From: Luteitalea sp. TBR-22
GTDB lineage: Bacteria > Acidobacteriota > Vicinamibacteria > Vicinamibacterales > Vicinamibacteraceae
Length of the DNA stretch: 64,000 bases
NCBI RefSeq assembly: GCF_016865485.1
Contig: NZ_AP024452.1
Location: 3,060,501 to 3,124,500 of the forward strand
Direction of reading: 5' to 3'
Of the stretch, positions 1 through 64,000 are shown one piece after another. How positions within the stretch are numbered: position 1 is the stretch's first letter; every line of letters starts with the position of its first letter. Under the pieces are notes generated by a model. That model worked only from the letters and a program-made list of their open reading frames with translations, had not been told where the DNA came from and made no database searches. The translations under genes were made by a program, and so were the position numbers.

Positions 1-923
1 GCGCCGACGCCCTCGCCGCGGTCCAGAAGTTCTCGTCCAACGATGCCTCGCGGCTCGCCGTCGGCCAGATCCACTACTCCGCGCTGACCACGCCGCAGGG
101 CACGTTCGTCGACGACCTGCTCGTCTACCGCATGGCCGACGACCACTTCCTGCTCGTGGTCAACGCCTCGAACATCGAGAAGGACTACGCCTGGATCCGC
201 AGCCAGGTCGAGGAGTTCGCCGACGCGCCGGCCGTGAACAACAGCCAGCGGTACGCGCTGCTCGCGCTGCAGGGGCCGCTGGCCGCCGAGGTGCTCCAGA
301 CGTTGACCGCCGTCGACCTGGCGGCGATCAAGTACTACTGGTTCGAGAACGGCGAGATCGCCGGCGTGCGCGGCATGATCTCGCGCACCGGCTATACCGG
401 CGAGGACGGCTTCGAGGTGTTCGTGCCCCCCGCACAGGCGCCGCACGTCTGGCAGGCGATCCTGCAGGCCGGGGCGTCGGCCGGCGTCGTGCCCGCCGGG
501 CTCGGGGCCCGCGACACCCTCCGCCTCGAGGCCTCGATGCGCCTGTTCGGCAACGACATGGACGAGACCACCACGGTGCTCGAGGCCGGGCTCGGGTGGA
601 TCGTCGGCTGGAAGAAGGAGACCTTCAACGGCGCCGACGTGCTGCGCGCCCAGAAGGCCGGTGGCGTCGAGCGCACGCTCGTGGGCCTCGAGATGATCGA
701 CCGCGCGATCGCGCGGCACGGCTATCCCGTCATCGTCGACGGGCAGGCGGTGGGCACCGTCACGAGCGGCACGCAGACGCCGTTCCTCAAGAAGGCCATC
801 GCGATGGCCTACGTGCCCACGGCGGTCGCGCAGCCCGATCGCCAGGTGCACGTCGAAGTGCGGGGCCGGCTCGCAGCCGCCCGCATCGTCCCCATGCCGT
901 TCTACAAGCGGCCGAGGAGCTGA
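1..923 (+). CDS. gcvT: Aminomethyltransferase, glycine cleavage T protein (5' partial)
   Basis: The reading frame is open from base 3, so the gene begins before the window; about 306 C-terminal codons are present. The product transfers the methylene group of the aminomethyl-lipoyl H protein to tetrahydrofolate, releasing ammonia. Visible family features are the GQIHYSALTTPQGTF stretch near the left edge, the SRTGYTGEDGFE segment, the GARDTLRLEA segment and the typical C-terminal end PMPFYKR. The stop at 921-923 is followed 8 bp later by gcvH, and gcvP comes third, so this is a T-H-P operon. A GAGGAG at 914-919, inside the end of this gene, probably serves gcvH translation. Confidence 0.96.
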   Translation, partial: ADALAAVQKFSSNDASRLAVGQIHYSALTTPQGTFVDDLLVYRMADDHFLLVVNASNIEKDYAWIRSQVEEFADAPAVNNSQRYALLALQGPLAAEVLQTLTAVDLAAIKYYWFENGEIAGVRGMISRTGYTGEDGFEVFVPPAQAPHVWQAILQAGASAGVVPAGLGARDTLRLEASMRLFGNDMDETTTVLEAGLGWIVGWKKETFNGADVLRAQKAGGVERTLVGLEMIDRAIARHGYPVIVDGQAVGTVTSGTQTPFLKKAIAMAYVPTAVAQPDRQVHVEVRGRLAAARIVPMPFYKRPRS

Positions 924-931
924 GCACGCCG

Positions 932-1303
932 ATGTATCCCGCCGACCTGAAGTACACCAAGGATCACGAGTGGATCCGCGCCACGGCCGACACCGCCGAC
1001 GTGGGCATCACCGACTACGCCCAGCAGCAGCTCGGGGACGTCGTCTTCGTCGAACTGCCGCAGGTGGGCCGCGTGCTCGCCCAGGGCGAGGTGTTCGGCA
1101 CGATCGAGTCCGTCAAGGCGGTGTCGGAGCTGTTCTCGCCCGTGGCCGGCGAGGTCGTCGCGGTCAACGACGCGCTGACCAGCGCACCCGAGCAGGTCAA
1201 CAGCGACCCGCACGGCGCGTGGATCATCAGGGTGCGCCCGAGCAATCCTTCCGACCTGGACAGCCTGCTCGACGCCGCCGCGTACACGCAGCACGTCGGC
1301 TGA
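932..1303 (+). CDS. gcvH: Glycine cleavage system H protein
   Basis: A 123-residue lipoyl carrier that shuttles the aminomethyl group between the P, T and L proteins. The N-terminus (KYTKDHEW) and the lipoylation loop [11 protein letters not shown] are canonical; the modified lysine is K62. Length matches the family (about 125-130). I chose ATG 932 because it begins the conserved N-terminus and has GAGGAG 12 bp upstream; the frame is open farther upstream inside gcvT but that part has no family similarity. It lies between gcvT and gcvP on the same strand. Confidence 0.97.
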
Positions 1304-1321
1304 TCGCCGCCGCGTCGAGCT

Positions 1322-1346
1322 GCGGCCGCTCCGACGGGGCGGCCGC
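1322..1346 (+). other. GC-rich hairpin between gcvH and gcvP
   Basis: GCGGCCGC at 1322-1329 pairs with GCGGCCGC at 1339-1346 around a 9-nt loop. It lies in the 121-bp gcvH-gcvP gap and is not followed by a T-run. It could dampen read-through into gcvP; no function is proven. Confidence 0.4.
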
Positions 1347-1424
1347 GGCCTCCGAGGCGTCACAAAGAAGAGCCGCGCGCCACACGAGCGCCGGCACGCA
1401 CGTCCGTTCCCGCCGTACCCACAC

Positions 1425-4298
1425 ATGACCCAAGTGGCCACTGACGCGTTTGCCCTTCGGCACATCGGGCCCCGCCCCGAGGACCGCGACCGCATGCTGC
1501 ACGCCCTCGGCGTGCCCTCCCTCGACGCCCTGATCGATCAGGTGGTGCCGGCCCACATCCGCCGCACCGAGCCGCTCGTCGAGCCGCCGGCCGAGACCGA
1601 GCAGGCGTTCCTGGCGCGGTTGCGCACGCTGGAGGCGAAGAACGCGCGCTTCCGATCGTTCATCGGCGCCGGATACTACGGGACGGCCACGCCCGCGGTC
1701 ATCCAGCGGATGGTGCTCGAGAACCCGGGCTGGTACACGCCATACACGCCCTACCAGGCCGAAATCGCCCAGGGCCGCCTCGAGGCCCTGCTGACGTTCC
1801 AGACCGCCGTCAGCGACCTGACGGGGATGGACGTGGCCAACGCGTCGCTGCTCGACGAGGCCACCGCCGCGGCCGAGGCGATGACCCTGTTGCGCCGCGT
1901 GAGCAAGAAGCCGGCGGCGGCAACGCGCTTCCTGGTGATCGGCGAGGTCTTCCCGCAGGTCCTCGAACTGCTGGTCGCGCGTGCCGAGCCGCTCGGCCTG
2001 ACGGTCGAGACCGTGCCTGCCGGAGCGGTGACGTTCGCAGACGACGTGTTCGGCGCGATCGTGCAGTACCCGGACGGCGTCGGGGCGGTCACCGACATCG
2101 CCCCGCTCATCGCGGCGGCGCACGCCGCCGGCGCGCTGGTGGCGGTCGGCTCCGACCTGCTCGCCCTGACCCTGCTGGTGCCGCCCGGGGAACTGGGGGC
2201 CGACGTGGTGTACGGCTCGGCCCAGCGCTTCGGCGTGCCGCTCGGCTACGGCGGCCCGCACGCCGCGTTCTTCGCCACCCGCGAGGCCTACGTGCGCCAG
2301 TCGCCCGGCCGCATCATCGGCGTGTCGGTGGACGCGCAGGGCGGCTCGGCGTTCCGCATGGCGCTGCAGACGCGCGAACAGCACATCCGCCGCGAGAAGG
2401 CGACCTCCAACATCTGCACCGCGCAGGCGCTGCTGGCCAACATCGCGGCCTTCTACGCCGTCTTCCACGGCGCCGAAGGGCTGCGGGCGATCGGCGAGCG
2501 CGTGCACGGGCAGGCGGCGCAACTGGCGGCCGCACTCACGGCGATGGGCCTCACGCAGCACAACGCGGTGTACTTCGACACCCTCCACGTGTCGGGGGTC
2601 GATGCCGCCACGCTGCGTGCCACGGCGGAAGCGCACCAGGTGAACCTCCGCTACCTCGCCGACGGCACCGTGGGCATCAGCCTCGACGAGACGACCACCG
2701 ACGAGGACGTGGTGCTGCTGGCCAACGTGTTCGCCAAGGCCACCGGCCGCGGTGTGCAGGTCGCTGATGGCGCGCGGTCGGCGATCCCGGCGACGCTGCA
2801 GCGGACCTCGGCATTCCTCACCCACCCGGTGTTCACCGAGCACCGATCCGAACTGCAGATCACGCGCTTCATCCGGCGGCTCGAGCGCAAGGACATCGGC
2901 CTGGACACGTCGATGATCCCGCTCGGCTCCTGCACGATGAAGTTGAACGCCGCCGCCGAGATGCTGCCGATCACCTGGCCCGGCTTCGCGGGACTGCACC
3001 CGTTCGTGCCCGTCGAGCAGGCCTCGGGCTACCAGGAGATCTTCCGCGACCTCGAGCGCATGCTGTGCGACATCACCGGCTTCGCGGCCGTGTCGCTGCA
3101 GCCCAACTCGGGTGCGCAGGGCGAGCTGGCCGGCCTGATGGTGATTCGCGCCTACCACCTCGCCCGTGGCGATGCGCACCGCACCGTGGCGCTGATTCCC
3201 TCGTCGGCCCACGGCACCAACCCGGCCAGCGCCGTCATGGCGGGGATGAAGGTCGTCGTGGTGGCGTGCGACGCCAACGGCAACGTCGATCTCGCCGACC
3301 TGCGCGCCAAGGCCGAACAGCACAAGGACACGCTGGCGGCGCTCATGGTCACCTACCCGTCGACCCATGGCGTGTACGAGGACGCCATCCGCGAGATCTG
3401 CGAGATCGTGCACGCGCACGGCGGCCAGGTGTACATGGACGGCGCCAACATGAACGCGCAGGTGGGGCTCACCAGCCCGGCGCTCATCGGCGCCGACGTG
3501 TGCCACCTGAACCTGCACAAGACGTTCGCCATCCCGCACGGCGGCGGCGGTCCCGGCATGGGGCCGATTGGCGTCGCGCGTCACCTCGCGCCCTACCTGC
3601 CCTCGCACCCGGTGGTGACGACCGGCGGTGGCGCGACCGGCATCCACGCGATCTCGGCGGCGCCGTGGGGTAGTGCGCTCATCCTGCTGATCTCCTACGC
3701 GTACATGTCGATGCTGGGGGGCGAGGGGATGACCGAGGCGACGCGCTACGCGATCCTCAACGCCAACTACATCAAGGCGCGCCTCGAGGGGCCGTTCCAG
3801 GTGCTGTACACCGGCCGGGAGGGCCGCGTGGCGCACGAGCTGATCCTCGACCTCCGGCCGCTCAAGCAGGCGTCGGGCATCGACGAGATGGACGTGGCCA
3901 AGCGCCTGATGGACTTCGGTTTCCACGCGCCCACCGTGTCGTTCCCGGTGCCCGGGACGCTGATGATCGAGCCGACCGAGAGCGAGGGGCGCGACGAACT
4001 CGATCGCTTCTGCGACGCGATGCTGGCGATCCGCGCCGAGATCCAGGCGGTGATCGACGGCAAGGTGGACGCCAAGGACAACGTGCTGAAGCACGCGCCG
4101 CACACCGCGGCCGTGGTGATGGCCGACGAGTGGACGCGGCCGTACCCCCGCAGCGCCGCGGCGTTCCCCTTGCCGTGGCTGCGCACGCACAAGGTGTGGC
4201 CGACCGTGGGCCGTATCGACAATCCGTACGGCGACCGCCACCTGGTGTGCGCGTGCCCGCCGATGACCGAGTACGCGGAAGAGCCGGTCACGGCGTAG
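1425..4298 (+). CDS. gcvP: Glycine dehydrogenase (decarboxylating), P protein, single-chain form
   Basis: A 957-residue PLP enzyme that decarboxylates glycine and loads the aminomethyl group onto lipoyl-GcvH. It is the fused long form, not the split GcvPA/GcvPB. The N-terminal half starts [14 protein letters not shown]; the C-terminal half has the PLP-lysine motif [16 protein letters not shown] with the Schiff-base lysine at K699. The end ([15 protein letters not shown]) is typical. ATG 1425 gives the standard N-terminus, although no clear Shine-Dalgarno is visible. Third gene of the gcvT-H-P operon; the downstream neighbour is convergent. Confidence 0.97.
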
Positions 4299-4299
4299 C

Positions 4300-4397
4300 A
4301 AATTTCAGAATTGCCGAGTTCACGATTTCATCACCATCGCCGCGCGTCGAAGGTTGGCGGTGGTGATGAATTCTGAAATCCTGCGATTCTGAAATTT
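4300..4397. terminator. Nested inverted repeat between convergent genes
   Basis: The outer arms AAATTTCAGAATTGC (4300-4314) and GCGATTCTGAAATTT (4383-4397) pair with one mismatch. The inner arms CATCACCATCGCC (4329-4341) and GGCGGTGGTGATG (4356-4368) also pair with one mismatch around a 14-nt loop. TTCTGAAAT occurs twice (4371, 4388). The AT-rich ends stand out in this high-GC window. It sits exactly between the gcvP stop and the stop of the convergent aminotransferase, so a bidirectional terminator is likely. A related element lies at 46715-46842. Confidence 0.6.
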
Positions 4398-4400
4398 CTT

Positions 4401-5288
4401 CTAGGCAAGCCGCGCCGGAATCGCGGCCTCGAATCCTGCCATCAACCGCCGCGTGATCGGCCCGGGCACGCCGGGCCCGATCCGGGCGTCGCCCACCTGC
4501 ACGACCGGCACGATCGCCTTGGTCGTGCTCGTGAGGAATGCCTCGTCCACCGTCGCGAGATCCTCGCGGCGCAGCGTGCGCTCCTCGGCCGGCACGCCGA
4601 CGGCGGCCGCGACCTCGAGTACGAACTGCCGCGTCACCCCGACCAGCAGGCCCGCGTCGACGGGCGGCGTGAGCAGCACGCCGCCGCGGACGAAGAAGAT
4701 GTTGGACTGCGCGCACTCGCACAGCTCGCCGCGGTGGTTCTCCATCAGCGCCTCGGCAGCGCCCTCGCGCAGCGCCTGCTGCATGGCCAGCGCGTTGTTC
4801 AACAGGTTGTTCGACTTGATGGCGGGGTCGACGCTGCCGGGATGGTTGCGGACGACCGATGCCAGGGCGATGCGCACGCCCTGGGCGAGCGCGTCGGGCG
4901 CCGGGTCGACGTGCGGCTTGACGATGATGACGATCGTCGGTGTCGGGCAGGCCTGCGGGTCGTACACGATCTCGCCGACGCCGCGGGTCAGCAGGATGCG
5001 CACGTAGGCCTCGCCCTCGAGTGCCGCCGCCGTCATGGTCTCCCTGATACGGACAAGGAGCTGGTCGTCGTCGAGGGGACACTCCAGCGCGATGCGCGCC
5101 GCCGACGCCCGCAGCCGTCGCATGTGCTCCGGGTACAGGAACGGGCGGCCGCCGTACGTGCGGAGCACCTCGTACACGCCCTCGCCGAACAGGAACCCGT
5201 GGTCGAACACGGACACCCGCGCCTCGTCACGACCGTACAGGCGGCCGTCGATGTTCACCGCGACTGGCACAGCGGGGGAGGGTACCAT
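4401..5288 (-). CDS. PLP-dependent class IV aminotransferase (D-amino-acid/branched-chain aminotransferase family)
   Basis: A 295-residue fold-type IV aminotransferase. Seen: FDHGFLFGEGVYEV near the N-terminus, the PLP lysine K158 in AIKSNNLLNNALA, and the ENHRGELCECAQSNIFF segment that binds the cofactor and carboxylates. The family includes IlvE, D-alanine aminotransferase (Dat) and aminodeoxychorismate lyase (PabC); the sequence does not decide the substrate. ATG 5288 is used; a GTG at 5258 (VNIDGRLYG) is an alternative and looks more like usual family N-termini. With ATG 5288 the start lies only 6 bp from the divergent nnr start, so its promoter must lie inside nnr. Its 3' end faces gcvP. 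Confidence 0.88.
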   Translation of the reverse strand: MVPSPAVPVAVNIDGRLYGRDEARVSVFDHGFLFGEGVYEVLRTYGGRPFLYPEHMRRLRASAARIALECPLDDDQLLVRIRETMTAAALEGEAYVRILLTRGVGEIVYDPQACPTPTIVIIVKPHVDPAPDALAQGVRIALASVVRNHPGSVDPAIKSNNLLNNALAMQQALREGAAEALMENHRGELCECAQSNIFFVRGGVLLTPPVDAGLLVGVTRQFVLEVAAAVGVPAEERTLRREDLATVDEAFLTSTTKAIVPVVQVGDARIGPGVPGPITRRLMAGFEAAIPARLA

Positions 5289-5294
5289 GCATCC

Positions 5295-6878
5295 ATGCGA
5301 GTGCTGACGGCGGCGCAGATGCGTGAAGCGGACCGGATCACCATCCAGGACCTCGGGATTCCGTCGCTCGTCCTGATGGAGAACGCTGGCCGGCAGGTCG
5401 TGGCCGCCATCGAGGCGATGTTCCCGAACCTGGCCATGCGGCGCGTCGCCGTGCTCGCCGGCCACGGTAACAACGGCGGCGACGGGTTCGTCATCGCCCG
5501 AACGCTGCTCGAGCGGGTGCTCGACGTGTCGGTGTTCGTGATCGGCCCGCTCGCCGAGGTGCGCGGCGACGCCCGGCACAACCTGGAGGTGCTCGGGCGG
5601 CTCGGCGCGTCGGTCGTCGAGATCGGCGACGAGCAGGCGTGGGAACTGCACTTCTCCGAGATCTCGACCTGCGACCTGATCGTCGACGCGATCTTCGGGA
5701 CGGGACTCAAGCGGGCCCTCGACGGCATGTACCCGACCATCGTCGGCGACCTCAACGGCAGCGGCATCCCGGTGGTCGCGGTCGACGTGCCGAGCGGCCT
5801 GCTCGCCGACACGCACGAGGTGCAGGGGGAGGCCGTCCGCGCTGCCGTCACCGTGACGCTCGCTGCCCCCAAGATCTGCCACATCCTGCCGCCCGCCCAA
5901 CGCGTCTGCGGCGATCTCGTGGTGGCCGACATCGGCATCCCGGGCGTGGTGATCGAGCAGATCGACGGCCCGCACGTGGAGGTCATCACGCGCGACGCCA
6001 TCCGCAGCGTGCTCGAGCCACGCGACCCGGAGGCGCACAAGGGCGAGTTCGGGCGGGTGCTGATCGTCGCCGGCTCGATGGGCAAGAGCGGCGCCGCGCA
6101 CCTGGCCGCGATGGCAGCCCTCCGGTCGGGCGCCGGGCTGGTCACCGTCGCCACGCCGAGGTCGGTGCAACCGATCCTCGCGGCCATGGCGCCCGAGTAC
6201 ATGACGATTGGCCTGCCCGAGGATGCCGACGGCCAGGTGATCCCCGACGGCATCGAGCGGGTGCTGGCCGCCTCGGCCGACGTGATCGCCATGGGACCGG
6301 GACTCGGCACCGGCGAGGGCGTCCGCGCCTTCGTGCACGGGGTGGTCGAGCGCGCCGGAGTGCCCATCGTGCTCGACGCCGACGCGCTGAACGCCTTCGC
6401 GGGCGAGCACGCGCAGCGACTCGCGGGCCGCGACGGGCACGACGTGATCATCACGCCGCACCCGGGCGAGATGGCCCGGCTCCTCGGGATCTCCACCGAG
6501 CAGGTGCAGCAGGATCGCCTGACGGCCGCCCGCACCTTCGCCGAGCAGCACCAGTTGCATGTCGTGCTCAAGGGGCATCGCACGCTCGTGGCCGCCCCCG
6601 AAGGCAGCGTGGCGATCAACATGACGGGCAATCCGGGGATGGCGACCGGCGGCACCGGGGACGTGCTCACTGGCGTGATCGCCGGCTGGTTCGGTCAACT
6701 GCTCGACGCGGAGGGGGCGGCGCGTCTGGGCGTGTACCTGCACGGCCACGCCGGCGACCTGGCCATGGCCGACCTCGGCGAGGCAGCGCTCACGGCCTCG
6801 GATCTGCTGACGTACCTCGGGGACGCCGTGCTCGAGCTCGCGGCCGAACGCAAGCCCGGCGACGACGAGGACGAGTGA
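5295..6878 (+). CDS. nnr: Bifunctional NAD(P)HX epimerase / ADP-dependent NAD(P)HX dehydratase
   Basis: A 527-residue fusion that repairs hydrated NAD(P)H. The N-terminal NnrE (YjeF_N) domain, about residues 1-215, has MREADRITIQDLGIPSLVLMEN and the GHGNNGGDGFVIAR loop. The C-terminal NnrD (carbohydrate-kinase-like) domain, about 225-527, has KGEFGRVLIVAGS, the GPGLG loop and GGTGDVLTGVIAG near the end. ATG 5295 is preceded by GGGGGAGGG at about 5273-5281. It overlaps the tsaE start by 4 bp (GTGA), a pairing of nnr and tsaE common in many bacteria, so the two are probably translationally coupled. Confidence 0.95.
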   Translation: MRVLTAAQMREADRITIQDLGIPSLVLMENAGRQVVAAIEAMFPNLAMRRVAVLAGHGNNGGDGFVIARTLLERVLDVSVFVIGPLAEVRGDARHNLEVLGRLGASVVEIGDEQAWELHFSEISTCDLIVDAIFGTGLKRALDGMYPTIVGDLNGSGIPVVAVDVPSGLLADTHEVQGEAVRAAVTVTLAAPKICHILPPAQRVCGDLVVADIGIPGVVIEQIDGPHVEVITRDAIRSVLEPRDPEAHKGEFGRVLIVAGSMGKSGAAHLAAMAALRSGAGLVTVATPRSVQPILAAMAPEYMTIGLPEDADGQVIPDGIERVLAASADVIAMGPGLGTGEGVRAFVHGVVERAGVPIVLDADALNAFAGEHAQRLAGRDGHDVIITPHPGEMARLLGISTEQVQQDRLTAARTFAEQHQLHVVLKGHRTLVAAPEGSVAINMTGNPGMATGGTGDVLTGVIAGWFGQLLDAEGAARLGVYLHGHAGDLAMADLGEAALTASDLLTYLGDAVLELAAERKPGDDEDE

Positions 6879-7294
6879 CCGAGGAGACGACCACCTCGGA
6901 GGCCGGGACGCGCGCGCTGGCGCAGCGCCTGGCGGCGACGCTCGCGCCCGGCGCCGTTCTGCTCCTGCACGGCGACCTCGGCGCCGGCAAGACGGCCTTC
7001 GTGCGCGGGCTCGCCGAAGGTCTCGGCATCCCCGACGACCAGGTCAGCAGTCCCACCTTCACGCTGGTCCACGAATATCGGGGCGGGCGACTCACGCTCC
7101 ACCATGCGGATCTCTACCGCTTGCCGCAGGGCAGTGCGTCGATCGAGGAGCTCGGCCTTGACGAGACGGCCGAGGAGGGCGTGCTGGCGATCGAGTGGCC
7201 GGAACGGCTCGCGCGCCCCGTTGCCGGCGCCCTCCACGTCAGATTCACGATCGTCGACGAGTCGGCGCGCCGCATCGCGATCGGCGGCTCCTGA
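6875..7294 (+). CDS. tsaE: tRNA threonylcarbamoyladenosine biosynthesis ATPase TsaE
   Basis: A 139-residue P-loop ATPase that works with TsaB and TsaD in making t6A37 in ANN-decoding tRNAs. The Walker A motif GDLGAGKT ends at about residue 40, followed by SPTFTLVHEY and HADLYR, which are family signatures. GTG 6875 overlaps the nnr stop (GTGA) and gives the expected short N-terminus; the frame is open upstream inside nnr but with no similarity. Downstream, a membrane protein is encoded on the opposite strand, so this two-gene unit ends here. Confidence 0.95.
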   Translation: MTEETTTSEAGTRALAQRLAATLAPGAVLLLHGDLGAGKTAFVRGLAEGLGIPDDQVSSPTFTLVHEYRGGRLTLHHADLYRLPQGSASIEELGLDETAEEGVLAIEWPERLARPVAGALHVRFTIVDESARRIAIGGS

Positions 7295-7312
7295 GGCAAC
7301 CTCGCGCCGGCT

Positions 7313-7621
7313 CTACGCGGCCTCGGCCTCGGCTTGCGCCCCGCCGCCGTCGCGGGCCTCGCGGTCCGCGACGACGGTGGCTGACGGTGAGATGAGGGAG
7401 GCCCGCGCCTCACGCCGCTGCCGGTACTCGGCCCAGCACGCCGCGCTCAGCACCAGGATGTTCGAGCCGATCACCGGCGGCGCCTCGATCACCAGCCCGT
7501 AGGTCAGCCAGAGCGTCGCCCCCGCCATCTGCACACGGCGTAGCCGCTCCTGGCCACGCGTGAGGTAGGAGGCCGTGAAGACGGCCGTCGCCGCCCAACC
7601 GATCGCATCGGGCGTGCTCAT
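7313..7621 (-). CDS. Small YgjV-like / SemiSWEET-like inner-membrane protein
   Basis: A 102-residue protein with three likely membrane helices: IGWAATAVFTASYL, QMAGATLWLTYGLVI and VIGSNILVLSAACW. The pattern 'GW-A-...RRVQMAGATLWLTYGL' resembles the YgjV / PQ-loop family of small inner-membrane proteins; no substrate is established. The C-terminal 30 residues are polar and Ala-rich. The start codon overlaps the stop of the upstream HAD gene by 4 bp (ATGA), so the two are probably translated together. Confidence 0.72.
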   Translation of the reverse strand: MSTPDAIGWAATAVFTASYLTRGQERLRRVQMAGATLWLTYGLVIEAPPVIGSNILVLSAACWAEYRQRREARASLISPSATVVADREARDGGGAQAEAEAA

Positions 7622-8442
7622 GCCGATTCCGCCCGGACCAGCGCCGGCATCTCGGCGAGGGTGATGCGGTCGGTGCGGGCCCGCTCCCAGTCCTGCAGCG
7701 TGAGGCCGTAGCCGGCAAACAGCTCCCGGATGCGCGTCGAACTCCAGCCCGCCACGTGCCCGAGGATCGGCACCATCACGCTCAGGGCGCTGTCGCTGAG
7801 GAGCGTCCGGCGGGCGATGCGGGCGAGGTGGCGGTTCTCCGAGACGGCGATCGTGAACCCGTCGCGGTTGTTGACGTGGAGCATGACGTGGACGTCGGAA
7901 CTGCCGTCGCCCACGTAGATGGTGTGCTCGGGACGGCTGCTGCTGCGCGCCTCGAGCTGCTCGAGCACGGCCACCTTGCCGTAGCCCGCCGGCACGTGCT
8001 TCACGGCGGTCACCTCCCCGGACACCTCGTCGAACTCCAGTTCGGTGCCGTGGATGTGGTCGGCCGGGACCACGCCGTCCAGCGCGGCGCAGATCACCTC
8101 GCGCGGCGCAGCCGAGATCACGTAGAACGAGAACCGGCAGCCCGGAATGCCGCGCGACAGCACGTCGACAAGCTGAGGGATGTCCTGCTTCAGGCGGACG
8201 CGGCGCCCGGCCTCGACCAGGTGCTCGCGACGCACGGCCCGGAACTCGGGGTCGTGGCGGAGCAGGTAGGCGAGCTCGCCCCCCTGGTGCACGAGGTTGC
8301 TTCGCGCCAACCCCGCAACCTTTTCCTCGAAGCCCGACGCGCCAATCAGTTGGCTCAGCACCACCCCCGAGTCGTTGAAACTGAGGGTCTGGTCGAAGTC
8401 GCTGGCCACCAGGAAGTGCACCGGTTCGTTCGTGGTTGTCAT
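7618..8442 (-). CDS. HAD-superfamily phosphatase (phosphoserine-phosphatase-like)
   Basis: A 274-residue haloacid-dehalogenase-type hydrolase. Motif I is DFDQT (nucleophile D15, acid D17), motif II the serine in VISAAP, and motif IV VGDGSSDV, all as in the PSP-like subclass. The substrate cannot be read from sequence. ATG 8442 follows GAGGAG by a few bases and begins just before motif I; the frame stays open to 8604 but that part covers the regulatory region. It is divergent from the GntR/LacI-type regulator at 8616, and the intervening palindromes suggest that regulator controls it, so a sugar phosphate is a fair guess for the substrate (inference). Confidence 0.82.
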   Translation of the reverse strand: MTTTNEPVHFLVASDFDQTLSFNDSGVVLSQLIGASGFEEKVAGLARSNLVHQGGELAYLLRHDPEFRAVRREHLVEAGRRVRLKQDIPQLVDVLSRGIPGCRFSFYVISAAPREVICAALDGVVPADHIHGTELEFDEVSGEVTAVKHVPAGYGKVAVLEQLEARSSSRPEHTIYVGDGSSDVHVMLHVNNRDGFTIAVSENRHLARIARRTLLSDSALSVMVPILGHVAGWSSTRIRELFAGYGLTLQDWERARTDRITLAEMPALVRAESA

Positions 8443-8498
8443 ATCACTCCTCGGGAGCACGTCATGGCCTCCTGATAGACAGCATAGCAATCGCATAG

Positions 8499-8526
8499 TG
8501 GTCTGACCAGTAAAGTTTACGTAAAC
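8499..8526. promoter_or_regulatory. Two adjacent palindromes, putative operators of the GntR/LacI-type regulator
   Basis: TGGTCTGACCA (8499-8509) is a perfect inverted repeat around one base, of the GGTC-N-GACC kind bound by GntR-family wHTH proteins. GTTTACGTAAAC (8515-8526) is a perfect 12-bp palindrome with a central ACGT. It resembles the core of known AraR operators (TTGTACGTACAA type). Both lie in the 173-bp divergent region between the HAD gene and the regulator, 90-117 bp before the regulator start. Autoregulation and control of the HAD-ygjV pair are inferred. Confidence 0.6.
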
Positions 8527-8615
8527 ACTTCGACATTCGATGAATGCTTGAGTATCGACTGGGCGTACTGACAAGAACGGTGGTGCTTCGCCTGGAGTTG
8601 TCATAACATCTCGAC

Positions 8616-9722
8616 ATGCAACGCGCTGGCCTCGCCATTCCCAAGTACCAGGTGGTCTTCGAGGCCCTGCGGCGCGACATCGAGAGCGGACGACTGCCAG
8701 CGGGCGGGCGGGTTCCCAGCGAGGCCGAGCTGGTCGAGCGGTTCGGTGCCTCGCGCATCACGGTGGGGCGGGCCGTGCGCGACCTGCAGTTGCAGGGACT
8801 CGTGGAGCGGCGCGTCGGGGCGGGCACGTTCGTGCGGCGGCCTCCGGCGACGGCTGCCGTCGATTGCACGTTCGGCGTGCTGGTGCCCGACTTGCCCGAC
8901 ATCGAGATCTTCGAGCCGCTGGTGCAGGGGTTGCTCGCCGCGCCCGAATCGCGCGGCCACGCATTCCTCTGGGGCGGCGGCGAGGCGGCCCCCCACGACC
9001 GGGCCTCGGCCGCCTGGGGGCGGGTGCAGCAATACATCAACCGGCGCGTCGACGGCGTGTTCTTCGCGCCGATGGAGGGCCTGGCCGACGACGACGTGAA
9101 CGTCCGGATCGTGCAGGCACTCGACGCGGCGGGCATCCCGCTCGTGCTCCTCGACCGTTCCGCGTACCCGTATCCGAAGCGCGGTCCGTACGATCTGGTG
9201 GGCATCGACAACCGGCGCGTCGGGTATGCCGTGACCGAGCACCTGCTGCGGGCCGGGGCCAGGCGCGTCGCCTTCCTCGGCGGGGAGACGGGCGTCTCCA
9301 CCATCGATGGGCGGCGCGCCGGCTATCGCGAGGCGCTCGACGCGCTCGACGCCGACGCCTCGCTCGCACGACGACCGCTGCCCGCGCCCGGGGACCGTGA
9401 CGCGGTGAGGGCGTATCTCGAGTCGCACCGTCCGGACGCGATCGTCTGCGCGCACGATCGCGGGGCCGCGCAACTGATGCACACGTTGCTGGCCCTCGGT
9501 TGCTCGATCCCGGGCGACATCCGGCTGGCGGGGGTGGACGACGTGGAGTACGCGGCGTGGCTGCCGGTGCCGCTCACCACGGTGCGGCAGCCGGTCCGGC
9601 AGATCGGGGAAGCGGCGATTGCCGCGATGCTGGAGCGCCGGGCGCACCCCGAACGGCCCGCCCGCGACATCTTCGTGCAGTGCACGCTGGTGGTGCGCAC
9701 GTCCTGCGGCGCGATCGCGTGA
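8616..9722 (+). CDS. GntR-family regulator with LacI-type ligand-binding domain (AraR-like architecture)
   Basis: A 368-residue chimeric transcription factor. Residues 1-75 form a GntR winged helix (YQVVFEALRRDIESG, GRVPSEAELVERFG, SRITVGRAVRDL, QGLVERRVGAGTFV). From about residue 85 to the end there is a periplasmic-binding-protein-like sugar-sensor domain of LacI type (FGVLVPDL, LLDRSAYP, VGIDNRRVGYAVTEHLL, AGVDDVEYA, TTVRQPVRQIGEAA). This arrangement is that of AraR. The ligand is presumably a sugar or sugar derivative; no catabolic operon is next to it. Two palindromes lie in the divergent promoter. Only a weak GGAG is seen upstream of ATG 8616. Confidence 0.9.
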   Translation: MQRAGLAIPKYQVVFEALRRDIESGRLPAGGRVPSEAELVERFGASRITVGRAVRDLQLQGLVERRVGAGTFVRRPPATAAVDCTFGVLVPDLPDIEIFEPLVQGLLAAPESRGHAFLWGGGEAAPHDRASAAWGRVQQYINRRVDGVFFAPMEGLADDDVNVRIVQALDAAGIPLVLLDRSAYPYPKRGPYDLVGIDNRRVGYAVTEHLLRAGARRVAFLGGETGVSTIDGRRAGYREALDALDADASLARRPLPAPGDRDAVRAYLESHRPDAIVCAHDRGAAQLMHTLLALGCSIPGDIRLAGVDDVEYAAWLPVPLTTVRQPVRQIGEAAIAAMLERRAHPERPARDIFVQCTLVVRTSCGAIA

Positions 9723-9737
9723 TGACATCGCGCCGCG

Positions 9738-9758
9738 CCGGCGCCGTCGGCGCCGGCC
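9738..9758. terminator. Perfect 10-bp hairpin between convergent genes
   Basis: GCCGGCGCCG (9738-9747) and CGGCGCCGGC (9749-9758) are perfect reverse complements with one base between them. It lies between the regulator stop (9722) and the PIG-L stop (9792). There is no U-tract, so it may act as a barrier rather than a classical intrinsic terminator. Confidence 0.45.
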
Positions 9759-9791
9759 GGCCGTGTCCTGAGGTGCGTCTCGCCGCGCGAT

Positions 9792-10685
9792 CTATCGCGG
9801 CAGCAAGGCGTCGAGTTCCGCGATCTTGACCTGCCGTCCGTACTGGTTCAGCTGGAAGGCTTCCGCGTACTTCACCTTCGAGCCGCGGTCCTGCCCGTAG
9901 CGGGCGATGAGCTGCGCGCGGTACTCGTTGGCACCCGCCGCGAGCCAGCCCTTCACCGTCTCGACGATGTAGGCCTTCCGGCCCGCCTCGTCCTTCGGCA
10001 TGTTCGGGAGCGTCCGTCCCTGCCAGGAGTCGGCGTCGCCGAACTGCGAGGGCATCGCCGCGACGCACGCGAACTTCTTGTCGGCGACCGCGTCGATGTC
10101 GACCACGACGTCGGGCACGAACGTCTTCGGCACGTCGAAGCCGTCGGCGGAATTGAGGTAGATCGGGTTGCGCGGCGTCGCGGGGGTGTCCGGCACGAAG
10201 AACGGCGCCTGCACGACGATCGCGGTGTCGTTCAGGAGCACGCCGACGTTGCGGTGATCGGGGTGATAGTCGTAGGGCCGGTGGCCGATGACGATGTCGG
10301 CCTGCCACTCCCGGATCTTGCGCGCGAACTTGCGGCGCGTCTCGAGATCGGGCACCAGTTCGCCGTCGTGGATGTCGAGCACGTCGGTGGTGATGCCGAG
10401 GATCCGCGCGCACTCCTGCACCTCCCTGTAGCGCCGCTGCGCCAGCGGGCCACCGGCCTGCGAGAAGTGGCCGATGTCGCCATTGGTCGCGGCGACGAAC
10501 TTGACGCGGTGCCCCTTGGCGGCCCACATCGCCGCCACCCCCGCGGCCTGCAGCTCCGCATCGTCGGGATGCGCCCCGAAGACGATGACGTTGAGCGGAC
10601 GCTGCGCCGTGAGCGACGTTGACGAGGAAGCGAGGCCGAGGGCGAGCGCAGCGGAGGCGATGGCCGAGAACGAACGACTTCTCAT
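9792..10685 (-). CDS. Secreted PIG-L family deacetylase (copy 1)
   Basis: A 297-residue zinc-dependent LmbE/PIG-L-type hydrolase. An N-terminal signal peptide (AIASAALALGLASSS) is followed by the metal motif GAHPDDAE and, about 100 residues later, GHRPYDYHPDHR carrying the further metal ligand. The family removes acetyl groups from GlcNAc-type substrates; secretion suggests an extracellular or periplasmic glycan. The copy at 10815-11717 is similar along its whole length, so this is a tandem duplication. Both are on the minus strand with a hairpin between them. Confidence 0.88.
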   Translation of the reverse strand: MRSRSFSAIASAALALGLASSSTSLTAQRPLNVIVFGAHPDDAELQAAGVAAMWAAKGHRVKFVAATNGDIGHFSQAGGPLAQRRYREVQECARILGITTDVLDIHDGELVPDLETRRKFARKIREWQADIVIGHRPYDYHPDHRNVGVLLNDTAIVVQAPFFVPDTPATPRNPIYLNSADGFDVPKTFVPDVVVDIDAVADKKFACVAAMPSQFGDADSWQGRTLPNMPKDEAGRKAYIVETVKGWLAAGANEYRAQLIARYGQDRGSKVKYAEAFQLNQYGRQVKIAELDALLPR

Positions 10686-10710
10686 GAGAGCTCCCGGAGA
10701 GGGAAGGACT

Positions 10711-10732
10711 CCCGGCGCCGAGGGGCGCCGGG
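10711..10732. other. Hairpin between the two PIG-L copies
   Basis: CCCGGCGCC (10711-10719) pairs perfectly with GGCGCCGGG (10724-10732) around a 4-nt loop. It lies downstream of copy 2 and upstream of copy 1 in the direction of transcription, so it may reduce read-through or protect the upstream mRNA. The rest of the 129-bp gap contains a repeat-like 'GGAAGGCCGAATGA' stretch near 10780, related to one in 56370-56455. Confidence 0.4.
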
Positions 10733-10814
10733 CAAGTACACGCCGTTACGACCCGTCCGCCGTAGCCCGGAGGGCGCAGGCGGAAGGCCGAATGACCGAG
10801 GCCGCTGCGTCGTC

Positions 10815-11717
10815 CTACTTCGGGAACATGCCGTCGAGGTCGGCCGGCTTCACCTGGCGCCCGTACTGGTTCAACTGGAACGCCTCGGCGTACTTCACCT
10901 TGGAGCCGCGGTCCTGGCCGTAGCGCGCGACGAGCTGGGCGCGGTACTGGTCGGCGACGGCGGCCGAGCGCTGCTTGGCCAGTTCGAGGAGGTACGCCGG
11001 GCGCTTGACCGGATCGTCCGGCACGTCGGGCCGCGTGCGTCCCTGCCAGGAGTCCTTGTCGCCGAACTGCGAGGGCATCGCGCTGACGCACGCCCACTTC
11101 TTGTCGGCGGCGGCGTCGATGTCCACGACGACGCTCGGCTCGAACGGCTTGGGGTCGATGAAGTTGTCGGAGTAGTTCAGGTAGATGGGATTGCCTGTGG
11201 TGGCCGGCGTGTCCTGCACGAAGAAGGCCGCGCCGACGACGACCGCGGTGTCGTTGAGCAGGACGCCGACGTAGCGGTGGTCCGGGTGGTAGTCGTACGG
11301 ACGGTGGCCCATCACGATGTCGGCCTGCCACTCGCGGATCTTGCGCGCGAACATGCGGCGGTACTCCAGCGTCGGCTCGAGCTCACCGTCGTGGATGTCG
11401 AGCACGTCGGTGGTGATGCCCATGATCCGGGCACACTCCTGGACTTCCTTGTAGCGACGCTGGGCCAGTGGGCCGCCCGCCTCGCTGAAGTGCCCGATGT
11501 CGCCGTTGGTGGCGGCGACGAACTTCACCTTGTGGCCCGCGGCCGCCCAGAGCGAGGCGACGCCTGCCGCCTTCAGTTCGGCGTCGTCGGGGTGCGCGCC
11601 GAACGCGATGATGCGGAGTTGACGAGGGGCCGAGGGCTGCGTCGCCGACACGGCGACGCCGAGGGCGAGCAGGCACAGCCCGAGGGAGGGGAGGAGACGA
11701 CGAGTCATGCCGCGCAT
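10815..11717 (-). CDS. Secreted PIG-L family deacetylase (copy 2)
   Basis: A 300-residue paralogue of the gene at 9792-10685. It has a signal peptide (LLPSLGLCLLALGVAVSA), the metal motif GAHPDDAE, NGDIGHFSEAGG, and GHRPYDYHPDHR. Differences cluster in the signal peptide and in the segment corresponding to AAFFVQDTPATTGN. The C-terminal region (RYGQDRGSKVKYAEAFQLNQYGRQVK) is almost the same in both copies. Alternative starts exist at the first and fourth codons. Transcribed before copy 1; a subtelomeric-like duplication is not implied, just a local tandem one. Confidence 0.88.
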   Translation of the reverse strand: MRGMTRRLLPSLGLCLLALGVAVSATQPSAPRQLRIIAFGAHPDDAELKAAGVASLWAAAGHKVKFVAATNGDIGHFSEAGGPLAQRRYKEVQECARIMGITTDVLDIHDGELEPTLEYRRMFARKIREWQADIVMGHRPYDYHPDHRYVGVLLNDTAVVVGAAFFVQDTPATTGNPIYLNYSDNFIDPKPFEPSVVVDIDAAADKKWACVSAMPSQFGDKDSWQGRTRPDVPDDPVKRPAYLLELAKQRSAAVADQYRAQLVARYGQDRGSKVKYAEAFQLNQYGRQVKPADLDGMFPK

Positions 11718-11733
11718 TCTATTCGCTGCGCGC

Positions 11734-11815
11734 GGGAATCGGGAGTGGGGAGTCGGGCAGCCCTCGGAGCCGTGGTGCCTGCCGGGTACTCGGCGACTCC
11801 CGACTCCCGATTCCC
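11734..11815. repeat. Inverted GGGAATCGGGAGT-type intergenic repeat
   Basis: The left arm GGGAATCGGGAGTGGGGAGT begins at 11734, and the complementary right arm CGACTCCCGACTCCCGATTC begins at 11794. Each arm is itself a degenerate tandem of a 7-bp unit (GGGAGTC/GGGAATC). It lies just downstream of the guaB stop on the minus strand, so the RNA would fold into a long hairpin and could end guaB transcription. Its shape suggests a dispersed intergenic repeat family, but only this copy occurs here. Confidence 0.6.
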
Positions 11816-11831
11816 GACTCCCGTCGGGAGG

Positions 11832-16586
<4,755 letters not shown>

Positions 16587-16698
16587 AGGGTCTACCAGGA
16601 GGCGGGCCCGGAAGCGGGCACCGCGATCCTCCGATTGTAGGGAACGGCTGGAGGGGAGGCAACCCTGCGCGTCCGGAGCGCAGGTCCTGCCGCGCCGG

Positions 16699-17604
16699 CT
16701 AACGAGCGTCGCGCGCCACGAGGTACTGCAGCGGATTGACGGGGCGACCGTCGATCCACACCTCGTAGTGGAGGTGCGAACCGGTCGAGCGGCCGGTCGA
16801 GCCCGCCTCGCCGACGACCTGCCCACGCGTCACCGAGGTCCCCGGGCGGACCCGGTAGCGGGACAGGTGGGCGTAGCGGGTCTCGATGCCGAACCCGTGC
16901 GACACGATCACCAGGTTGCCGTACTCGGGGTGGTACCGTGCGTCGGTCACCACGCCGTCGGCCGTGGCGAAGACCGGATCACCGAGGTCGACGTCGAGGT
17001 CGAGCCCCGGATGCATGCTCGCGGCCGCGGTGAAGGGGTCGCGGCGGGTGCCGAAGCTCGACGACAGGGCGCCGAGGGCGGGCCAGATGGCCGGCGTGGC
17101 GCGGGCCAGGGCGGCGCGGCGCTCGAGGCGGGGCCGGGCCGTTTCCAGCCGCGACTCGAGGGCCGACAGCATCTGCCGCACCACCCCGACGGCATCAGGT
17201 TGCGCGGTCGGCCCGGTCAGGGCGATGCGCGCGGCTTCCGGCGACAGGCCGCCGAGCGCCGACTGCTGGACGCCCTTGGGCAGCCGTCCCATCGCCGTCC
17301 GCTCGGTGGCCGACGGCGACAGCTTCGAGATGTCGTCCACGACCGACTGCAGCGACGTGATCTGGGAGGTCAGCGCCCCGGTCGCCGAGCGCATCGTCTC
17401 GTTCTCGGCGCGCAGGGCCGACAGTTCGCTCTCCAGCGACGCCCGCTGCCAGGCCGCCTTGCGCGACGCACCGAGCACCATCAGCATCACGAGCACGCAC
17501 AGCCCGACACCGACCACCACCACCGGACGCAGCGAGAGCGTCAGCCGACGGACCACGCCCGTGCGGCGATTGGCGATGATGAGGCTGTAGCGTGTCGACA
17601 GCAT
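16699..17604 (-). CDS. M23 family (LytM/gp13) metallopeptidase, membrane-anchored
   Basis: A 301-residue envelope protein. Basic N-terminus, one membrane helix ([19 protein letters not shown], about residues 27-46), a coiled-coil-prone region ([16 protein letters not shown]), then a C-terminal M23 domain with the zinc motifs HPGLDLD and HLHYEVW. Such proteins cleave peptidoglycan crosslinks or activate amidases. ATG 17604 has GAGGAG 5 bp upstream; longer in-frame starts lack similarity. Divergence is absent: secA follows on the same strand after 112 bp. Confidence 0.9.
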
Positions 17605-17713
17605 GACGTCTCCTCGACCGGCGACGCGCGGACGCGTTCCGGACGGGTTCTCCCACCGTGGTGCTTGCAGGAACGGGCAGGCGCGGTGCGGAGGCACCGA
17701 CCAGGCGGGCAGT

Positions 17714-19198
17714 CTAGCATGGGCGGTACTGGAGCGCCTCTGCCAGATGGCTGCGCTGCAGTCCCTCGGTCCCGGCGAGATCGGCGATGGTCCGCGCCAC
17801 CCGCAGCAGTCGGTCGGCGGCTCGCGCGCTCAGGTCGAGCCGGGCCATCGCCTGTGAGAGCAGGTCGGACACGGCGGGGTCGCGCCGCAGGGCCTCGAGC
17901 GGCCGCCCCTGCAGGCGACTGTTCACCTCGCGCTGTCGCGCCTGCTGGCGCTGCCTGGCGGCCAGCACGCGGCTCCGGACCACCACCGTCGACTCGGCGT
18001 CCGGAAGTCGACTGGTGAGGGCGCCCGGGTCCACGGGTGGCACCTGGACGACCAGGTCGATGCGGTCGAGCAGCGGCCCGGACACCCGGGAGGCGTAGCG
18101 GTCGGCCTCGCCCGGCCGGCATCGGCACGCCCGGCGGGGATGGCCGGCGTAGCCACACGGGCACGGGTTCATCGCCGCCACCAGGAGGAAGCCGGCAGGG
18201 AAGGTCACCGTTCGCGCGGCGCGCGCGACATGGACCACGCCTTCTTCGAGGGGCTGCCGCAGCACGTCGAGCGTGCGCCGCTCGAACTCCGGGAGTTCGT
18301 CGAGCAACAACACGCCGTGATGGGCGAGGCTGACCTCCCCCGGCCGCGGCTGCGGCCCGCCACCGATGAGCGCCGCGGTCGAGGCCGTGTGATGTGGGGC
18401 CCGGAACGGCCGCTCGCCCAGCAGCCCGCCATCGGGCGGCACGAGTCCGGCCGCCGAATGGACCGCCGTCGCCTCCAGCGCCTCCTCGAAGGACCACGGC
18501 GGGAGCAGGCCGGGAAGGCGCCGCGCCAGCATCGATTTCCCGGCGCCCGGCGGCCCCGAGAACAGCAGGTTGTGGTTTCCGGCCGCGGCGATTTCGAGCG
18601 CCCGCCGCGCCAGCGCCTGCCCGTGCACGTCAGCGAGGTCGACCGTCGAAACCGGCCCGGTGCGCACGAGGAGGGGAGTGGGCGGGTCGGGCTCCCGCAG
18701 CGCCCGCAACGCATCGCCGAGCGACGCGGCGCCCCTGACGTCCACGGCCGGCACCAGGCGGGCCTCGGCGACGTTGGCGCGTGGCACGACGACCATGTCG
18801 AGGCCAGCGGCGCGTGCCGCGAGAGTGGCCGGGAGCACGCCGCGACAAGGGAGCGCCCGGCCGTCGAGGGCCACCTCGCCGAGTACCAGCGCCCTGGCCA
18901 CCGCCTCGGCCGGCACCTGACCGGCCGCCGCCAGCACGGCAAGGGCGATCGGCAGATCGAAACTACTTCCCGCTTTGCGCAGGTCCGCGGGCGCGAGGTT
19001 CACCGTGATGCGATGCGGCGGGAACTCCAGTCCGGCGCTCCGCACGGCGCTGCGCACCCGGTCGCGGCTTTCGCGCACGCTCGCATCGGGCAGGCCGACG
19101 ACGGTGAAGGCGGGCAGGCCGAAGCTGACGTCGGCTTCGACGCGCACCAGTTCTGCGGCGACACCGACCAGCGCCGCCGCGTAGGTGAAGGCGAGCAT
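17714..19198 (-). CDS. comM: YifB/ComM-family Mg-chelatase-like AAA+ ATPase
   Basis: A 494-residue protein. The N-terminal ChlI-type domain starts with the ComM signature (VEADVSFGLPAFTVVGLPD, RVRSAVRSAG, ITVNLAPADLRKAG). The AAA+ domain has Walker A GPPGAGKSMLARRL, Walker B LLLDELPEF and a cysteine-rich NPCPCGYAGHPRRACRC insertion typical of the family. ComM is a branch-migration helicase aiding natural transformation in Vibrio and Haemophilus; whether this organism is competent is not shown, though a pilus-like operon lies 6 kb away. Full length. Confidence 0.93.
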   Translation of the reverse strand: MLAFTYAAALVGVAAELVRVEADVSFGLPAFTVVGLPDASVRESRDRVRSAVRSAGLEFPPHRITVNLAPADLRKAGSSFDLPIALAVLAAAGQVPAEAVARALVLGEVALDGRALPCRGVLPATLAARAAGLDMVVVPRANVAEARLVPAVDVRGAASLGDALRALREPDPPTPLLVRTGPVSTVDLADVHGQALARRALEIAAAGNHNLLFSGPPGAGKSMLARRLPGLLPPWSFEEALEATAVHSAAGLVPPDGGLLGERPFRAPHHTASTAALIGGGPQPRPGEVSLAHHGVLLLDELPEFERRTLDVLRQPLEEGVVHVARAARTVTFPAGFLLVAAMNPCPCGYAGHPRRACRCRPGEADRYASRVSGPLLDRIDLVVQVPPVDPGALTSRLPDAESTVVVRSRVLAARQRQQARQREVNSRLQGRPLEALRRDPAVSDLLSQAMARLDLSARAADRLLRVARTIADLAGTEGLQRSHLAEALQYRPC

Positions 19199-19237
19199 GG
19201 CCGCCCGGGGTGCAAGCGGCGTGCGCGCGGCGTGAAA

Positions 19238-19275
19238 CGAAAAACGCGTGACATCCCTCGGGAATTCACGCGTTT
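19238..19275 (-). terminator. Intrinsic terminator downstream of the LysM transglycosylase gene
   Basis: AAACGCGTGA (19242-19251) and TCACGCGTTT (19266-19275) form a perfect 10-bp stem. On the minus strand the stem runs into TTTTTCG. It sits 63 bp past the stop of the gene at 19338-21059. GTGAAAC/GTTTCAC (19232-19238, 19272-19278) offers an alternative pairing. Confidence 0.7.
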
Positions 19276-19337
19276 CACGGTGACGGGACGCAACAACTGC
19301 GCGGCCGGGCGGCGCCGGCTGCGGCAGGAACTGCGCG

Positions 19338-21059
19338 CTACTGGGCGGCGGCGCGGGCGCCCCCGCGATTGACGCGGATGGTCAGGCGGTCGCCGATGTC
19401 GAGGCGGTTGCCCTTCATGCGGTTCCAGGTCCGCAGGTCGGCCACGCTGACATCGTAGTTGCTGGCGATGGCGTACAGGGTCTCGCCGCGCTTGACGCGA
19501 TGGGTGACCACCCGCACGTCCTCGTCGGCCTCCGTGGTCGCCGCGCGCGAGGCCGCCACCGACTCGGGACGCGATGGCACGGACCGGGGCCCCGACGCGA
19601 GCAACGGCGCCGACGGAGCCCGCGGAATCAGCAGGCGCTGGCCGGGGCGCACGGACGCCTTCACGGCCAGGCCGTTGGCTTCGGCCAGGTCACCCCTCGA
19701 CACGCCGAGGGTCCGGGCGATCGAGGCCAGCGACTCGCGGCGACGCACCGTGTGGAACTTCAACGCCGAGAGTTCCGAGGCATCCGCAGCCGTCAGCCGA
19801 GCCGACAGCGCCGGCCCGGTTCCGGCCGGCACCTTGACCTCGTACTCGGGATACCGCAACGGCGTGGTCCACCGTCGCAGTTCCGGGTTGAGCGCCTGGA
19901 TCTCGTCGATCGAGGCGCCGGTCCACTCGGCGACGCGCCGCAGGTCGATCGCCCCGGCCACCCGCACCTTGTCGTACTCGAGCGCCTCGACGGCCGGCGC
20001 CTCGAACCCGTACTGCGTGGGGTTCTTGGCGATGATCACCGCCGCGAGGATCATCGGCACGTACTCGCGGGTCTCGCGCGGCAGGTACCGGTCGTCGGCG
20101 GTGAGCTCCCAGAAGTCGCTCAGGCCGGAGGCCCGCATGGCGCGCTGCACGCGCCCGGGGCCGCCGTTGTACGACGCCATGGCGAGATGCCAGTCGTCGA
20201 ACATGTTGTAGAGCGTCTTGAAGTACTTCGCCGCGGCGCGCGTCGCCTTCTCCGGGTCGGCCCGCTCGTCGATGTACCAGTCCTGCTTCAGGCCGTGGTC
20301 GAGGGCCGTGCCGCGCATGAACTGCCACATGCCGCGGGCGCTGGCCCGGGACAGGGCGGTCGGCTTGAACGCGCTCTCGATGAGCGGCACGTAGGCCAGG
20401 TCGAGCGGCACTCCCTCGGCCCGAAACACGCTCTGCACCATCGGCAGGTACTTGCTGCCGCGCTGCAACCCGCCGGCGAGGAAGTCGCGGAGACGGCCCT
20501 GGAACAACTCCACGTAGCCGAGCACCCGATCGTTCAGCGGGATGGGAATGTCGTGCGAGGTCTGCGCGAGGTCCAGCTGGACCGTCTGCTCGACCACCCG
20601 CGCCGGGGCGGCCGGCGGTGCGAAGGTCGCCACCTCGAGCAACTGATCGATGGCCGCCGGCTCGGACGCCTTCTCCGTGAAGCCGTCGCCCTTCTGCAGG
20701 GCGAGCGTCTCGTGGGCGGCGATCCGGTCGACCAACCGGTCGAAGTGCTGGCGCAGCTTCGGATCGACCCGCGCTCCCTGTGGCGCGTCGAGCAGGACGT
20801 CGAGCGACTTGTCGAAGGCGGCACGCGCCTGCTCGAGGTGGCCCAGCGACAACTCGCGTTCGCCGAGCGCGTACAGGCGGTCGGCCTCCGCGATCAGCGC
20901 GGCGGCGGGGTCGACGACCGGCGCCGGCGCGGCCGGAGCCGCGGCCTCGTTGGCCGGCATGGGCGGACGGGGCGTCACCGCCACCTGCGGTGCCGGATTG
21001 CGGCTGCACGCCGCGGACGCCAGGAGGACTGCAAACGGCAGCCCGAACGTTCGTCGCAT
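19338..21059 (-). CDS. LysM-domain membrane-bound lytic transglycosylase, MltD-like lipoprotein
   Basis: A 573-residue cell-wall enzyme that cleaves the MurNAc-GlcNAc bond with 1,6-anhydro product. Signal sequence with a cysteine at residue 18 (LLASAAC, a weak lipobox). A helical Ala/Glu-rich region to about 200, then an SLT domain with catalytic E228 (LIESAF), RGMWQFM and MASYNGGPGRV. Two LysM modules follow (HTVRRRESLASIAR near 475 and HRVKRGETLYAIAS near 525). ATG 21059 is the start giving the signal peptide; the frame is open to 21257 but that part is a structured non-coding leader. Followed by a terminator. Confidence 0.92.
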   Translation of the reverse strand: MRRTFGLPFAVLLASAACSRNPAPQVAVTPRPPMPANEAAAPAAPAPVVDPAAALIAEADRLYALGERELSLGHLEQARAAFDKSLDVLLDAPQGARVDPKLRQHFDRLVDRIAAHETLALQKGDGFTEKASEPAAIDQLLEVATFAPPAAPARVVEQTVQLDLAQTSHDIPIPLNDRVLGYVELFQGRLRDFLAGGLQRGSKYLPMVQSVFRAEGVPLDLAYVPLIESAFKPTALSRASARGMWQFMRGTALDHGLKQDWYIDERADPEKATRAAAKYFKTLYNMFDDWHLAMASYNGGPGRVQRAMRASGLSDFWELTADDRYLPRETREYVPMILAAVIIAKNPTQYGFEAPAVEALEYDKVRVAGAIDLRRVAEWTGASIDEIQALNPELRRWTTPLRYPEYEVKVPAGTGPALSARLTAADASELSALKFHTVRRRESLASIARTLGVSRGDLAEANGLAVKASVRPGQRLLIPRAPSAPLLASGPRSVPSRPESVAASRAATTEADEDVRVVTHRVKRGETLYAIASNYDVSVADLRTWNRMKGNRLDIGDRLTIRVNRGGARAAAQ

Positions 21060-21250
21060 CTGGGCGCTCCCCTGCCGGACCAAACAGCACAACGTGCGTG
21101 CGACCGGCGGGTGGCTCGCTCCTGGGGGAGAGGAGCCGGTCAGGTGTTCCCTGCAGGCCGAAACCTGCGAACGAAGTTGGGGTCCGATCAAGTCGGACAG
21201 GAATCCAACGCCTTGGATCGGAGATCCGACCGTTCGGCGACCCGCGGAAG
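21060..21250 (-). other. Structured leader of the LysM transglycosylase gene
   Basis: Several stems lie in this 190-bp stretch: GTCCGA/TCGGAC (21182-21198), GCAGG/CCTGC (21153-21168), GCTCCT/AGGAGC (21118-21136), and ACCGGC/GCCGGT (21103-21140). The last two share bases, so they cannot both form fully. I compared it by eye with ydaO (c-di-AMP) and other wall-linked riboswitches and found no match. It may be a cis-regulatory RNA or only GC-rich spacing. Confidence 0.35.
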
Positions 21251-21304
21251 GTAGCACCGCCCGGGGACCGGGGTCAAGACAACCGTATGACGGACGGACA
21301 GGAC

Positions 21305-23098
21305 TCAGGCGTCCACGAACACGTCGTTGGCGTCGCCCAGTTCCCGCGCCGCTGGAGTGACGATGGCCCGGGCGGCGAGTCGGATGCGCTGACCGGCCCG
21401 CAGGGCCTGTCGGACATCGTCCTCACAGACGAAATCGACGGCTGGCCCGACGTTCTGCACCTCGAGCGGCGCCGGCGGCAGGGGCGCTGCGGCGGCGGCC
21501 GGGTTCAGGGCTGGCGCAGACGTGGCGGCCCCACCGACGTGGCCCTCGGCGGGGCCGACGACGACCGTGGTGGCCGGCGTGATTCCGCGGCTGGCCAGGA
21601 ACCCGTCGATGCGGGCCGACAGGGCAGAGGAGTCCAGTGTGCGCACGCGCTCGGGCACGGCGGGGCGGAGGCTCGAATCGGCAGCAGCCATGGCCATCGG
21701 GCGGGCGGCCGGCGATGGGCCGGGCGCCGGACGAAGTTCGTAGGCGACCCGCTTGATGTTCAGCAGGTGCATCGGCGAGATGTTGTCGGACGTGATGTTG
21801 CCGCCGTACCCGCCGCACCCCAGCGTCATGGCCGGATCGAGGCCGGTCGTCAGGCCCACCGACCCGTGCGTGGTCGGCGTGTTCACCACGATCCGGAAGG
21901 CCGGCTTGTGCAGGCCGAACTGCAGGACGACGTCGTCGTCGGTGGCGTGGACCGACATGGTATGGCCCATCCCGCCGTAGCGCAGGATCGCCTTGCAGCG
22001 CTCGCAGCCCGCCTTCCAGTCGTCGACGACGTAGTACGACAACACGGGGCAGAGCTTCTCGATCGAAAGCGGGTAGTCGCGCCCGACGCCGTCCAGTTGG
22101 GCGATCAACGCCCTGGTCCCGGCCGGCACGGTCAGGCCGACGGCCTGGGCGATCTCCAGGGCGGTGCGACCGACGAGGGCAGGGTTGGGCAGGCGCTGCG
22201 GCGTCACCAGGACGCCCGCGAGCTTCTGGGCGTCGTCGGCCGACAGGAAGTGCCCGCCATTGGCGGCCAGGGCCGCCTTCAAGGGTTGGTCGATGGCCCT
22301 GTCGGCGACGATCGAGTTCGGCGACGAGCAGAGCAGGCCGTTGTCGAAGGTCTTGCCGAGGATGATGTCGCGCGCCGCCTTCGGCACGTCGGCGCTCTGG
22401 TGGACGTAACACGGCGCGTTGCCGGGGCCGACGCCGTAGGCCGGCTTGCCGGCCGAGTACGCGGCACGCACCAGGCCGAGGCCGCCGGTCGCCAGGATGA
22501 CGGCGACTTCACGCTGCCGCATCAGCTCCTGCGTGCCTTCGAGGGTCACCGTCTGCATCCAGCCGATGCTGTTGGCCGGGGCGCCAGCCCTGGCGGCGGC
22601 GGCCGCCATGATCTCGGCGGTGCGACTGATGCAACGGGCCGCCGACGGGTGCGGGCTCAGGACGATCGCGCAGCGGGCCTTGAGGGCGATGAGGATCTTG
22701 TACATCGCCGTCGAGGTCGGGTTGGTGGTCGGGACGATGCCGGCGACCACGCCGAACGGCTCGGCGATCTCGATGATCTTGCGAGTGTCGTCGCGGCGGA
22801 GCACCCCGACCGTCTTCATCGGCCGGATGAACTCGTACACCTGCTCGGCCACGAAGCGGTTCTTGGTGATCTTGTCTTCGTAGACGCCGAAGCCGGTCTC
22901 CTCGCGGGCCATCCGGGCCAGCGCCTCGACTTCGGAACGCACGGCCGCCGCCATGCCATCGACGATGGCGTCAATCTGGGCCTGGGACAGTTCGGCCAAC
23001 TGGGCCTGCGCGAGGCGGGCGGCGCGCGCAAGGGCGCGGGCCTCGGCGATGGAGGCCAGGTCCTTGTCTGACGGGGGCGCGGCTGAGACGTCGGCCAT
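21305..23098 (-). CDS. CoA-acylating aldehyde dehydrogenase, microcompartment type, with C-terminal extension
   Basis: 597 residues; the EutE/PduP/AdhE-N type that converts aldehyde + CoA + NAD+ to acyl-CoA. Seen: [36 protein letters not shown], and catalytic C257 in FDNGLLCSS. The usual enzyme ends near residue 455. A further 140 residues follow: an Ala/Pro-rich linker, a predicted amphipathic helix (about 487-505, [16 protein letters not shown]) like microcompartment encapsulation peptides, another linker, then a 40-residue tail with [10 protein letters not shown], resembling the N-terminal 'LTPSAREL' segment of EutT. The gene starts 21 bp after the BMC-H shell gene, so the two form an operon. 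Confidence 0.88.
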
Positions 23099-23119
23099 GC
23101 GCAGCGAGGCCGGAGGCGG

Positions 23120-23410
23120 CTACTTGACGGCCGGGGCGGCGGGCTTGGGGAGGATCCGCTCGACTTCGGCGTGGGGGCGTGGAATCACGTGCACCGAGAT
23201 CAGCTCGCCGACCCGGCGAGCCGCGGCGGCACCGGCGTCGGTGGCCGCCTTGATGGCGCCGACGTCACCGCGCGCCATCACCGTGACGTACCCCGCCCCG
23301 ATGTATTCCTTGGCGATCAGCTGCACGTTCGCGGCCTTCACCATCGCGTCGGCCGCCTCGATGGCGCCGATGAGGCCACGGGTTTCGATGAGTCCGAGGG
23401 CGTCTCCCAT
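23120..23410 (-). CDS. Bacterial microcompartment hexameric shell protein (BMC-H)
   Basis: A 96-residue single BMC domain close to PduA/EutM/Ccm[45 protein letters not shown] and [12 protein letters not shown]. Such proteins form the hexagonal facets of protein shells enclosing enzymes with volatile or toxic intermediates. The pore loop reads YIGAGY where PduA has KIGSGL, so the pore-lining serine is alanine. First gene of a two-gene unit with the aldehyde dehydrogenase. No pentamer (BMC-P), trimer, PduL or signature upstream enzyme is present in the window. Confidence 0.95.
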
Positions 23411-23531
23411 GAATTCGTGCGGACTCTAGCATGTTGCCCCTGAGGCCGCAACGGTTTACCCTAGGCTGTTTGCCGGGGGCTCCCGGACCCTGGTGATGTC
23501 CGTTCCCTTCGTTTTCGAGGAGTACCGAGGC

Positions 23532-24410
23532 GTGAAACCCTTAGCCGCCTGCGTCGTCATGGCCATGGCCCTCTCTGCCGTGGCCGGGTGCAAGAAGAAG
23601 GAAGACACCCAGCCGCCCGTCGCGACCGCGACGTTCTCGTCAAGCCGCGCCAAGGCGCCGCTCGGCAGCCCCCTCGACCTGACGTACCGATTCGTCGTGG
23701 CGGCCAATGCGCCCGCGTTCGACAAGGAGTACCGGGTCCTTGTCCACTTCCTGGATTCCGACGACCAGCTGATGTGGACCGACGACCACTTCCCGCCGAC
23801 CTCCACCAAGGACTGGAAGCCGGGGCAGCGGATCGAGTACGTGCGCACGATGTTCGTGCCGCAGTATCCGTACATGGGCCAGGCGACCATTCGCATCGGC
23901 CTGTACGACCCCGAGACCGGCGCGCGCCTGCCGCTGGGTGGGGAGAACGACGGCCAGCGGGCCTACAAGGCGGGCTCGCTCGAGCTGCTGCCGGCCTCCG
24001 ACAACGTCTTCGTGCAGTTCAAGGACGGCTGGCATAACGCCGAGGTCGCGGCCGAGAACGCACAGGTCGAGTGGCAGTGGACCAAGAAGACGGCCACCCT
24101 CGCGCTTCGCAACCCGCGCCGCGATGCCACCTTCTTTCTGCACTTCGACGGCCGTCCGGATCTGGTGCCCGGCCAGGTGGTGACGGTGCGCATCGGTGAC
24201 ACGGTGCTCGACACCTACAACCTGACCACCACCGAGGAGATCATCCGGCGCATCCCGGTGACGGCCGCGCAGTTCGGCGAGGCCGAGAACGTCGACGTGA
24301 CCATCGAGGTCAACCAGGCGTTCGTGCCGGCGCAGACCCCCGCCGCCAAGTCCTCAGACCCGCGCGAGCTCGGCATCCGCGTCTTCCACGCCTTCATCGA
24401 GCCGAAGTAG
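23532..24410 (+). CDS. Lipoprotein of unknown function
   Basis: 292 residues. GTG 23532 has GAGGAG 9 bp upstream and opens a signal peptide (AACVVMAMALSAVAGC) with a good lipobox; the lipidated cysteine is about residue 20, followed by KKKED, so an envelope-anchored, probably outer-membrane, lipoprotein. The mature part is beta-rich, with alternating hydrophobic segments (YRVLVHFLDSDDQLMW, ATIRIGLYDPETGARLPL, DATFFLHFDGRPDLV) resembling two Ig- or C2-like beta-sandwiches. I do not recognise a named family. Divergent from the BMC mini-locus; 122 bp between them. Confidence 0.75.
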   Translation: MKPLAACVVMAMALSAVAGCKKKEDTQPPVATATFSSSRAKAPLGSPLDLTYRFVVAANAPAFDKEYRVLVHFLDSDDQLMWTDDHFPPTSTKDWKPGQRIEYVRTMFVPQYPYMGQATIRIGLYDPETGARLPLGGENDGQRAYKAGSLELLPASDNVFVQFKDGWHNAEVAAENAQVEWQWTKKTATLALRNPRRDATFFLHFDGRPDLVPGQVVTVRIGDTVLDTYNLTTTEEIIRRIPVTAAQFGEAENVDVTIEVNQAFVPAQTPAAKSSDPRELGIRVFHAFIEPK

Positions 24411-24425
24411 CTGTTCCGCCGTCCC

Positions 24426-24516
24426 AGGTAGGGCCGGGTGTCCCACCCGGCCGCCTCCCACTCTGGGCCGGTCTCGGCAGTCGAGGCACGGCGCGGTCGG
24501 AGACCGCGCCCTACCT
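24426..24516. repeat. Nested palindromic repeat (AGGTAGGG...CCCTACCT)
   Basis: The terminal inverted repeats AGGTAGGG (24426-24433) and CCCTACCT (24509-24516) enclose two hairpins: GGCCGGGTG/CACCCGGCC, starting at about 24432, and GGCGCGGTC/GACCGCGCC (about 24490-24510). This is the layout of a REP/BIME-like dispersed element. It occupies the gap between the lipoprotein and the transglycosylase, and the apparent frame through it is not coding. Confidence 0.65.
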
Positions 24517-24539
24517 ACCCCCTGCTACACTCTGTAGCC

Positions 24540-25217
24540 GTGTTTCTCCGTCCATTCGCGGCCGTCCTCGGCGGGGCGTTCGTGCTCCTCCTGCCCGGCC
24601 TGGCCGCGGCAGAACTCGTCACGCTCGGCACCGGACGCACCGTCTCGGTCCGGAGCGTGCGCGTCGACGGCGACACGGCGGTGCTGGCGTTGCGGGGCGG
24701 GGGAGAGCTGACCTGCAACGTCGCCCTGATCAAGGGAGTGGCCCCGGACGAGGTGCCGTACCCCGAGCCGGAAGTCGAGCTGGCCGAGGCGGCGCCCCCG
24801 CCGGTCACCCGGCGAACGCTCAGCGACCTGGCCGACGAGGGCAGCCGGCCCTACCTGCCACTGATCGAGGCGGCCGCGAAACGCCATCAGGTGGACCCCC
24901 TCCTGGTGCATGCGGTCATCTCCGTGGAATCGCGCTTCCAGGCGCGGGCCCGCTCTCGCAAGGGCGCCATGGGGCTGATGCAGCTGATGCCGGCCACCGC
25001 GCGCGAACTGCAGGTCAGCAACCCCTACGATCCCGCGTCCAACATCGACGCCGGCGTGCGGCACCTGCGCCAGCTCCTCGATCGGTTCGACGTCCGTCTC
25101 GCCGTGGCCGCCTACAACGCGGGCGCCGGCGCGGTGCAGCGCTTCGGGGGCATCCCGCCGTTCCGGGAGACGCAGGCCTACGTCCGCCAGGTGCTGCAGT
25201 TGGCCGGGGTGTCCTGA
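24540..25217 (+). CDS. Lytic transglycosylase domain protein (SLT family)
   Basis: 225 residues. GTG 24540 begins directly with a signal peptide (FAAVLGGAFVLLLPGLAAA); codons upstream in frame lie in the repeat and are ignored. A small N-terminal beta domain precedes the SLT domain, which has catalytic E130 (VISVESRF), GAMGLMQLMPATA, NIDAGVRHL and AVAAYNAGAGAV. It probably opens peptidoglycan locally so that the pilus/secretion complex encoded just downstream can cross it: the gspF-like gene starts 3 bp after its stop. Such a pairing is common for secretion systems. Confidence 0.9.
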   Translation: MFLRPFAAVLGGAFVLLLPGLAAAELVTLGTGRTVSVRSVRVDGDTAVLALRGGGELTCNVALIKGVAPDEVPYPEPEVELAEAAPPPVTRRTLSDLADEGSRPYLPLIEAAAKRHQVDPLLVHAVISVESRFQARARSRKGAMGLMQLMPATARELQVSNPYDPASNIDAGVRHLRQLLDRFDVRLAVAAYNAGAGAVQRFGGIPPFRETQAYVRQVLQLAGVS

Positions 25218-25220
25218 GGC

Positions 25221-26429
25221 ATGGAGTTCCGCTGCCGCCTGGCCACCGCATCCGGACAGATCTCCGAAGGCGTCTTCACGGCCGAGAGCGAGGCCGCGCT
25301 CCGGCGTGAGCTCGAGGAGAAGGGCCTTTACGTCCTCGACCTGAAGTCGGCGCGCCCGGGTCTGGCTGCCCTGCGTCGCTCCGGGGCGGGCGGGCGCATC
25401 AAGCTGCACGAGTTCCTGGTCTTCAACCAGGAACTGGCGACCCTGCTGAAGGCCGGGATGCCGCTGGTGCAGTCGCTCGACATCCTGCGCCGCAACATCC
25501 CCAATCCGGTCTTCAAGGGCGTGCTCGACGACGTGTACGAGAAGGTGCGGTCGGGCACGGCGCTGTCGGATGCCTTCGAGGCGCACCCGCGCCACGTCAC
25601 GCCGATCTACACGGCCTCGTTGATGGCCGGCGAGCGCAGCGGCAGCCTCGAGCAGGTGCTGCGGCGGTACGTGGCCTACGTGCAGGTGCTCGGCGCGGTC
25701 CGGCGCAAGGTGGTCTCCGCGCTGGTCTACCCGGCCGTCCTGACGCTGCTCTCCATCGGCGTGGTGGCGATCATCGTGGTGCGGGTGGTGCCGCAGTTCA
25801 ACGACTTCTATGCCGGGTTCGGCGCGGAACTGCCGCTGGCGACGCGGATGATCGTGGCCCTGTCCAACGGCATCCGCAGCCAGTTGCCGCTGCTGGCCCT
25901 GCTGGCGGTCGGCGCGGTCTTCGGCGGCCGCTGGCTCCTGCAGCAACCGGCGCAGCGGCAGCGCCTCGATCGGGTCATCCTGCAGTTGCCAGGGCTGGGT
26001 GGGATTGCCCGCCAGTTCGCGACTTCGCAGTTGAGTCGCACGTTGGCCACGCTCCTCGGGGGCGGCATCCCGTTGGTGACCGCGCTCGACGTCGCCAGCC
26101 GGTCGGTGTCCAACCGCCACATCGCGGCGCAGATGACCGACATCACGCGCCAGGTGCGGGAGGGTCAGCCGCTGTCGACCGCGATGGCGGCCAAGGGCGA
26201 GTTCCCGGACGTCTCAGTGAAGATGGTGGAGGTGGGGGAGGCGACCGGCGCCCTGCAGGACATGCTGAACGCCATCGCCGACTTCTACGACGAGGACATC
26301 GAGACGAAGCTGGGGCGGTTCCTGCTCCTGATCGAGCCGGTCCTCCTGGTCGTCATGGGCATCGTCATCGCCGCGCTGCTGATTGCGCTGTACCTGCCCG
26401 TCTTCCAGCTGTCGTCGGCGTTGAGCTAG
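25221..26429 (+). CDS. Type II secretion/type IV pilus inner-membrane platform protein (GspF/PilC family)
   Basis: 402 residues, the polytopic platform that couples the ATPase to pseudopilus assembly. N-terminal part MEFRCRLATASGQISEGVFTA, then two T2SF domains, each a four-helix cytoplasmic bundle (FLVFNQELATLLKAGMPL; FATSQLSRTLATLLGGGIPL) followed by membrane helices (VYPAVLTLLSIGVVAIIVVRVV and LLLIEPVLLVVMGIVIAALL). Full length. ATG 25221 lies 3 bp behind the transglycosylase stop. Next gene is the GspE-type ATPase. Confidence 0.93.
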   Translation: MEFRCRLATASGQISEGVFTAESEAALRRELEEKGLYVLDLKSARPGLAALRRSGAGGRIKLHEFLVFNQELATLLKAGMPLVQSLDILRRNIPNPVFKGVLDDVYEKVRSGTALSDAFEAHPRHVTPIYTASLMAGERSGSLEQVLRRYVAYVQVLGAVRRKVVSALVYPAVLTLLSIGVVAIIVVRVVPQFNDFYAGFGAELPLATRMIVALSNGIRSQLPLLALLAVGAVFGGRWLLQQPAQRQRLDRVILQLPGLGGIARQFATSQLSRTLATLLGGGIPLVTALDVASRSVSNRHIAAQMTDITRQVREGQPLSTAMAAKGEFPDVSVKMVEVGEATGALQDMLNAIADFYDEDIETKLGRFLLLIEPVLLVVMGIVIAALLIALYLPVFQLSSALS

Positions 26430-26447
26430 CCGCGGAGGCCTGTGAAC

Positions 26448-28118
26448 GTGAGCACATCGACCCTTCCCCCCGGACCGCCCGACCCGTCCGCCCTGCCGTT
26501 GCCGGAGTTGCCGGCCGTTGACGGCGGGCGTGGCGGCGCGGCGCGCGAACGCGAGGAGGCCCGGCGGCTGGCCGAGCGGTATCGGCTCGAGTTCGTCGAC
26601 ATGGACGCGTTCCATCTCGACAACGACCTGTTCCGGTCGATCCCGGCCGACGTCATGCTCCGGTACGGCTTCGTGCCGCACCGGCGCGAGGGCGACGTGC
26701 TGGTCATCGTGGTGTCGGACCCGACCGACCTGCTGATGATCGACGAGCTGCAGCAGTTGCTCGGCACCCGCCTGAAGGTGACCGTCGGCACCGCCTCGGC
26801 CATCCAGGCGATGCTGAAGAAGTCCGAGAGCAGCCAGCGGGTGCTCGAGGACGCGACCGAGAGCTTCCAGCTGCAGTTGCTCAAGGAAGACGAGAGCGGC
26901 GAGGAGTCGCTCTCGGTCGAGAAGCTCACCAGCGACATCAGCCCGATCATCAAGCTGATCGACTCGACGGTCTTCGCCGCGCTGCAGCGGCGCGCCAGCG
27001 ACATCCACATCGAGACGCAGGACGACGCGGTGGTCGTCAAGTACCGCATCGACGGCGTGCTGCAGGCCGCCATGCGGCCGATCGACAAGCGCTTCGCCGG
27101 CCCGATCATCTCGCGCATCAAGGTGATGGCCGAGCTCGACATCGCCGAGAAGCGCGTGCCGCAGGACGGCCGCTTCAAGCTGCGGATGCGCGGCAAGACG
27201 ATCGACTTCCGCGTCTCGGTGATGCCGAGCGCGCACGGCGAGGATGCGGTGATCCGCATCCTCGACAAGGAGTCGATCAGCGAGCAGTTCCGGGAACTGC
27301 GGCTCGACATCCTCGGTTTCCCCGAGGAGGAGCTGCGCCGCTTCCGCAAGTACATCCGCGAGCCGTACGGGATGGTGCTGGTCACCGGCCCGACGGGTTC
27401 GGGCAAGACGACGACGCTCTATGCGGCGCTGTCGGAGATCAAGTCCGTCGAGGACAAGATCATCACCATCGAGGATCCGGTCGAGTACCAGTTGAAGGGC
27501 ATCGTGCAGATTCCCATCAACGAGAAGAAGGGCCTGACCTTCGCGCGCGGGCTGCGCAGCATCCTGCGGCACGATCCCGACAAGATCATGGTGGGCGAGA
27601 TCCGCGACGCCGAGACGGCGCAGATCGCGATCAACTCGGCGCTGACCGGGCACCTGGTGTTCACGACGGTCCACGCCAACAACGTGCTCGACGTGCTGGG
27701 CCGCTTCCTGAACATGGGCGTCGAGGCCTACCAGTTCGTGTCGGCGCTGAACTGCGTGCTGGCGCAGCGGCTGGTCCGCAAGATCTGCGACGACTGCCGG
27801 CGGCCGGCGACGGTCACCGAGGCGCAGCTGCTCGAGGCGCGGATGGATCCGTCGCTGGCGCACACCCACACGTTCTACGAGGGGACCGGGTGCCTGGAGT
27901 GCAACGGGTCGGGCTATCGCGGGCGCATGGCCATCTGCGAGCTGCTCGACCTCACCGACACCATTCGTGACATGATTCTGGCGCGCCGCCCCAACTCCGA
28001 GATCAAGCGCGCGGTCCGCGACGAAGGCATGCGCTTCCTGCGCGAGTCGGCCGTCTCGCGTGTCCTGTCGGGCGAGACGACGCTGCGCGAGATCAACAAG
28101 GTCACCTTCGTCGACTGA
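26448..28118 (+). CDS. Type II secretion/type IV pilus assembly ATPase (GspE/PilB family)
   Basis: About 556 residues. The N-terminal N1E domain (RYRLEFVDMDAFHLDNDLFRSIP) precedes the motor: Walker A GPTGSGKTTTL near 315-322, Asp box TIEDPVEYQ, Walker B MVGEIRDAETA, His box TTVHANN. A tetracysteine zinc module follows (CDDC near 443 and CLEC about 35 residues later). It powers pseudopilus extension. Two GTG starts compete; 26448 sits 9 bp after GGAGG and is preferred over 26442. The next gene follows after one base. Confidence 0.95.
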   Translation: MSTSTLPPGPPDPSALPLPELPAVDGGRGGAAREREEARRLAERYRLEFVDMDAFHLDNDLFRSIPADVMLRYGFVPHRREGDVLVIVVSDPTDLLMIDELQQLLGTRLKVTVGTASAIQAMLKKSESSQRVLEDATESFQLQLLKEDESGEESLSVEKLTSDISPIIKLIDSTVFAALQRRASDIHIETQDDAVVVKYRIDGVLQAAMRPIDKRFAGPIISRIKVMAELDIAEKRVPQDGRFKLRMRGKTIDFRVSVMPSAHGEDAVIRILDKESISEQFRELRLDILGFPEEELRRFRKYIREPYGMVLVTGPTGSGKTTTLYAALSEIKSVEDKIITIEDPVEYQLKGIVQIPINEKKGLTFARGLRSILRHDPDKIMVGEIRDAETAQIAINSALTGHLVFTTVHANNVLDVLGRFLNMGVEAYQFVSALNCVLAQRLVRKICDDCRRPATVTEAQLLEARMDPSLAHTHTFYEGTGCLECNGSGYRGRMAICELLDLTDTIRDMILARRPNSEIKRAVRDEGMRFLRESAVSRVLSGETTLREINKVTFVD

Positions 28119-28119
28119 C

Positions 28120-29079
28120 ATGCCGTCGCTTCCTGCCTGGCTCCAGACACGCCCGCCGACGCTCGGCCTGTACATCGACACGCGCCGCGTCACCGCCGTC
28201 CACGTCGAGCGCGACGGCGCCTCGCCGGTCATCCGCGCGATCGGCACCGCGGCACTGCCGGCCGGCGCGGTGACGCCCTCGCTCACCGCCACCAACGTGG
28301 TGCAGCGAGACGCCCTCGTGGCGGCCATCCGCGATGCGGTGGAGCAGACCGGCGTCCGCGCCCGCCGCGTTGCGCTCGCCCTGCCGGACACGGCCGGCAA
28401 GGTGTCGTTGCTGCCGTTCGAGACGCTGCCGGCCAACGCCCGCGACCTCGAGCAACTGGTGCGCCTGCAGTTGCGCAAGACCATGCCGTTCGCGGTCGAG
28501 GACGCCCAGGTCGCGTGGGCGCGCGGCGGGACGCTCGGCCCGACCACCACGCTGGTGGTCACCGCCATGCGCCGCGACCTCGTGCAGGAGTACGAGGCGG
28601 CGTGCGCCGCCGCCGGCCTGCATGCCGGGACGGTCGACCTGGCCACGTTCAACGTCGTCAACCTCGCCCTGCTCGGCGGGACCTCGGCGGCCTCCGGCGC
28701 CGGCGACGTCCTGCTCGTGCACGTGACGCCCGGGTACGCGTCCCTGGTCGTCCTGCGAGAGGGCGCCCTCATCTTCTTCCGGACCCGTCCGGCCGACGCC
28801 ACCGAACCGGTGGCCGACGTGGTGCACCAGACCCGCATGTTCTACGAGGACCGCCTCGGCGGGCAGGGCTTCGCGCGGGTCCTCCTCGTGGCCGGACAGC
28901 ACGTCGAGGACCGTGAGGCGCTCGCCCGCAACCTCGGCGAGCTGTTCGGCGCGGCCGTCACGCCGTTGTCGCTGCAGGGCGTCGCCTCGTTCGGCGATCG
29001 CGTCACCGCCACCGACGGCCTCGTCGGCCAGATTGCGGCGCCGGCCGGCCTCGTGTTGCGCGAAGGAGTCGGCGCATGA
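28120..29079 (+). CDS. pilM: PilM-like actin-fold pilus assembly protein
   Basis: A 319-residue cytoplasmic protein of the actin-like PilM family, which binds the PilN tail and links the ATPase to the inner-membrane ring. The N-terminus GLYIDTRRVTAVHVERDG and the later segments RRVALALPDTAGKVSLLPFETLP, RLQLRKTMPFAVEDAQVAW and LLVHVTPGYASLVVLREG follow the family. It overlaps pilN by 4 bp (ATGA). The gene order M-N-O-P-secretin supports the call more strongly than any single motif. Confidence 0.85.
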   Translation: MPSLPAWLQTRPPTLGLYIDTRRVTAVHVERDGASPVIRAIGTAALPAGAVTPSLTATNVVQRDALVAAIRDAVEQTGVRARRVALALPDTAGKVSLLPFETLPANARDLEQLVRLQLRKTMPFAVEDAQVAWARGGTLGPTTTLVVTAMRRDLVQEYEAACAAAGLHAGTVDLATFNVVNLALLGGTSAASGAGDVLLVHVTPGYASLVVLREGALIFFRTRPADATEPVADVVHQTRMFYEDRLGGQGFARVLLVAGQHVEDREALARNLGELFGAAVTPLSLQGVASFGDRVTATDGLVGQIAAPAGLVLREGVGA

Positions 29080-29693
29080 TGCTGCGCGGCAACCTCGCGA
29101 CGCGCCCGTTCTACAACGAGCGCGCCGTGCAGGCCGTCCTGGCAACGCTTGCCATCGGCCTCGGCCTCCTCAGCCTGCTGACCGTCTGGCAGCTCGTGTC
29201 GCTCACCGGACAGCAGCGTGAGCTGGCGGCGCGCATCGCCCGCGACGAGGGTCGAGCAGCGGCCCTGCGCGGCGAGGCGCAACAGGTCCGGAGCCGTCTC
29301 GACGCCGTCCGCCTCGACGCGACGATCAAGGCCGCCCGCGAGGCCAATGCGGTGATCGATGCGCGCACCTTCTCCTGGACCGCGCTGTTCAACGTCATCG
29401 AGCGCACGATTCCGGCAGACGTCCGACTGCAGGCGGTGACGCCGTCGCTCGAGCGGGATGCCCTGATGGTGCGGCTGGTGGTCAACACGCGGCGCGTCGA
29501 GCCGGTCGGCACGTTCATGGATCGCCTCGAGGCGGCCGGGGCCTTCCGCGGTCTCCAGTCGGTCGAGGAGCAGTTGCTCGAGGACGGCACGTACAACGTC
29601 GTGTGCATCGGTGAATACCTGGGCCCCGGCGCTCCCGCGCCGACGCCCGAGTCGGCACCGGCGGCCGCACCGGCTGCGGCGGGGGCGAACTGA
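29076..29693 (+). CDS. pilN: PilN-like inner-membrane pilus assembly protein
   Basis: 205 residues: short cytoplasmic tail starting MMLRGNLATRPFYNERAV (the PilM-binding type of motif, N-L-x-x-x-P-F-x-N), one membrane helix (VLATLAIGLGLLSLLTVW), a coiled coil (LAARIARDEGRAAALRGEAQQVRS) and a periplasmic ferredoxin-like domain, ending in a Pro/Ala-rich stretch. ATG 29076 overlaps the pilM stop; a second ATG is at 29079. It pairs with PilO in the alignment complex. Confidence 0.87.
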   Translation: MMLRGNLATRPFYNERAVQAVLATLAIGLGLLSLLTVWQLVSLTGQQRELAARIARDEGRAAALRGEAQQVRSRLDAVRLDATIKAAREANAVIDARTFSWTALFNVIERTIPADVRLQAVTPSLERDALMVRLVVNTRRVEPVGTFMDRLEAAGAFRGLQSVEEQLLEDGTYNVVCIGEYLGPGAPAPTPESAPAAAPAAAGAN

Positions 29694-29694
29694 C

Positions 29695-30270
29695 ATGGTG
29701 CCCGCCGCTCGCATCCTTGCCGATCGTCGTCTTCTGGTCGGCGGGCTGGGCGTATTGGCCGTCGCCAACCTCGTCGGCTTGCTGCTGGTGGTCGGTCCGC
29801 TACGGGCGCGCGTGCAGGGCCTGACCCAACGCGCCACCGCGGCCAGCCTGGCGGCCACCACTGCCGGGCGCGAGCTGGCCGACGCCCGACAGACGTCTGC
29901 CGGCAGCGTGAAGGCCGCCACCGACCTGCAGCGCTTCTACACGCAGGTGCTGCCGGCCAACCAGGCCGCCGCCCGCCAGGTCACCTTCGTGCGCCTCGCG
30001 CAGCTGGCGCGCGAGGCCGACCTCAGCTACGACCACCGCAGCTTCGACCAGGATCAGGTCGACAAGGACAGCACGCTGGTACGCGCCACGCTGAAGATGA
30101 ACGTGTACGGCACCTACCGCAACCTGCGGCAGTTCCTGTACCGCCTCGAGACCGGCCCCGACTTCATCGTCGTGCGCGAGGTCGGCGTGGTGCAGTCGGA
30201 CGACCAGGCCGAGCCACTCGAAGCCGCCCTGACGCTCTCGACCTTCTTCAAGGCAGACAATGGCCGCTGA
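29695..30270 (+). CDS. pilO: PilO-like inner-membrane pilus assembly protein
   Basis: 191 residues with an N-terminal membrane helix (VGGLGVLAVANLVGLLLVVGPL), a coiled-coil region and a periplasmic domain containing NVYGTYRNLRQFLYRLET, a segment typical of PilO/GspM-like proteins. It begins one base after the pilN stop and overlaps the next gene by 11 bp. It would form a periplasmic heterodimer with PilN that couples the inner-membrane complex to the secretin. Confidence 0.86.
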   Translation: MVPAARILADRRLLVGGLGVLAVANLVGLLLVVGPLRARVQGLTQRATAASLAATTAGRELADARQTSAGSVKAATDLQRFYTQVLPANQAAARQVTFVRLAQLAREADLSYDHRSFDQDQVDKDSTLVRATLKMNVYGTYRNLRQFLYRLETGPDFIVVREVGVVQSDDQAEPLEAALTLSTFFKADNGR

Positions 30271-30835
30271 GTCGCGCCAGCGCGTGCGGCTGCTCCTGGG
30301 CCTGCTGGCCGTGCTGGTCCTGGTGGCGTGGTGGCAGTTCGGCGGCAGTCCGGCCGGCTCGGCAGCCGTCCGGCCCCCGACACCGGCGCAGTCCGCGCCC
30401 ACCGCGCCGGGGCAGACGCCGTCCGCCGTGCTGGCCGAGGGCATCGGCCTCGACCGGTTGAGCGAGGACCGACCCGCCCCGCAGGAGGGGGGGCGCGACC
30501 CGTTCCGGGGCGGTGCGGCCGAGCCGGCGCCGCCCGGCGCGGGCTCGAGTGGGCCGGCCAAGCCGGTCGCGCCGGTGGCGCCGCCACCGCCAGTCGTGCC
30601 GATGGGGCCACCCCAGCCGCCTCCGCCGCCGCCGATCACGGTCAAGTTCATCGGTGTCGTGTCGAGGCACGACGTGGGCAAGGTGGCCGTCCTCAGCGAC
30701 GGCAAGAACGTCTACTATGGCCGGGCGGGCGAGATCGTCGACGGCCGGTGGCGGATCGTGTCGATCGGCGAGGAATCCCTCCAGATCGAGTACGTCGACG
30801 GCCGCGGGCGCCAGACCGTGCGCCTGACCGGGTGA
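30260..30835 (+). CDS. PilP/GspC-like linker protein
   Basis: 191 residues: one N-terminal membrane helix (LLLGLLAVLVLVAWW), a long Pro/Ala/Gly-rich linker (about 30-125, including PPPPPP), and a C-terminal beta domain (VKFIGVVSRHDVGKVAVLSDGKNVYYGRAG; the end IEYVDGRGRQTVRLTG). This is the layout of PilP and of GspC HR domains, which bind the N0/N1 part of secretins. It overlaps pilO by 11 bp and precedes the secretin. Naming as PilP is by position and layout. Confidence 0.78.
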   Translation: MAAESRQRVRLLLGLLAVLVLVAWWQFGGSPAGSAAVRPPTPAQSAPTAPGQTPSAVLAEGIGLDRLSEDRPAPQEGGRDPFRGGAAEPAPPGAGSSGPAKPVAPVAPPPPVVPMGPPQPPPPPPITVKFIGVVSRHDVGKVAVLSDGKNVYYGRAGEIVDGRWRIVSIGEESLQIEYVDGRGRQTVRLTG

Positions 30836-30897
30836 GGCGGGCCGGGCGCGCGAGCGTGGGCAACCAACGACGAGGCAACGTGCAGACAGGCGTGACG

Positions 30898-33321
30898 ATG
30901 CAGCGGGTGATGCGGGCGACGGGCGTGGGGGTGCTGCTGGCGGGGCTCTGCCTCGGCGCGGCGGCGTGCGCCTCGTCGAGCGCGTACAACCGCGGGCGTG
31001 AGGCGTGGCTCAAGGGGGAGTGGGACCAGGCGGTGGTCAACTTCCGCGAGGCGCTCCAGGAACACCCCGACCGCACCGACTACAAGGGCGCGCTGCAGCA
31101 GGCAATGCAGACGGCGTCGATGGCGCACCTCAAGGTGGCACGCGAGGCCGACGAGAAGGGCGACCTCGAACTGGCGATCGTGGAGTACCGCAAGGTCTAC
31201 GAGTACGACCCGTCCAACCGCAACTCGATGCTGCGGGCCGCCGAAATCGAGAAGGAACTGCGCGAGCGGGCCGAGGCCGCGCGCCCCCGGCCGGCCATCG
31301 AGGCGATGCGCGAGACGGCGCGCCAGCGGTCGGCGCCGCCGCTGCTCAACCCGGCGTCGCGCGATCCGCTGGACATCAAGTTCTCGCAGGCCGGGTCGCA
31401 GGACGTGCTGACCTTCATCGGCAAGGCCACCGGCATCAACGTGATGTTCGAGTCGACCTTCCGGCCGGCGCAGATCACGGTCGACCTGACCGGCCTGTCG
31501 CTCGAGGAGGCACTGAACCAGGTGATGTCGGCCTCCAACAACTTCTACAAGGTCGTCAACCCGCGGACGATCATGGTCATCCCCGACACGCCGCCGAAAC
31601 GGTCGGCGTACGAGGAGCAGGTCATCCGCACCTTCTACCTGTCGCACGCCGACGCGACCGAGCTGGTGCAGACGGTGCAGCAGATCCTGCAGCTGCCGGG
31701 CCTGCCCGTGCAGCCGCGCGTGCTCGCCAACAAGACGCAGAACTCGCTCACCGTGCGCGCCTCCGACCGGGTGATGAACATCATCGACCAGGTCGTGCGC
31801 AACAACGACAAGCCGCGCGCCGAGATCGTCGTCGACGTCGAGATCATCGAGGTCAACCGGGCGCGGGCCAAGGAAGTGGGCCTGAACCTGTCGCAGTACG
31901 CGGTGGGGGCGATCTTCTCGCCGGAGGCGCCTCCGGCCAGCGAGGGCGGCCAGCCGCCGTTCAACCTCAACACGATCACCCGCGGGATCAGCGCGGCCGA
32001 CTTCTACCTGACCGTGCCGCAGGCGGTGGTCAACTTCCTGGCCACCGACAACAACAACAAGATCATCGCCAAGCCGCAGCTGCGCGGCATGGAAGGCAAG
32101 ACGATCACGCTGGACCTCGGCGACGAGATCCCGGTGCCCAGCACGACGTTCGGCGGCCTCGGCGGGGGCGGCCTGACGACCATCCCGATCAACCAGTTCA
32201 ACTACCGCACCGTCGGCATCAAGGTGAAGCTGAACGCGCCGCGGGTGACGCTGGAAGGCGAGATCGTGTCGGAGCTCGAGGTCGAGAGCAGCACGCTCGG
32301 CGCCAACATCGACATCGCCGGCCAGAGCCTGCCGACCTTCGGCACCCGCCGGGTGACCTCGGTCATCCGCATGCGGGAAGGCGAGTCGCTGATGCTCGCG
32401 GGGCTGCTGCGCGAGGACCAGCGGCGGGCGCTCACCGGCTTCCCGGGGCTGCTGCACACCCCGATCCTGCGACGCATCTTCGGCAACACCGTCGACCAGA
32501 TCACGCAGACCGACATCGTGTTCCTGATGACGCCGCGCCTGGTGCGATCGTCGGAGATCACGCAGGAGAACCTCGACCCGATCTACATCGGCAGCCAGCA
32601 GAACCTCGGCCTGACGGGCGCGCCGCCGCTGATTGCCGTCGACCCGAACGCGCAGGCCGCGCCGGCAGCCCCGGCCACCGCACCAGCCGCGGCGCCGGGC
32701 ACCGTTCCGCAGCCAGTGGCGACGATGCCGGTGGTGACGCCACAGACAGGGCAGGTGACCTCCACGCCGTCGGTGCTGCCCCCGTCGCCGCAGGCCGCGC
32801 CGACGCCGGCGCCCCCGCCGACGCCGATCACGCCGGTCCCGGAGGCGCCTGCCGGCGCAGCGCAGGCCGCGACCCCGCCGCCGCCCGCTGCCGCGCCGCC
32901 GACGCCGACCGCGCGGCTCGCCATCACCGTGCCCGGGCCGCAGTTTGCCGTCGGCGGAGGACCGTACACGGTGCCGATCACGATTGCCGGCGCGCAGCGC
33001 GTCTCGACGATCAGCGTGTCGGTGACCTACAACCCTTCGGTCTTGCGCGTGCGGACCGTCCAGCCGGGCACCTTCCTGGCGCAGGGTGGAGTCACGCCGA
33101 CCTTCACGCAGCAGGTCGATCCCGGCGTCGGCCGGGTGGACCTGACCGCCCTCCGCCCCGGTGACCAGGTCGGGGCCACCGGCACCGGGCTGATCGCCAC
33201 GCTCGTCTTCGAGGCGATCGCGCCGGGACAGTCTTCCATCACGCCGGCCGGCGTGGCGAGCACGCCCGAGCAGGCGAGCGTGGGCCTGCAACTGGTGCCC
33301 GCGACCGTCACCGTGCGATGA
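30898..33321 (+). CDS. Secretin with N-terminal TPR and C-terminal cohesin domain (PilQ/GspD-like)
   Basis: 807 residues, an outer-membrane gate. Lipobox-like LGAAAC with the cysteine at 24; TPR repeats about 28-120 (EAWLKGEWDQAVVNFREAL); STN/N-domains about 155-310; the secretin core has VDVEIIEVNRARAKEVG, VPQAVVNFLATDNNNKIIAKPQLRG and the signature VESSTLG...GTRRVTSVIRMREGESLMLAGLL. A Pro/Ala-rich linker (about 575-670) leads to a cohesin-type domain (about 675-807; TVPGPQFAVGGGPYTVPI, VSVTYNPSVLRVRTV). ATG 30898 gives the signal peptide. It overlaps the next gene by 4 bp. The cohesin suggests it can anchor or bind a partner at the outer membrane. Confidence 0.92.
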   Translation: MQRVMRATGVGVLLAGLCLGAAACASSSAYNRGREAWLKGEWDQAVVNFREALQEHPDRTDYKGALQQAMQTASMAHLKVAREADEKGDLELAIVEYRKVYEYDPSNRNSMLRAAEIEKELRERAEAARPRPAIEAMRETARQRSAPPLLNPASRDPLDIKFSQAGSQDVLTFIGKATGINVMFESTFRPAQITVDLTGLSLEEALNQVMSASNNFYKVVNPRTIMVIPDTPPKRSAYEEQVIRTFYLSHADATELVQTVQQILQLPGLPVQPRVLANKTQNSLTVRASDRVMNIIDQVVRNNDKPRAEIVVDVEIIEVNRARAKEVGLNLSQYAVGAIFSPEAPPASEGGQPPFNLNTITRGISAADFYLTVPQAVVNFLATDNNNKIIAKPQLRGMEGKTITLDLGDEIPVPSTTFGGLGGGGLTTIPINQFNYRTVGIKVKLNAPRVTLEGEIVSELEVESSTLGANIDIAGQSLPTFGTRRVTSVIRMREGESLMLAGLLREDQRRALTGFPGLLHTPILRRIFGNTVDQITQTDIVFLMTPRLVRSSEITQENLDPIYIGSQQNLGLTGAPPLIAVDPNAQAAPAAPATAPAAAPGTVPQPVATMPVVTPQTGQVTSTPSVLPPSPQAAPTPAPPPTPITPVPEAPAGAAQAATPPPPAAAPPTPTARLAITVPGPQFAVGGGPYTVPITIAGAQRVSTISVSVTYNPSVLRVRTVQPGTFLAQGGVTPTFTQQVDPGVGRVDLTALRPGDQVGATGTGLIATLVFEAIAPGQSSITPAGVASTPEQASVGLQLVPATVTVR

Positions 33322-33830
33322 ACATCCTCCTCGGCGGCCTGCGGCGGGTGCGCCGCGCTGCTGGCGGCGCGCGGGACGGCTACACGTTCGTTGAGTTGCT
33401 GGTGGTCGCGGCCATCGTCCTGATCATGGCCACGGCGGTGCTGCCGCTCAGCAAGGTGGGCATCCAGCGGCAGAAGGAAGTGGAACTGCGGCGGACCCTC
33501 CGGGAGTTGCGCACGGCCATCGATCGCTACAAGGACGCGGCCGACCTGCAGCAGATCTCCAACCTCGAGATCGAGCCCGACGACATGGGCTACCCGCCGG
33601 ACCTCGAGACGCTCGTCAAGGGCGTGACCAAGGCCGGCGACGCGACGCAGACCAAGCTGCGCTTCCTCAGGCGCATCCCCGTCGACCCGCTGACGGGCGA
33701 CGCCGAGTGGGGCCTGCGCTCCTACCAGGATCGCCCCGACTCGACGTCGTGGGGCGGGCAGAACGTGTTCGATGTGTACTCCAAGGCAGGCGGGACGGGA
33801 CTCGATGGCACGCCCTACAGCGAGTGGTGA
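33318..33830 (+). CDS. Type II secretion-like pseudopilin (GspG-like), first of two
   Basis: 170 residues. The prepilin peptidase motif is G-YTFVELLVVAAIVLIMA with Glu at +5 after processing, behind a 20-residue basic leader. Conserved downstream segments include LRRTLRELRTAIDRYKDAAD and FLRRIPVDPLTGDAEWGLRSY, typical of GspG. It ends in G-TPYSEW, shared with the next pseudopilin (G-QPYNEW). ATG 33318 overlaps the secretin stop (ATGA). It should form the pseudopilus with the following gene. Confidence 0.9.
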   Translation: MNILLGGLRRVRRAAGGARDGYTFVELLVVAAIVLIMATAVLPLSKVGIQRQKEVELRRTLRELRTAIDRYKDAADLQQISNLEIEPDDMGYPPDLETLVKGVTKAGDATQTKLRFLRRIPVDPLTGDAEWGLRSYQDRPDSTSWGGQNVFDVYSKAGGTGLDGTPYSEW

Positions 33831-33834
33831 GGCG

Positions 33835-34254
33835 ATGGTGATCCGCGAGCTGGCGGTGGAGCGCGCGCGGCGACGGCGGGGCTTCACGCTCCTCGAGATG
33901 ATGGTGGTGATGGCGCTGATCGTCGTCATCGCCGGCATGGCGATGGCCAGCTACCGCAACGCCGTCACCCTGGCGCAGGAGGCCGTGCTGCGCGAGGACC
34001 TGTTCCGCATGCGCGACGCGATCGACCAGTACTACGCCGACAAGAACAAGTACCCGTCGTCGCTCGAGGCCCTGGTGAGCGACGGCTACCTCCGCGCCCT
34101 CCCCGAGGACCCCTTCACCAGGTCGGCGTCGACCTGGCAGGAGATCCCCGCCGAGCCCGACGCCAACAACCCGACGGCCGAGCCCGGCGTGTACAACGTC
34201 AAGAGCGGCTCGGACCGCATCGCGATGAACGGCCAGCCGTACAACGAGTGGTGA
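33835..34254 (+). CDS. Type II secretion-like pseudopilin (GspG-like), second of two
   Basis: 139 residues; basic leader RARRRR then the processing site G-FTLLEMMVVMALIVVIAGMA with Glu at +5. The body LREDLFRMRDAIDQYYADKNKYPSSLEALV and LPEDPFT is the GspG/major pseudopilin pattern. The chosen ATG lies 4 bp after the preceding stop; an ATG at 33805 would add ten residues inside that gene. Last gene of the operon, closed by a strong hairpin. Confidence 0.92.
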   Translation: MVIRELAVERARRRRGFTLLEMMVVMALIVVIAGMAMASYRNAVTLAQEAVLREDLFRMRDAIDQYYADKNKYPSSLEALVSDGYLRALPEDPFTRSASTWQEIPAEPDANNPTAEPGVYNVKSGSDRIAMNGQPYNEW

Positions 34255-34273
34255 GCGCCGGGGCGCTCACCAC
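34248..34273 (+). terminator. Perfect 12-bp hairpin at the end of the pilus/secretion operon
   Basis: GTGGTGAGCGCC (34248-34259) and GGCGCTCACCAC (34262-34273) are fully complementary with a 2-nt loop; the stem includes the TGA stop of the last pseudopilin. There is no T-run. It lies between convergent genes. Confidence 0.55.
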
Positions 34274-34344
34274 CCTGGTGTGGGGCGATGTCGAGGGCCC
34301 GCGTGCGAACCGGGCACCTCGATCATCCGCTGTGGCGCCGAGTG

Positions 34345-34707
34345 CTAGCGGGTCACCGCTGCCACCGGCGTGACCGCGTCCTGGTCCTGCTCGCCGGTAC
34401 GGATCCGCACGACGCGCTCGACCGGCAGGACGAAGATCTTCCCGTCGCCGACGTCGCCGGTGCGGGCAGCCTCCGTGATTGCGTCGATGGTGGGCTCGAC
34501 GAAGCCGTTGCTCACGCCGATCTCGATGCGCACCTTCTCGGCCAGCGACATCTTGACGGTGGTGCCGCGGTAGTTCTCGACGTGTTCCGTTTCGCCGCCG
34601 TGCCCCTGCACGCGGCTGATGGTGAGTCCGCGCACCTGCACGCGGTAGAGGGCCTCGAGCACGGCATTGACGCGCTCGGGACGCACGATGGCGACGATCA
34701 TCTTCAT
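34345..34707 (-). CDS. glnK: PII nitrogen signal-transduction protein lacking the uridylylated tyrosine
   Basis: 120 residues of the GlnB/GlnK family, which block AmtB when nitrogen is plentiful and read ATP/ADP/2-oxoglutarate. Conserved: MKMIVAIVRPERVNAVLEAL at the start, the B-loop TGDVGDGKIFVLPVE and RIRTGE. The T-loop is NYRGTTVKMSLAEKVRIE: Y46 is present but position 51, the UMPylated tyrosine of enteric PII, is valine. Control is therefore probably by ligand only. It overlaps the amtB stop by 4 bp (ATGA), so the order is amtB-glnK, the reverse of the usual glnK-amtB. Confidence 0.92.
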   Translation of the reverse strand: MKMIVAIVRPERVNAVLEALYRVQVRGLTISRVQGHGGETEHVENYRGTTVKMSLAEKVRIEIGVSNGFVEPTIDAITEAARTGDVGDGKIFVLPVERVVRIRTGEQDQDAVTPVAAVTR

Positions 34708-35987
34708 GCCCGGCCTCCTTCGGTCGATACGGCCGCGCCCGCGAGCACGCTGGGCGCGAGATCGGGGCCGATGAGGATGGCGCCGTCCCCGTGCGCGTAC
34801 GCCTCTTCGCCATGGTCGCTGACGTCGAGGCCAAGGGCCTCGTCACGCGTCGTGGCGCGCAGCGGCAGCACGAGCCCGATCAGCTTGAGCAGCACGAAGG
34901 TCATCACCACGCTGTAGGCGAGCGCCGCGCCGATGCCGGCCGCCTGGATCGCGATCTGGCCGGGATTGCCACCGAGCAGCCCGTTGGCGGCGCCGCTCCA
35001 CGCCTGGTCGGCGAACACCCCGGTGAGCAGCGCGCCCACCGTGCCGCCGACGCCGTGCGCGGCCACCACGTCGAGCGAGTCGTCAAGACGGGTCCGCGCC
35101 CGCAACATGATCGCGAAGTAGCTCGGGAACGCCGCCAGGGCGCCCAGCGCCAGCGACGAGGCCGGGCTGATGTAGCCGGCGGCCGGCGTGATGGCGACCA
35201 GCCCGACGACGATGCCGGTGGCGCCGCCGACGGCAGTCACCCGCCCCGTGCGGACCACGTCGAGGAGCGTCCAGACGACCAGGGTGGCCATCGGCGCCAG
35301 CATCGTGTTGGTGAAGGCGAGGCCGGCGATGCCGTTGGCCGACAGCGCGCTGCCGGCATTGAAGCCGAACCAGCCGAACCAGAGCAGTCCCGCGCCGAGC
35401 AGCACGAACGGCACGTTGTGGGGCAGCATCGCCTGCCGGCCATGGTCGGCCCGTGGCCCGACCACGATCGCCGCCACGGCGGCGGCGGCCGCCGCGTTGA
35501 CATGCACCACCGTGCCGCCAGCGAAGTCCAGGGCGCCCATCGTCGCCAGCCAACCGCCGCCCCACACCCAGTGCGCGACCGGCGCGTACACCGCCACGAC
35601 CCACAGGCTGATGAACGCGATGTAGGCGCCGAAGCGCATGCGTTCGACGATCGCGCCCGAGATGAGCGCGGCGGTGATCACCGCGAACGTCCCCTGGAAT
35701 GCCATGAACAGCACATGGGGAATCGTGCCCTGCGGGTCCAGCGTCACGCCACGGAGCAGGCCGAACTTCAGTCCGCCAATCCAGGCCGTGCCGGGCGCGA
35801 ACGCGAGCGAGTAGCCGACCAGGGCCCACGCCACGCCCGCGAAGCCCAACGAGATGAACGACATCATCATCGTGTTGAGCGCGTTCTTGGACCGGACCAG
35901 CCCGCCGTAGAAGAAGGCCAGGGCCGGGGTCATCAGCAGCACGAGGGCCGTGGACACGAGCATCCACGCCACATCTGCGTTGTTCAT
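34704..35987 (-). CDS. amtB: Ammonium transporter Amt
   Basis: 427 residues with eleven likely membrane helices. Typical segments: WMLVSTALVLLMTPALAFFYGGLVRSKN, FQGTFAVITAALISGAIVERMRF, and DFAGGTVVHVNAAAAA with the pore histidine. ATG 35987 follows GGAGG by 4 bp and starts the conserved ADVAWMLVSTALVLLM; the frame runs open to 36098 without similarity. It is co-transcribed with glnK. Upstream lie paired GACA-N4-TGTC repeats and then the sigma54 activator, which suggests nitrogen-responsive activation. Confidence 0.95.
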   Translation of the reverse strand: MNNADVAWMLVSTALVLLMTPALAFFYGGLVRSKNALNTMMMSFISLGFAGVAWALVGYSLAFAPGTAWIGGLKFGLLRGVTLDPQGTIPHVLFMAFQGTFAVITAALISGAIVERMRFGAYIAFISLWVVAVYAPVAHWVWGGGWLATMGALDFAGGTVVHVNAAAAAAVAAIVVGPRADHGRQAMLPHNVPFVLLGAGLLWFGWFGFNAGSALSANGIAGLAFTNTMLAPMATLVVWTLLDVVRTGRVTAVGGATGIVVGLVAITPAAGYISPASSLALGALAAFPSYFAIMLRARTRLDDSLDVVAAHGVGGTVGALLTGVFADQAWSGAANGLLGGNPGQIAIQAAGIGAALAYSVVMTFVLLKLIGLVLPLRATTRDEALGLDVSDHGEEAYAHGDGAILIGPDLAPSVLAGAAVSTEGGRA

Positions 35988-35991
35988 CGAT

Positions 35992-36005
35992 CCTCCGAAA
36001 GGAGG
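35992..36005 (-). promoter_or_regulatory. Hairpin sequestering the amtB Shine-Dalgarno
   Basis: On the mRNA, CCTCC-TTTC-GGAGG forms a 5-bp stem whose right arm is the amtB ribosome-binding site (GGAGG, 4 nt before ATG). Such a fold could lower or tune translation. Seen in sequence; effect inferred. Confidence 0.45.
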
Positions 36006-36110
36006 CGACCTGCCGGGCGGGACGTCGGTGTCCCACGCGGGTCGCATCCACTCGGCTGATTGCTGTAGCAATTTCGATGCTCGCGACCAGTGACCCACGC
36101 TGTGACTTTT

Positions 36111-36124
36111 GCAAACTGTTGCCA
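36111..36124 (-). promoter_or_regulatory. Sigma54-like promoter candidate of amtB (imperfect)
   Basis: On the minus strand this reads TGGCAACAGTTTGC. Flanks match the -24/-12 consensus (TGGC...TTTGC), but GG and GC are 9 bases apart, not 10, which usually impairs sigma54 binding. A second candidate with correct spacing but poor flanks is TGGGTCACTGGTCGC at 36083-36097. Confidence 0.3.
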
Positions 36125-36172
36125 GCGTGTGACTTCCGGCCGATTTGCCGGAGATGCCTACAGCACGATTAC

Positions 36173-36215
36173 GACATTTTTGTCGCCCGATCAGGTGTGA
36201 TCTGACATTCGTGTC
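36173..36215. promoter_or_regulatory. Paired enhancer-like repeats upstream of amtB
   Basis: GACA-TTTT-TGTC (36173-36184) and GACA-TTCG-TGTC (36204-36215), each followed by GC. Their starts are 31 bp apart, about three helical turns, so both face the same side of the helix. They lie 186-228 bp before the amtB start and next to the 3' end of the activator gene. Two related sites lie before the porin gene (39288-39329). Confidence 0.65.
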
Positions 36216-36218
36216 GCC

Positions 36219-37775
36219 TCACTCGCGGCGGAAGCGACCCACGTCGATCCCGAGCTTCTTCACCTTGTAGGCAACGATGCGCTCGGTGGTGTCCAGCAGG
36301 CGGGCCGTCCGCGCGAGGTTGCCACCGGCCGTCTTCAGCGCGTCCTGGATGAGGTCGGTCTCCAGGGCGGCCGTGGCAGCGGCCAGGGACGCGCGCGGCA
36401 GGGTGCCCGAGACTTCGGCGGTCTGCAGGCTCGGCGGCAGGTCGTGTCCATGGATCACGCCTCCGGCGGCGACCAGGACGGCCCGCTCGATGCAGTTCTC
36501 CAGTTCGCGGACGTTGCCGGGCCAGTGATAGCTCATGAGCATGTCGATGGCCGTGGTGGCGAGGCGGCGGACGTCCTTGCCGTGCGCCGAGGCGTACTTC
36601 TCGACGAAGTGATCGGCCAGCAACAGGATGTCGGGCTTGCGGTCGCGCAAGGGCGGGAGGAACAGGGAGAAGACATTGAGGCGGTAGTACAGGTCTTCAC
36701 GGAAGGTCCGCGCCTTGACCGCCTCCTCGAGGTCGCGGTTGGTGGCGGCGATGAGCCGCACGTTGACCCGAATGGTCTGCGTCCCGCCGAGCCGCTCGAA
36801 CTCGCGCTCCTGCAGCACCCGCAGCAGCTTCACCTGCGTGCCCAGCGACAACTCACCGACCTCGTCGAGGAACAGCGTGCCGCCGTGCGCCAGCTCGAAT
36901 CGGCCCTTCTTGGCGGTCCGCGCGTCGGTGAAGGCGCCGGCCTCGTGGCCGAACAGCTCCGACTCCACGAGGCCCTCCGGCAGCGCGCCGCAGTTGACCT
37001 TCACGAACGGCTTGCTGGCGCGGGCCGAGTGGTAGTGGATGGCGTGGGCGATGAGTTCCTTGCCGGTCCCCGATTCCCCCCTGATCAGCGCGGTGGTCTG
37101 GCTGCGGGCCACTTGCGTGACCTGCCCGAACAGGGCCTGCATGGGGCGACTGCTGCCGATGATGTTGCGGAAATCGTAGCGGGCCCGCAGTTCCTCGCGG
37201 AGCTGGGCGTTCTCGGCCACCAGTTGCTGCCGTTCGGCCTGCTGCAGCGCGTGGACGCGCACCGCGTACCCCAGGAGGGAGGCCACGACGCCGAGGAACT
37301 GCATCAGTCGCTCGACGTCGGCGTCCGGCCGATGGGGGCGCGCCAGGCCGACGGCACCCACGCAGGCGCCCGCAGCGCAGATGGGCACGCACAGGAACGA
37401 GGTGTCCTCGCCGCCGGCGGCGGCCTTGGTGTGGACGCCGGTCCGGTTCAGGAACAGCGGCTCCTGGCTGGCTTTCGGGACCACCACCGGGCGCCCGGTC
37501 TCGACGACCCGCCCGATGATGCCTTCCCCGACCCGATACTTGACCCGCTGCGCCGTCTGCCAGTTGATCCCGGTGGTCGCGGCCACCGAGAGTTCGCGCC
37601 CGTCGCCCTCGCGGAGCGCGATCAGCCCGCTGCGGGCCGACACCGCCTCCGCCACGTGTTCGAGGGCACGCGTCAGCGCCGTCTTCAGGTTGGGCGCCTC
37701 ACTCAACACCGGGCCGAGCGACAGCAGGGCCGAGAGGTGATCCCTCTCGACCCGGTCGACCAGTTGCCTCGACAT
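36219..37775 (-). CDS. Sigma54-dependent activator with GAF domain (NifA-like), GAFTDA variant
   Basis: 518 residues: N-terminal GAF sensor (about 20-175), a coiled-coil linker (LQQAERQQLVAENAQLREEL), an AAA+ domain with Walker A GESGTGKE (233-240), Walker B TLFLDEVGEL, and a C-terminal Fis-type HTH (ALKTAGGNLARTARLLDTTERIVAYKVKKLG). The sigma54-contacting L1 loop is GAFTDA (280-285) instead of GAFTGA; the corresponding Gly-to-Asp change in E. coli NorR is known to relieve repression by its GAF domain. It stands between the porin and amtB, each preceded by paired repeats, so both are plausible targets. No nif gene is present. Confidence 0.92.
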   Translation of the reverse strand: MSRQLVDRVERDHLSALLSLGPVLSEAPNLKTALTRALEHVAEAVSARSGLIALREGDGRELSVAATTGINWQTAQRVKYRVGEGIIGRVVETGRPVVVPKASQEPLFLNRTGVHTKAAAGGEDTSFLCVPICAAGACVGAVGLARPHRPDADVERLMQFLGVVASLLGYAVRVHALQQAERQQLVAENAQLREELRARYDFRNIIGSSRPMQALFGQVTQVARSQTTALIRGESGTGKELIAHAIHYHSARASKPFVKVNCGALPEGLVESELFGHEAGAFTDARTAKKGRFELAHGGTLFLDEVGELSLGTQVKLLRVLQEREFERLGGTQTIRVNVRLIAATNRDLEEAVKARTFREDLYYRLNVFSLFLPPLRDRKPDILLLADHFVEKYASAHGKDVRRLATTAIDMLMSYHWPGNVRELENCIERAVLVAAGGVIHGHDLPPSLQTAEVSGTLPRASLAAATAALETDLIQDALKTAGGNLARTARLLDTTERIVAYKVKKLGIDVGRFRRE

Positions 37776-37853
37776 CCGGGCATAAGCCTACGCCTATCCG
37801 GCCCGGATGTGCCTCCCGATACGCGCGGCATGACGCAGTCGGCTGGTGCGGCC

Positions 37854-37871
37854 CGGTGCGGCGCCGCACCG
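37854..37871. terminator. 18-bp perfect palindrome downstream of the porin gene
   Basis: CGGTGCGGC-GCCGCACCG (37854-37871) directly follows the porin stop on the minus strand and precedes the activator gene. It may end porin transcription, leaving the activator under its own promoter. No T-run. Confidence 0.4.
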
Positions 37872-37887
37872 CAGACCGCCCGTCCCC

Positions 37888-39162
37888 TCAGGGCGTGGCC
37901 ACGGCGTACGTGAAGCCGAAGAGGATGGTGTTCTGCTGGGGCCGGAACTGGTCGGTGCGGTACTCGAAGAAGTCTTCGTCCGACCAATCGCGCCGGTACT
38001 CGACACGCAGGGCGAGGCCCTTGACCAGCGTGTGCTCGCTGGTGAGGGTGAGCTCCTTGATGGTCTGGGCGGTGCCCGTCATGTATCCATCACGATCCTC
38101 GAACACCTCGACGCGGGTTGCCAGGGCCCACGCCGGCAGGACCGTCACCCGACCGTAGCCGGCGATGCCCTGCCAGGCGTTGGTGACGTCGCCCACGGTG
38201 TCGCGGCCGATGTCGATGTTGGTCATCAGGGTGAGGCGGGGATTCACCGTCCAGGTCGCGATCGTGTCGTACAGGTTGCGCCAGCCGGCGGCGCCGTTGG
38301 GCCCTTCAGGCCCGCCCATCCAGGCCTGCGAGAGGGTCAGCGCCGGGGTCACCTTCCAGCTGACCGTGGTCGCCATCGTCTTGCCGCGGTTGTTGTCGCG
38401 GGCGTTGTTCCAGCCGTTGATGAGGTAGCCCGAGACCGACACCGTGTCGCTGACCGGCAGCGATGCGCGCACGCCGAGGTGGTAGTAGGGCGCCGCCCAG
38501 GAGAAGAGCAGGGACCGCGAGTAGTTCCAGTTGTATGCCGTCTCGGTCGGTTCGGCGCCGATCGGGGTGTTGAACTTGCCGACGTCGAACTGCAGGCCAC
38601 GGCCGACCGGCGCCAGCACGCTGACGTACGCCTGCTGGAGGTACTTCAGCGCGCCATCGTCCGGATCGGTGGAGTTGACCCAGGTGGCGGTGGGACCGAA
38701 GCCGATGTCGGTCCGGAACCCGAGGCGACGCTTCTCGGTCGGCACCTGCTCGAAGGCGACTTCGAAGTAGCTGCCGGAGAACTGGTTGTCGTTCTCGTCG
38801 AAGTTGCGCAGCACGTTCTTGCCCGAGGAGGGTTCGTTGCCGTTGTAGGCGTAGTACGTGTCGCCGGTGGTCGACACCTTCGTCGGGCCGAACAGCCGCA
38901 ACCAGGGATTGGTGGGACCCGGCGTGGCGACTTCGGCCGGCTGGGTCGTCGGCTGCGGGGCGCTGGCGTCCTGCGCCTGCTCCACGGGGGTGACTTTTTC
39001 GACAAGCGCCGCCGACGTGCCGACCGGGACCGCGCCGGCGCCGTCTGCAACCGTCGTCTGGGCGGCGACAGGAGCGGCCGACACCAGCCAGGCCGCGAAC
39101 AGGGTCGGGACGACGCCGAAACGGCAGGTCCGTGAAGACAGGAGTGGTGCAGGAATGTTCAT
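37888..39162 (-). CDS. Outer-membrane beta-barrel porin (BBP2/OmpL-like)
   Basis: 424 residues. Signal peptide ending VSAAPVAAQ, an Ala/Pro-rich stretch, then a barrel of about 16 alternating strands. Segments GDTYYAYNGNEPSSG, NQFSGSYFEVAFE, GFRTDIGFGPTATW, QFDVGKFNTPIGAEPTET, YSRSLLFSWAAPYYHLGVRA and the C-terminal FGFTYAVATP are typical of putative porin-2 proteins; a terminal aromatic residue is replaced by P. The substrate is unknown, but paired repeats like those before amtB lie 126-167 bp upstream, so a role in uptake of a nitrogen source is likely (inference). Confidence 0.85.
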   Translation of the reverse strand: MNIPAPLLSSRTCRFGVVPTLFAAWLVSAAPVAAQTTVADGAGAVPVGTSAALVEKVTPVEQAQDASAPQPTTQPAEVATPGPTNPWLRLFGPTKVSTTGDTYYAYNGNEPSSGKNVLRNFDENDNQFSGSYFEVAFEQVPTEKRRLGFRTDIGFGPTATWVNSTDPDDGALKYLQQAYVSVLAPVGRGLQFDVGKFNTPIGAEPTETAYNWNYSRSLLFSWAAPYYHLGVRASLPVSDTVSVSGYLINGWNNARDNNRGKTMATTVSWKVTPALTLSQAWMGGPEGPNGAAGWRNLYDTIATWTVNPRLTLMTNIDIGRDTVGDVTNAWQGIAGYGRVTVLPAWALATRVEVFEDRDGYMTGTAQTIKELTLTSEHTLVKGLALRVEYRRDWSDEDFFEYRTDQFRPQQNTILFGFTYAVATP

Positions 39163-39398
39163 GCACCGCTTTTCTCTATCAAGCCGCGTGCCGTCGCTGG
39201 GCCCGGGGTCTCGATCTGGACAGCTAAGAGTCTAATTTTCAGCCAGTTACTTGAAGTTGGCCGGCATGCTGTCGCGAGAGCGAATCAGACAATTTTGTAG
39301 CTACATCGAGGCGTTTCGACATTCATGTTGCTCGATCGGCACCGACTGTCCTTCACATCGTCAATCAGAGCACTTTGTTTCAACGCGTCCGACGCGCG
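39163..39398. promoter_or_regulatory. Porin promoter region with paired enhancer-like repeats
   Basis: Non-coding and AT-richer than its surroundings. Contains GACA-ATTT-TGTA (39288-39299) and GACA-TTCA-TGTT (39318-39329), both followed by GC, starts 30 bp apart. Two sigma54-like candidates on the minus strand, neither perfect: CGGCACGCGGCTTGAT (39178-39193; GC replaced by GA, very near the ATG) and TGGCTGAAAATTAGA (39231-39245). The remainder shows no gene. Confidence 0.55.
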
Positions 39399-39429
39399 GA
39401 AAAAGCGCCGGACGCTCGCGCCGGCGCTT
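39399..39429 (-). terminator. Intrinsic terminator of the Ig/PKD protein gene
   Basis: AAGCGCCGG (39403-39411) pairs perfectly with CCGGCGCTT (39421-39429); on the minus strand the stem leads into CTTTTTCC. It lies about 39 bp past the stop of the gene at 39468-40643. Confidence 0.8.
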
Positions 39430-39467
39430 CTCTGGACTCGACGGGGCAAGTCCCACACCCGTCGAGG

Positions 39468-40643
39468 CTACTGAATCAGGATCTCGATGGTCGCAGTGCC
39501 GCGCTGGCCCGCGGCATTGACCACTTCCACCGACACCCGACGACGCCCCGCGGTCCCGTAGACCTTGCTCGTGGTCGGGCCGGTCGTGACGCGCGTGTCG
39601 CCGTCGCCGAGGTTCCAGTTGTACGCGACGATGTTGGTCCCCGACGCGGTTGCCGTGAACTGCACCACCGTGTTGGCGGCCGCGGTCGAGGGCGAGGCCG
39701 TCAAGGTGACGCTGATCGCCCGCTCCTCGACCGTCACGGTCGTCACCGCGGCGGTCGTCTCCCCGCCCGTGTCGAGCACCGACACGGTCACCTGGTACGT
39801 GCCCTTGCGCGCGTAGACCTTCTGGACCGTCCGTGAGCCGGTCAGGGCGCCAAGCGAGCGCCGCTCGCCGTCGCCGAAGTCGATGACGACGTCGCGGACC
39901 GGGTCGCCGTTGGTCTGCGGCTGCACGTTGACCGTGAAGGTCGTCGTCTCGCCTTCGCCCACCGCGGTCGACGGCCCGGTCAGCGTGATGATGGGGCGCG
40001 TGGTCACCCGCACGGTCGTGGTGGCCTGGACCGTCCCCACCGTCGCCGTGACGGTCGCTTCCCGCGTCGTCGTCAGCTGCGTCCGCGCTTCGCCGTTGCC
40101 GTCGGTGATGACCGTGGCGTCGCGCAGGCTGCCCGCGTTGGTGCCGAAGGTGACCGGCACGCCCGGCAGGCGCTGGTTGTTCTCGCCGGTCGCGACGGCC
40201 ACCAGATCGACCGTGCCGCCGTTGGCCCCGACCGCGCTGGGCGAGGCCGTCAGGGTGAGCTGCGAGGCCGCCGCTGCCCCGACGCGAATCTCGATGGCCT
40301 CGGCCTGCGCACCACCGGAGAAGGCCCGTACCTGGGCGATCCCCGATGCCGCCCCGGCGTTGAGCCGTACGGTGGCCTTGCCGCCGCTGGTACGAGCTTC
40401 GGCCGGATCGATCGTGCCCAGCGTGGTGGTGAAGTTGACCTGGGTGCCGTTCTGCACCGGAACGCCACCCGGTTCGGTGACGTTGGCCGTGATCTCCACG
40501 GTGCCGTTGAGCGCCACGACGGTCTGGGCCGCGAAGAGCGTGACGGCCGAGTCGGTGGGGGCCGTGAGCGGCGCCTTGTTGCAGGCGCCGGCGACCAACG
40601 CGACCGACAGGGGCACCATGCCGAGAAGGACCCTCAAGGCCAT
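39468..40643 (-). CDS. Exported Ig-like/PKD multidomain protein, probable lipoprotein
   Basis: 391 residues from ATG 40643. Signal peptide LLGMVPLSVALVAGAC with cysteine near residue 21 (weak lipobox). Two invasin-type Big_1 Ig domains (VVALNGTVEITANVTEPGGVPVQNGTQV; LTASPSAVGANGGTVDLVAVA) followed by two PKD-like domains (DVVIDFGDGERR...VYARKGTYQVTVSV; YNWNLGDGDTRVTTG...VSVEVVNAAG). An envelope adhesion or structural role is likely. ATGs at 40673 and 40697 would lengthen the N-terminus. Divergent from the GspK-like gene 28 bp away; closed by an intrinsic terminator. Confidence 0.8.
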   Translation of the reverse strand: MALRVLLGMVPLSVALVAGACNKAPLTAPTDSAVTLFAAQTVVALNGTVEITANVTEPGGVPVQNGTQVNFTTTLGTIDPAEARTSGGKATVRLNAGAASGIAQVRAFSGGAQAEAIEIRVGAAAASQLTLTASPSAVGANGGTVDLVAVATGENNQRLPGVPVTFGTNAGSLRDATVITDGNGEARTQLTTTREATVTATVGTVQATTTVRVTTRPIITLTGPSTAVGEGETTTFTVNVQPQTNGDPVRDVVIDFGDGERRSLGALTGSRTVQKVYARKGTYQVTVSVLDTGGETTAAVTTVTVEERAISVTLTASPSTAAANTVVQFTATASGTNIVAYNWNLGDGDTRVTTGPTTSKVYGTAGRRRVSVEVVNAAGQRGTATIEILIQ

Positions 40644-40671
40644 CGGCCGGCCGGCATGACGCGGTGCTAGC

Positions 40672-41472
40672 ATGACTGGCAAGAATACCAAACGCATGAG
40701 GCCCCCCGAACAGACCCCGGCTTTGTCAGACGCGCGCGGCTACGCGATGGCCGTGCTGCTGGTCGCGCTGGCGGTCATGCTCACCCTCATGACCATGGCC
40801 ATGCCGGTCTGGAAGCAGCAGGCCAAGCGCGAGAAGGAGGAGGAACTGCTGTTCCGCCTCAAGCAATATGCGCACGCATTGGCGCTGTATCAGCGTCGCC
40901 TCCCCGGAGCCTCGCCGGCCAACCTCGACGACCTCGTGAAGGAACGCTACCTGCGGAAGAAGTACAAGGACCCGATGACCGGTAAGGACTTCGCGATCCT
41001 GCGCGTCGGGCAGGTGTCGCCGGGGATGACCGCCACGCTGCCGGTCGGCGGGCGGCCCGGCGCGCCGGCGCCGCAGGGGAGTGGCACCTCGATGGGGCGG
41101 CCCGCTGGAGGATCGCCTTCACCCACGGCGCCCGGCACGACCTTCGGTGGCACGTCGAGCGCGCCTGGACAGGTTCTTCAGCCGGGCATGGGTGGCGCCT
41201 CCGGGGCGGTCGGCGGCATCCGGGGCGTGGTCAGCACCAGCAAGGAGACGTCGCTGCGCGCCTGGAAGGGACGGACGCAGTACGACCAGTGGGAGGTCGC
41301 GATCGAGGACATCACGCCGCGCTTCTTCGGCGTGCAGTCGCCTCAGCCGGGCCAGAACCAGCGACCCGGCGGACCGGGCCCGGGACGTCCGGGTGGCCAG
41401 ACCGGTCCGTCCTCACCGTCGCCGGGCAGCCTGCCCAACAACCCCTACGGCAACACGATTCGTCGTCAGTGA
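40672..41472 (+). CDS. Pseudopilin-like protein without Glu5 (GspK-like)
   Basis: 266 residues. A basic leader ends ARG, followed by YAMAVLLVALAVMLTLMTMA, a pilin-like N-terminal helix lacking the glutamate at +5; among pseudopilins, GspK lacks this residue. The next segment (KQQAKREKEEELLFRLKQYAHALALYQRRLPGASPANLDDLV) resembles GspG bodies (YPSSLEALV). The C-terminal half is Gly/Pro/Ser-rich and low-complexity. ATG 40672 is used; ATG 40696 is possible. It stands 6 kb from the pilus/secretion operon and may be a minor tip subunit. Confidence 0.75.
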   Translation: MTGKNTKRMRPPEQTPALSDARGYAMAVLLVALAVMLTLMTMAMPVWKQQAKREKEEELLFRLKQYAHALALYQRRLPGASPANLDDLVKERYLRKKYKDPMTGKDFAILRVGQVSPGMTATLPVGGRPGAPAPQGSGTSMGRPAGGSPSPTAPGTTFGGTSSAPGQVLQPGMGGASGAVGGIRGVVSTSKETSLRAWKGRTQYDQWEVAIEDITPRFFGVQSPQPGQNQRPGGPGPGRPGGQTGPSSPSPGSLPNNPYGNTIRRQ

Positions 41473-41499
41473 CGCACGTTCGCCGCTGGCGCCGGCGTG

Positions 41500-42666
41500 T
41501 CAGCGGGGGGCACGAGGCCCTGCGGCGTGAAAGGCGGCGATCATGCCCAGGCAGAGCAGGAGCGGGATGGCGGCGAGCACCCGTCCGCCGGCCAGCGGCA
41601 GGGTGAGTCCCATCCCCCAGGGCAGCAGGATGGCCCCGACGCAGCCGATGCCGGCCACCGTCGATACGGCGAACGCGGCGCGATCGGCGAAGCGCGTGGT
41701 CACGACACCGAACATCGACGGGTAGATCGGTCCGGTTGCGCCACCGAGCAGGACGAGCGCCGCCATCGTCGGCACGCGCTGCCCGACGCCCAGCACCAGG
41801 CACACGCCACCCGCGAGCAGCACGCCGAGGGCGCCCCACAGCACCGTCGCCGGGTCCACCCGGAGGGCCATCACCGTGGAGACCACCCGGCCGGAAAGAT
41901 AGGACAGCCAGTAGATCGACATGGCGAGCGCGGCGTCGGCCGGCGTGACCCCGAGCGTCTGCTCGAGATAGGTGGGCGCCCAGCCGCTGAACCCCGACTC
42001 GACGCCGCCGTAGAGGAACACGAGGACGCCGATGAGCACGAGGGCCGTGGGGACGGTCTTGCGAGCGGGCCCGCCCGCCACGACGTGCGGCGGGGGCGGG
42101 TCGTCGGGCAGCACCCGCCACGCCCACGGCAGCAGCAGGATGGCGCAGGCGCCGCCCACCGCGGGCACCCACCGGGCCTGGCCGCCGCTGCGGAGCACGG
42201 CGCTCGTGATCAAGGGGCCCAGCACGGTGCCCACCCCGTAGAGGGCGTTGATCAGGTTGACCACGAACGCAGGGCGATGGGTCAGCAATCGCGAGGCGAC
42301 CAGGTTGATGGCAATGGTGCCGAAGCCATAACCGACGCCGAGCACCGCGCTCCCCAGCAGCAGCGTGACGCCGTCGCGCGCCAGGGCCAGCCCCGTGGTG
42401 CCGAGCGCAAAGACCGCGATTGCGGTGAGGATGGTGCGGCGGGTACCCACACGGTCGAGCAGCACGGCGGCCGACACCTGCGAGGCGAGGAACCCCGCGA
42501 ACAGCGCGCTGTACAGCACGCCCATCGCCGACACGGCCAGTCCGGCGACGTCGGCAAACTCGGGCAGGGCCGGGCCGATGGCCGCGATGCTGACGCCGAG
42601 CGCGACGAACGCTGCGCTCAACAAGGCCATCAGGGCGCGCGGCGCCTGGCTGTCGCGCGGGCTCAT
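41500..42666 (-). CDS. Major facilitator superfamily transporter
   Basis: 388 residues with about twelve membrane helices. Conserved MFS loop DRVGTRRTIL between helices 2 and 3, FADVAGLAVSAMGVLYSALFAGFLASQ, and VGYGFGTIAINLV. The family contains sugar importers such as FucP-like and AmpG-like carriers, but substrate is not readable. It is the last gene of a unit GHL10 protein - serine hydrolase - MFS, overlapping the serine hydrolase stop by 4 bp (ATGA), so uptake of a wall fragment is plausible. Confidence 0.88.
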   Translation of the reverse strand: MSPRDSQAPRALMALLSAAFVALGVSIAAIGPALPEFADVAGLAVSAMGVLYSALFAGFLASQVSAAVLLDRVGTRRTILTAIAVFALGTTGLALARDGVTLLLGSAVLGVGYGFGTIAINLVASRLLTHRPAFVVNLINALYGVGTVLGPLITSAVLRSGGQARWVPAVGGACAILLLPWAWRVLPDDPPPPHVVAGGPARKTVPTALVLIGVLVFLYGGVESGFSGWAPTYLEQTLGVTPADAALAMSIYWLSYLSGRVVSTVMALRVDPATVLWGALGVLLAGGVCLVLGVGQRVPTMAALVLLGGATGPIYPSMFGVVTTRFADRAAFAVSTVAGIGCVGAILLPWGMGLTLPLAGGRVLAAIPLLLCLGMIAAFHAAGPRAPR

Positions 42667-43706
42667 GACCGGTCCGCCCATGCCGCGCCGATCGCGGTGT
42701 GGACGGCGCGTCGCAGGTCCGCGATGTCGTTCGATGTGGCTCTTCCCGCCACGCGATTGGTGAGCAGCACGACGTACAGGTCCCGCGTCGGATCGATCCA
42801 GACCGACGTCCCCGTGAATCCGGTGTGGCCGATCGCCTGCCGCGACAGGTACGGCCCGCACGACGAGGTCGGCAACCCGGTGTCCCAGGCCAGGGCACGC
42901 GACGATCCCGGCACCGGTGAGCGACGCGCGAATGCCCGCACTGCCCACGACGGGGCAAGCGGCGAGTCCCCGCCCTGCAACCCCCGCAGCACGGCTCTCG
43001 CGATGTCGCCGACGCCGCGCGCCGTGCCGAAGAGCCCGGCGTGTCCGGCGACGCCGCCCATCGCGGCCGCGTTGTCGTCGTGCACCTCGCCACACAGGAG
43101 GCGTCCGCGCCAGGGGCTGAGGCCGGTCGCCTGGACCTCGGGAGTGCATGGCCGCGGCCCGAACCGCGGCGCATCGTCGCTCAGCCAATCCAGCACGGTG
43201 TGCACCTGCTCGTCGAGGGGCGACTCGGTGATCGCCTCGAGCACACGTCCCAGCACGATGAATCCGAGGTCGCTGTAGGTGGAGGCGGTCCTGGGCGCAT
43301 GGGCCAGTGGCGCGCGCGCGCAGGCCGCCACCATCGCCTCGCTGCCGCGGTGGCGCTCGAACAGCGGCAGGTGCGCGGGCAGTCCGGAGGCGTGCGCCAG
43401 CAGATCGCGCAGCCGGACGCTGCCGCGGTCGGCGCCACGCCATTCCGGCACGAGGGCGCGGACGGGCACGTCGGGGTCGAGCAACCGACGCCCGAGCAGG
43501 TGGGTCGCCAGCACGCCAGTGCCGAGCACCTTGGTCAACGAGGCGAGGTCGAAGACCGCCTCGGAGGGGGCGCCGAAGGCCAAACGTTCAGCCGCGCCCG
43601 ACACAGTGCCCACTTCGAGCACCGCCGCGGGCAGTCGGCCGTCGTCGACGGCGGCAGCGAGGAGCGCCGCGGCTGGCGCGAGGAGTGGCACGTCAGCGGG
43701 CCGCAC
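42663..43706 (-). CDS. Serine hydrolase, class C beta-lactamase/PBP4* family
   Basis: 347 residues. The catalytic SxxK is SLTK (DLASLTKVLGTG), the Tyr motif YSDLG (YSN-like), and the third box HTGFTG (usually K/H-T/S-G). These place it among beta-lactamase-fold esterases and D,D-peptidases; true lactamase activity is not implied. GTG 43706 begins VRPADVPLLAPAAALL and overlaps the upstream gene by 14 bp; no signal peptide is evident. A related gene (ybbE) belongs to the B. subtilis MurNAc operon, which fits the murQ and sugar kinase nearby. Confidence 0.85.
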   Translation of the reverse strand: MRPADVPLLAPAAALLAAAVDDGRLPAAVLEVGTVSGAAERLAFGAPSEAVFDLASLTKVLGTGVLATHLLGRRLLDPDVPVRALVPEWRGADRGSVRLRDLLAHASGLPAHLPLFERHRGSEAMVAACARAPLAHAPRTASTYSDLGFIVLGRVLEAITESPLDEQVHTVLDWLSDDAPRFGPRPCTPEVQATGLSPWRGRLLCGEVHDDNAAAMGGVAGHAGLFGTARGVGDIARAVLRGLQGGDSPLAPSWAVRAFARRSPVPGSSRALAWDTGLPTSSCGPYLSRQAIGHTGFTGTSVWIDPTRDLYVVLLTNRVAGRATSNDIADLRRAVHTAIGAAWADRS

Positions 43707-44967
43707 CGGCCTGGCTCGAATCGCCCTCGGGGAACGCCCGCCGCTGGACGGCAGCCAGGTACGTGGACGGGCGGCCGACGCCGGCCGACATGCTGTCGTA
43801 CGAGTAGAGCAGCACGCCGCCGAAGCCGCGCGCCCGGGCCACGGCCACCCGCCGGGCAGTCTCGAGCGGATCGATCTTGTAGGCGCCGATGCCCGGCCAC
43901 ACCGTGCCGGCGGCGCCATCGGCGAGCACCTGCAGTTGCCGCTCGTAGGTCGCCCCGCTCGACATGTAGAGCATCGGGCATGCGGCATCGATGAGGCCGT
44001 CGCGCAGCCAGCGCGCCCAGTCCTGCAGCTTGTAGTCGCGGGCGTACTCGGGGTCGGGCCAGACCGCGGCCGTCACCTTCAGCGCCGGGCGGTTGCGGCG
44101 CGCGGTGGTGCCCAGTCGCGTCACCAGCTGCGTGAGCCGCTCGCGACGCCAACTGACCCAGCGCGCGGCATACGTGTCGATGAAGGCCAACGGTCGCGAC
44201 GCCGCGCGGCCGTCGAGGGTCGCCAGTTCCGCGGGAGTCAACTCGAGAGCCAGCGAGGCGCGAAAGGCCGCCAGCGCCGCCCGGCTGACGTCGAACTCCG
44301 GTGAAGGGAAGCGGATGTAATCGAGGTGCAGGCCGTCGAGGGCGTACCGCGTGGTGAGGTGATCGACGGTGGCCTCGAGCCGGTCCTGCGCGCCCTCGGG
44401 CAGCGGCGAGGCGAACACGCCCTCGATCGTCGCCGACTGCTTGCGGCTCCACGTGGCCAGCGTCGCCGCGTAGCGCGGATCACGCGGCGACATCGGCAAC
44501 AGCGTGTCGGCCAGCGGCCGCGGCACCATGAGCCACTCGGGATGCTGCACGGCGACGTGCTGCGTCGCGGTCGGCATCGCGGTGGCGCCGGCGACCAGGT
44601 TGACGTTCAGCCACGCGTGCACCTGCAGGCCGCGGGTCCGCGCCCGCCCGACGAGTTCCCCCAGCGGGTCGAAGCTCGCCGGTTGCCGGGCCAGCAGCGA
44701 TGCGCGCGGGTCGGGGCCGCCCAGGTAGAAGGCGTCGCCCCGGCCACGGACCTGCACGAACACGGCCGTGAGCCCGTGCCGTTCCGCGTCGTCGACCACC
44801 TGCGCCACGTGGGCGGGGCTGGTCATCCAGCTCCGCGTGACCCACATGCCCCGCATCTCCGCCCCACCGGCCTGCGGACGCGCGACCCCATCGCGCGGCC
44901 AGGCCACGGCAGGAAGCAGGGTTGCGAGGGAGATCCGCAGGAGGTCGCGGCGGGAGGCTACGGGCAT
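43693..44967 (-). CDS. Tat-exported family 10-like glycosyl hydrolase (GHL10/DUF187)
   Basis: 424 residues. N-terminus MPVASRRDLLRISLATLLPAVA is a twin-arginine signal. The TIM-barrel domain shows EMRGMWVTRSWMTSP, TAVFVQVRGRGDAFY, GLQVHAWLNVNL, YALDGLHLDYIRFPSPEFD and the conserved VTAAVWPDPEYARDYKLQDW. The family is related to YngK and carries poorly known glycosidases acting on cell-wall or exopolysaccharide glycans. First gene of the unit with the serine hydrolase and MFS; divergent from the sugar-kinase gene 60 bp away. Confidence 0.87.
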   Translation of the reverse strand: MPVASRRDLLRISLATLLPAVAWPRDGVARPQAGGAEMRGMWVTRSWMTSPAHVAQVVDDAERHGLTAVFVQVRGRGDAFYLGGPDPRASLLARQPASFDPLGELVGRARTRGLQVHAWLNVNLVAGATAMPTATQHVAVQHPEWLMVPRPLADTLLPMSPRDPRYAATLATWSRKQSATIEGVFASPLPEGAQDRLEATVDHLTTRYALDGLHLDYIRFPSPEFDVSRAALAAFRASLALELTPAELATLDGRAASRPLAFIDTYAARWVSWRRERLTQLVTRLGTTARRNRPALKVTAAVWPDPEYARDYKLQDWARWLRDGLIDAACPMLYMSSGATYERQLQVLADGAAGTVWPGIGAYKIDPLETARRVAVARARGFGGVLLYSYDSMSAGVGRPSTYLAAVQRRAFPEGDSSQAGAAR

Positions 44968-45005
44968 CGATCCGGCGCGCGCGAGGAACGAGCACGCGCA
45001 AGCGA

Positions 45006-45015
45006 AGTATATACT
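45006..45015. promoter_or_regulatory. AGTATATACT palindrome in a divergent promoter
   Basis: A perfect 10-bp AT-rich palindrome in the 60-bp gap between the GHL10 gene and the sugar kinase. TATACT or its complement could serve as -10 box in both directions. Only 12 bp from the kinase ATG, so its mRNA would be almost leaderless. No -35 stands out. Confidence 0.4.
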
Positions 45016-45027
45016 CGCCCTCGCGTG

Positions 45028-46002
45028 ATGTCGGGCAGCCACACCCCACCCCTCGTGATCGGGATCGACGCCGGGGGGACCAAGACCGAGGCCGTGCTGG
45101 CCGATGGCCACGGCGAGGTGATCGCCCGGGCCCGACGCGGCGGCGCGAACCTGGCGGCTCACGGCGAGCTGGCGGTCGAGAAGACCCTGCACGAGGTCAT
45201 CGATGAAGCTCTCGGCGAGGGACACCTGCGCCCCGACGTGATCTGTCTGGGGATCGCCGGCGTCGATCGTGCCGAGGACAACGCCACCATCCAGGGCATC
45301 ATGCGCCGCATCGGCGCGCGGGCCAGGATCCTCGTCACCAACGACGCGCTCATCGCCCTGGTGGCCGGCGCCGGCGTCGGCCCGGGCGTCGTCGTGATCG
45401 CCGGCACGGGATCGATCGCGTACGGACGCAACGACCGCGGCGAGGCGGCTCGCGCCGGCGGCTGGGGATACATCCTCGCCGACGAGGGGAGCGGGTTCTG
45501 GATCGGTCGGCAGGCATTGCGCGCGGTCGTCCGCGCCGCCGACGGGCGCGGACCCGCCACGAGCCTCACGCCACTGGTCCTGGACTTCTTCGGCGTCACC
45601 CGGCCCGAGCAGCTCGTGCGCGAGGTCTACCGGCACTACCTCAAGCCGAGCGACATCGCCCGCTGCGCAGCGCTCGTGCAGCAGGCACGCGACGCCGGCG
45701 ACGAGGTCGCCGCCAACATCGCGTCGGTGGCCGCTGACGAATTGGCGGCAGCCGTGCGATCGGTCGTGCGCCAGCTGGAACTCGCCGGACCGTTCCCGGT
45801 GGTGATGGCCGGCGGCGCGTTCCTCGCGGTGCCGTGGCTGCAGGACGCCCTGCGGGCCCGGCTGGCCGAGACCGCCCCCGGCGGCGAGGTCCGCCTGCTC
45901 ACTACCGACCCGGCGATTGGCGCCGTGCGCCTGGCCCTGGCCGAAGCCCGGGGCGGCGCGTCACTTCCCTCGTACAAGACTCGTGATCATCTCGCTCTGT
46001 GA
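45028..46002 (+). CDS. BadF/BadG/BcrA/BcrD-type amino-sugar kinase (GlcNAc/MurNAc kinase-like)
   Basis: 324 residues of the ASKHA fold: phosphate-1 motif GIDAGGTKTEAVLADG, then NDALIALVAGAGVGPGVVVIAGTGSIAYG and GGWGYILADEGSGFWIG. The family includes N-acetylglucosamine kinase and the Clostridium MurK that phosphorylates both GlcNAc and MurNAc. The overlap with nagB (20 bp) and the nearby murQ suggest that it feeds GlcNAc-6-P/MurNAc-6-P into these enzymes. ATG 45028; a GTG 3 bp upstream is possible. Confidence 0.88.
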   Translation: MSGSHTPPLVIGIDAGGTKTEAVLADGHGEVIARARRGGANLAAHGELAVEKTLHEVIDEALGEGHLRPDVICLGIAGVDRAEDNATIQGIMRRIGARARILVTNDALIALVAGAGVGPGVVVIAGTGSIAYGRNDRGEAARAGGWGYILADEGSGFWIGRQALRAVVRAADGRGPATSLTPLVLDFFGVTRPEQLVREVYRHYLKPSDIARCAALVQQARDAGDEVAANIASVAADELAAAVRSVVRQLELAGPFPVVMAGGAFLAVPWLQDALRARLAETAPGGEVRLLTTDPAIGAVRLALAEARGGASLPSYKTRDHLAL

Positions 46003-46714
46003 TTCGCCCCAGGACGTGGCCGACCTCGCCGCCCAACGCGTCGCCGACCTGCTCCTCGACACTCCTCGCGCCGTGCTCGGCCTGCCGACCGGCCGCACCC
46101 CGATCGCCATGTACGACGAACTGGCGGCTCGCGCGTCGGCCGGCGAGATCGATTTCTCGCAGGTCACCAGCTTCAACCTCGACGAGTTCGTCGGGATCGG
46201 CGAGTCTCACCCCGGCAGCTACCGCGCCTACATGAAGCAGCACCTGTTCGATCGCGTCGGGCTGCCGGCCGGGCAGGGGCATGTGCTCGACGGCCTGGCC
46301 GCGGACGCCGATGCCGAATGCGCGCGCTTCGAGGCAGCCATCGAAGCGGCCGGTGGCATCGACCTGATGATCCTCGGCCTCGGCGCCAACGGGCACATCG
46401 GCTTCAACGAGCCCGACGCCGCGCTGCAGGCGCGCACGCATCGCGTCACGCTGCTCGAGCCGTCGCGCAAGGCCAACGCCGACTTCTTCGACGGCGATCC
46501 CGCGAAGGTGCCTGCCGAGGCGATGACGATGGGGATGGGGACGATCCTGAAATCGCGCCGCATCATGCTGCTGGTGACCGGCAGCGGGAAGGCCGCCACC
46601 GTCGCGGCGATGATCAATGGTCCGGTGACGACGCAGATGCCCGCGTCGTTCCTGCAACTGCACGGACACGTCGAGCTGATCTGCGACAGCGAGGCCGCCG
46701 CGCAGATCAGGTAA
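45983..46714 (+). CDS. nagB: Glucosamine-6-phosphate deaminase
   Basis: 243 residues. Converts GlcN-6-P to fructose-6-P and ammonia. Motifs: GLPTGRTPIAMY (phosphate loop), FNLDEFVGIGESHPGSYRAYM (acid D), and GLGANGHIGFNEP with the catalytic histidine; TMGMGTIL near the end. GTG 45983 gives a normal N-terminus (VIISLCDSPQDVADL) and overlaps the kinase gene by 20 bp. NagA, needed between GlcNAc-6-P and NagB, is not in the window. Confidence 0.94.
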   Translation: MIISLCDSPQDVADLAAQRVADLLLDTPRAVLGLPTGRTPIAMYDELAARASAGEIDFSQVTSFNLDEFVGIGESHPGSYRAYMKQHLFDRVGLPAGQGHVLDGLAADADAECARFEAAIEAAGGIDLMILGLGANGHIGFNEPDAALQARTHRVTLLEPSRKANADFFDGDPAKVPAEAMTMGMGTILKSRRIMLLVTGSGKAATVAAMINGPVTTQMPASFLQLHGHVELICDSEAAAQIR

Positions 46715-46842
46715 TTCGAAATCTGAAATCTGAAATGCTCGGGGCCGCGGCTGCGCCGCCGCCCCACGAGATGTGTCGAGCGGCAAGGCCGACAGGCCGG
46801 CCGCCGACCAATTTCAAATTGTCCGATTTCAAATTGCTGGGG
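46715..46842. repeat. AT-bounded intergenic element between nagB and murQ
   Basis: The left side has a short tandem GAAATCT-GAAATCT-GAAAT; the right side has ATTTCAAATT twice (about 46810-46836) in inverse orientation; the middle is GC-rich. The same TCTGAAAT/ATTTCAGA-like words bound the element at 4300-4397, also between convergent stops. Probably a bidirectional terminator or a small dispersed repeat. Confidence 0.5.
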
Positions 46843-47793
46843 TCACTTCTTGTCGAGGCCCAGGAGGGCGCGCAGGCGCGGCTCGACGTCCTCGCCCACG
46901 GCCTCGCGCACCGAGTCGTGCGACTTGCGCAGCGTGGCAAGGGCCTTGGAGAGCGGCAGGCCGGTCCGCTGCATGACGATGGCTGCCTTGACGTCGTTGC
47001 GCGCCGACTTGAGGAGCTTGCCGGCGGTCTCGTAGTCGACGCCCGTGGCCATCGTGATGATCCGCCGCGCCCGGTCCTTCAGCTTGTCGTTGGTCGCCTG
47101 GACGTCCACCATCAGGTTGCCGTACGTCTTGCCGCTCCGGACCATCGCGATGGTCGTGAGCATGTTCAGCACCATCTTGGTAGCCGTGCCGGCCTTCAGG
47201 CGGGTGGACCCGGTGAGCACCTCGGGGCCGACGGCCGGCGCGATGATCAGGTCGACGAAGTTCTGGAGCTCGCTGCCGGGCCAGCAGGTCACGAAGATGA
47301 TGCGCAGGCCGGCCTTGCGGGCCCGGGTGAGCGCCCCGCGCACGAAGGGCGTGACGCCGCTGGCCGAGATGCCGATGACGATGTCGCGCTTCTGCGGACG
47401 CAACCGGGCGATGGCCCGCGCGCCTTCCTCGTAGTCGTCCTCGACGCCTTCCTTGGGCTGGAACACGGCGTCCTTGCCGCCCGCCATGAGGGCGCGCACG
47501 CGCGTCGTCGACACGCCGAAGGTCGGTGGCATCTCCGCCGCCTCGACCACGCCGAGGCGGCCGCTCGTGCCGGCGCCCACGAAGATCACGCGCCCGCCCT
47601 TGCGGAACGACTCGGTGACCATCTGCACGCCGGCGGTGATGCGTTCCTTCTCGCGATGGACCGCGGCGACCACCTTGCGATCCTCGCTGACCATCAGGTC
47701 GATCACGTCGCCGACCGAGGCGGTGTCGAGCGAGAGGCTGTTGGGATTGATCGCTTCGGTGGGGAGGGCTTCCCACTTCGACATCGTCGGCAT
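46843..47793 (-). CDS. murQ: N-acetylmuramic acid 6-phosphate etherase
   Basis: 316 residues. Cleaves the lactyl ether of MurNAc-6-P to give GlcNAc-6-P and lactate. The SIS domain carries FVGAGTSGRLGVVEAAEMPPTF, GISASGVTPFVRGAL and LKAGTATKMVLNMLTT; the N-terminus TEAINPNSLSLD is typical. ATG 47793; a second ATG at 47784 is possible. It is convergent with nagB and divergent from moxR. With the kinase and NagB it outlines a MurNAc recycling route. Confidence 0.95.
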   Translation of the reverse strand: MPTMSKWEALPTEAINPNSLSLDTASVGDVIDLMVSEDRKVVAAVHREKERITAGVQMVTESFRKGGRVIFVGAGTSGRLGVVEAAEMPPTFGVSTTRVRALMAGGKDAVFQPKEGVEDDYEEGARAIARLRPQKRDIVIGISASGVTPFVRGALTRARKAGLRIIFVTCWPGSELQNFVDLIIAPAVGPEVLTGSTRLKAGTATKMVLNMLTTIAMVRSGKTYGNLMVDVQATNDKLKDRARRIITMATGVDYETAGKLLKSARNDVKAAIVMQRTGLPLSKALATLRKSHDSVREAVGEDVEPRLRALLGLDKK

Positions 47794-47926
47794 CAGGGGT
47801 GACTCGGGGCGACCGCGGAAAAACCGCTGAAGCGTAGCGCGGGCCTTTCCAGGCTGTCAACGAAACGCCTGGGCTCCCGCCGTCGTCGGGAGGCACGAGG
47901 ACCGATTGCTACAATCGCTGCCACCC

Positions 47927-48919
47927 ATGCCCACCCGCGCGCTCCCGATCGACGAGGCGGCCATGCTCGGCCAGCGCCTCGAGGCCGAGCTCGGACGGAC
48001 GATCGTCGGCCAGCGCGCCGTGCTCCGCGAGATCCTTGTCAGCTTCTTCGCCGGCGGACACTGCCTGCTGCGCGGCGTGCCCGGCCTGGCCAAGACGCTC
48101 ATCATCAAGACCCTGGCGCGCACCGTCGACCTGTCGTTCAATCGCATCCAGTTCACCCCCGACCTGATGCCGTCCGACATCGTCGGTGCAGAGGTCATCG
48201 AGGAGGATCGCAGCAGCGGCCGCCGCGAAGTGCGGTTCATGCGCGGCCCCGTCTTCGCGCACATCCTGCTCGCCGACGAGATCAACCGCACGCCGCCGCG
48301 CACGCAGGCGGCGCTGCTCGAAGCGATGCAGGAACGGCAGGTCACCGTCGGTGGTGTGCGGTACGATCTGCCCGCTCCCCAGTTCGTGCTGGCCACCCAG
48401 AATCCCATCGAGCAGGAGGGCACGTACAGCCTGCCCGAGGCCCAGCTCGACCGTTTCCTGCTCAACGTCGTGATCGGATACCCGACCGCCGACGAGGAGC
48501 GCCAGATGCTGGCGCAGACGACGGCGGCGCCTCAGGCCGCCGCGCAGGTCGTGGCGACCGGCGCCGACATCGCGGCCGTGCACGCGCTGGTGCGTGAAAT
48601 CCCCGCCGCCAGCAACGTGATCGATTACGCCGCGCGACTGGTGCGCGCCACCCGCCCGGGCGCCCCGGAGGCCACCGCCTCGGTGACCACCTACGTCCGC
48701 TGGGGCGCCGGGCCGCGCGCCGGTCAGGCGTTACTGCTGTGCGGCAAGGCTCGCGCGTTGCTCGAGGGCCGGGCGACCGTGTCGCTCGAGGACATCCGGG
48801 CACTCGCCCTGCCGGTGCTCCGCCACCGCGTCCTCGTGAACTTCCAGGCGGAAGCGGAAGGCGTCGACGCCGATGCGCTCGTGTCGCGCCTGCTCGACGA
48901 GGTGACGGCGCGGTCGTGA
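47927..48919 (+). CDS. MoxR-family AAA+ ATPase
   Basis: 330 residues. Walker A GVPGLAKT, IQFTPDLMPSDIVGAEV, Walker B HILLADEINRTPP, sensor TQNPIEQEGTYSLPEAQLDRF. MoxR proteins act as chaperones with VWA-domain partners, and this one heads a chain DUF58 - BatA-like - DUF4175 - amidotransferase-like, all joined by overlaps. ATG 47927 is preferred to a TTG 21 bp upstream. A TACAAT that could be a -10 box lies at 47910-47915. Confidence 0.94.
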   Translation: MPTRALPIDEAAMLGQRLEAELGRTIVGQRAVLREILVSFFAGGHCLLRGVPGLAKTLIIKTLARTVDLSFNRIQFTPDLMPSDIVGAEVIEEDRSSGRREVRFMRGPVFAHILLADEINRTPPRTQAALLEAMQERQVTVGGVRYDLPAPQFVLATQNPIEQEGTYSLPEAQLDRFLLNVVIGYPTADEERQMLAQTTAAPQAAAQVVATGADIAAVHALVREIPAASNVIDYAARLVRATRPGAPEATASVTTYVRWGAGPRAGQALLLCGKARALLEGRATVSLEDIRALALPVLRHRVLVNFQAEAEGVDADALVSRLLDEVTARS

Positions 48920-49830
48920 CGGGGCCGCCCTCGACGCTGGCACTCGACCCGGCGCTGCTGGCACGCATCGCCGACCTCGAACTGGCCGCGCGTCTCATCG
49001 TGGAGGGGGCGCGACTCGGGGCGCATCGCAGCCCCTTCACCGGCTCTGGCGCCGAGTTCCAGCAGATGCGCCCCTACCTGCCGGGCGACGATCTCAAGCA
49101 CCTCGACTGGAAGCACTACGCGAGGACGGATCGCCTTTTCACGCGCGTCTACCGCGAGACCACGGAGTGGCCGGTGATGCTGGCGGTCGACGCGAGCCGA
49201 TCGATGGCCCTGTCGTCGACGCCCGGCGTCAGCAAGCTGCGCGTCGCCGCGGTGCTGGCGGCGGCCCTGGCGTACCTGCTCGTGCAGCAGGGCGAGTCGG
49301 TCGGCCTGATCGCGCATGGCGACGAACCGCGGCTGCAGTTGCCGCCCCGCACCGGGCGCCCGCACCTGGTGCGCGTACTCGGCCAACTCGACCGCCTCGA
49401 GCCCAGCGGCGGCACGGCCCTGGCCCGTGGCATCCGCACGGCGGCGACACGACTCGGCCGGCGGGGAATCGTCGCAGTGATTTCCGACCTGTTCGCCGAC
49501 GACGACGCCACGACGGCTGCCGTGCGCGAAGTGCGGCGGATGGGCCACGAAGTCGTGCTGTTCCATGTGCTGACGCCCGAGGAGCGGGTGCTCCCCGACG
49601 ACGGTGACGTGTCGTTCGAGGATCTCGAAACAGGTGAGCGCGTGGTGACCAGTGTGCCGGCCATCCGCGCCGCCTATGTGGCACGCCTCGGCCGCTTCCT
49701 CGGGTGGTGGCGGTCGTTCGCAGCGGGCGAAGGCATCACGTTCGTCGATGCCCACACCGACGCGCCACTCGACGCCGTGCTGCGCGCCTTCTCGCAGCAG
49801 CGCGCGGCCCTCGCGGGCGGGTCCCGGTGA
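48916..49830 (+). CDS. DUF58 family protein
   Basis: 304 residues. The DUF58 hallmark is GSGAEFQQMRPYLPGDDLKHLDWKHYARTDRLFTRVY; a VWA-like segment follows (PVMLAVDASRSMALSS, the MIDAS DxSxS pattern, and VAVISDLFADD). GTG 48916 overlaps the moxR stop (GTGA). MoxR plus DUF58 pairs are widespread and tied to envelope stress and metal/cofactor handling; the exact role is unknown. The next gene again begins with a GTGA overlap. Confidence 0.92.
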   Translation: MTGPPSTLALDPALLARIADLELAARLIVEGARLGAHRSPFTGSGAEFQQMRPYLPGDDLKHLDWKHYARTDRLFTRVYRETTEWPVMLAVDASRSMALSSTPGVSKLRVAAVLAAALAYLLVQQGESVGLIAHGDEPRLQLPPRTGRPHLVRVLGQLDRLEPSGGTALARGIRTAATRLGRRGIVAVISDLFADDDATTAAVREVRRMGHEVVLFHVLTPEERVLPDDGDVSFEDLETGERVVTSVPAIRAAYVARLGRFLGWWRSFAAGEGITFVDAHTDAPLDAVLRAFSQQRAALAGGSR

Positions 49831-51008
49831 CCTGGGCAGCTCCCTGGGCCTGGGCGCTGCTGGTCGGCGTCGCCCTGCCGCTCGTGGCTCACCTGTGGTC
49901 CCGGAGGCAGCCGACGCGCCGGCCGTTCTCCACGCTGCGCTTCCTCCGCGCCGCCTCCCCGGTGTCCCGTCACCTGCGTCGCGTGCAGGACTGGCCACTG
50001 CTGGTGCTGCGCACCGCGATCGTCGCTGCCGTTGCCGCGGCCGCGGCAGGCCCGACACTGATGACGATGGCGCGCCTCGAGGCGTGGCGCGCGCGCCTGC
50101 ATCGCGTGATCGTGGTCGACGCATCGGTCGCGCCCGCAGCCGCCGAGACGGTGGAGCAGTGGCAGCGCACCGCCGCGTCGTTCGAGTTGCTCCCGGCTGC
50201 CGCCCCGACGCAGGCACTGCCGGAGGCCATCGCCCGCGCCACCAGCGCGGCGCGCACCGGTCGCGCCGAGATCGCGATCGCCTGGAGCGGGCGCGCCACG
50301 GCGCTGCCACCCCGCGCCCTGGCCGACATCCCCGTGCCTGTGGGCATCAGCCTCGCGCCCGTCACCGCCGCGCCCGCCCGGGCCTCGGGCGGGCGCCTGA
50401 CGATCGAAGCCGCAGCCGATGATGGCCCGGCAGCGGCGCGCCTGCGCGAGGTCGCCTCGACCAGTCGTGTGCGCAGTGCGGTGCGCCTTCGCCTGTGGCT
50501 GCCAGGCACGGCGGTGCCTGCGGCACGCGTCGAGGCGGCGACGCGCGAGGCGGTGGGCGTCCTCGACGCGTTGGCGAGCGATCCGCGGCTGCGGGCGGCC
50601 GCCGAACGGTCGGTACGCGATGCGCGCGCCATCGAGCTTGCCCCGGGCGTACGCATCCTCGCGGCAGACGCGGTGGGGCGCCCACTGTTGTCCGGCTGGG
50701 CCGCGGACTCGCGCGTCGAACTGGCGTTGGCCGCCACGCCTGGCTCGCCGCTGGCGCTCTGGACGACGGCGCTGGGGCGCGAGGCCCTGGAACGACCGGA
50801 GATCGACCTCGCGCCGGTCATGTGGCCGGCCGAGGCGCTCGCCCGCGCCACCCGCCAGGCGCAGGCCCCGCCGGTCACGACGCTCCCGGCCGGCCTGGAC
50901 ACGCGCTGGTGCTGGGGACTCGCGCTGCTGCTCCTTCTGACGGAGGAGTGGTGGCGCCGGCGAGCCAGCCGTGCCGACGGCAGCCCGGAGGTTCGCGATG
51001 CCGCCTGA
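49827..51008 (+). CDS. BatA N-terminal-like double-membrane-helix protein
   Basis: 393 residues. The N-terminus WAAPWAWALLVGVALPLVAHLWSRRQPTRRPFSTLRFL is the 'aerotolerance regulator N-terminal' (BatA_N) pattern, followed by a second helix (LLVLRTAIVAAVAAAAAGPTLM). A large, degenerate VWA-like exposed part (VIVVDASVAPAAA lacks a full MIDAS) precedes a C-terminal helix WCWGLALLLLLTEEWWRRR. Such proteins are thought to sit in the membrane next to MoxR/DUF58. It overlaps the following gene by 11 bp. Confidence 0.82.
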   Translation: MTWAAPWAWALLVGVALPLVAHLWSRRQPTRRPFSTLRFLRAASPVSRHLRRVQDWPLLVLRTAIVAAVAAAAAGPTLMTMARLEAWRARLHRVIVVDASVAPAAAETVEQWQRTAASFELLPAAAPTQALPEAIARATSAARTGRAEIAIAWSGRATALPPRALADIPVPVGISLAPVTAAPARASGGRLTIEAAADDGPAAARLREVASTSRVRSAVRLRLWLPGTAVPAARVEAATREAVGVLDALASDPRLRAAAERSVRDARAIELAPGVRILAADAVGRPLLSGWAADSRVELALAATPGSPLALWTTALGREALERPEIDLAPVMWPAEALARATRQAQAPPVTTLPAGLDTRWCWGLALLLLLTEEWWRRRASRADGSPEVRDAA

Positions 51009-52989
51009 CGAGCCACACGCCGGCATGCGCGATGGCGCGCCCGACCATCGCGTCATCGAGGCCTGGTTGCGCGACGCCCATCGGCGCTGGCGGGTCGGCA
51101 TTGTCGGCTGGCACCTGGTGATCGGCATGGCGGTCGCGAGGGTCGTGCACGCGTGGGTGGGGGCTGTCGGGGGACACGCCTTGCTCACGGGCGCCGCCGC
51201 AGGCCTGAGCGTCGCCGCCGCCGGACTGCTGTCGGCGCGTGGGCTGCGATCGGTGACGCCGCTGGTGACCGCCGCCGAGGCGGCCACGCCCGCCCTCGCC
51301 AATGCGCTGCAGGCCTGGCACGAGCGGTCGCCGGCGCTGGCACCGATGGTCGAGGCGCACCTCGCGCGGCAGGTGCGCACGGCACTGGCGACGACCGTGC
51401 CGCCGCGTCCCATCTCGAGACGACGATGGGTGGGCGCAGTGATGGCGCTGGCGCTGGCCCTGGCCGGTCCGTGGCTGTGGCGCGGAGCCGGCACGGCACC
51501 ATCGAGCTCCGATCCGAGAGTCGAACCACGAAGCGCCACGCGGACCGCGTCGGCGACCCTCCAGTGGCAGGTCACCGTCCGGCCGCCAACCTACACGGGC
51601 GAGCCTGCGCGAACCCAGTCCGGGGCGACGCGAGTGGAGGCCCTCGAAGGCTCGCGCCTTGAGCTGAGGTTCACGGGCTGGCCCGACGGCGCGACGGCGC
51701 GCCTCGGCAGCGACGTCCTCGCGCTCGCGGGGAGTGGCGGCGCACGCGAGGCCACGCTGGAGTTGCGTCAGTCGGACGCCGTCGTCGTCAGCACCGCGCA
51801 CGGATCCCCGCTGGCCACCATCGTCGTCATGGTCCGCCCCGATGCCCCGCCGGACGTCCGGATCACGGCCCCGGGCGCCGACCTTCGGCGTGCGACCGCC
51901 ACCGGACAGGTACGGGTGCGCATCACCGCGCGCGACGACCTCGGCCTGCGCGAGGTGCGCCTGCTGTACACGCGCGTGTCGGGCAGCGGCGAGAGCTTCA
52001 CGTTCGAGGACGGCGAATGGCCGGTGCGGCTGGAGCGCCGTTCCGCAACTGCGTGGGAAGCAGAGCATGTCGTGGATCTTTCGCGGCTCGGCCTCGCTCC
52101 CGGCGACTCGGTGGCGTACCACGCGGTGGCCCACGACGCGCGGCCGGGCGCCGAGGGCGCGGGGGAGTCGGAGCGCTTCCTGATCGAGATCGCCCGGGAG
52201 GGCGCCCAGGCAGCCGGCGACTTCAGCCTGCCCGAGCCGGACGAGAAGTTCGCCCTGAGCCAGCGCATGGTGATCCTGTTGACCGAGCGGCTCCTCGAGC
52301 GTCGCCCACGGATGACGCCTGACGCCTACCGTGCCGAGGCGCAGGCGCTCGCCATCGCGCAGCGCCGGGTGCGGGCCGAGTTCGTCTTCATGCTCGGCGG
52401 AGAAGTGGAGGACGAGGCCGAGGAGGCCGCGCACTCGCACGAGGTGGAGGCGGGGCGCCTCGACAACCGCGGCCAGGGCGATCTCACGAGGGCGGTGCGC
52501 CAGATGGCGCAGGCCGAGGCCCGGCTCACCGACGCCGACCTGAGGGAAGCCTTGCCTTACGAGTACGACGCGTTGTCGGCGTTGCAGGCGGCATTCGGCA
52601 AGGCGCGCTATTTCATGCGGACCTTGCCCGCACCGGTCCGTCTCGATGGCGCGCGACGCTTGCAGGGGGACCGGAGCGAGGCGGCGCCCTCGACGTGGGC
52701 CCGCGGGCCGCTCCCCGAGACGCAGCGTGATCGCGCGCTCGCGCTGCTCGCGCGGCTCGAGCAGACGGGCACCTCGGTGCCGGTGCTGCTCCCGGGTCTG
52801 ATTGCGCTCGACCGTGCCGATGCCGCATGGGTGAGGGAGGTCCAGCAGGCCGCCGGCCGCGACGACCGTGCCGGGATCGCGCGGCTGCTCCGCTCCCGCC
52901 TCCTCGCGGCGGCGCCTTCGCGCCTGGTCGTGCCCCTGGCGGCTTCGGCGGACGAGGCCGGGCTCGCGGCCCGGGAGCGTCGGCCGTGA
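50998..52989 (+). CDS. DUF4175-like membrane protein
   Basis: 663 residues: two N-terminal membrane helices (GIVGWHLVIGMAVARVVHAW; LLTGAAAGLSVAAAGLLSA), a further helix at about 142-158, then a long exposed region with an Ig-like fold (VTVRPPTYTGEPARTQSG, VRITARDDLGLREVRLLY) and a helical, acidic C-terminal half (LTDADLREALPYEYDALSALQAAFGKARYFMR). This matches DUF4175-type proteins found in MoxR-DUF58 loci. ATG 50998 overlaps the previous stop by 11 bp, and the next gene starts in the stop (GTGA). Confidence 0.78.
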   Translation: MPPDEPHAGMRDGAPDHRVIEAWLRDAHRRWRVGIVGWHLVIGMAVARVVHAWVGAVGGHALLTGAAAGLSVAAAGLLSARGLRSVTPLVTAAEAATPALANALQAWHERSPALAPMVEAHLARQVRTALATTVPPRPISRRRWVGAVMALALALAGPWLWRGAGTAPSSSDPRVEPRSATRTASATLQWQVTVRPPTYTGEPARTQSGATRVEALEGSRLELRFTGWPDGATARLGSDVLALAGSGGAREATLELRQSDAVVVSTAHGSPLATIVVMVRPDAPPDVRITAPGADLRRATATGQVRVRITARDDLGLREVRLLYTRVSGSGESFTFEDGEWPVRLERRSATAWEAEHVVDLSRLGLAPGDSVAYHAVAHDARPGAEGAGESERFLIEIAREGAQAAGDFSLPEPDEKFALSQRMVILLTERLLERRPRMTPDAYRAEAQALAIAQRRVRAEFVFMLGGEVEDEAEEAAHSHEVEAGRLDNRGQGDLTRAVRQMAQAEARLTDADLREALPYEYDALSALQAAFGKARYFMRTLPAPVRLDGARRLQGDRSEAAPSTWARGPLPETQRDRALALLARLEQTGTSVPVLLPGLIALDRADAAWVREVQQAAGRDDRAGIARLLRSRLLAAAPSRLVVPLAASADEAGLAARERRP

Positions 52990-54722
52990 GGGCAGTCCGC
53001 GCCGCGCTGCGGGTGGCCGGCATCGCCGGCATCATCGGTGGCCTGATGGACCCGGGCTGCACCCAGGCCCGGCGCCCCGTGCTCGACGTCGAGGTGATGC
53101 CGGGTGTTCCCGACGCCGATGCGCGGGTCGCGCGGCTGGCTGCCTCCTCGCCCTGGGCGGACGTGCGCCGCGCCGACGAGTCCGGTGCCGTCGGGGGGCG
53201 CCGCGCGTCGGCCCGTGTCGTGCTCGGGGATCCCGCCGCCGTCCTGGCCTCCCTCCGTGACCGCGGCGCCGCGCTGGCGCTGCGCGCCGCTGGCGAGGCC
53301 CTGTCGATCGTGTCCGTGAGAGCCCCCGTGCAGGCCGCCGTTGGCGCGCGGGTGGATGTGACCGCGATGGTCACCGACCTGCCACGACGCCACGGCCGCG
53401 TGCGGGTGCGGCTGCTCGATGGGGCGACCGGCACCGCCGTCGCCGTCGCGGAGTCCGGCGACGCCGACCCGCTGCGCCCGGCGGTCAGCATCGAGGTGCC
53501 GTGGGTGCCGGCGCGTCCAGGGCAAGTCCGACTTCGTGCCGTGGCCGAGTGGATGGGTGACGGCCAGGTCAGGTCATCGTCGCCGGCCGACGTCGACGTG
53601 CACGTGCGGGACATCGCCCTGGCTGTCGACGTCCTCGAGGCCCGGCCGTCATGGGGAGCGCGCTTCGCACGGCTCGCGCTCGACGGGGCGCGGCGGGTGG
53701 ACGTTCGCAACGAGACGCGGGTCGCGCCCGGACTCGTGACCGGGACCGACCTGCAGCCTCGCCCGGCCACCAGCCGCGATGTCGCCGGGATCACCCTGGT
53801 CGGCGGCGTCGATGCGTTGACCACCCGCGACGTCGCCCGGCTGAAGACCGCCGTGCAGGACCGCGGTCACACCGTGGTCCTCATCCTCGACGAGGTGCCG
53901 GGGCCCGGACCGTGGACGAGCCTGTGGCCCCATCCGCTCGGCGCCACCCGGACATCCGGTGCGACGATGGTCGCACGCATCGGCCGACACGCCTGGCACG
54001 TCCGTGAATGGATCGAGCCGCGACCGGCAACGGATGCCCGCCCCCTGGCGTATTTCGACGAAGGCACGCCGGTGCTGTGGGGGCGGCCGATCGGCGCCGG
54101 ACGGGTGGTCATGGTGACCGCCCTCGATGCCTGGCGCTGGCGCGCCGATGAGGACGCCGACTTCGCGGGCGGATGGCGCGCGCTCCTGACGTCGCTGGCG
54201 CTCGACCAGCCATCGCCATTGTCGCTGCGGGCATGGCTGGGGCACTCCGGGGACGGCCAGGTGGTGGGGCTGGCGGTCACGGCCGCACCGGGAGTGGCCG
54301 TCGACGCGGTGGAGGTGACGCCGGTCGAGGCCGTCGAGGGATGGCCTGCCTCGGTCCCGCTCTGGTCGGGGCGCCCGGGGCAGTGGCGGGGCACGGCCCC
54401 CTGGCCGGCGGACCGACGGATACATCTCGCGGCTCGTGCCCGGCGGGGCGGGCGAGTGGTGGCCGAGGACGCAGCCGTGATACAGGTAAGCCCACCTGCA
54501 CTGGTCGCCGGCTGGCCCGACGTGGTGCGCCATCAGGCGGAATCGGGTGCCCTGGCGGCCGGCGAGGCGGAGGCGCCGCGCGCCCTTTCGGCGTTGCGGG
54601 CCGCGCTGGACGCACCGGCGGGTGAGCGGCGGTACGTGACGCGGACCTGGTGGTACGCGGCGATCGTCATCACCGCCCTCGGCCTCGAGTGGATCCTGCG
54701 CCGCCTGCAGCGCGAGCGCTAA
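52986..54722 (+). CDS. Membrane protein with glutamine-amidotransferase-like region (BatA-locus type)
   Basis: 578 residues. A weak N-terminal signal (ALRVAGIAGIIGGLMDPGC), a beta-rich part, then a flavodoxin/class-I-amidotransferase-like segment (AGITLVGGVDALTTRDVARLKTAVQDRGHTVVLIL; GRVVMVTALDAWRWRAD) as in large BatA-locus membrane proteins, and a C-terminal helix (WWYAAIVITALGLEWILRRL). No amidotransferase catalytic Cys is apparent. GTG 52986 overlaps the DUF4175 stop. It ends 17 bp before the first tldD. Confidence 0.7.
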   Translation: MRAVRAALRVAGIAGIIGGLMDPGCTQARRPVLDVEVMPGVPDADARVARLAASSPWADVRRADESGAVGGRRASARVVLGDPAAVLASLRDRGAALALRAAGEALSIVSVRAPVQAAVGARVDVTAMVTDLPRRHGRVRVRLLDGATGTAVAVAESGDADPLRPAVSIEVPWVPARPGQVRLRAVAEWMGDGQVRSSSPADVDVHVRDIALAVDVLEARPSWGARFARLALDGARRVDVRNETRVAPGLVTGTDLQPRPATSRDVAGITLVGGVDALTTRDVARLKTAVQDRGHTVVLILDEVPGPGPWTSLWPHPLGATRTSGATMVARIGRHAWHVREWIEPRPATDARPLAYFDEGTPVLWGRPIGAGRVVMVTALDAWRWRADEDADFAGGWRALLTSLALDQPSPLSLRAWLGHSGDGQVVGLAVTAAPGVAVDAVEVTPVEAVEGWPASVPLWSGRPGQWRGTAPWPADRRIHLAARARRGGRVVAEDAAVIQVSPPALVAGWPDVVRHQAESGALAAGEAEAPRALSALRAALDAPAGERRYVTRTWWYAAIVITALGLEWILRRLQRER

Positions 54723-54739
54723 GGCAGACGCGAAACGAC

Positions 54740-56347
54740 ATGCCGCAGAATCGACGAGACTTCCTCAAGACCGCCGGCGTCGCCGGCGCGGCGCTCACCC
54801 TGTCGGACCTCTGGCTGGCCCCCGCCTCGGCCCAATCACCACGGGCACGGTCGGGCCCCTGGCGCACGTGGGGCACCGACGCGCTGAAGCAGGCCAGGGC
54901 GCTGGGCTGCACCTACGCCGACATCCGGTTCGGACGAAAGCGTTCGCAGGCGCTGAACGTCCGGAACGGGCAACTGACCAGCGCCGGCGGGTTCAGCTTC
55001 GGCGGCTTCGGCGCGACGCCGGGGGGCGGCGTGTCCGACACGTACGGGTTCGGTGTGCGGGTGATCCACTCCGGCGTGTGGGGCTTTGCCAGCAGCCCGA
55101 TCGTCGCGCCGGACGAGATCCGCCGCGTGGTGCAGCAGGCCACCGACATCGCCAGGGCGAGCGCGATGGCCAAGCGGTTCGACGTGAAGCTGGCGCCCGT
55201 GCCGGCCTACGACGAGTTCTACGAGACGCCACACGAGCGCGACCCGTTCGAGGTGCCGCTCGAGGAGAAGCTGGCGATCCTCACCGAGGCGACCAGCGAG
55301 ATCCAGAAGAACAAGCAGATCCTGTTCGCCACCGCGCAGGTGAGCTTCTCGCACGACTGGAAGTTCCTGGTCACCAGCGAGGGCTCGTTCATCGAGCAGA
55401 GCCTCTACTACTGCTCGTGCGGCACGTCGGCCACAGCGCGCACCAAGGGCCAGGTCAAGACGCGTATCTACACGCCGGGCGCGTCGACCGCGGGATACGA
55501 GTTCCTCGTGAAGGCGGACCTGAAGGGCAATGCGGAGCGTGTCGCGGCCGAGGCCGTCGAGCACAGCATGGCGGCGCCCGTGTCGGCCGGCCTCAAGGAT
55601 CTCGTGCTCAAGCCGTCGCACCTCGCGCTGACGATCCACGAGATCATCGCCCACCCCACCGAGCTCGACCGCATCGTCGGCTACGAGGCCAACTACGCCG
55701 GCACGAGCTTCGTGAAGCTGTCGGACCTCAAGAAGCTGAAGTACGGCAGCCCCCTGCTCAACGTCTACGCCGACCGCACGCACGTCGGCGGGTGCGGCAC
55801 GGTGGGCTTCGATGACGACGGCGTGAAGGCGCAGCGGTGGCCGATCATCCAGGACGGCATCCTGGTGGGGCTGCAGACCAACCGCGAGACCGCGCACTAC
55901 ATGGGCGAGACCGAGAGCCGGGGCTGCACGTTCGCCAATCACTGGCGCAACTACCCGTTCCTGCGCATGCCCAACATCCAGATGCAGCCGGGCAAGCCCG
56001 GCTCGCCGACGCTCGAGCAGATGATCGCCGACGTGAAGGACGGCGTGCTCGTCGAGGGCTCGGGCAGCTTCAGCATCGACCAGCAGCGCTACAACGGGCA
56101 GTTCGGCGGCAACGCCTTCTGGGAGATCAAGAACGGCAAGGTCACCCGGATGGTGACCGACTTCACCTACAACGCGATCACCACGGACTTCTGGGCGAAC
56201 CTCGACGCCGTGGGACCGCCCGAGAGCTGGGAGCACCACGGCATGGACGGCGACGCGAAGGGGCAGCCGGTGCAGTCCAACTACCCGTCGCACGGCTCGT
56301 CGCCCTGCCTGATCCGCAAGGTCATGGTCGGCGCGGCCTTCTCGTAA
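54740..56347 (+). CDS. TldD-family metalloprotease with Tat signal (copy 1)
   Basis: 535 residues. Tat signal MPQNRRDFLKTAGVAGAALTL ends near ASA-Q. The TldD fold shows TYADIRFGRKRSQALNVRNGQL, the zinc motif HEIIAH (H300, E301, H305) and C396 in ESRGCTFA, equivalent to the third ligand of E. coli TldD; IDQQRYNGQFGG follows. TldD/TldE cleave peptides such as microcin B17 or CcdA. The second glycine of the usual HExxGH is alanine here. It begins 17 bp after the MoxR-locus chain and is paired with a pmbA-like gene and a second tldD downstream. Confidence 0.92.
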   Translation: MPQNRRDFLKTAGVAGAALTLSDLWLAPASAQSPRARSGPWRTWGTDALKQARALGCTYADIRFGRKRSQALNVRNGQLTSAGGFSFGGFGATPGGGVSDTYGFGVRVIHSGVWGFASSPIVAPDEIRRVVQQATDIARASAMAKRFDVKLAPVPAYDEFYETPHERDPFEVPLEEKLAILTEATSEIQKNKQILFATAQVSFSHDWKFLVTSEGSFIEQSLYYCSCGTSATARTKGQVKTRIYTPGASTAGYEFLVKADLKGNAERVAAEAVEHSMAAPVSAGLKDLVLKPSHLALTIHEIIAHPTELDRIVGYEANYAGTSFVKLSDLKKLKYGSPLLNVYADRTHVGGCGTVGFDDDGVKAQRWPIIQDGILVGLQTNRETAHYMGETESRGCTFANHWRNYPFLRMPNIQMQPGKPGSPTLEQMIADVKDGVLVEGSGSFSIDQQRYNGQFGGNAFWEIKNGKVTRMVTDFTYNAITTDFWANLDAVGPPESWEHHGMDGDAKGQPVQSNYPSHGSSPCLIRKVMVGAAFS

Positions 56348-56378
56348 CGACACTCGACGGACTTCGTTCATTCGGCCG

Positions 56379-56453
56379 TCGGCCTTCGTCGTTGCGGCCG
56401 GCCATGAGCGGCGTCGGGCGACTTCGAAGGTGCGTGATCTTCACGAAGGCCGA
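56379..56453. repeat. Inverted repeat between tldD and pmbA
   Basis: TCGGCCTTCGT (56379-56389) and ACGAAGGCCGA (56443-56453) are perfect reverse complements. The flanking sequence (TTCATTCGGCC; GAAGGCCGAGGGCCC) resembles the 'GGAAGGCCGAATGA' stretch near 10780, so this is probably a dispersed intergenic repeat family. It separates the two genes by 143 bp, unlike the tight spacing elsewhere in this run. Confidence 0.5.
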
Positions 56454-56490
56454 AGGCCGAGGGCCCCAGGCCGTGTTCTCGAGGGATGAG

Positions 56491-57846
56491 ATGAGTTATT
56501 CGCGCGAAGAAGTGAAGGCGATCACCGACAAGATCCTGAACATGGCCAAGGCCGACGCGGTCGAGGTCGATTTCCAGGGTGGGGAGCGGTCGGCGACGCG
56601 GTACGCCAATTCCAGCATCACGGCGAACCTGATCGAGCACGACCAGCAGGTGAACATCACGGTCTACTACGGGCAGAAGAGCGCCAGTACCGTGACGCAC
56701 CAGTTCGACGATGCCTCGCTGAAGACGGCGATCGAGGAAGCGCAGGCGCTGGCCAGGCGCAAGCCGGACAACCCGGAGACGATGCCGCTGGTCAAGCCGC
56801 CGCAGAACTACGTGCCCGTCGAGGCCGTGATCGACCGCACCGCCAACTTCGGGCCGGCCGAGCGCGCCGCGATGGTGAAGAAGAGCCTCGACATCTGCGA
56901 GAAGAAGGGCGTGGTCGGCGCCGGCTACATCCCGAAGCTGCACTGGACGCAGGCGACCGCAAACAGCGAGGGCCTCTTCTCGTACTTCCGCTACGCCGAG
57001 GCGAGCCTCATCCTGACCTGCCGCACGCCCGACGGGACGGGCTCCGGCTGGGCGGGGCAGACAGGGCTGAAGGACGTGAGCCAGATCGATCCGGTGGCGA
57101 TCACCGAGCGGGCCGCCGACAAGGCGCTGAAGTCGCAGAAGCCGCGCGCCATCGAGCCCGGTGACTACACGGTGATCCTCGAGCCGCGGCCGGCGGCCCG
57201 GTTCCTGTCGCTGCTGCTGACGTCGATGGACGCGCGTTCGGCCGAGGAAGGCCGCAGCTTCATGAGCGGCAAGGAACGCGGGCAGACCAAGGTCGGCGAG
57301 AAGCTGTTCGGCGACAACGTCACCATCAAGTCGGTGATCAACCACCCGGTGCTGCGGCAGTCGCCGATCGGCGAGGACGGCCTCGCCGCGCAGGACGTCA
57401 CCTGGGTCGAGAAGGGCGTCGTCAAGAACCTGTACTACAGCCGGTACTGGGCGCAGAAGACCGGCAAGCAGCCGACCGCGACGCAGCCGGGGCTGAGCCT
57501 GGTGATGGATGGCGGCACCACGTCCGTCGAGGAGATGATCAAGACGACCAAGCGCGGGCTGCTCGTCTCGTTCTTCTGGTACATGCGCCCGGTGGAGCAG
57601 ATGTCCATCCTCTACACCGGCATGACGCGCGACGGCCTGTTCCTCATCGAGAACGGCGAGATCACCGCGCCGGTCCAGAACTTCCGCTGGAACGAGACGC
57701 CGGTGGTCGGGCTCAACAACATCAGCGCGCTCGGCCCGCCCGAGCCGATGCACACCGGCGAGGCCTACGACCAGCCGGGCACGGCGATGATTCCGGCGAT
57801 GCGCATCGAGGACTTCACGATGACGTCCGTCTCGCCCGCGGTCTGA
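56491..57846 (+). CDS. PmbA/TldE-like partner protein without signal peptide
   Basis: 451 residues of the non-catalytic TldE/PmbA half: no HExxxH; ADAVEVDFQGGERSATRYANSSIT, QQVNITVYYGQKSASTVTHQF and TTSVEEMIKTTKRGLLVSFFWYMRPVEQMSI. ATG 56491 has GAGGG 5 bp upstream and begins SYSREEVKAITDKIL directly with the domain, so no export signal. Both flanking TldD copies do have Tat signals; if the complex is periplasmic, this subunit would need to be carried across with a partner. Confidence 0.9.
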   Translation: MSYSREEVKAITDKILNMAKADAVEVDFQGGERSATRYANSSITANLIEHDQQVNITVYYGQKSASTVTHQFDDASLKTAIEEAQALARRKPDNPETMPLVKPPQNYVPVEAVIDRTANFGPAERAAMVKKSLDICEKKGVVGAGYIPKLHWTQATANSEGLFSYFRYAEASLILTCRTPDGTGSGWAGQTGLKDVSQIDPVAITERAADKALKSQKPRAIEPGDYTVILEPRPAARFLSLLLTSMDARSAEEGRSFMSGKERGQTKVGEKLFGDNVTIKSVINHPVLRQSPIGEDGLAAQDVTWVEKGVVKNLYYSRYWAQKTGKQPTATQPGLSLVMDGGTTSVEEMIKTTKRGLLVSFFWYMRPVEQMSILYTGMTRDGLFLIENGEITAPVQNFRWNETPVVGLNNISALGPPEPMHTGEAYDQPGTAMIPAMRIEDFTMTSVSPAV

Positions 57847-57854
57847 GGCCAGCC

Positions 57855-59468
57855 ATGTCCAGCAATCGTCGAGAGTTCCTCAAGACCGTGGGCGCCACCT
57901 CGATGGCGCTCGCCTCCAGCGACCTGGTCGCCGCGCTGATCGCGCAGTCGCCCAGGGGCAAGGTGCTGGAGTCGAAGTTCAAGGGCCTGTCCGACGTCGC
58001 GCTCGGCGAAGCCAGGCGCCTCGGCGCCACGTACTGCGACATCCGCTTCACGCGCAACGTCAGCGACTCGGTCACCGTGCGTGATCGCATCGTCGGCGGC
58101 GGCGGGTTCGGTGGCGGCGGCGGTGGCGGCGGATTCGGCGGGGGCGGCGGGCGCAACGAGAGCGCCGGCTTCGGTGTCCGCGTGCTGCACAGCGGCGTGT
58201 GGGGCTTTGCCAGCAGCCCGACCGTCACCGAGGACCAGGTGCGCGCCATCACGCGCCAGGCCGTGGAGGTGGCGCGCGCGAGCGCCGTGGCCAAGCGGTT
58301 CGACGTCAAGCTGACGCCGACGCCGGGCTACCAGACGTACTGGGCCACGCCGATCAAGGTCGATCCGGCGACCGTGTCGCTCGACGACAAGATCGCCTTC
58401 CTGCTCGGCATCAACGAGCAGTTGATGAAGACCAAGGGCGTCATCCGGACGCAGTCGTCGATCGCCCAGGACTACGAGTGGAAGTACTTCGCCTCGAGCG
58501 AGGGCTCCTACATCGAGCAGGAGACGTGGCGCATGGCGCCGAGCTACACGGCGACGGCGCGCGCCGGTGGCAAGGTCAAGACCCGCACCTACACCGTGCA
58601 GGCCCGGACGGGCGGCTACGAGGTGGTGACCGGCGGCGGCATGCTCGAGAACGCCGACCGCATCGCCGCCGAGGCGGTCGAGCACGCGATGGCGCCGTCG
58701 GTGACCGCGGGGCTCAAGGACATCGTGATGACGCCCTCGCACTCGATGCTGACGATCCACGAGATCATCGGCCACCCGACCGAGCTCGATCGCATCCTGG
58801 GCTACGAGGCCAACTACGCGGGCACCAGCTTCATCAAGCTGTCCGACGTCGGCAAGCTGAAGTACGGCAGCAAGCTGTTCAACGTCACCGCCGATCGCAC
58901 CACGCCCGGCGCGCTCTGCACCGTGGGCTACGACGATGACGGCGTGAAGACGCAGTCGTGGCCGATCATCCGCGACGGCATCCTGGTGGGCCTGCAGACC
59001 AACCGCGAGACGGCGCACTTCATGGGCGAGAAGGAGAGCCGCGGGTGCACGTTCGCCACCTCGTGGCGCAACTACCCGTTCCTGCGGATGCCCAACGTGC
59101 ACGTCGAACCCGGCGACGACAAGGCCCCGAGCGCCGAGGAGATCATCGCCGACACCAAGGATGGCCTGCTCATCGACGGGCGCGGCAGCTACTCGATCGA
59201 CCAGCAGCGCTACAACGGGCAGTTCGGCGGCGACGCGTTCTGGGAGATCAAGAACGGCAAGAAGACGCGGATGGTGGCCGACGTGACCTACAACGCCATC
59301 ACGACGGACTTCTACGGCAACCTCGACGCCGTGTCGAACAAGGGCTCGTGGGAGATGCACGGCACCACAGGCGATGCCAAGGGCCAGCCGGTCCAGATCA
59401 ACCACATCTCGCACGGCGCGCCGTACATGCGCGTGCGCAAGATCATGGTGGGCGCGGCCTACCTCTGA
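57855..59468 (+). CDS. TldD-family metalloprotease with Tat signal (copy 2)
   Basis: 537 residues, similar to copy 1 throughout. Tat signal MSSNRREFLKTVGATSMALA; catalytic HEIIGH (H302, E303, H307); cysteine in ESRGCTFA. Between residues 81 and 100 is a Gly-rich insertion (GGGGFGGGGG repeated) not found in copy 1 in this form. It starts 8 bp after the pmbA stop. The order tldD-pmbA-tldD suggests two alternative catalytic subunits sharing one PmbA-like partner. Confidence 0.93.
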   Translation: MSSNRREFLKTVGATSMALASSDLVAALIAQSPRGKVLESKFKGLSDVALGEARRLGATYCDIRFTRNVSDSVTVRDRIVGGGGFGGGGGGGGFGGGGGRNESAGFGVRVLHSGVWGFASSPTVTEDQVRAITRQAVEVARASAVAKRFDVKLTPTPGYQTYWATPIKVDPATVSLDDKIAFLLGINEQLMKTKGVIRTQSSIAQDYEWKYFASSEGSYIEQETWRMAPSYTATARAGGKVKTRTYTVQARTGGYEVVTGGGMLENADRIAAEAVEHAMAPSVTAGLKDIVMTPSHSMLTIHEIIGHPTELDRILGYEANYAGTSFIKLSDVGKLKYGSKLFNVTADRTTPGALCTVGYDDDGVKTQSWPIIRDGILVGLQTNRETAHFMGEKESRGCTFATSWRNYPFLRMPNVHVEPGDDKAPSAEEIIADTKDGLLIDGRGSYSIDQQRYNGQFGGDAFWEIKNGKKTRMVADVTYNAITTDFYGNLDAVSNKGSWEMHGTTGDAKGQPVQINHISHGAPYMRVRKIMVGAAYL

Positions 59469-59491
59469 GCCGCTGCGGTGCACCGGGCCGT

Positions 59492-60766
59492 TCAGTCGAG
59501 CGGCTCGGCGACCACCACCCTGTTGCGCCCCTCGGCCTTGGCGCGATACAGCGCCAGGTCGGCGCTGTGCAGGAGCCTGGCGACGTCCGTGACGTTGTCG
59601 CCCCTGGCCACGCCGACGGAGGTGGTGATGGCGATCGTCGCCTCCTTGAAGGGCACCGGCGTGTCCTGGATCACGCGGCGGACCCGCTCGGCCATCGCCA
59701 TGGCCTGGTGTTCCGGGACGTCCCTCAGCAGCACCACGAACTCCTCGCCACCGAGGCGAGCGACAATGTCGCCGCGCCGGAACAGCTGGGCCAACAGCTG
59801 TCCGACGTGACGCAGGACCGCGTCGCCGCCGTCGTGGCCATGGGTGTCGTTGACCCGCTTGAAGAAGTCGATGTCCAGGGCCAGGGCGGTCATCGTCTCG
59901 CCTCGGCCGGCCCGCGCGTCCTCCAGCCAGGGCTCCACGCGGGCGGCCAGGCCGCGGCGGTTGAGTGCCCGCGTGAGGGGGTCGGTGAGTGCCGCATCGA
60001 GCAAGGTCACCTCGCGCCGACGCCGCTCGCTCACGTCCCGCGCCACGATCACGAAGGCGGCCGCCTCACCTGCGTCGTCGACGATGGTCGAGAGGATCGT
60101 GTCGCCCCAGATCGCCCCGCCATCGGCGCACTGGTACTCCGCCTCGAACGAAGCCCAGCCCTGGCGGACGGCGAGTGCGGCCATCGCCGCCAGGTCCACC
60201 GGTTCACTGGAATCGGCGCGCAGCAACTCGGCGCCGGGGCGCCCCACGATCGTCGTCCCGTGGCCGAGCAGGCGCTCGATGGAGCGATTGGACTGCGTGA
60301 TGCGCAGGTCGAGGCCGAGCATGACCACGAAGTACCCCTGCAATGCCTCCAGGAGGACGGCCAGATTCTGCCGCTCCCGCGCCAACTGCCGCTCCTGAAG
60401 GACGCGGCTCGTGACGTCCTCGATCGCGACCATGCACGAATCGGGGTTCACGATGATGGCCGTCAGCGCCAGATGGCGCACCTGTCCCTGCGGATCGCGG
60501 CGCTCGACCGGCCGTTGCTCGGCCACCAGCCCCGGCTCGCCGAGGTGATCCCTCGACAGGTCGGCCAGTGCCGGGTCGAGCGCCTGCAGGATGGCCCAAC
60601 CCTGGTCGGCGCGCGAGGGCAGGCCCAGTGCCACCAGCAGCGCGACCGCGCGCGGGTTCATCAGGTCGATCTCGCCCGCGCCGCTCATGCGCCATACGGC
60701 GACGGGGAGCTGGTACAGGAACTGGAGCAGCGACTCCTGATCGCCGGACGCGGATTCGTGACTCAC
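59492..60766 (-). CDS. PAS-PAS-GGDEF diguanylate cyclase
   Basis: 424 residues. Two PAS-like domains (about 12-125 and 140-250, the second ending in the PAC-type FVIVARDVSERRRRE), then a GGDEF domain. The active site is intact: DPLTRALNRRG, DIDFFKRVNDTHGHDGGD and signature GGEEF. The inhibitory I-site RRGD stands five residues before it, so product inhibition by c-di-GMP is expected. It lies 4 bp downstream of the PYP-like gene on the same strand; the pair most likely forms a sensory operon controlling c-di-GMP. Confidence 0.94.
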   Translation of the reverse strand: MSHESASGDQESLLQFLYQLPVAVWRMSGAGEIDLMNPRAVALLVALGLPSRADQGWAILQALDPALADLSRDHLGEPGLVAEQRPVERRDPQGQVRHLALTAIIVNPDSCMVAIEDVTSRVLQERQLARERQNLAVLLEALQGYFVVMLGLDLRITQSNRSIERLLGHGTTIVGRPGAELLRADSSEPVDLAAMAALAVRQGWASFEAEYQCADGGAIWGDTILSTIVDDAGEAAAFVIVARDVSERRRREVTLLDAALTDPLTRALNRRGLAARVEPWLEDARAGRGETMTALALDIDFFKRVNDTHGHDGGDAVLRHVGQLLAQLFRRGDIVARLGGEEFVVLLRDVPEHQAMAMAERVRRVIQDTPVPFKEATIAITTSVGVARGDNVTDVARLLHSADLALYRAKAEGRNRVVVAEPLD

Positions 60767-60770
60767 GAGG

Positions 60771-61127
60771 TCAGCGCTTGACCAGCAAGTACATGTAAGG
60801 GGAGGCGGCCGATCGCAGCAGGCGCAGCGTGACCGGCGAGGGCTTCATGCGCAGCGTGAACACATAGTCGAGGGTCGCGTCCAGTTCCGGCTCGCTCAGG
60901 AAGCGCTCGGCGATCAGGTAGTTGTTCGTGCATGGCGCAACGTCGCTGAAGAAGTTGCGTGCCAGCACGCGCTCCCTGGACAGTCCGGCCATGCGCGACT
61001 CGCACGCATTGTAGGCCTCGACGTCGCCGCCCTCGCGCATGCGGATGACGCCGAAATCCAGCGTATCGAGTTCCTCCGCCGACAGGGCGTCAAGTTGGGC
61101 CAACACACTCGGGTCATCGAAGTTCAT
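60771..61127 (-). CDS. Photoactive-yellow-protein-like PAS protein
   Basis: 118 residues, one PAS domain that aligns without gaps over its first 70 residues to Halorhodospira PYP (offset of three). Y39, E43 and C66 equal PYP Y42, E46 and C69, the two residues hydrogen-bonding the p-coumaroyl group and the cysteine that binds it. RNFFSDVAPCT matches KNFFKDVAPCT, and the C-terminal YLLVKR matches WVFVKR. T50 and R52 of PYP are A47 and L49 here. The biosynthetic enzymes (tyrosine ammonia lyase, 4-coumarate CoA ligase) are not in the window, so light sensing is likely but unproven. Directly upstream of the cyclase. Confidence 0.85.
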   Translation of the reverse strand: MNFDDPSVLAQLDALSAEELDTLDFGVIRMREGGDVEAYNACESRMAGLSRERVLARNFFSDVAPCTNNYLIAERFLSEPELDATLDYVFTLRMKPSPVTLRLLRSAASPYMYLLVKR

Positions 61128-61312
61128 CGCGCTCGATTCTCGTCTGCCGCGTCGGTCGCGGCGTCCGCCCAGTTTACAACTGATGAGTCTGCAATAGAGC
61201 CAGCCGCACCGGCGTGACCGCAGCCTCGGTCACGCGGGCGCGCCACGCGTCCGGCCGTGGCGGCATGGGGCGCGCTCGCGCCATCAACGCTCGGTTCCAC
61301 CGGCGCCGGCGC

Positions 61313-62041
61313 CTACCCTGGGGGCTGCGGAGCAGCGGTCGTCCTGACCTGATCATCGACGACGACCCGGCCGTCGAACAGGTGCACCGACCGTGTCGCG
61401 TGCGCAGCGTAGCGCGGGTCGTGCGTGACCATGCAGATGGTGGCGCCATCGCCATGCAGGTCGCGCAGCAGCTGCATCACGGCCTCGCCGTTGCGCGAGT
61501 CGAGGTTGCCGGTCGGCTCGTCGGCCAGCAGGATGGACGGCTGCGTGACCACCGCGCGTGCCACGGCGACGCGCTGCTGCTGACCGCCGGACAGCTGCGC
61601 CGGCAGGTGGCGCGCCCGGTGCGCCATGCCGACCCGCTCGAGCGCCCCGTTCACGCGCTTGCGGCGATCGGCAGCCGACATCCCCATGTAGGTCAACGGC
61701 AGCTCGACGTTCTCGTGGACGGTGAGGTCGCCAATCAGGTTGAAACTCTGGAAGACGAAGCCGATCTCGCGGTTGCGCGTGCGCGCCCGCTCGGCCGTCG
61801 ACAGGCCGTCCACGGAGCGACCGTTGAGGAGGTAGCGTCCCTCGGTGGGCGACTCGAGCAGGCCGAGGATCGAGAGCAGCGTGGACTTGCCGCAGCCGGA
61901 CGGGCCGGCAATGGCGACGTACTCGCCGAAATCGATCGTGAGGTCGATGCCGTCGAGGGCATGCGTCTCCACATCGTCGGCCGCGAAGACCTTGCGGATG
62001 CCGTCGAGCCGGATCAGGGGATGGGACACGGCGTGTCTCAC
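61313..62041 (-). CDS. ABC transporter ATP-binding protein (MacB/LolD type)
   Basis: 242 residues. Walker A GPSGCGKSTLL, Q-loop FVFQSFNLI, signature LSGGQQQRVAVARA, Walker B ILLADEPTGNLDS, H-loop VTHD: the pattern of the MacB/LolD/FtsE group. GTG 62041 overlaps the permease stop (GTGA); codons farther upstream have no similarity. It serves the ADOP permease encoded just upstream; probably extrusion or lipoprotein-type mechanotransmission, substrate unknown. Confidence 0.93.
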   Translation of the reverse strand: MRHAVSHPLIRLDGIRKVFAADDVETHALDGIDLTIDFGEYVAIAGPSGCGKSTLLSILGLLESPTEGRYLLNGRSVDGLSTAERARTRNREIGFVFQSFNLIGDLTVHENVELPLTYMGMSAADRRKRVNGALERVGMAHRARHLPAQLSGGQQQRVAVARAVVTQPSILLADEPTGNLDSRNGEAVMQLLRDLHGDGATICMVTHDPRYAAHATRSVHLFDGRVVVDDQVRTTAAPQPPG

Positions 62042-64000
62042 TCGTACCTCAAGCCGCTGAGTGCACGGTCGCTCACGATCCGGCACGCCGGTACCAGCGC
62101 CGCCACCACGCCAGCAAACAGGAGCACGCCTGCGGCAATGGCGCGCACGGAGAGATCGCCGCTGCGGATGCCGAACAACTGCTGTTCGAGGAGGCGGGCC
62201 GCCGGGATGCTGGCGAGCAACCCCACGGTGACGCCGGCCGTGGTGAGCCAGAGTCCGGGACGCAACAGCCAGGCGCGCAGCGACCACGTCCGCGCGCCGA
62301 GGGCGAGGCGGATGCCGACTTCCCGGCGACGCGCCACCATCTCGCTGGCGAGCAGGCCATACAGGCCGACGACCGCCAGCAGCGCCGCAGCGAGCGCACA
62401 GGTGGCCATGACGCGGGTCAGCACGCGCGCCTGCCGACTCCCGGCATCCACGGCCTCGTCCAGCGGGGCGAGCAGGCCGAGGGGATGGTCGGGGATCGCC
62501 CGCTGCAGGGAGGCGCGCAGGCGACGCACCGCGTCCGGGGTGCCGTCGGTGCGGGCTGCGACGTGCACGAGCGGCCAGTAGGCGCGTGACCAGGGCCGGT
62601 AGACCTCGGGGACGGCCGTCTCGTCGCGGAACGTCTGCCGGACGTCACCGACGACGCCGACGACCTCCGACCACGCCGGCGTGTCGTCCTTCCACCTGAG
62701 CCAGAGACGCTGTCCCACCGGGTCGACGCTGCCGAAGTGGCGGCGGGCAAAAGCCGACGACACCACTACCTCCGACCGCGCGCTTCCCGGCCCCTCGTCG
62801 ACGAACACCCGACCGGACACGAGCGGGATGTCCATTGCGCGGAAATAGTCGGGCGTCGCCGAGCGCACCGAGATGTCGGTCCGCCCGGGGGCGACGTCGG
62901 CCTCGCCGTAGATGAGGACCGAGCCGGACTGGGTGCCGCCCTGAAGGGGGAAGCGGTCGACCGCCCCGGCGGCCACGACGCCCGGCGTGCCGTTCACCGC
63001 GTCGAGGATGCGCCGCACCACGGCGTCGATCTCGGCCTTGGGCTGTTCCCAATCGAGGTCGTAACGGATCGCGACCACGTGCGTGGCATCGTAGCCGCGG
63101 GGTCGACGAAGCATCTCCTGCAGACTCCCGGAGAACAGCAGCGCGAGGACGAGCAGTACCGTACTGCAGGCGACCTGCGTGCCGACGAGCAGCCGCCGCA
63201 CGCGCCGGCGGCTCGGCGGCTCGGTCGCGGCATGAAGCGCCGCTCCGGGGCGCGCGGGCCGCGTGAGCACGTGCCAGGCCGGCCACACGGCGAGGACGAG
63301 CGTGGTCACCAGCACCACGCCCAGTCCGGCCCCGACCGTGCGCGCCCCCATCGTCACGCCGGTCAGGCCGGTCACGTCCTCGGCCAGTGCCCGCTCCAGC
63401 CACCGCAGCACGAGGCTGGCGACGTACCAGGCCAGCGGCATGGCCGCGACGGCGATCAGGAACGCCTCGTGGAAGGCCAACCGCAACATCGCCCACGGCC
63501 CGGCGCCGAGGGCCAGCCGCACCGACGACTCATGGTCGCGGGCCATCGCCCGCACGAACAGCAGCCCGCCGACGTTGACGCAGACCACCAGGTACACCAC
63601 GAGCGCCGCGCCCAGGACCATCAGCAGCGGGGAGCGCACGTCGCGCGCCTCATGGGACTGGAGGCTGGTGAGCCGCACATCGAGGTTCCGATCGTGCGTG
63701 GGGTACGTCTCGCCGAAGCGGCGGGCCGCGGCACGGGCCTCCTGCTCGACGCTCGCAAGGGTCGCGCCGGGCGCGAGGCGACCGATGACCATGAGCCAGT
63801 TACCGCCGCGCGGGGCGCGCTGGTACTCCGGACCCGACGGGGCGAAGACGTCGATGTCGGCAGGGTAGGCAAATTCCGGAGGGAGGATGCCGACGATCTG
63901 GTACGGCGCACCGCGCAGGGTGACGGTGGCGCCGACCACCGACTCGCTGCCGCCGAAGAGCCGCTGCCAGCCGCGGTTGCTGAGCATCAGGACGGACGCC
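62038..64000 (-). CDS. ADOP-type (acidobacterial duplicated orphan permease) ABC permease, 5' partial
   Basis: About 654 C-terminal codons are in the window; the frame continues past the right edge, and the first codons here (ASVLMLSNRGWQRLFGGSESVVG) are internal. The MacB-like periplasmic region (GAPYQIVGILPPEFAYPADIDVF, WLMVIGRLAPGATL) is followed by FtsX domains with SVRLALGAGPWAMLRL and REVGIRLALGARTW, a duplicated architecture typical of ADOP proteins. Unlike a true orphan, this one has an ATPase gene overlapping its stop by 4 bp. Confidence 0.92.
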   Translation of the reverse strand, partial: ASVLMLSNRGWQRLFGGSESVVGATVTLRGAPYQIVGILPPEFAYPADIDVFAPSGPEYQRAPRGGNWLMVIGRLAPGATLASVEQEARAAARRFGETYPTHDRNLDVRLTSLQSHEARDVRSPLLMVLGAALVVYLVVCVNVGGLLFVRAMARDHESSVRLALGAGPWAMLRLAFHEAFLIAVAAMPLAWYVASLVLRWLERALAEDVTGLTGVTMGARTVGAGLGVVLVTTLVLAVWPAWHVLTRPARPGAALHAATEPPSRRRVRRLLVGTQVACSTVLLVLALLFSGSLQEMLRRPRGYDATHVVAIRYDLDWEQPKAEIDAVVRRILDAVNGTPGVVAAGAVDRFPLQGGTQSGSVLIYGEADVAPGRTDISVRSATPDYFRAMDIPLVSGRVFVDEGPGSARSEVVVSSAFARRHFGSVDPVGQRLWLRWKDDTPAWSEVVGVVGDVRQTFRDETAVPEVYRPWSRAYWPLVHVAARTDGTPDAVRRLRASLQRAIPDHPLGLLAPLDEAVDAGSRQARVLTRVMATCALAAALLAVVGLYGLLASEMVARRREVGIRLALGARTWSLRAWLLRPGLWLTTAGVTVGLLASIPAARLLEQQLFGIRSGDLSVRAIAAGVLLFAGVVAALVPACRIVSDRALSGLRYE

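Follow-up and report, generated by a model that had tools for sequence, protein, structure and literature searches.

A predicted EutQ-type mini-domain at the C-terminus of a satellite aldehyde dehydrogenase as a candidate shell-docking tag in a dispersed ACI-type BMC

Introduction

The delivery of cargo enzymes to the shell is an open question of BMC biology, and EPs explain only a part of it. This question is raised by an aldehyde dehydrogenase (AldDh) gene in a stretch of 64,000 nucleotides from Luteitalea sp. TBR-22 (the window), whose product continues past its catalytic domain into a long tail. What is this tail, and what might it do?

Earlier work has described the ACI type of organelle, the EP at the C-terminus and the function of EutQ. 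The ACI type was described by Sutter et al. (2021) in Acidobacteria, with AldDh consistently encoded in a satellite locus and, in the accessible part of the article, no obvious aldehyde-producing signature enzyme named (PMC8217296). The same article reports an EP at the C-terminus of type I BMC AldDhs, and part of the novelty of the tail is explained by these two descriptions (PMC8217296). Neither an AldDh terminal domain nor RpiB/DeoC cargo is mentioned for ACI in the main text of that article, as far as it was available. Within the open-licence literature we found no earlier description of the shared module reported here, of its fusion to AldDh, or of a link between RpiB/DeoC and ACI, and a prior description is possible. 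A compact domain common to unrelated cargo enzymes, one member of which has been studied experimentally, makes the question testable, and such a mini-domain is also a possible engineering tag.

Results and discussion

The aldehyde dehydrogenase and its neighbourhood

The open reading frame at 21305-23098 of the window (minus strand) encodes a product of 597 amino acids and is preceded by a BMC-H gene.

21305..23098, minus strand, including the stop codon: predicted CoA-acylating AldDh, 597 aa, satellite enzyme of an ACI-type BMC (Aldedh and TIGR02518 matches)
21734..23098, minus strand: catalytic domain, residues 1-455 (AF2 pLDDT mostly 90-99; conservation)
22328..22330, minus strand: presumed catalytic Cys257 (invariant in alignments A2 and A3)
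23120..23410, minus strand: BMC-H shell protein, 96 aa (PF00936, 96.4 bits)

The original prediction, made from the sequence without database searches, had the catalytic domain run to about residue 455, and the family matches agree with it. Pfam Aldedh covers residues 16-279 and is the sole domain found in the protein by Pfam, the scan giving neither the EutQ cupin (PF06249) nor the cobalamin adenosyltransferase domain (PF01923). The NCBIfam model TIGR02518 covers residues 11-456 with 581.2 bits, a score below its equivalog cut-off of 620.1. This model of acetylating AldDhs is one that we take to be the same as IPR013357. The closest solved structures are the acetylating acetaldehyde dehydrogenases 5j78 and 3k9d, and the catalytic role of Cys257 is presumed from the family.

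Only 21 bases separate the AldDh gene from the BMC-H gene directly upstream, whose product scores 122.8 bits against the EutM model, below the cut-off of 133. We collected relatives in three ways. In the class, 155 of 193 genomes match the AldDh at E 1e-100, and 70 proteins were retrieved; in the phylum, 141 of 396 genomes match, and 20 proteins were retrieved; a scan of named records covered at least 80 loci. BMC-H lies directly upstream of the AldDhs that carry the terminal module described below in 57/69 cases in the class, in 16/18 in other classes of the phylum, and in 23/29 among the matches listed in the named scan. It is missing from this position in 11 of the 68 class orthologues with sufficient upstream sequence. 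A few AldDh matches (G003, G103, G106 and others) contain one in-frame stop, for example a single TAG, and are possibly assembly errors or pseudogenes. A scan of 21200-23700 for promoters and terminators found none, and none was expected to stand out. Elsewhere in the window, two adjoining open reading frames of 297 and 300 aa (9792-11717, minus strand) are very alike and seem to have arisen from one gene by tandem duplication.

Three BMC-H and three BMC-P genes lie in the genome, a single contig of 6.47 Mb. Its main BMC locus (L007), at about 829 kb, contains a class II aldolase, a BMC-H, a BMC-P triplet and a 2-hydroxyacid dehydrogenase.

L007:8938-9807: class II aldolase (PF00596, 162.5 bits)
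L007:11267-12271: hydroxyacid dehydrogenase (PF00389/PF02826)
829175-829980: BMC-P triplet, three PF03319 matches
828900: BMC-H of the main locus

The AldDh lies in a satellite locus about 2.25 Mb away. This main-locus content, including a BMC-P triplet together with at least one BMC-H, and the satellite position of AldDh are shared with the ACI type as given in the available part of PMC8217296, and the named relatives that bear the module are all Acidobacteriota among the matches listed. The enzyme is the satellite-locus aldehyde dehydrogenase, a probable cargo of a dispersed ACI-type BMC. Inspection of the translations by eye found an EP-like C-terminal end on the main-locus class II aldolase. 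An 82-aa protein of the same locus (L007:11005-11253), which has no Pfam match, combines an EP-like N-terminal helix with a C-terminal CHHCGFC motif. In the whole genome, PduL-type phosphotransacylase (PF06130) had no match, and the only match of PF06249 (EutQ) was partial (positions 90-144, 23.8 bits), in a protein better scored as a general cupin.

Layout of the tail

The tail, residues 456-597, occupies positions 21308-21733 (minus strand) and falls into four parts.

21632..21733, minus strand: linker 1, residues 456-489, Ala/Pro-rich (44% Ala+Pro; pLDDT 51-65)
21590..21631, minus strand: degenerate helix, residues 490-503, placed where type I AldDhs have their C-terminal EP (AF2 pLDDT 87/79)
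21443..21589, minus strand: linker 2, residues 504-552, disordered (43% Ala+Pro; pLDDT 34-58 over 511-550)
21308..21442, minus strand: putative terminal docking mini-domain, residues 553-597, beta-alpha-beta-alpha-beta (AF2; conservation; EutQ/EutT homology)

The original prediction foresaw a terminal segment behind two linkers with a helix between them, the first linker being rich in Ala/Pro. This order was recovered in the composition of the linkers and in the full-length AF2 model, where the linkers are mostly below pLDDT 60, residues 490-503 are a helix and residues 553-597 are folded. In the class alignment, the mean column entropy is 2.75 over residues 456-484 of linker 1 and 2.46 in linker 2, and both linkers are unconserved and of low complexity. 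The helix region, at 2.06, stands between the linkers and the terminal segment.

Since a C-terminal EP is typical of type I BMC AldDhs (PMC8217296, partial text), it could be supposed that helix 490-503 is the working encapsulation signal and that the terminal domain is accessory, for example ligand-binding or oligomer-stabilising. The helix is predicted by AF2 and has conserved positions in the class alignment (L493, R496, I497, F500, L501 and R504), with the family pattern L-x2-R-I-D-x2-F-L. However, of the amphipathic helix that had been proposed at about residues 487-505, the helix was confirmed and the amphipathicity was not. The hydrophobic moment in the window AldDh is 0.086, a value matched or exceeded in 4656 of 5000 shuffles, so that no amphipathicity is measurable, and a clear amphipathic EP is unsupported in this protein. 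The family mean of 0.215 was matched or exceeded in 2842/5000 shuffles, and none of 58 sequences placed residues 490-504 within the top 5% of its own shuffles. In addition, nine of the 69 class orthologues (L046 and L048-L055) have lost the helix and retain the terminal domain. The presence of this domain on enzymes that share neither fold nor reaction, described below, argues further against a role in AldDh chemistry. We consider it improbable that the helix does the work and the domain merely assists.

We then compared tails by choosing the best 13-residue stretch of each and scoring its hydrophobic moment, with L078 and L164 left out. The AldDhs that end in an EP only had a median moment of 0.65, and 33/52 were in the top 5% of shuffles among the matches listed, while the module-bearing AldDhs of the class had a median of 0.42, with 13/69 in the top 5%. 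We read the helix as an EP that has lost strength in proteins with the terminal domain, which is a correlation among related sequences.

Conservation and predicted fold of the terminal mini-domain

The mini-domain was found in 69 of the 70 class matches retrieved; the single match without it, L078, is a tail-less relative that is 45% identical and belongs to family f4. Six residues are invariant in 69/69 sequences (E559, D561, A565, T581, P582 and A584), and the orthologues end at the same place. The mean column entropy over residues 553-597 in the class alignment, 1.40, is about that of residues 11-60 in the catalytic domain (1.41). In other classes of the phylum, 18 of 20 AldDhs have the segment, and the remaining two, L108 and L109, finish in an EP-like helix alone. 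When residues 548-597 were modelled by AF2 on their own with a 46-row alignment, a strand-helix-strand-helix-strand fold was predicted with a mean pLDDT of 94.2 and a pTM of 0.75, and in the full-length model the mini-domain was again confident (pLDDT 93-95) behind the disordered linker. The terminal part of the tail is predicted to be ordered (pLDDT about 94).

These results bear on the simplest view of such a tail, namely that it comes from faulty annotation or is an extension under no constraint. The low-complexity and unconserved linkers would fit this view. However, the terminal columns that are invariant in 69/69 sequences, the predicted order and the shared end point speak against it, and the conservation of residues 556-594 refutes it, leaving it hardly any probability. 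The tail, which might have proved absent or unalignable in orthologues, is present in them and aligns.

On a catalytic-domain tree of 135 rows, built without L164 and without rows at 80% identity or more, the presence of the module required three label changes, while shuffled labels averaged 37.9 and none of 500 shuffles was as low. Because the distribution of the module follows descent, its entropy values and tree changes do not amount to independent observations, and the tree result shows that the module is clustered.

Residues 553-597 do not correspond to an EP, which is a lone amphipathic helix of 15-20 aa, and form instead a predicted 45-residue beta-alpha-beta-alpha-beta fold. Searches of the PDB with residues 548-597 gave no close match by sequence or by structure (best Foldseek E 0.23, best VIA Z 4.3), a result from which no new fold should be read. 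No Pfam or NCBIfam family covers the module in AldDh, and the listed matches of its other hosts likewise leave the module uncovered. The E3-binding domain of 2-oxo acid dehydrogenases was considered and dropped, the sole hint being an E of 1.2 over 18 positions.

Relatives and hosts of the mini-domain

The AldDh terminal segment, which had been likened to the N-terminal segment of EutT, does contain the ten-residue motif noted in it ([10 protein letters not shown]). The likeness to EutT is real (hhalign E 5.6e-5, probability 66%), and the restriction to EutT was too narrow, as EutQ is closer and the family is wider. In both EutQ and EutT of E. coli, the part to which the mini-domain aligns is the first 40-45 residues, and the single hhalign comparison with EutQ gave an E of 5e-5 and a probability of 67%. 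In proteome-sized searches, an HMM built from AldDh modules only found EutQ at 5.1e-4 and EutT at 0.046, and a wider profile found them at 4e-7 and 9.9e-5, respectively; the two E. coli proteins are in neither profile. By these comparisons the mini-domain shares ancestry with the N-terminus of EutQ and, with a weaker signal, with that of EutT. EutT was rejected as a special relative, given the better score of EutQ and the range of other hosts. EutT, a different enzyme, carries the same module as the AldDh tail at its N-terminus, with the weaker match of the wider profile.

When the AldDh profile was run against the 12,711 open reading frames of the retrieved loci, 146 matches were obtained at E 0.01, whereas reversed or shuffled copies of these 12,711 frames gave none even at E 0.05. 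Chance similarity is ruled out by these controls. A profile of 21 non-AldDh modules matched 116/116 module-bearing AldDhs and 0/54 others among the matches listed, which is a consistency test only, as the 21 modules had come from the search with the AldDh profile. The alignment of both kinds (A4) holds 24 of the 29 listed AldDh modules plus that of the window, and 21 of the 27 other modules of the first profile search; alignment A3 holds 55 of the 80 listed AldDhs plus that of the window.

Among the matches listed, 29 AldDhs have the module and all are Acidobacteriota by record name or tree placement, and 51 lack it and belong to other groups (mostly Bacillota, Ignavibacteriota and others). 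The statement that no standard PduP/EutE carries this tail is thus supported by 51/51 non-Acidobacteriota relatives among the matches listed. In common with the type I BMC AldDhs that have a C-terminal EP (EUT2 and others; PMC8217296, partial text), the window enzyme has the catalytic domain and a helix behind a linker, and it differs from them in the terminal mini-domain, found in 0/51 of these relatives. Among the matches listed, a second copy of the module was found near a module-bearing AldDh in 0/29 loci, and the module sat on another protein in 34/51 loci whose AldDh lacks it. Of the 50 non-AldDh module frames in these 34 loci, 29 have the module towards the N-terminal end and 21 towards the C-terminal end. 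Among the 50 listed, the hosts include cobalamin adenosyltransferase (15), PTAC (10), EutQ (8) and a flavoprotein (1), with double matching possible. For the remaining 17 loci with a module-less AldDh, a whole-genome profile search gave a match in 16, counted as 15 among the matches listed after the Proteus match L269, which looks like a non-genic frame and was also left out of alignment A7, had been discarded. Ten of the 15 are RpiB proteins with an N-terminal module, although the profile held no RpiB. Since its best-studied relative, in EutQ, attaches to the shell (see below), this mini-domain at one end of many unrelated BMC enzymes is probably a portable docking tag.

Some hosts are worth recording. 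The top non-AldDh match among the matches listed (54.5 bits) is a PTAC with a C-terminal module in a KSB1 genome (L136:6637-7407), in a locus whose AldDh has no module. According to Pfam, the protein at L173:6858-8138 has a PTAC part and a cobalamin adenosyltransferase-like part fused to the module, and L271:1489-2844, L277:1471-2787 and L279:304-1656 appear by resemblance to be the same three-part fusion.

A EutQ-type docking model

The EutQ N-terminus offers a precedent for the function of the module. In Salmonella, EutQ without residues 9-41 stays with the cargo, which is then parted from the shell, and EutQ without residues 62-99 stays with the shell (PMC12487888, partial text). The authors conclude that helices H1/H2 touch the shell at the EutM-EutL interface and that H3/H4 bind cargo EPs; the cargo-binding part is residues 63-99, residues 2-62 show no shifts, and attachment requires EutL besides EutM (PMC12487888). 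In an earlier study, likewise available in part, loss of EutQ residues 1-100 abolished EutM pull-down, EutM K53, D57 and Q64 were implicated, and EutM Q64K abolished EutQ binding (PMC4827028). The two studies place the contact differently, on the outer face in PMC4827028 and in the organelle interior in PMC12487888.

The AldDh tail resembles the EutQ N-terminal region (residues 1-45, H1/H2) in being a homologous terminal segment on a flexible linker of a BMC protein (PMC12487888 and PMC4827028, both in part). The two differ in that the module is N-terminal on a cupin protein in EutQ and C-terminal on an enzyme in AldDh, and that EutQ has H3/H4 for cargo EPs, while no such pair was identified in AldDh. 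The shells differ as well. The Salmonella shell includes EutL, and here no BMC-T gene was found in the genome, the only three BMC matches each being a single BMC-H gene. The exact EutM-EutL interface is therefore impossible in this organism. The window BMC-H retains the equivalents of EutM K53 and D57, and Q64 is replaced by Arg. The Arg at this position, the lack of a BMC-T gene and the 11 of 68 class orthologues with no BMC-H directly upstream weigh against shell docking by the AldDh module, the need for EutL in Salmonella being the main ground for caution.

Since residues 9-41 of EutQ lie within the homologous region and are needed for shell attachment in Salmonella, we infer that the AldDh module likewise binds the shell; the choice of shell protein and the replacement of the EP by the module are inferred in the same way. 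The last 45 residues of AldDh would be a self-folding docking mini-domain of the EutQ 1-45 family, and the long disordered linker would give it reach and present it to the inner surface of the shell, most likely to BMC-H. By tethering AldDh to the shell, the mini-domain would build into the enzyme itself the adaptor job that in ethanolamine organelles falls to EutQ as a separate protein. Helix 490-503 may be a remnant of the canonical C-terminal EP and may still help to gather cargo. We give a probability of roughly 0.6 to this reading, in which AldDh is an ACI cargo tethered to the shell by a terminal EutQ-type mini-domain and the helix is a leftover EP. A shell-targeting or partner-docking module, as first proposed for the whole tail, is the best reading on the grounds of the conserved fold and the EutQ homology, and it would apply to the terminal domain; the upstream helix is EP-like by position and family, degenerate in the window AldDh and missing in 9/69 orthologues.

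The mini-domain could instead dock onto other cargo or onto its own second copy and so build an enzyme core, which an EP helix or piggy-backing would bring to the shell. Such a core scaffold would also suit a module shared by various enzymes of a single organelle type. In the available text on Salmonella, EutQ without H1/H2 goes with the cargo and without H3/H4 with the shell, so that one N-terminus does both jobs, and the boundary between these jobs was defined by deletions (PMC12487888); EPs themselves are able to condense cargo (PMC12339742, partial text). However, cargo binding of EutQ was mapped to residues 63-99, with no shifts in 2-62, whereas the part homologous to the AldDh module is residues 1-45 (PMC12487888, in part). 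We regard core building as an unlikely but serious alternative to shell docking by the mini-domain.

A second module copy and the RpiB/DeoC pair

The mini-domain also served as a search tool and led to an RpiB beside a DeoC with an EP-like start. The wider profile gave a second, borderline module match in the genome (E 0.012) at 2.856 Mb, which forms the start of an RpiB (PF02502; G000:C1:2856095-2856736) that lies 0.2 Mb from AldDh and far from the main locus. In RpiB homologues the profile matched the N-terminus in 30/30 cases, 25 of them at E 0.01 or better, and gave no match on the RpiB catalytic parts or on 600 shuffled RpiB N-termini. At 5.84 Mb, a further RpiB-like stretch can be aligned from residue 55 onwards only. 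A DeoC aldolase gene follows 75 bases downstream of the module-bearing RpiB, and the pair is kept in 29/30 loci.

L222:8096-8740 and 8816-9703: RpiB with N-terminal module, and DeoC with EP-like start

By eye, the DeoC N-terminus resembles a canonical EP and is followed by a Cys-rich motif. Such a motif occurs both here, after the EP-like DeoC start, and in the 82-aa protein of the main locus.

DeoC and RpiB are shared enzymes of SPU organelles, where DeoC gives acetaldehyde for AldDh (PMC8217296, partial text). The genome studied here has in common with that BMC type the DeoC/RpiB pair and acetaldehyde as the probable AldDh substrate, as far as the available text describes it (PMC8217296), and it differs in that the pair is distant from all shell genes and that the module sits on RpiB. 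Because DeoC of SPU organelles yields acetaldehyde for AldDh, we propose that the ACI organelle takes in deoxyribose-5-phosphate; the comparison suggests that this compound would be degraded here with the products of dispersed genes. RpiB and DeoC are possible signature enzymes of the ACI organelle, and they offer a substrate for an organelle type reported without an obvious one in the accessible text of PMC8217296. In support of this proposal, AldDh was present in 71/73 genomes with a long RpiB and in 16/23 without it (Fisher p 5e-4, uncorrected for kinship, in a table of 96 of 119 genomes with the 23 matchless genomes left out). Against the deoxyribose-phosphate reading, family f15 has AldDh and no RpiB match at E 1e-30, and the main-locus aldolase suggests a different sugar.

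Taken at its widest, the module would be a portable folded cargo signal beside EPs in at least six families (AldDh, EutQ, EutT, PTAC, flavoprotein and RpiB), would mark shell-distant cargo, and would show that ACI is a dispersed deoxyribose-phosphate metabolosome for nucleic-acid scavenging. We hold this generalization to be about evenly balanced between right and wrong.

Finally, the third BMC-H gene of the genome (L008:9832-10218, at about 6.121 Mb of G000:C1) lies 46 bases behind a gene for a PLP enzyme of the D-threonine aldolase/D-hydroxyaspartate dehydratase family (L008:8664-9785). Some genomes (G045, G083 and G111) have the PLP enzyme and no AldDh match at 1e-100. In the loci retrieved from the order, a BMC-H adjoins a PLP enzyme of this family in 28 of 30 cases.

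Follow-up and report, generated by a model that had tools for sequence, protein, structure and literature searches.

A candidate PAS receiver for single-domain PYPs, with interchangeable outputs, at a PYP-cyclase locus of Luteitalea

The PYP signal chain has been called an important gap (PMC12826048), and for the single-domain PYP of H. halophila one account describes the signalling partner as unidentified (PMC13250908). The closest described systems are the PYPs of clade C, in which a separate PYP lies beside GGDEF/EAL genes (Xing, Gumerov and Zhulin 2022, PMC9664959), and the 29 predicted pyp operons with GGDEF (Dohmen 2025, PMC12826048). Both match the locus described here in having a single-domain PYP followed by a separate GGDEF protein, and the novelty that a sequence-only reading of this DNA had seen in that arrangement is forestalled by these two papers. 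Other systems share parts of the design. According to the main text of PMC9664959, the clade A PYP of Idiomarina loihiensis also adjoins a GGDEF gene and has been proposed to place c-di-GMP under blue-light control, but it belongs to a different clade from ours. The Ppr and Ppd proteins, fusions of PYP and phytochrome with a kinase or with GGDEF/EAL domains, likewise use PYP as input to a kinase or c-di-GMP output, although they do so in one chain with a phytochrome, whereas here there are two proteins, a PAS receiver and no phytochrome. CetA/CetB of Campylobacter resembles our locus in that a soluble PAS sensor signals to a separate output protein; as the same main text presents them, however, these are an FAD redox sensor and a chemoreceptor, and no likeness in sequence is claimed. 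The main texts of PMC9664959 and PMC12826048 give PYP partners by output domain and mention no common front-end domain. As far as those texts show, the receiver domain proposed below is undescribed, and it is the new point of this work.

The window, the 64,000-nucleotide stretch of Luteitalea sp. TBR-22 DNA analysed here, carries the pair on its minus strand. A single-domain PYP-like protein of 118 aa with an ATG start (60771..61127) is followed, after a 4-bp gap between its stop and the cyclase start (60767..60770, TGA CCTC GTG), by a 424-aa diguanylate cyclase of PAS-PAS-GGDEF architecture with a GTG start (59492..60766). The sequence-only reading had described just these elements, and the PYP-like protein, the spacing and the intact cyclase were all borne out. 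The 185-bp gap upstream (61128..61312, minus strand) is the presumed promoter region; a scan of it found no match to the sigma-70 consensus, and a terminator scan found none. At 69% G+C, against 71% for the window, the pair shows no sign of foreign origin in its base composition. Three consecutive genes of the PmbA/TldD metallopeptidase family (window 54650-59468, plus strand), the first with a Tat signal, converge on the cyclase gene.

The 118-aa protein is a true member of the PYP family, judged by sequence match and modelled fold. A search against PYP family models, which the sequence-only reading had suggested, gave photo_yellow (TIGR02373) as the sole NCBIfam match at E 5.4e-22, although the score of 78 bits falls below the equivalog cut-off of 143 bits. 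Reportedly, only about 20% of known PYPs are detected by that model (PMC9664959), and because it misses most published members we do not regard the shortfall as family-defining. The best solved relative is the PYP of Ppr (1mzu, E 5e-18). An AlphaFold model of the protein (pLDDT 93.6) superimposes on the PYP crystal structures 1gsv/2phy with a TM-score of 0.91, and in the structure comparison PDB matches 1-39 were all PYP entries, with the next PAS folds at TM ~0.6. The pocket residues are retained as well. Alignment places Tyr39 (codon 61011..61013), Glu43 (60999..61001) and Cys66 (60930..60932, all on the minus strand) at PYP Tyr42, Glu46 and Cys69, the last being the site of chromophore attachment, just as had been claimed; these three positions are invariant across a 15-row PYP alignment. 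Cys66 lies in the motif VAPCTNN. The window residues A47 and L49, which align with T50 and R52 of PYP, had been read as a hint of a different photocycle, but A50 and L52 are the consensus among 984 PYPs (PMC12826048) and the hint falls away. In common with clade C, the window PYP keeps Met100, has lost Trp119 and Phe92 (here Tyr119 and Leu92), and has GGDEF adjacent and chromophore genes missing nearby, as they often are in that clade. At the same time, clade C has lost conservation of Phe96, whereas the window PYP keeps Phe96 together with Thr70 (the CTNN type). In a tree built without clade C reference sequences it groups, with support of 100/98, with Burkholderiales PYPs of the paired type, while lying outside the Burkholderiales and plasmid subclade.

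The cyclase is, from its sequence, an intact predicted diguanylate cyclase. Its GGDEF catalytic domain (59519..59992, minus strand, as are all the cyclase features; Pfam E 5e-43) contains a GGEEF motif at residues 339-343 (59738-59752) and an I-site, RRGD, at residues 330-333 (59768-59779). Of its two PAS domains, Pfam recognises the second, an ordinary one (60017..60340, PAS_4/PAS_9), and misses the first (60374..60757), which is the proposed receiver. A Pfam search with the first ~128 cyclase residues matched no family, and a PDB sequence search with this partner PAS gave weak matches only, the best at E 0.03. Its predicted structure (pLDDT 92.7) is a PAS fold with flanking helices, laid out as an N-terminal helix, the PAS core and a C-terminal signal helix.

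What identifies this domain is its recurrence. When neighbour genes were compared at PYP-relative loci drawn from many phyla, the neighbours of the close PYP relatives were found to start with a common domain of ~128 residues (LLQFLY..PVG..., alignment A2), while the parts downstream of it differed; the window copy scores 82.6 bits against the A2 profile built without it. The attached output is PAS-GGDEF in the window and at L011-L014, L016, L018 and L019, GGDEF-EAL in the tandem second gene of Burkholderiales, a HATPase histidine kinase at L020-L022 and L026, and a SpoIIE phosphatase at L017 joined to L066 through an exact contig overlap of 121 bases; in Nocardioides a standalone receiver domain adjoins a response-regulator frame. 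The PYPs paired in this way form one clade on the PYP tree (support 100/98, 30/31 rows), nearly all of them retain Tyr42, Glu46 and Cys69, and the NN of VAPCTNN is a mark of this clade and of its nearest unpaired relatives. We think it quite likely that the partner PAS represents an undescribed family, a physical plug-in receiver through which single-domain PYPs would address outputs as different as cyclases, phosphodiesterases, kinases and phosphatases, with a subset, the window included, that does without the usual chromophore enzymes. One apparent receiver without a PYP, in genome G066, was rejected, its contig and the PYP contig overlapping by 121 identical bases, so that the two are neighbours.

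Overall, we favour a two-protein light sensor running from PYP through the partner PAS to GGDEF and c-di-GMP, a reading as a whole to which we give a probability of roughly 0.6. Tyr39 and Glu43 would hold a p-coumaroyl chromophore linked to Cys66 as a thioester; its isomerisation by blue light would alter the PYP surface; and the altered PYP would bind or release the first PAS of the co-transcribed cyclase. As a dedicated PYP receiver, that domain could then relay the signal by way of its C-terminal helix and the cyclase's other PAS, switching GGDEF activity and with it the level of c-di-GMP, while in relatives the same receiver would drive GGDEF-EAL, histidine kinase or SpoIIE phosphatase modules. 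Homology establishes just the two ends of this chain. We infer direct contact between PYP and receiver from their near-exclusive pairing and from the swapping of outputs, and the same holds for the direction in which the switch works and, in the window organism, for the loading of pigment and the dependence on light. If true, the receiver proposal answers what soluble PYP signals to in the paired clade; it supplies a concrete, testable candidate partner for single-domain PYP, a much-studied model photoreceptor, and PYP and receiver together could be a ready-made two-part optogenetic module.

A p-coumarate ligase adjoins the PYP at 11 paired loci, those scanned scoring 294-343 bits, and on an Indioceanicola profundi plasmid (L136:1477-6622) a canonical pyp, pcl, an ammonia-lyase, the PYP-like gene and a receiver-GGDEF gene follow one another on one strand. 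In the ammonia-lyase the residue pair is His-Leu, as is typical of tyrosine lyases. This adjacency in relatives makes it very probable that the paired PYPs are a family of photoreceptors that use p-coumarate. The window organism itself is another matter. Its complete genome holds no PYP-type coumarate ligase, the best TIGR02372 match standing at 49.6 bits against the 294-343 bits that calibrate the search, and no tyrosine ammonia-lyase, HutH being the only lyase. The candidates considered were rejected: the best TIGR02372 match is an acetate-CoA ligase and another is of fatty-acid type, and the PF00221 match is HutH, with an SH motif and a score above the PRK09367 cut-off. The sequence-only reading had counted a lack of chromophore pathway genes anywhere in the genome against itself, and neither gene is there; we nonetheless do not take their absence as a refutation, because most PYPs lack such genes nearby and uptake of p-coumarate is possible.

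The strongest alternative keeps the same sensor and receiver and removes the light: Cys66 and its pocket would serve another ligand, an acyl thioester or a redox signal, that is passed on to the cyclase. The missing ligase and lyase speak for it, as does the absence of the ligase from most other CTNN-type paired-PYP genomes across several phyla (the exception, L014 of Eremiobacterota, scores 302 bits), though several of the ligase-less genomes are draft MAGs. Against it, Tyr42, Glu46 and Cys69 persist in the ligase-less genomes, a sign that the chemistry of the pocket has stayed the same. The window genome also has generic CoA ligases, and others have suggested that p-coumarate is taken up (PMC12826048). 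We regard this alternative as possible but doubtful. The window organism may scavenge p-coumarate and load it with a general or other CoA ligase, or the ligand may have changed to a non-light one, and light sensing there is putative; the absence of chromophore genes in many members would force a test of whether these PYPs obtain p-coumarate at all and, if so, by what route. Residue 70 (Thr versus Met/Leu) tracks ligase adjacency, and it tracks phylogeny too. On the Indioceanicola plasmid two PYP types share a single chromophore operon. In Bacteriovoracales a 227-aa gene after the PYP, which by eye had the look of a ligase fragment, had no NCBIfam match and was dropped.

The light-sensor reading and the non-light alternative share one sensor and receiver. 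The A2 profile, although scored against as many as 67 candidates in a genome, matches once, beside the PYP, in the window genome and in most of its relatives. Among 399 Burkholderiales genomes there are 23 receiver matches above 70 bits, confined to 11 genomes, and these are exactly the 11 of 399 with PYP matches above 100 bits; nine of them did not contribute to the profile (G067 and G075 did). All of these matches adjoin a PYP bar one copy (G075 C41), and the other receiver scores, among the top candidates scored, are at most 31 bits. A search of 72,556 plasmids with one receiver sequence as query matched 11 records, every one of which (11/11) carries a paired-clade PYP, and in 10 of the 11 a spacing of about 18-50 bp separates the PYP match from the receiver match, both on one strand; on the Caballeronia M1242 plasmid the best receiver match falls on the second gene of a tandem receiver pair. 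No strong receiver match beyond genomes already known was found among 332 genomes from the class of an alphaproteobacterial member or among 346 from the phylum of an actinobacterial member, these large searches being of top candidates per genome and the genomes being phylogenetically non-independent. Away from any PYP the strongest match reaches 45 bits, the one exception being the G075 copy with no recognised PYP, which scores 80 bits; matches of 45 bits or less without a nearby PYP were set aside as ordinary PAS domains. In the opposite direction, a Comamonadaceae plasmid has a paired-clade PYP without a nearby receiver gene.

Ligand binding is common among PAS domains, and this one has neither a known family nor a close solved relative; it might therefore sense a small molecule of its own, with PYP as a modulator or parallel input and the pairing reflecting co-regulation rather than direct contact. 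This seems to us unlikely, since one receiver that is joined to several unrelated outputs and is hardly ever seen except next to a single PYP clade is what a dedicated partner would lead one to expect, whereas co-regulation has no need of receiver exclusivity and output swapping. That PYP and cyclase are chance neighbours without a functional link is highly improbable, for although adjacent bacterial genes are often unrelated and the PYP gene, for which 59 other relatives of the window organism were negative (0/59), has little local history, the order and close spacing recur in several phyla as well as on plasmids that are independent of one another, and the whole-genome and plasmid searches contradict chance. 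The functional pairing first proposed from the 4-bp gap has support well beyond that gap, in the recurrent pairing of PYP and receiver.

On the PYP tree the paired and unpaired labels require 2 changes, versus 17 when shuffled, and PYPs of other types, including those from other genomes of the window's phylum, fall outside the paired clade. PYP and receiver distances are correlated (r 0.68, 0/5000 permutations; r 0.71, p 6e-4 in a diverse subset), a result that co-evolution could produce, as could mere co-inheritance, and that may in part reflect common descent or transfer of both genes together. The window receiver has a very long branch (2.81, versus 0.40 for the window PYP), and its interface may consequently be altered. 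With its receiver so unusually diverged, the window pair is a poorer choice for experiments than those of Indioceanicola, Sphingomonas insulae and the Methylobacterium FF17 plasmid, in which the ligase is adjacent. The suggestion that such a switch would be unusual in its phylum stands in part: some PYP is carried by 20 of 396 genomes, but in that sample the paired type occurs in the window genome only, a distribution that, with the gene's absence from the 59 relatives, fits acquisition by transfer.

Several features of individual genomes are worth recording. Within the window's phylum, one genome (G551) has two PYPs, and at L112, L114, L124, L127 and L130 the PYP matches lie in long open frames of 373-629 aa, possibly encoding multi-domain proteins. 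There are signs of system decay (L026:6001-6386, L067, L068, L108): in the betaproteobacterial genome G075 one PYP is frameshifted beside an intact receiver-kinase, a second receiver copy has an internal stop and a third is without a recognised PYP, and the receiver genes of G467 are likewise broken. Public records repeatedly label the paired-clade PYPs among the plasmid matches 'phosphonate transporter'. In a Myxococcales MAG (L024:5758-6360), finally, an excisionase/BldC-type DNA-binding domain is fused ahead of a PYP with Tyr, Glu and Cys intact, a possible one-protein light-responsive regulator.
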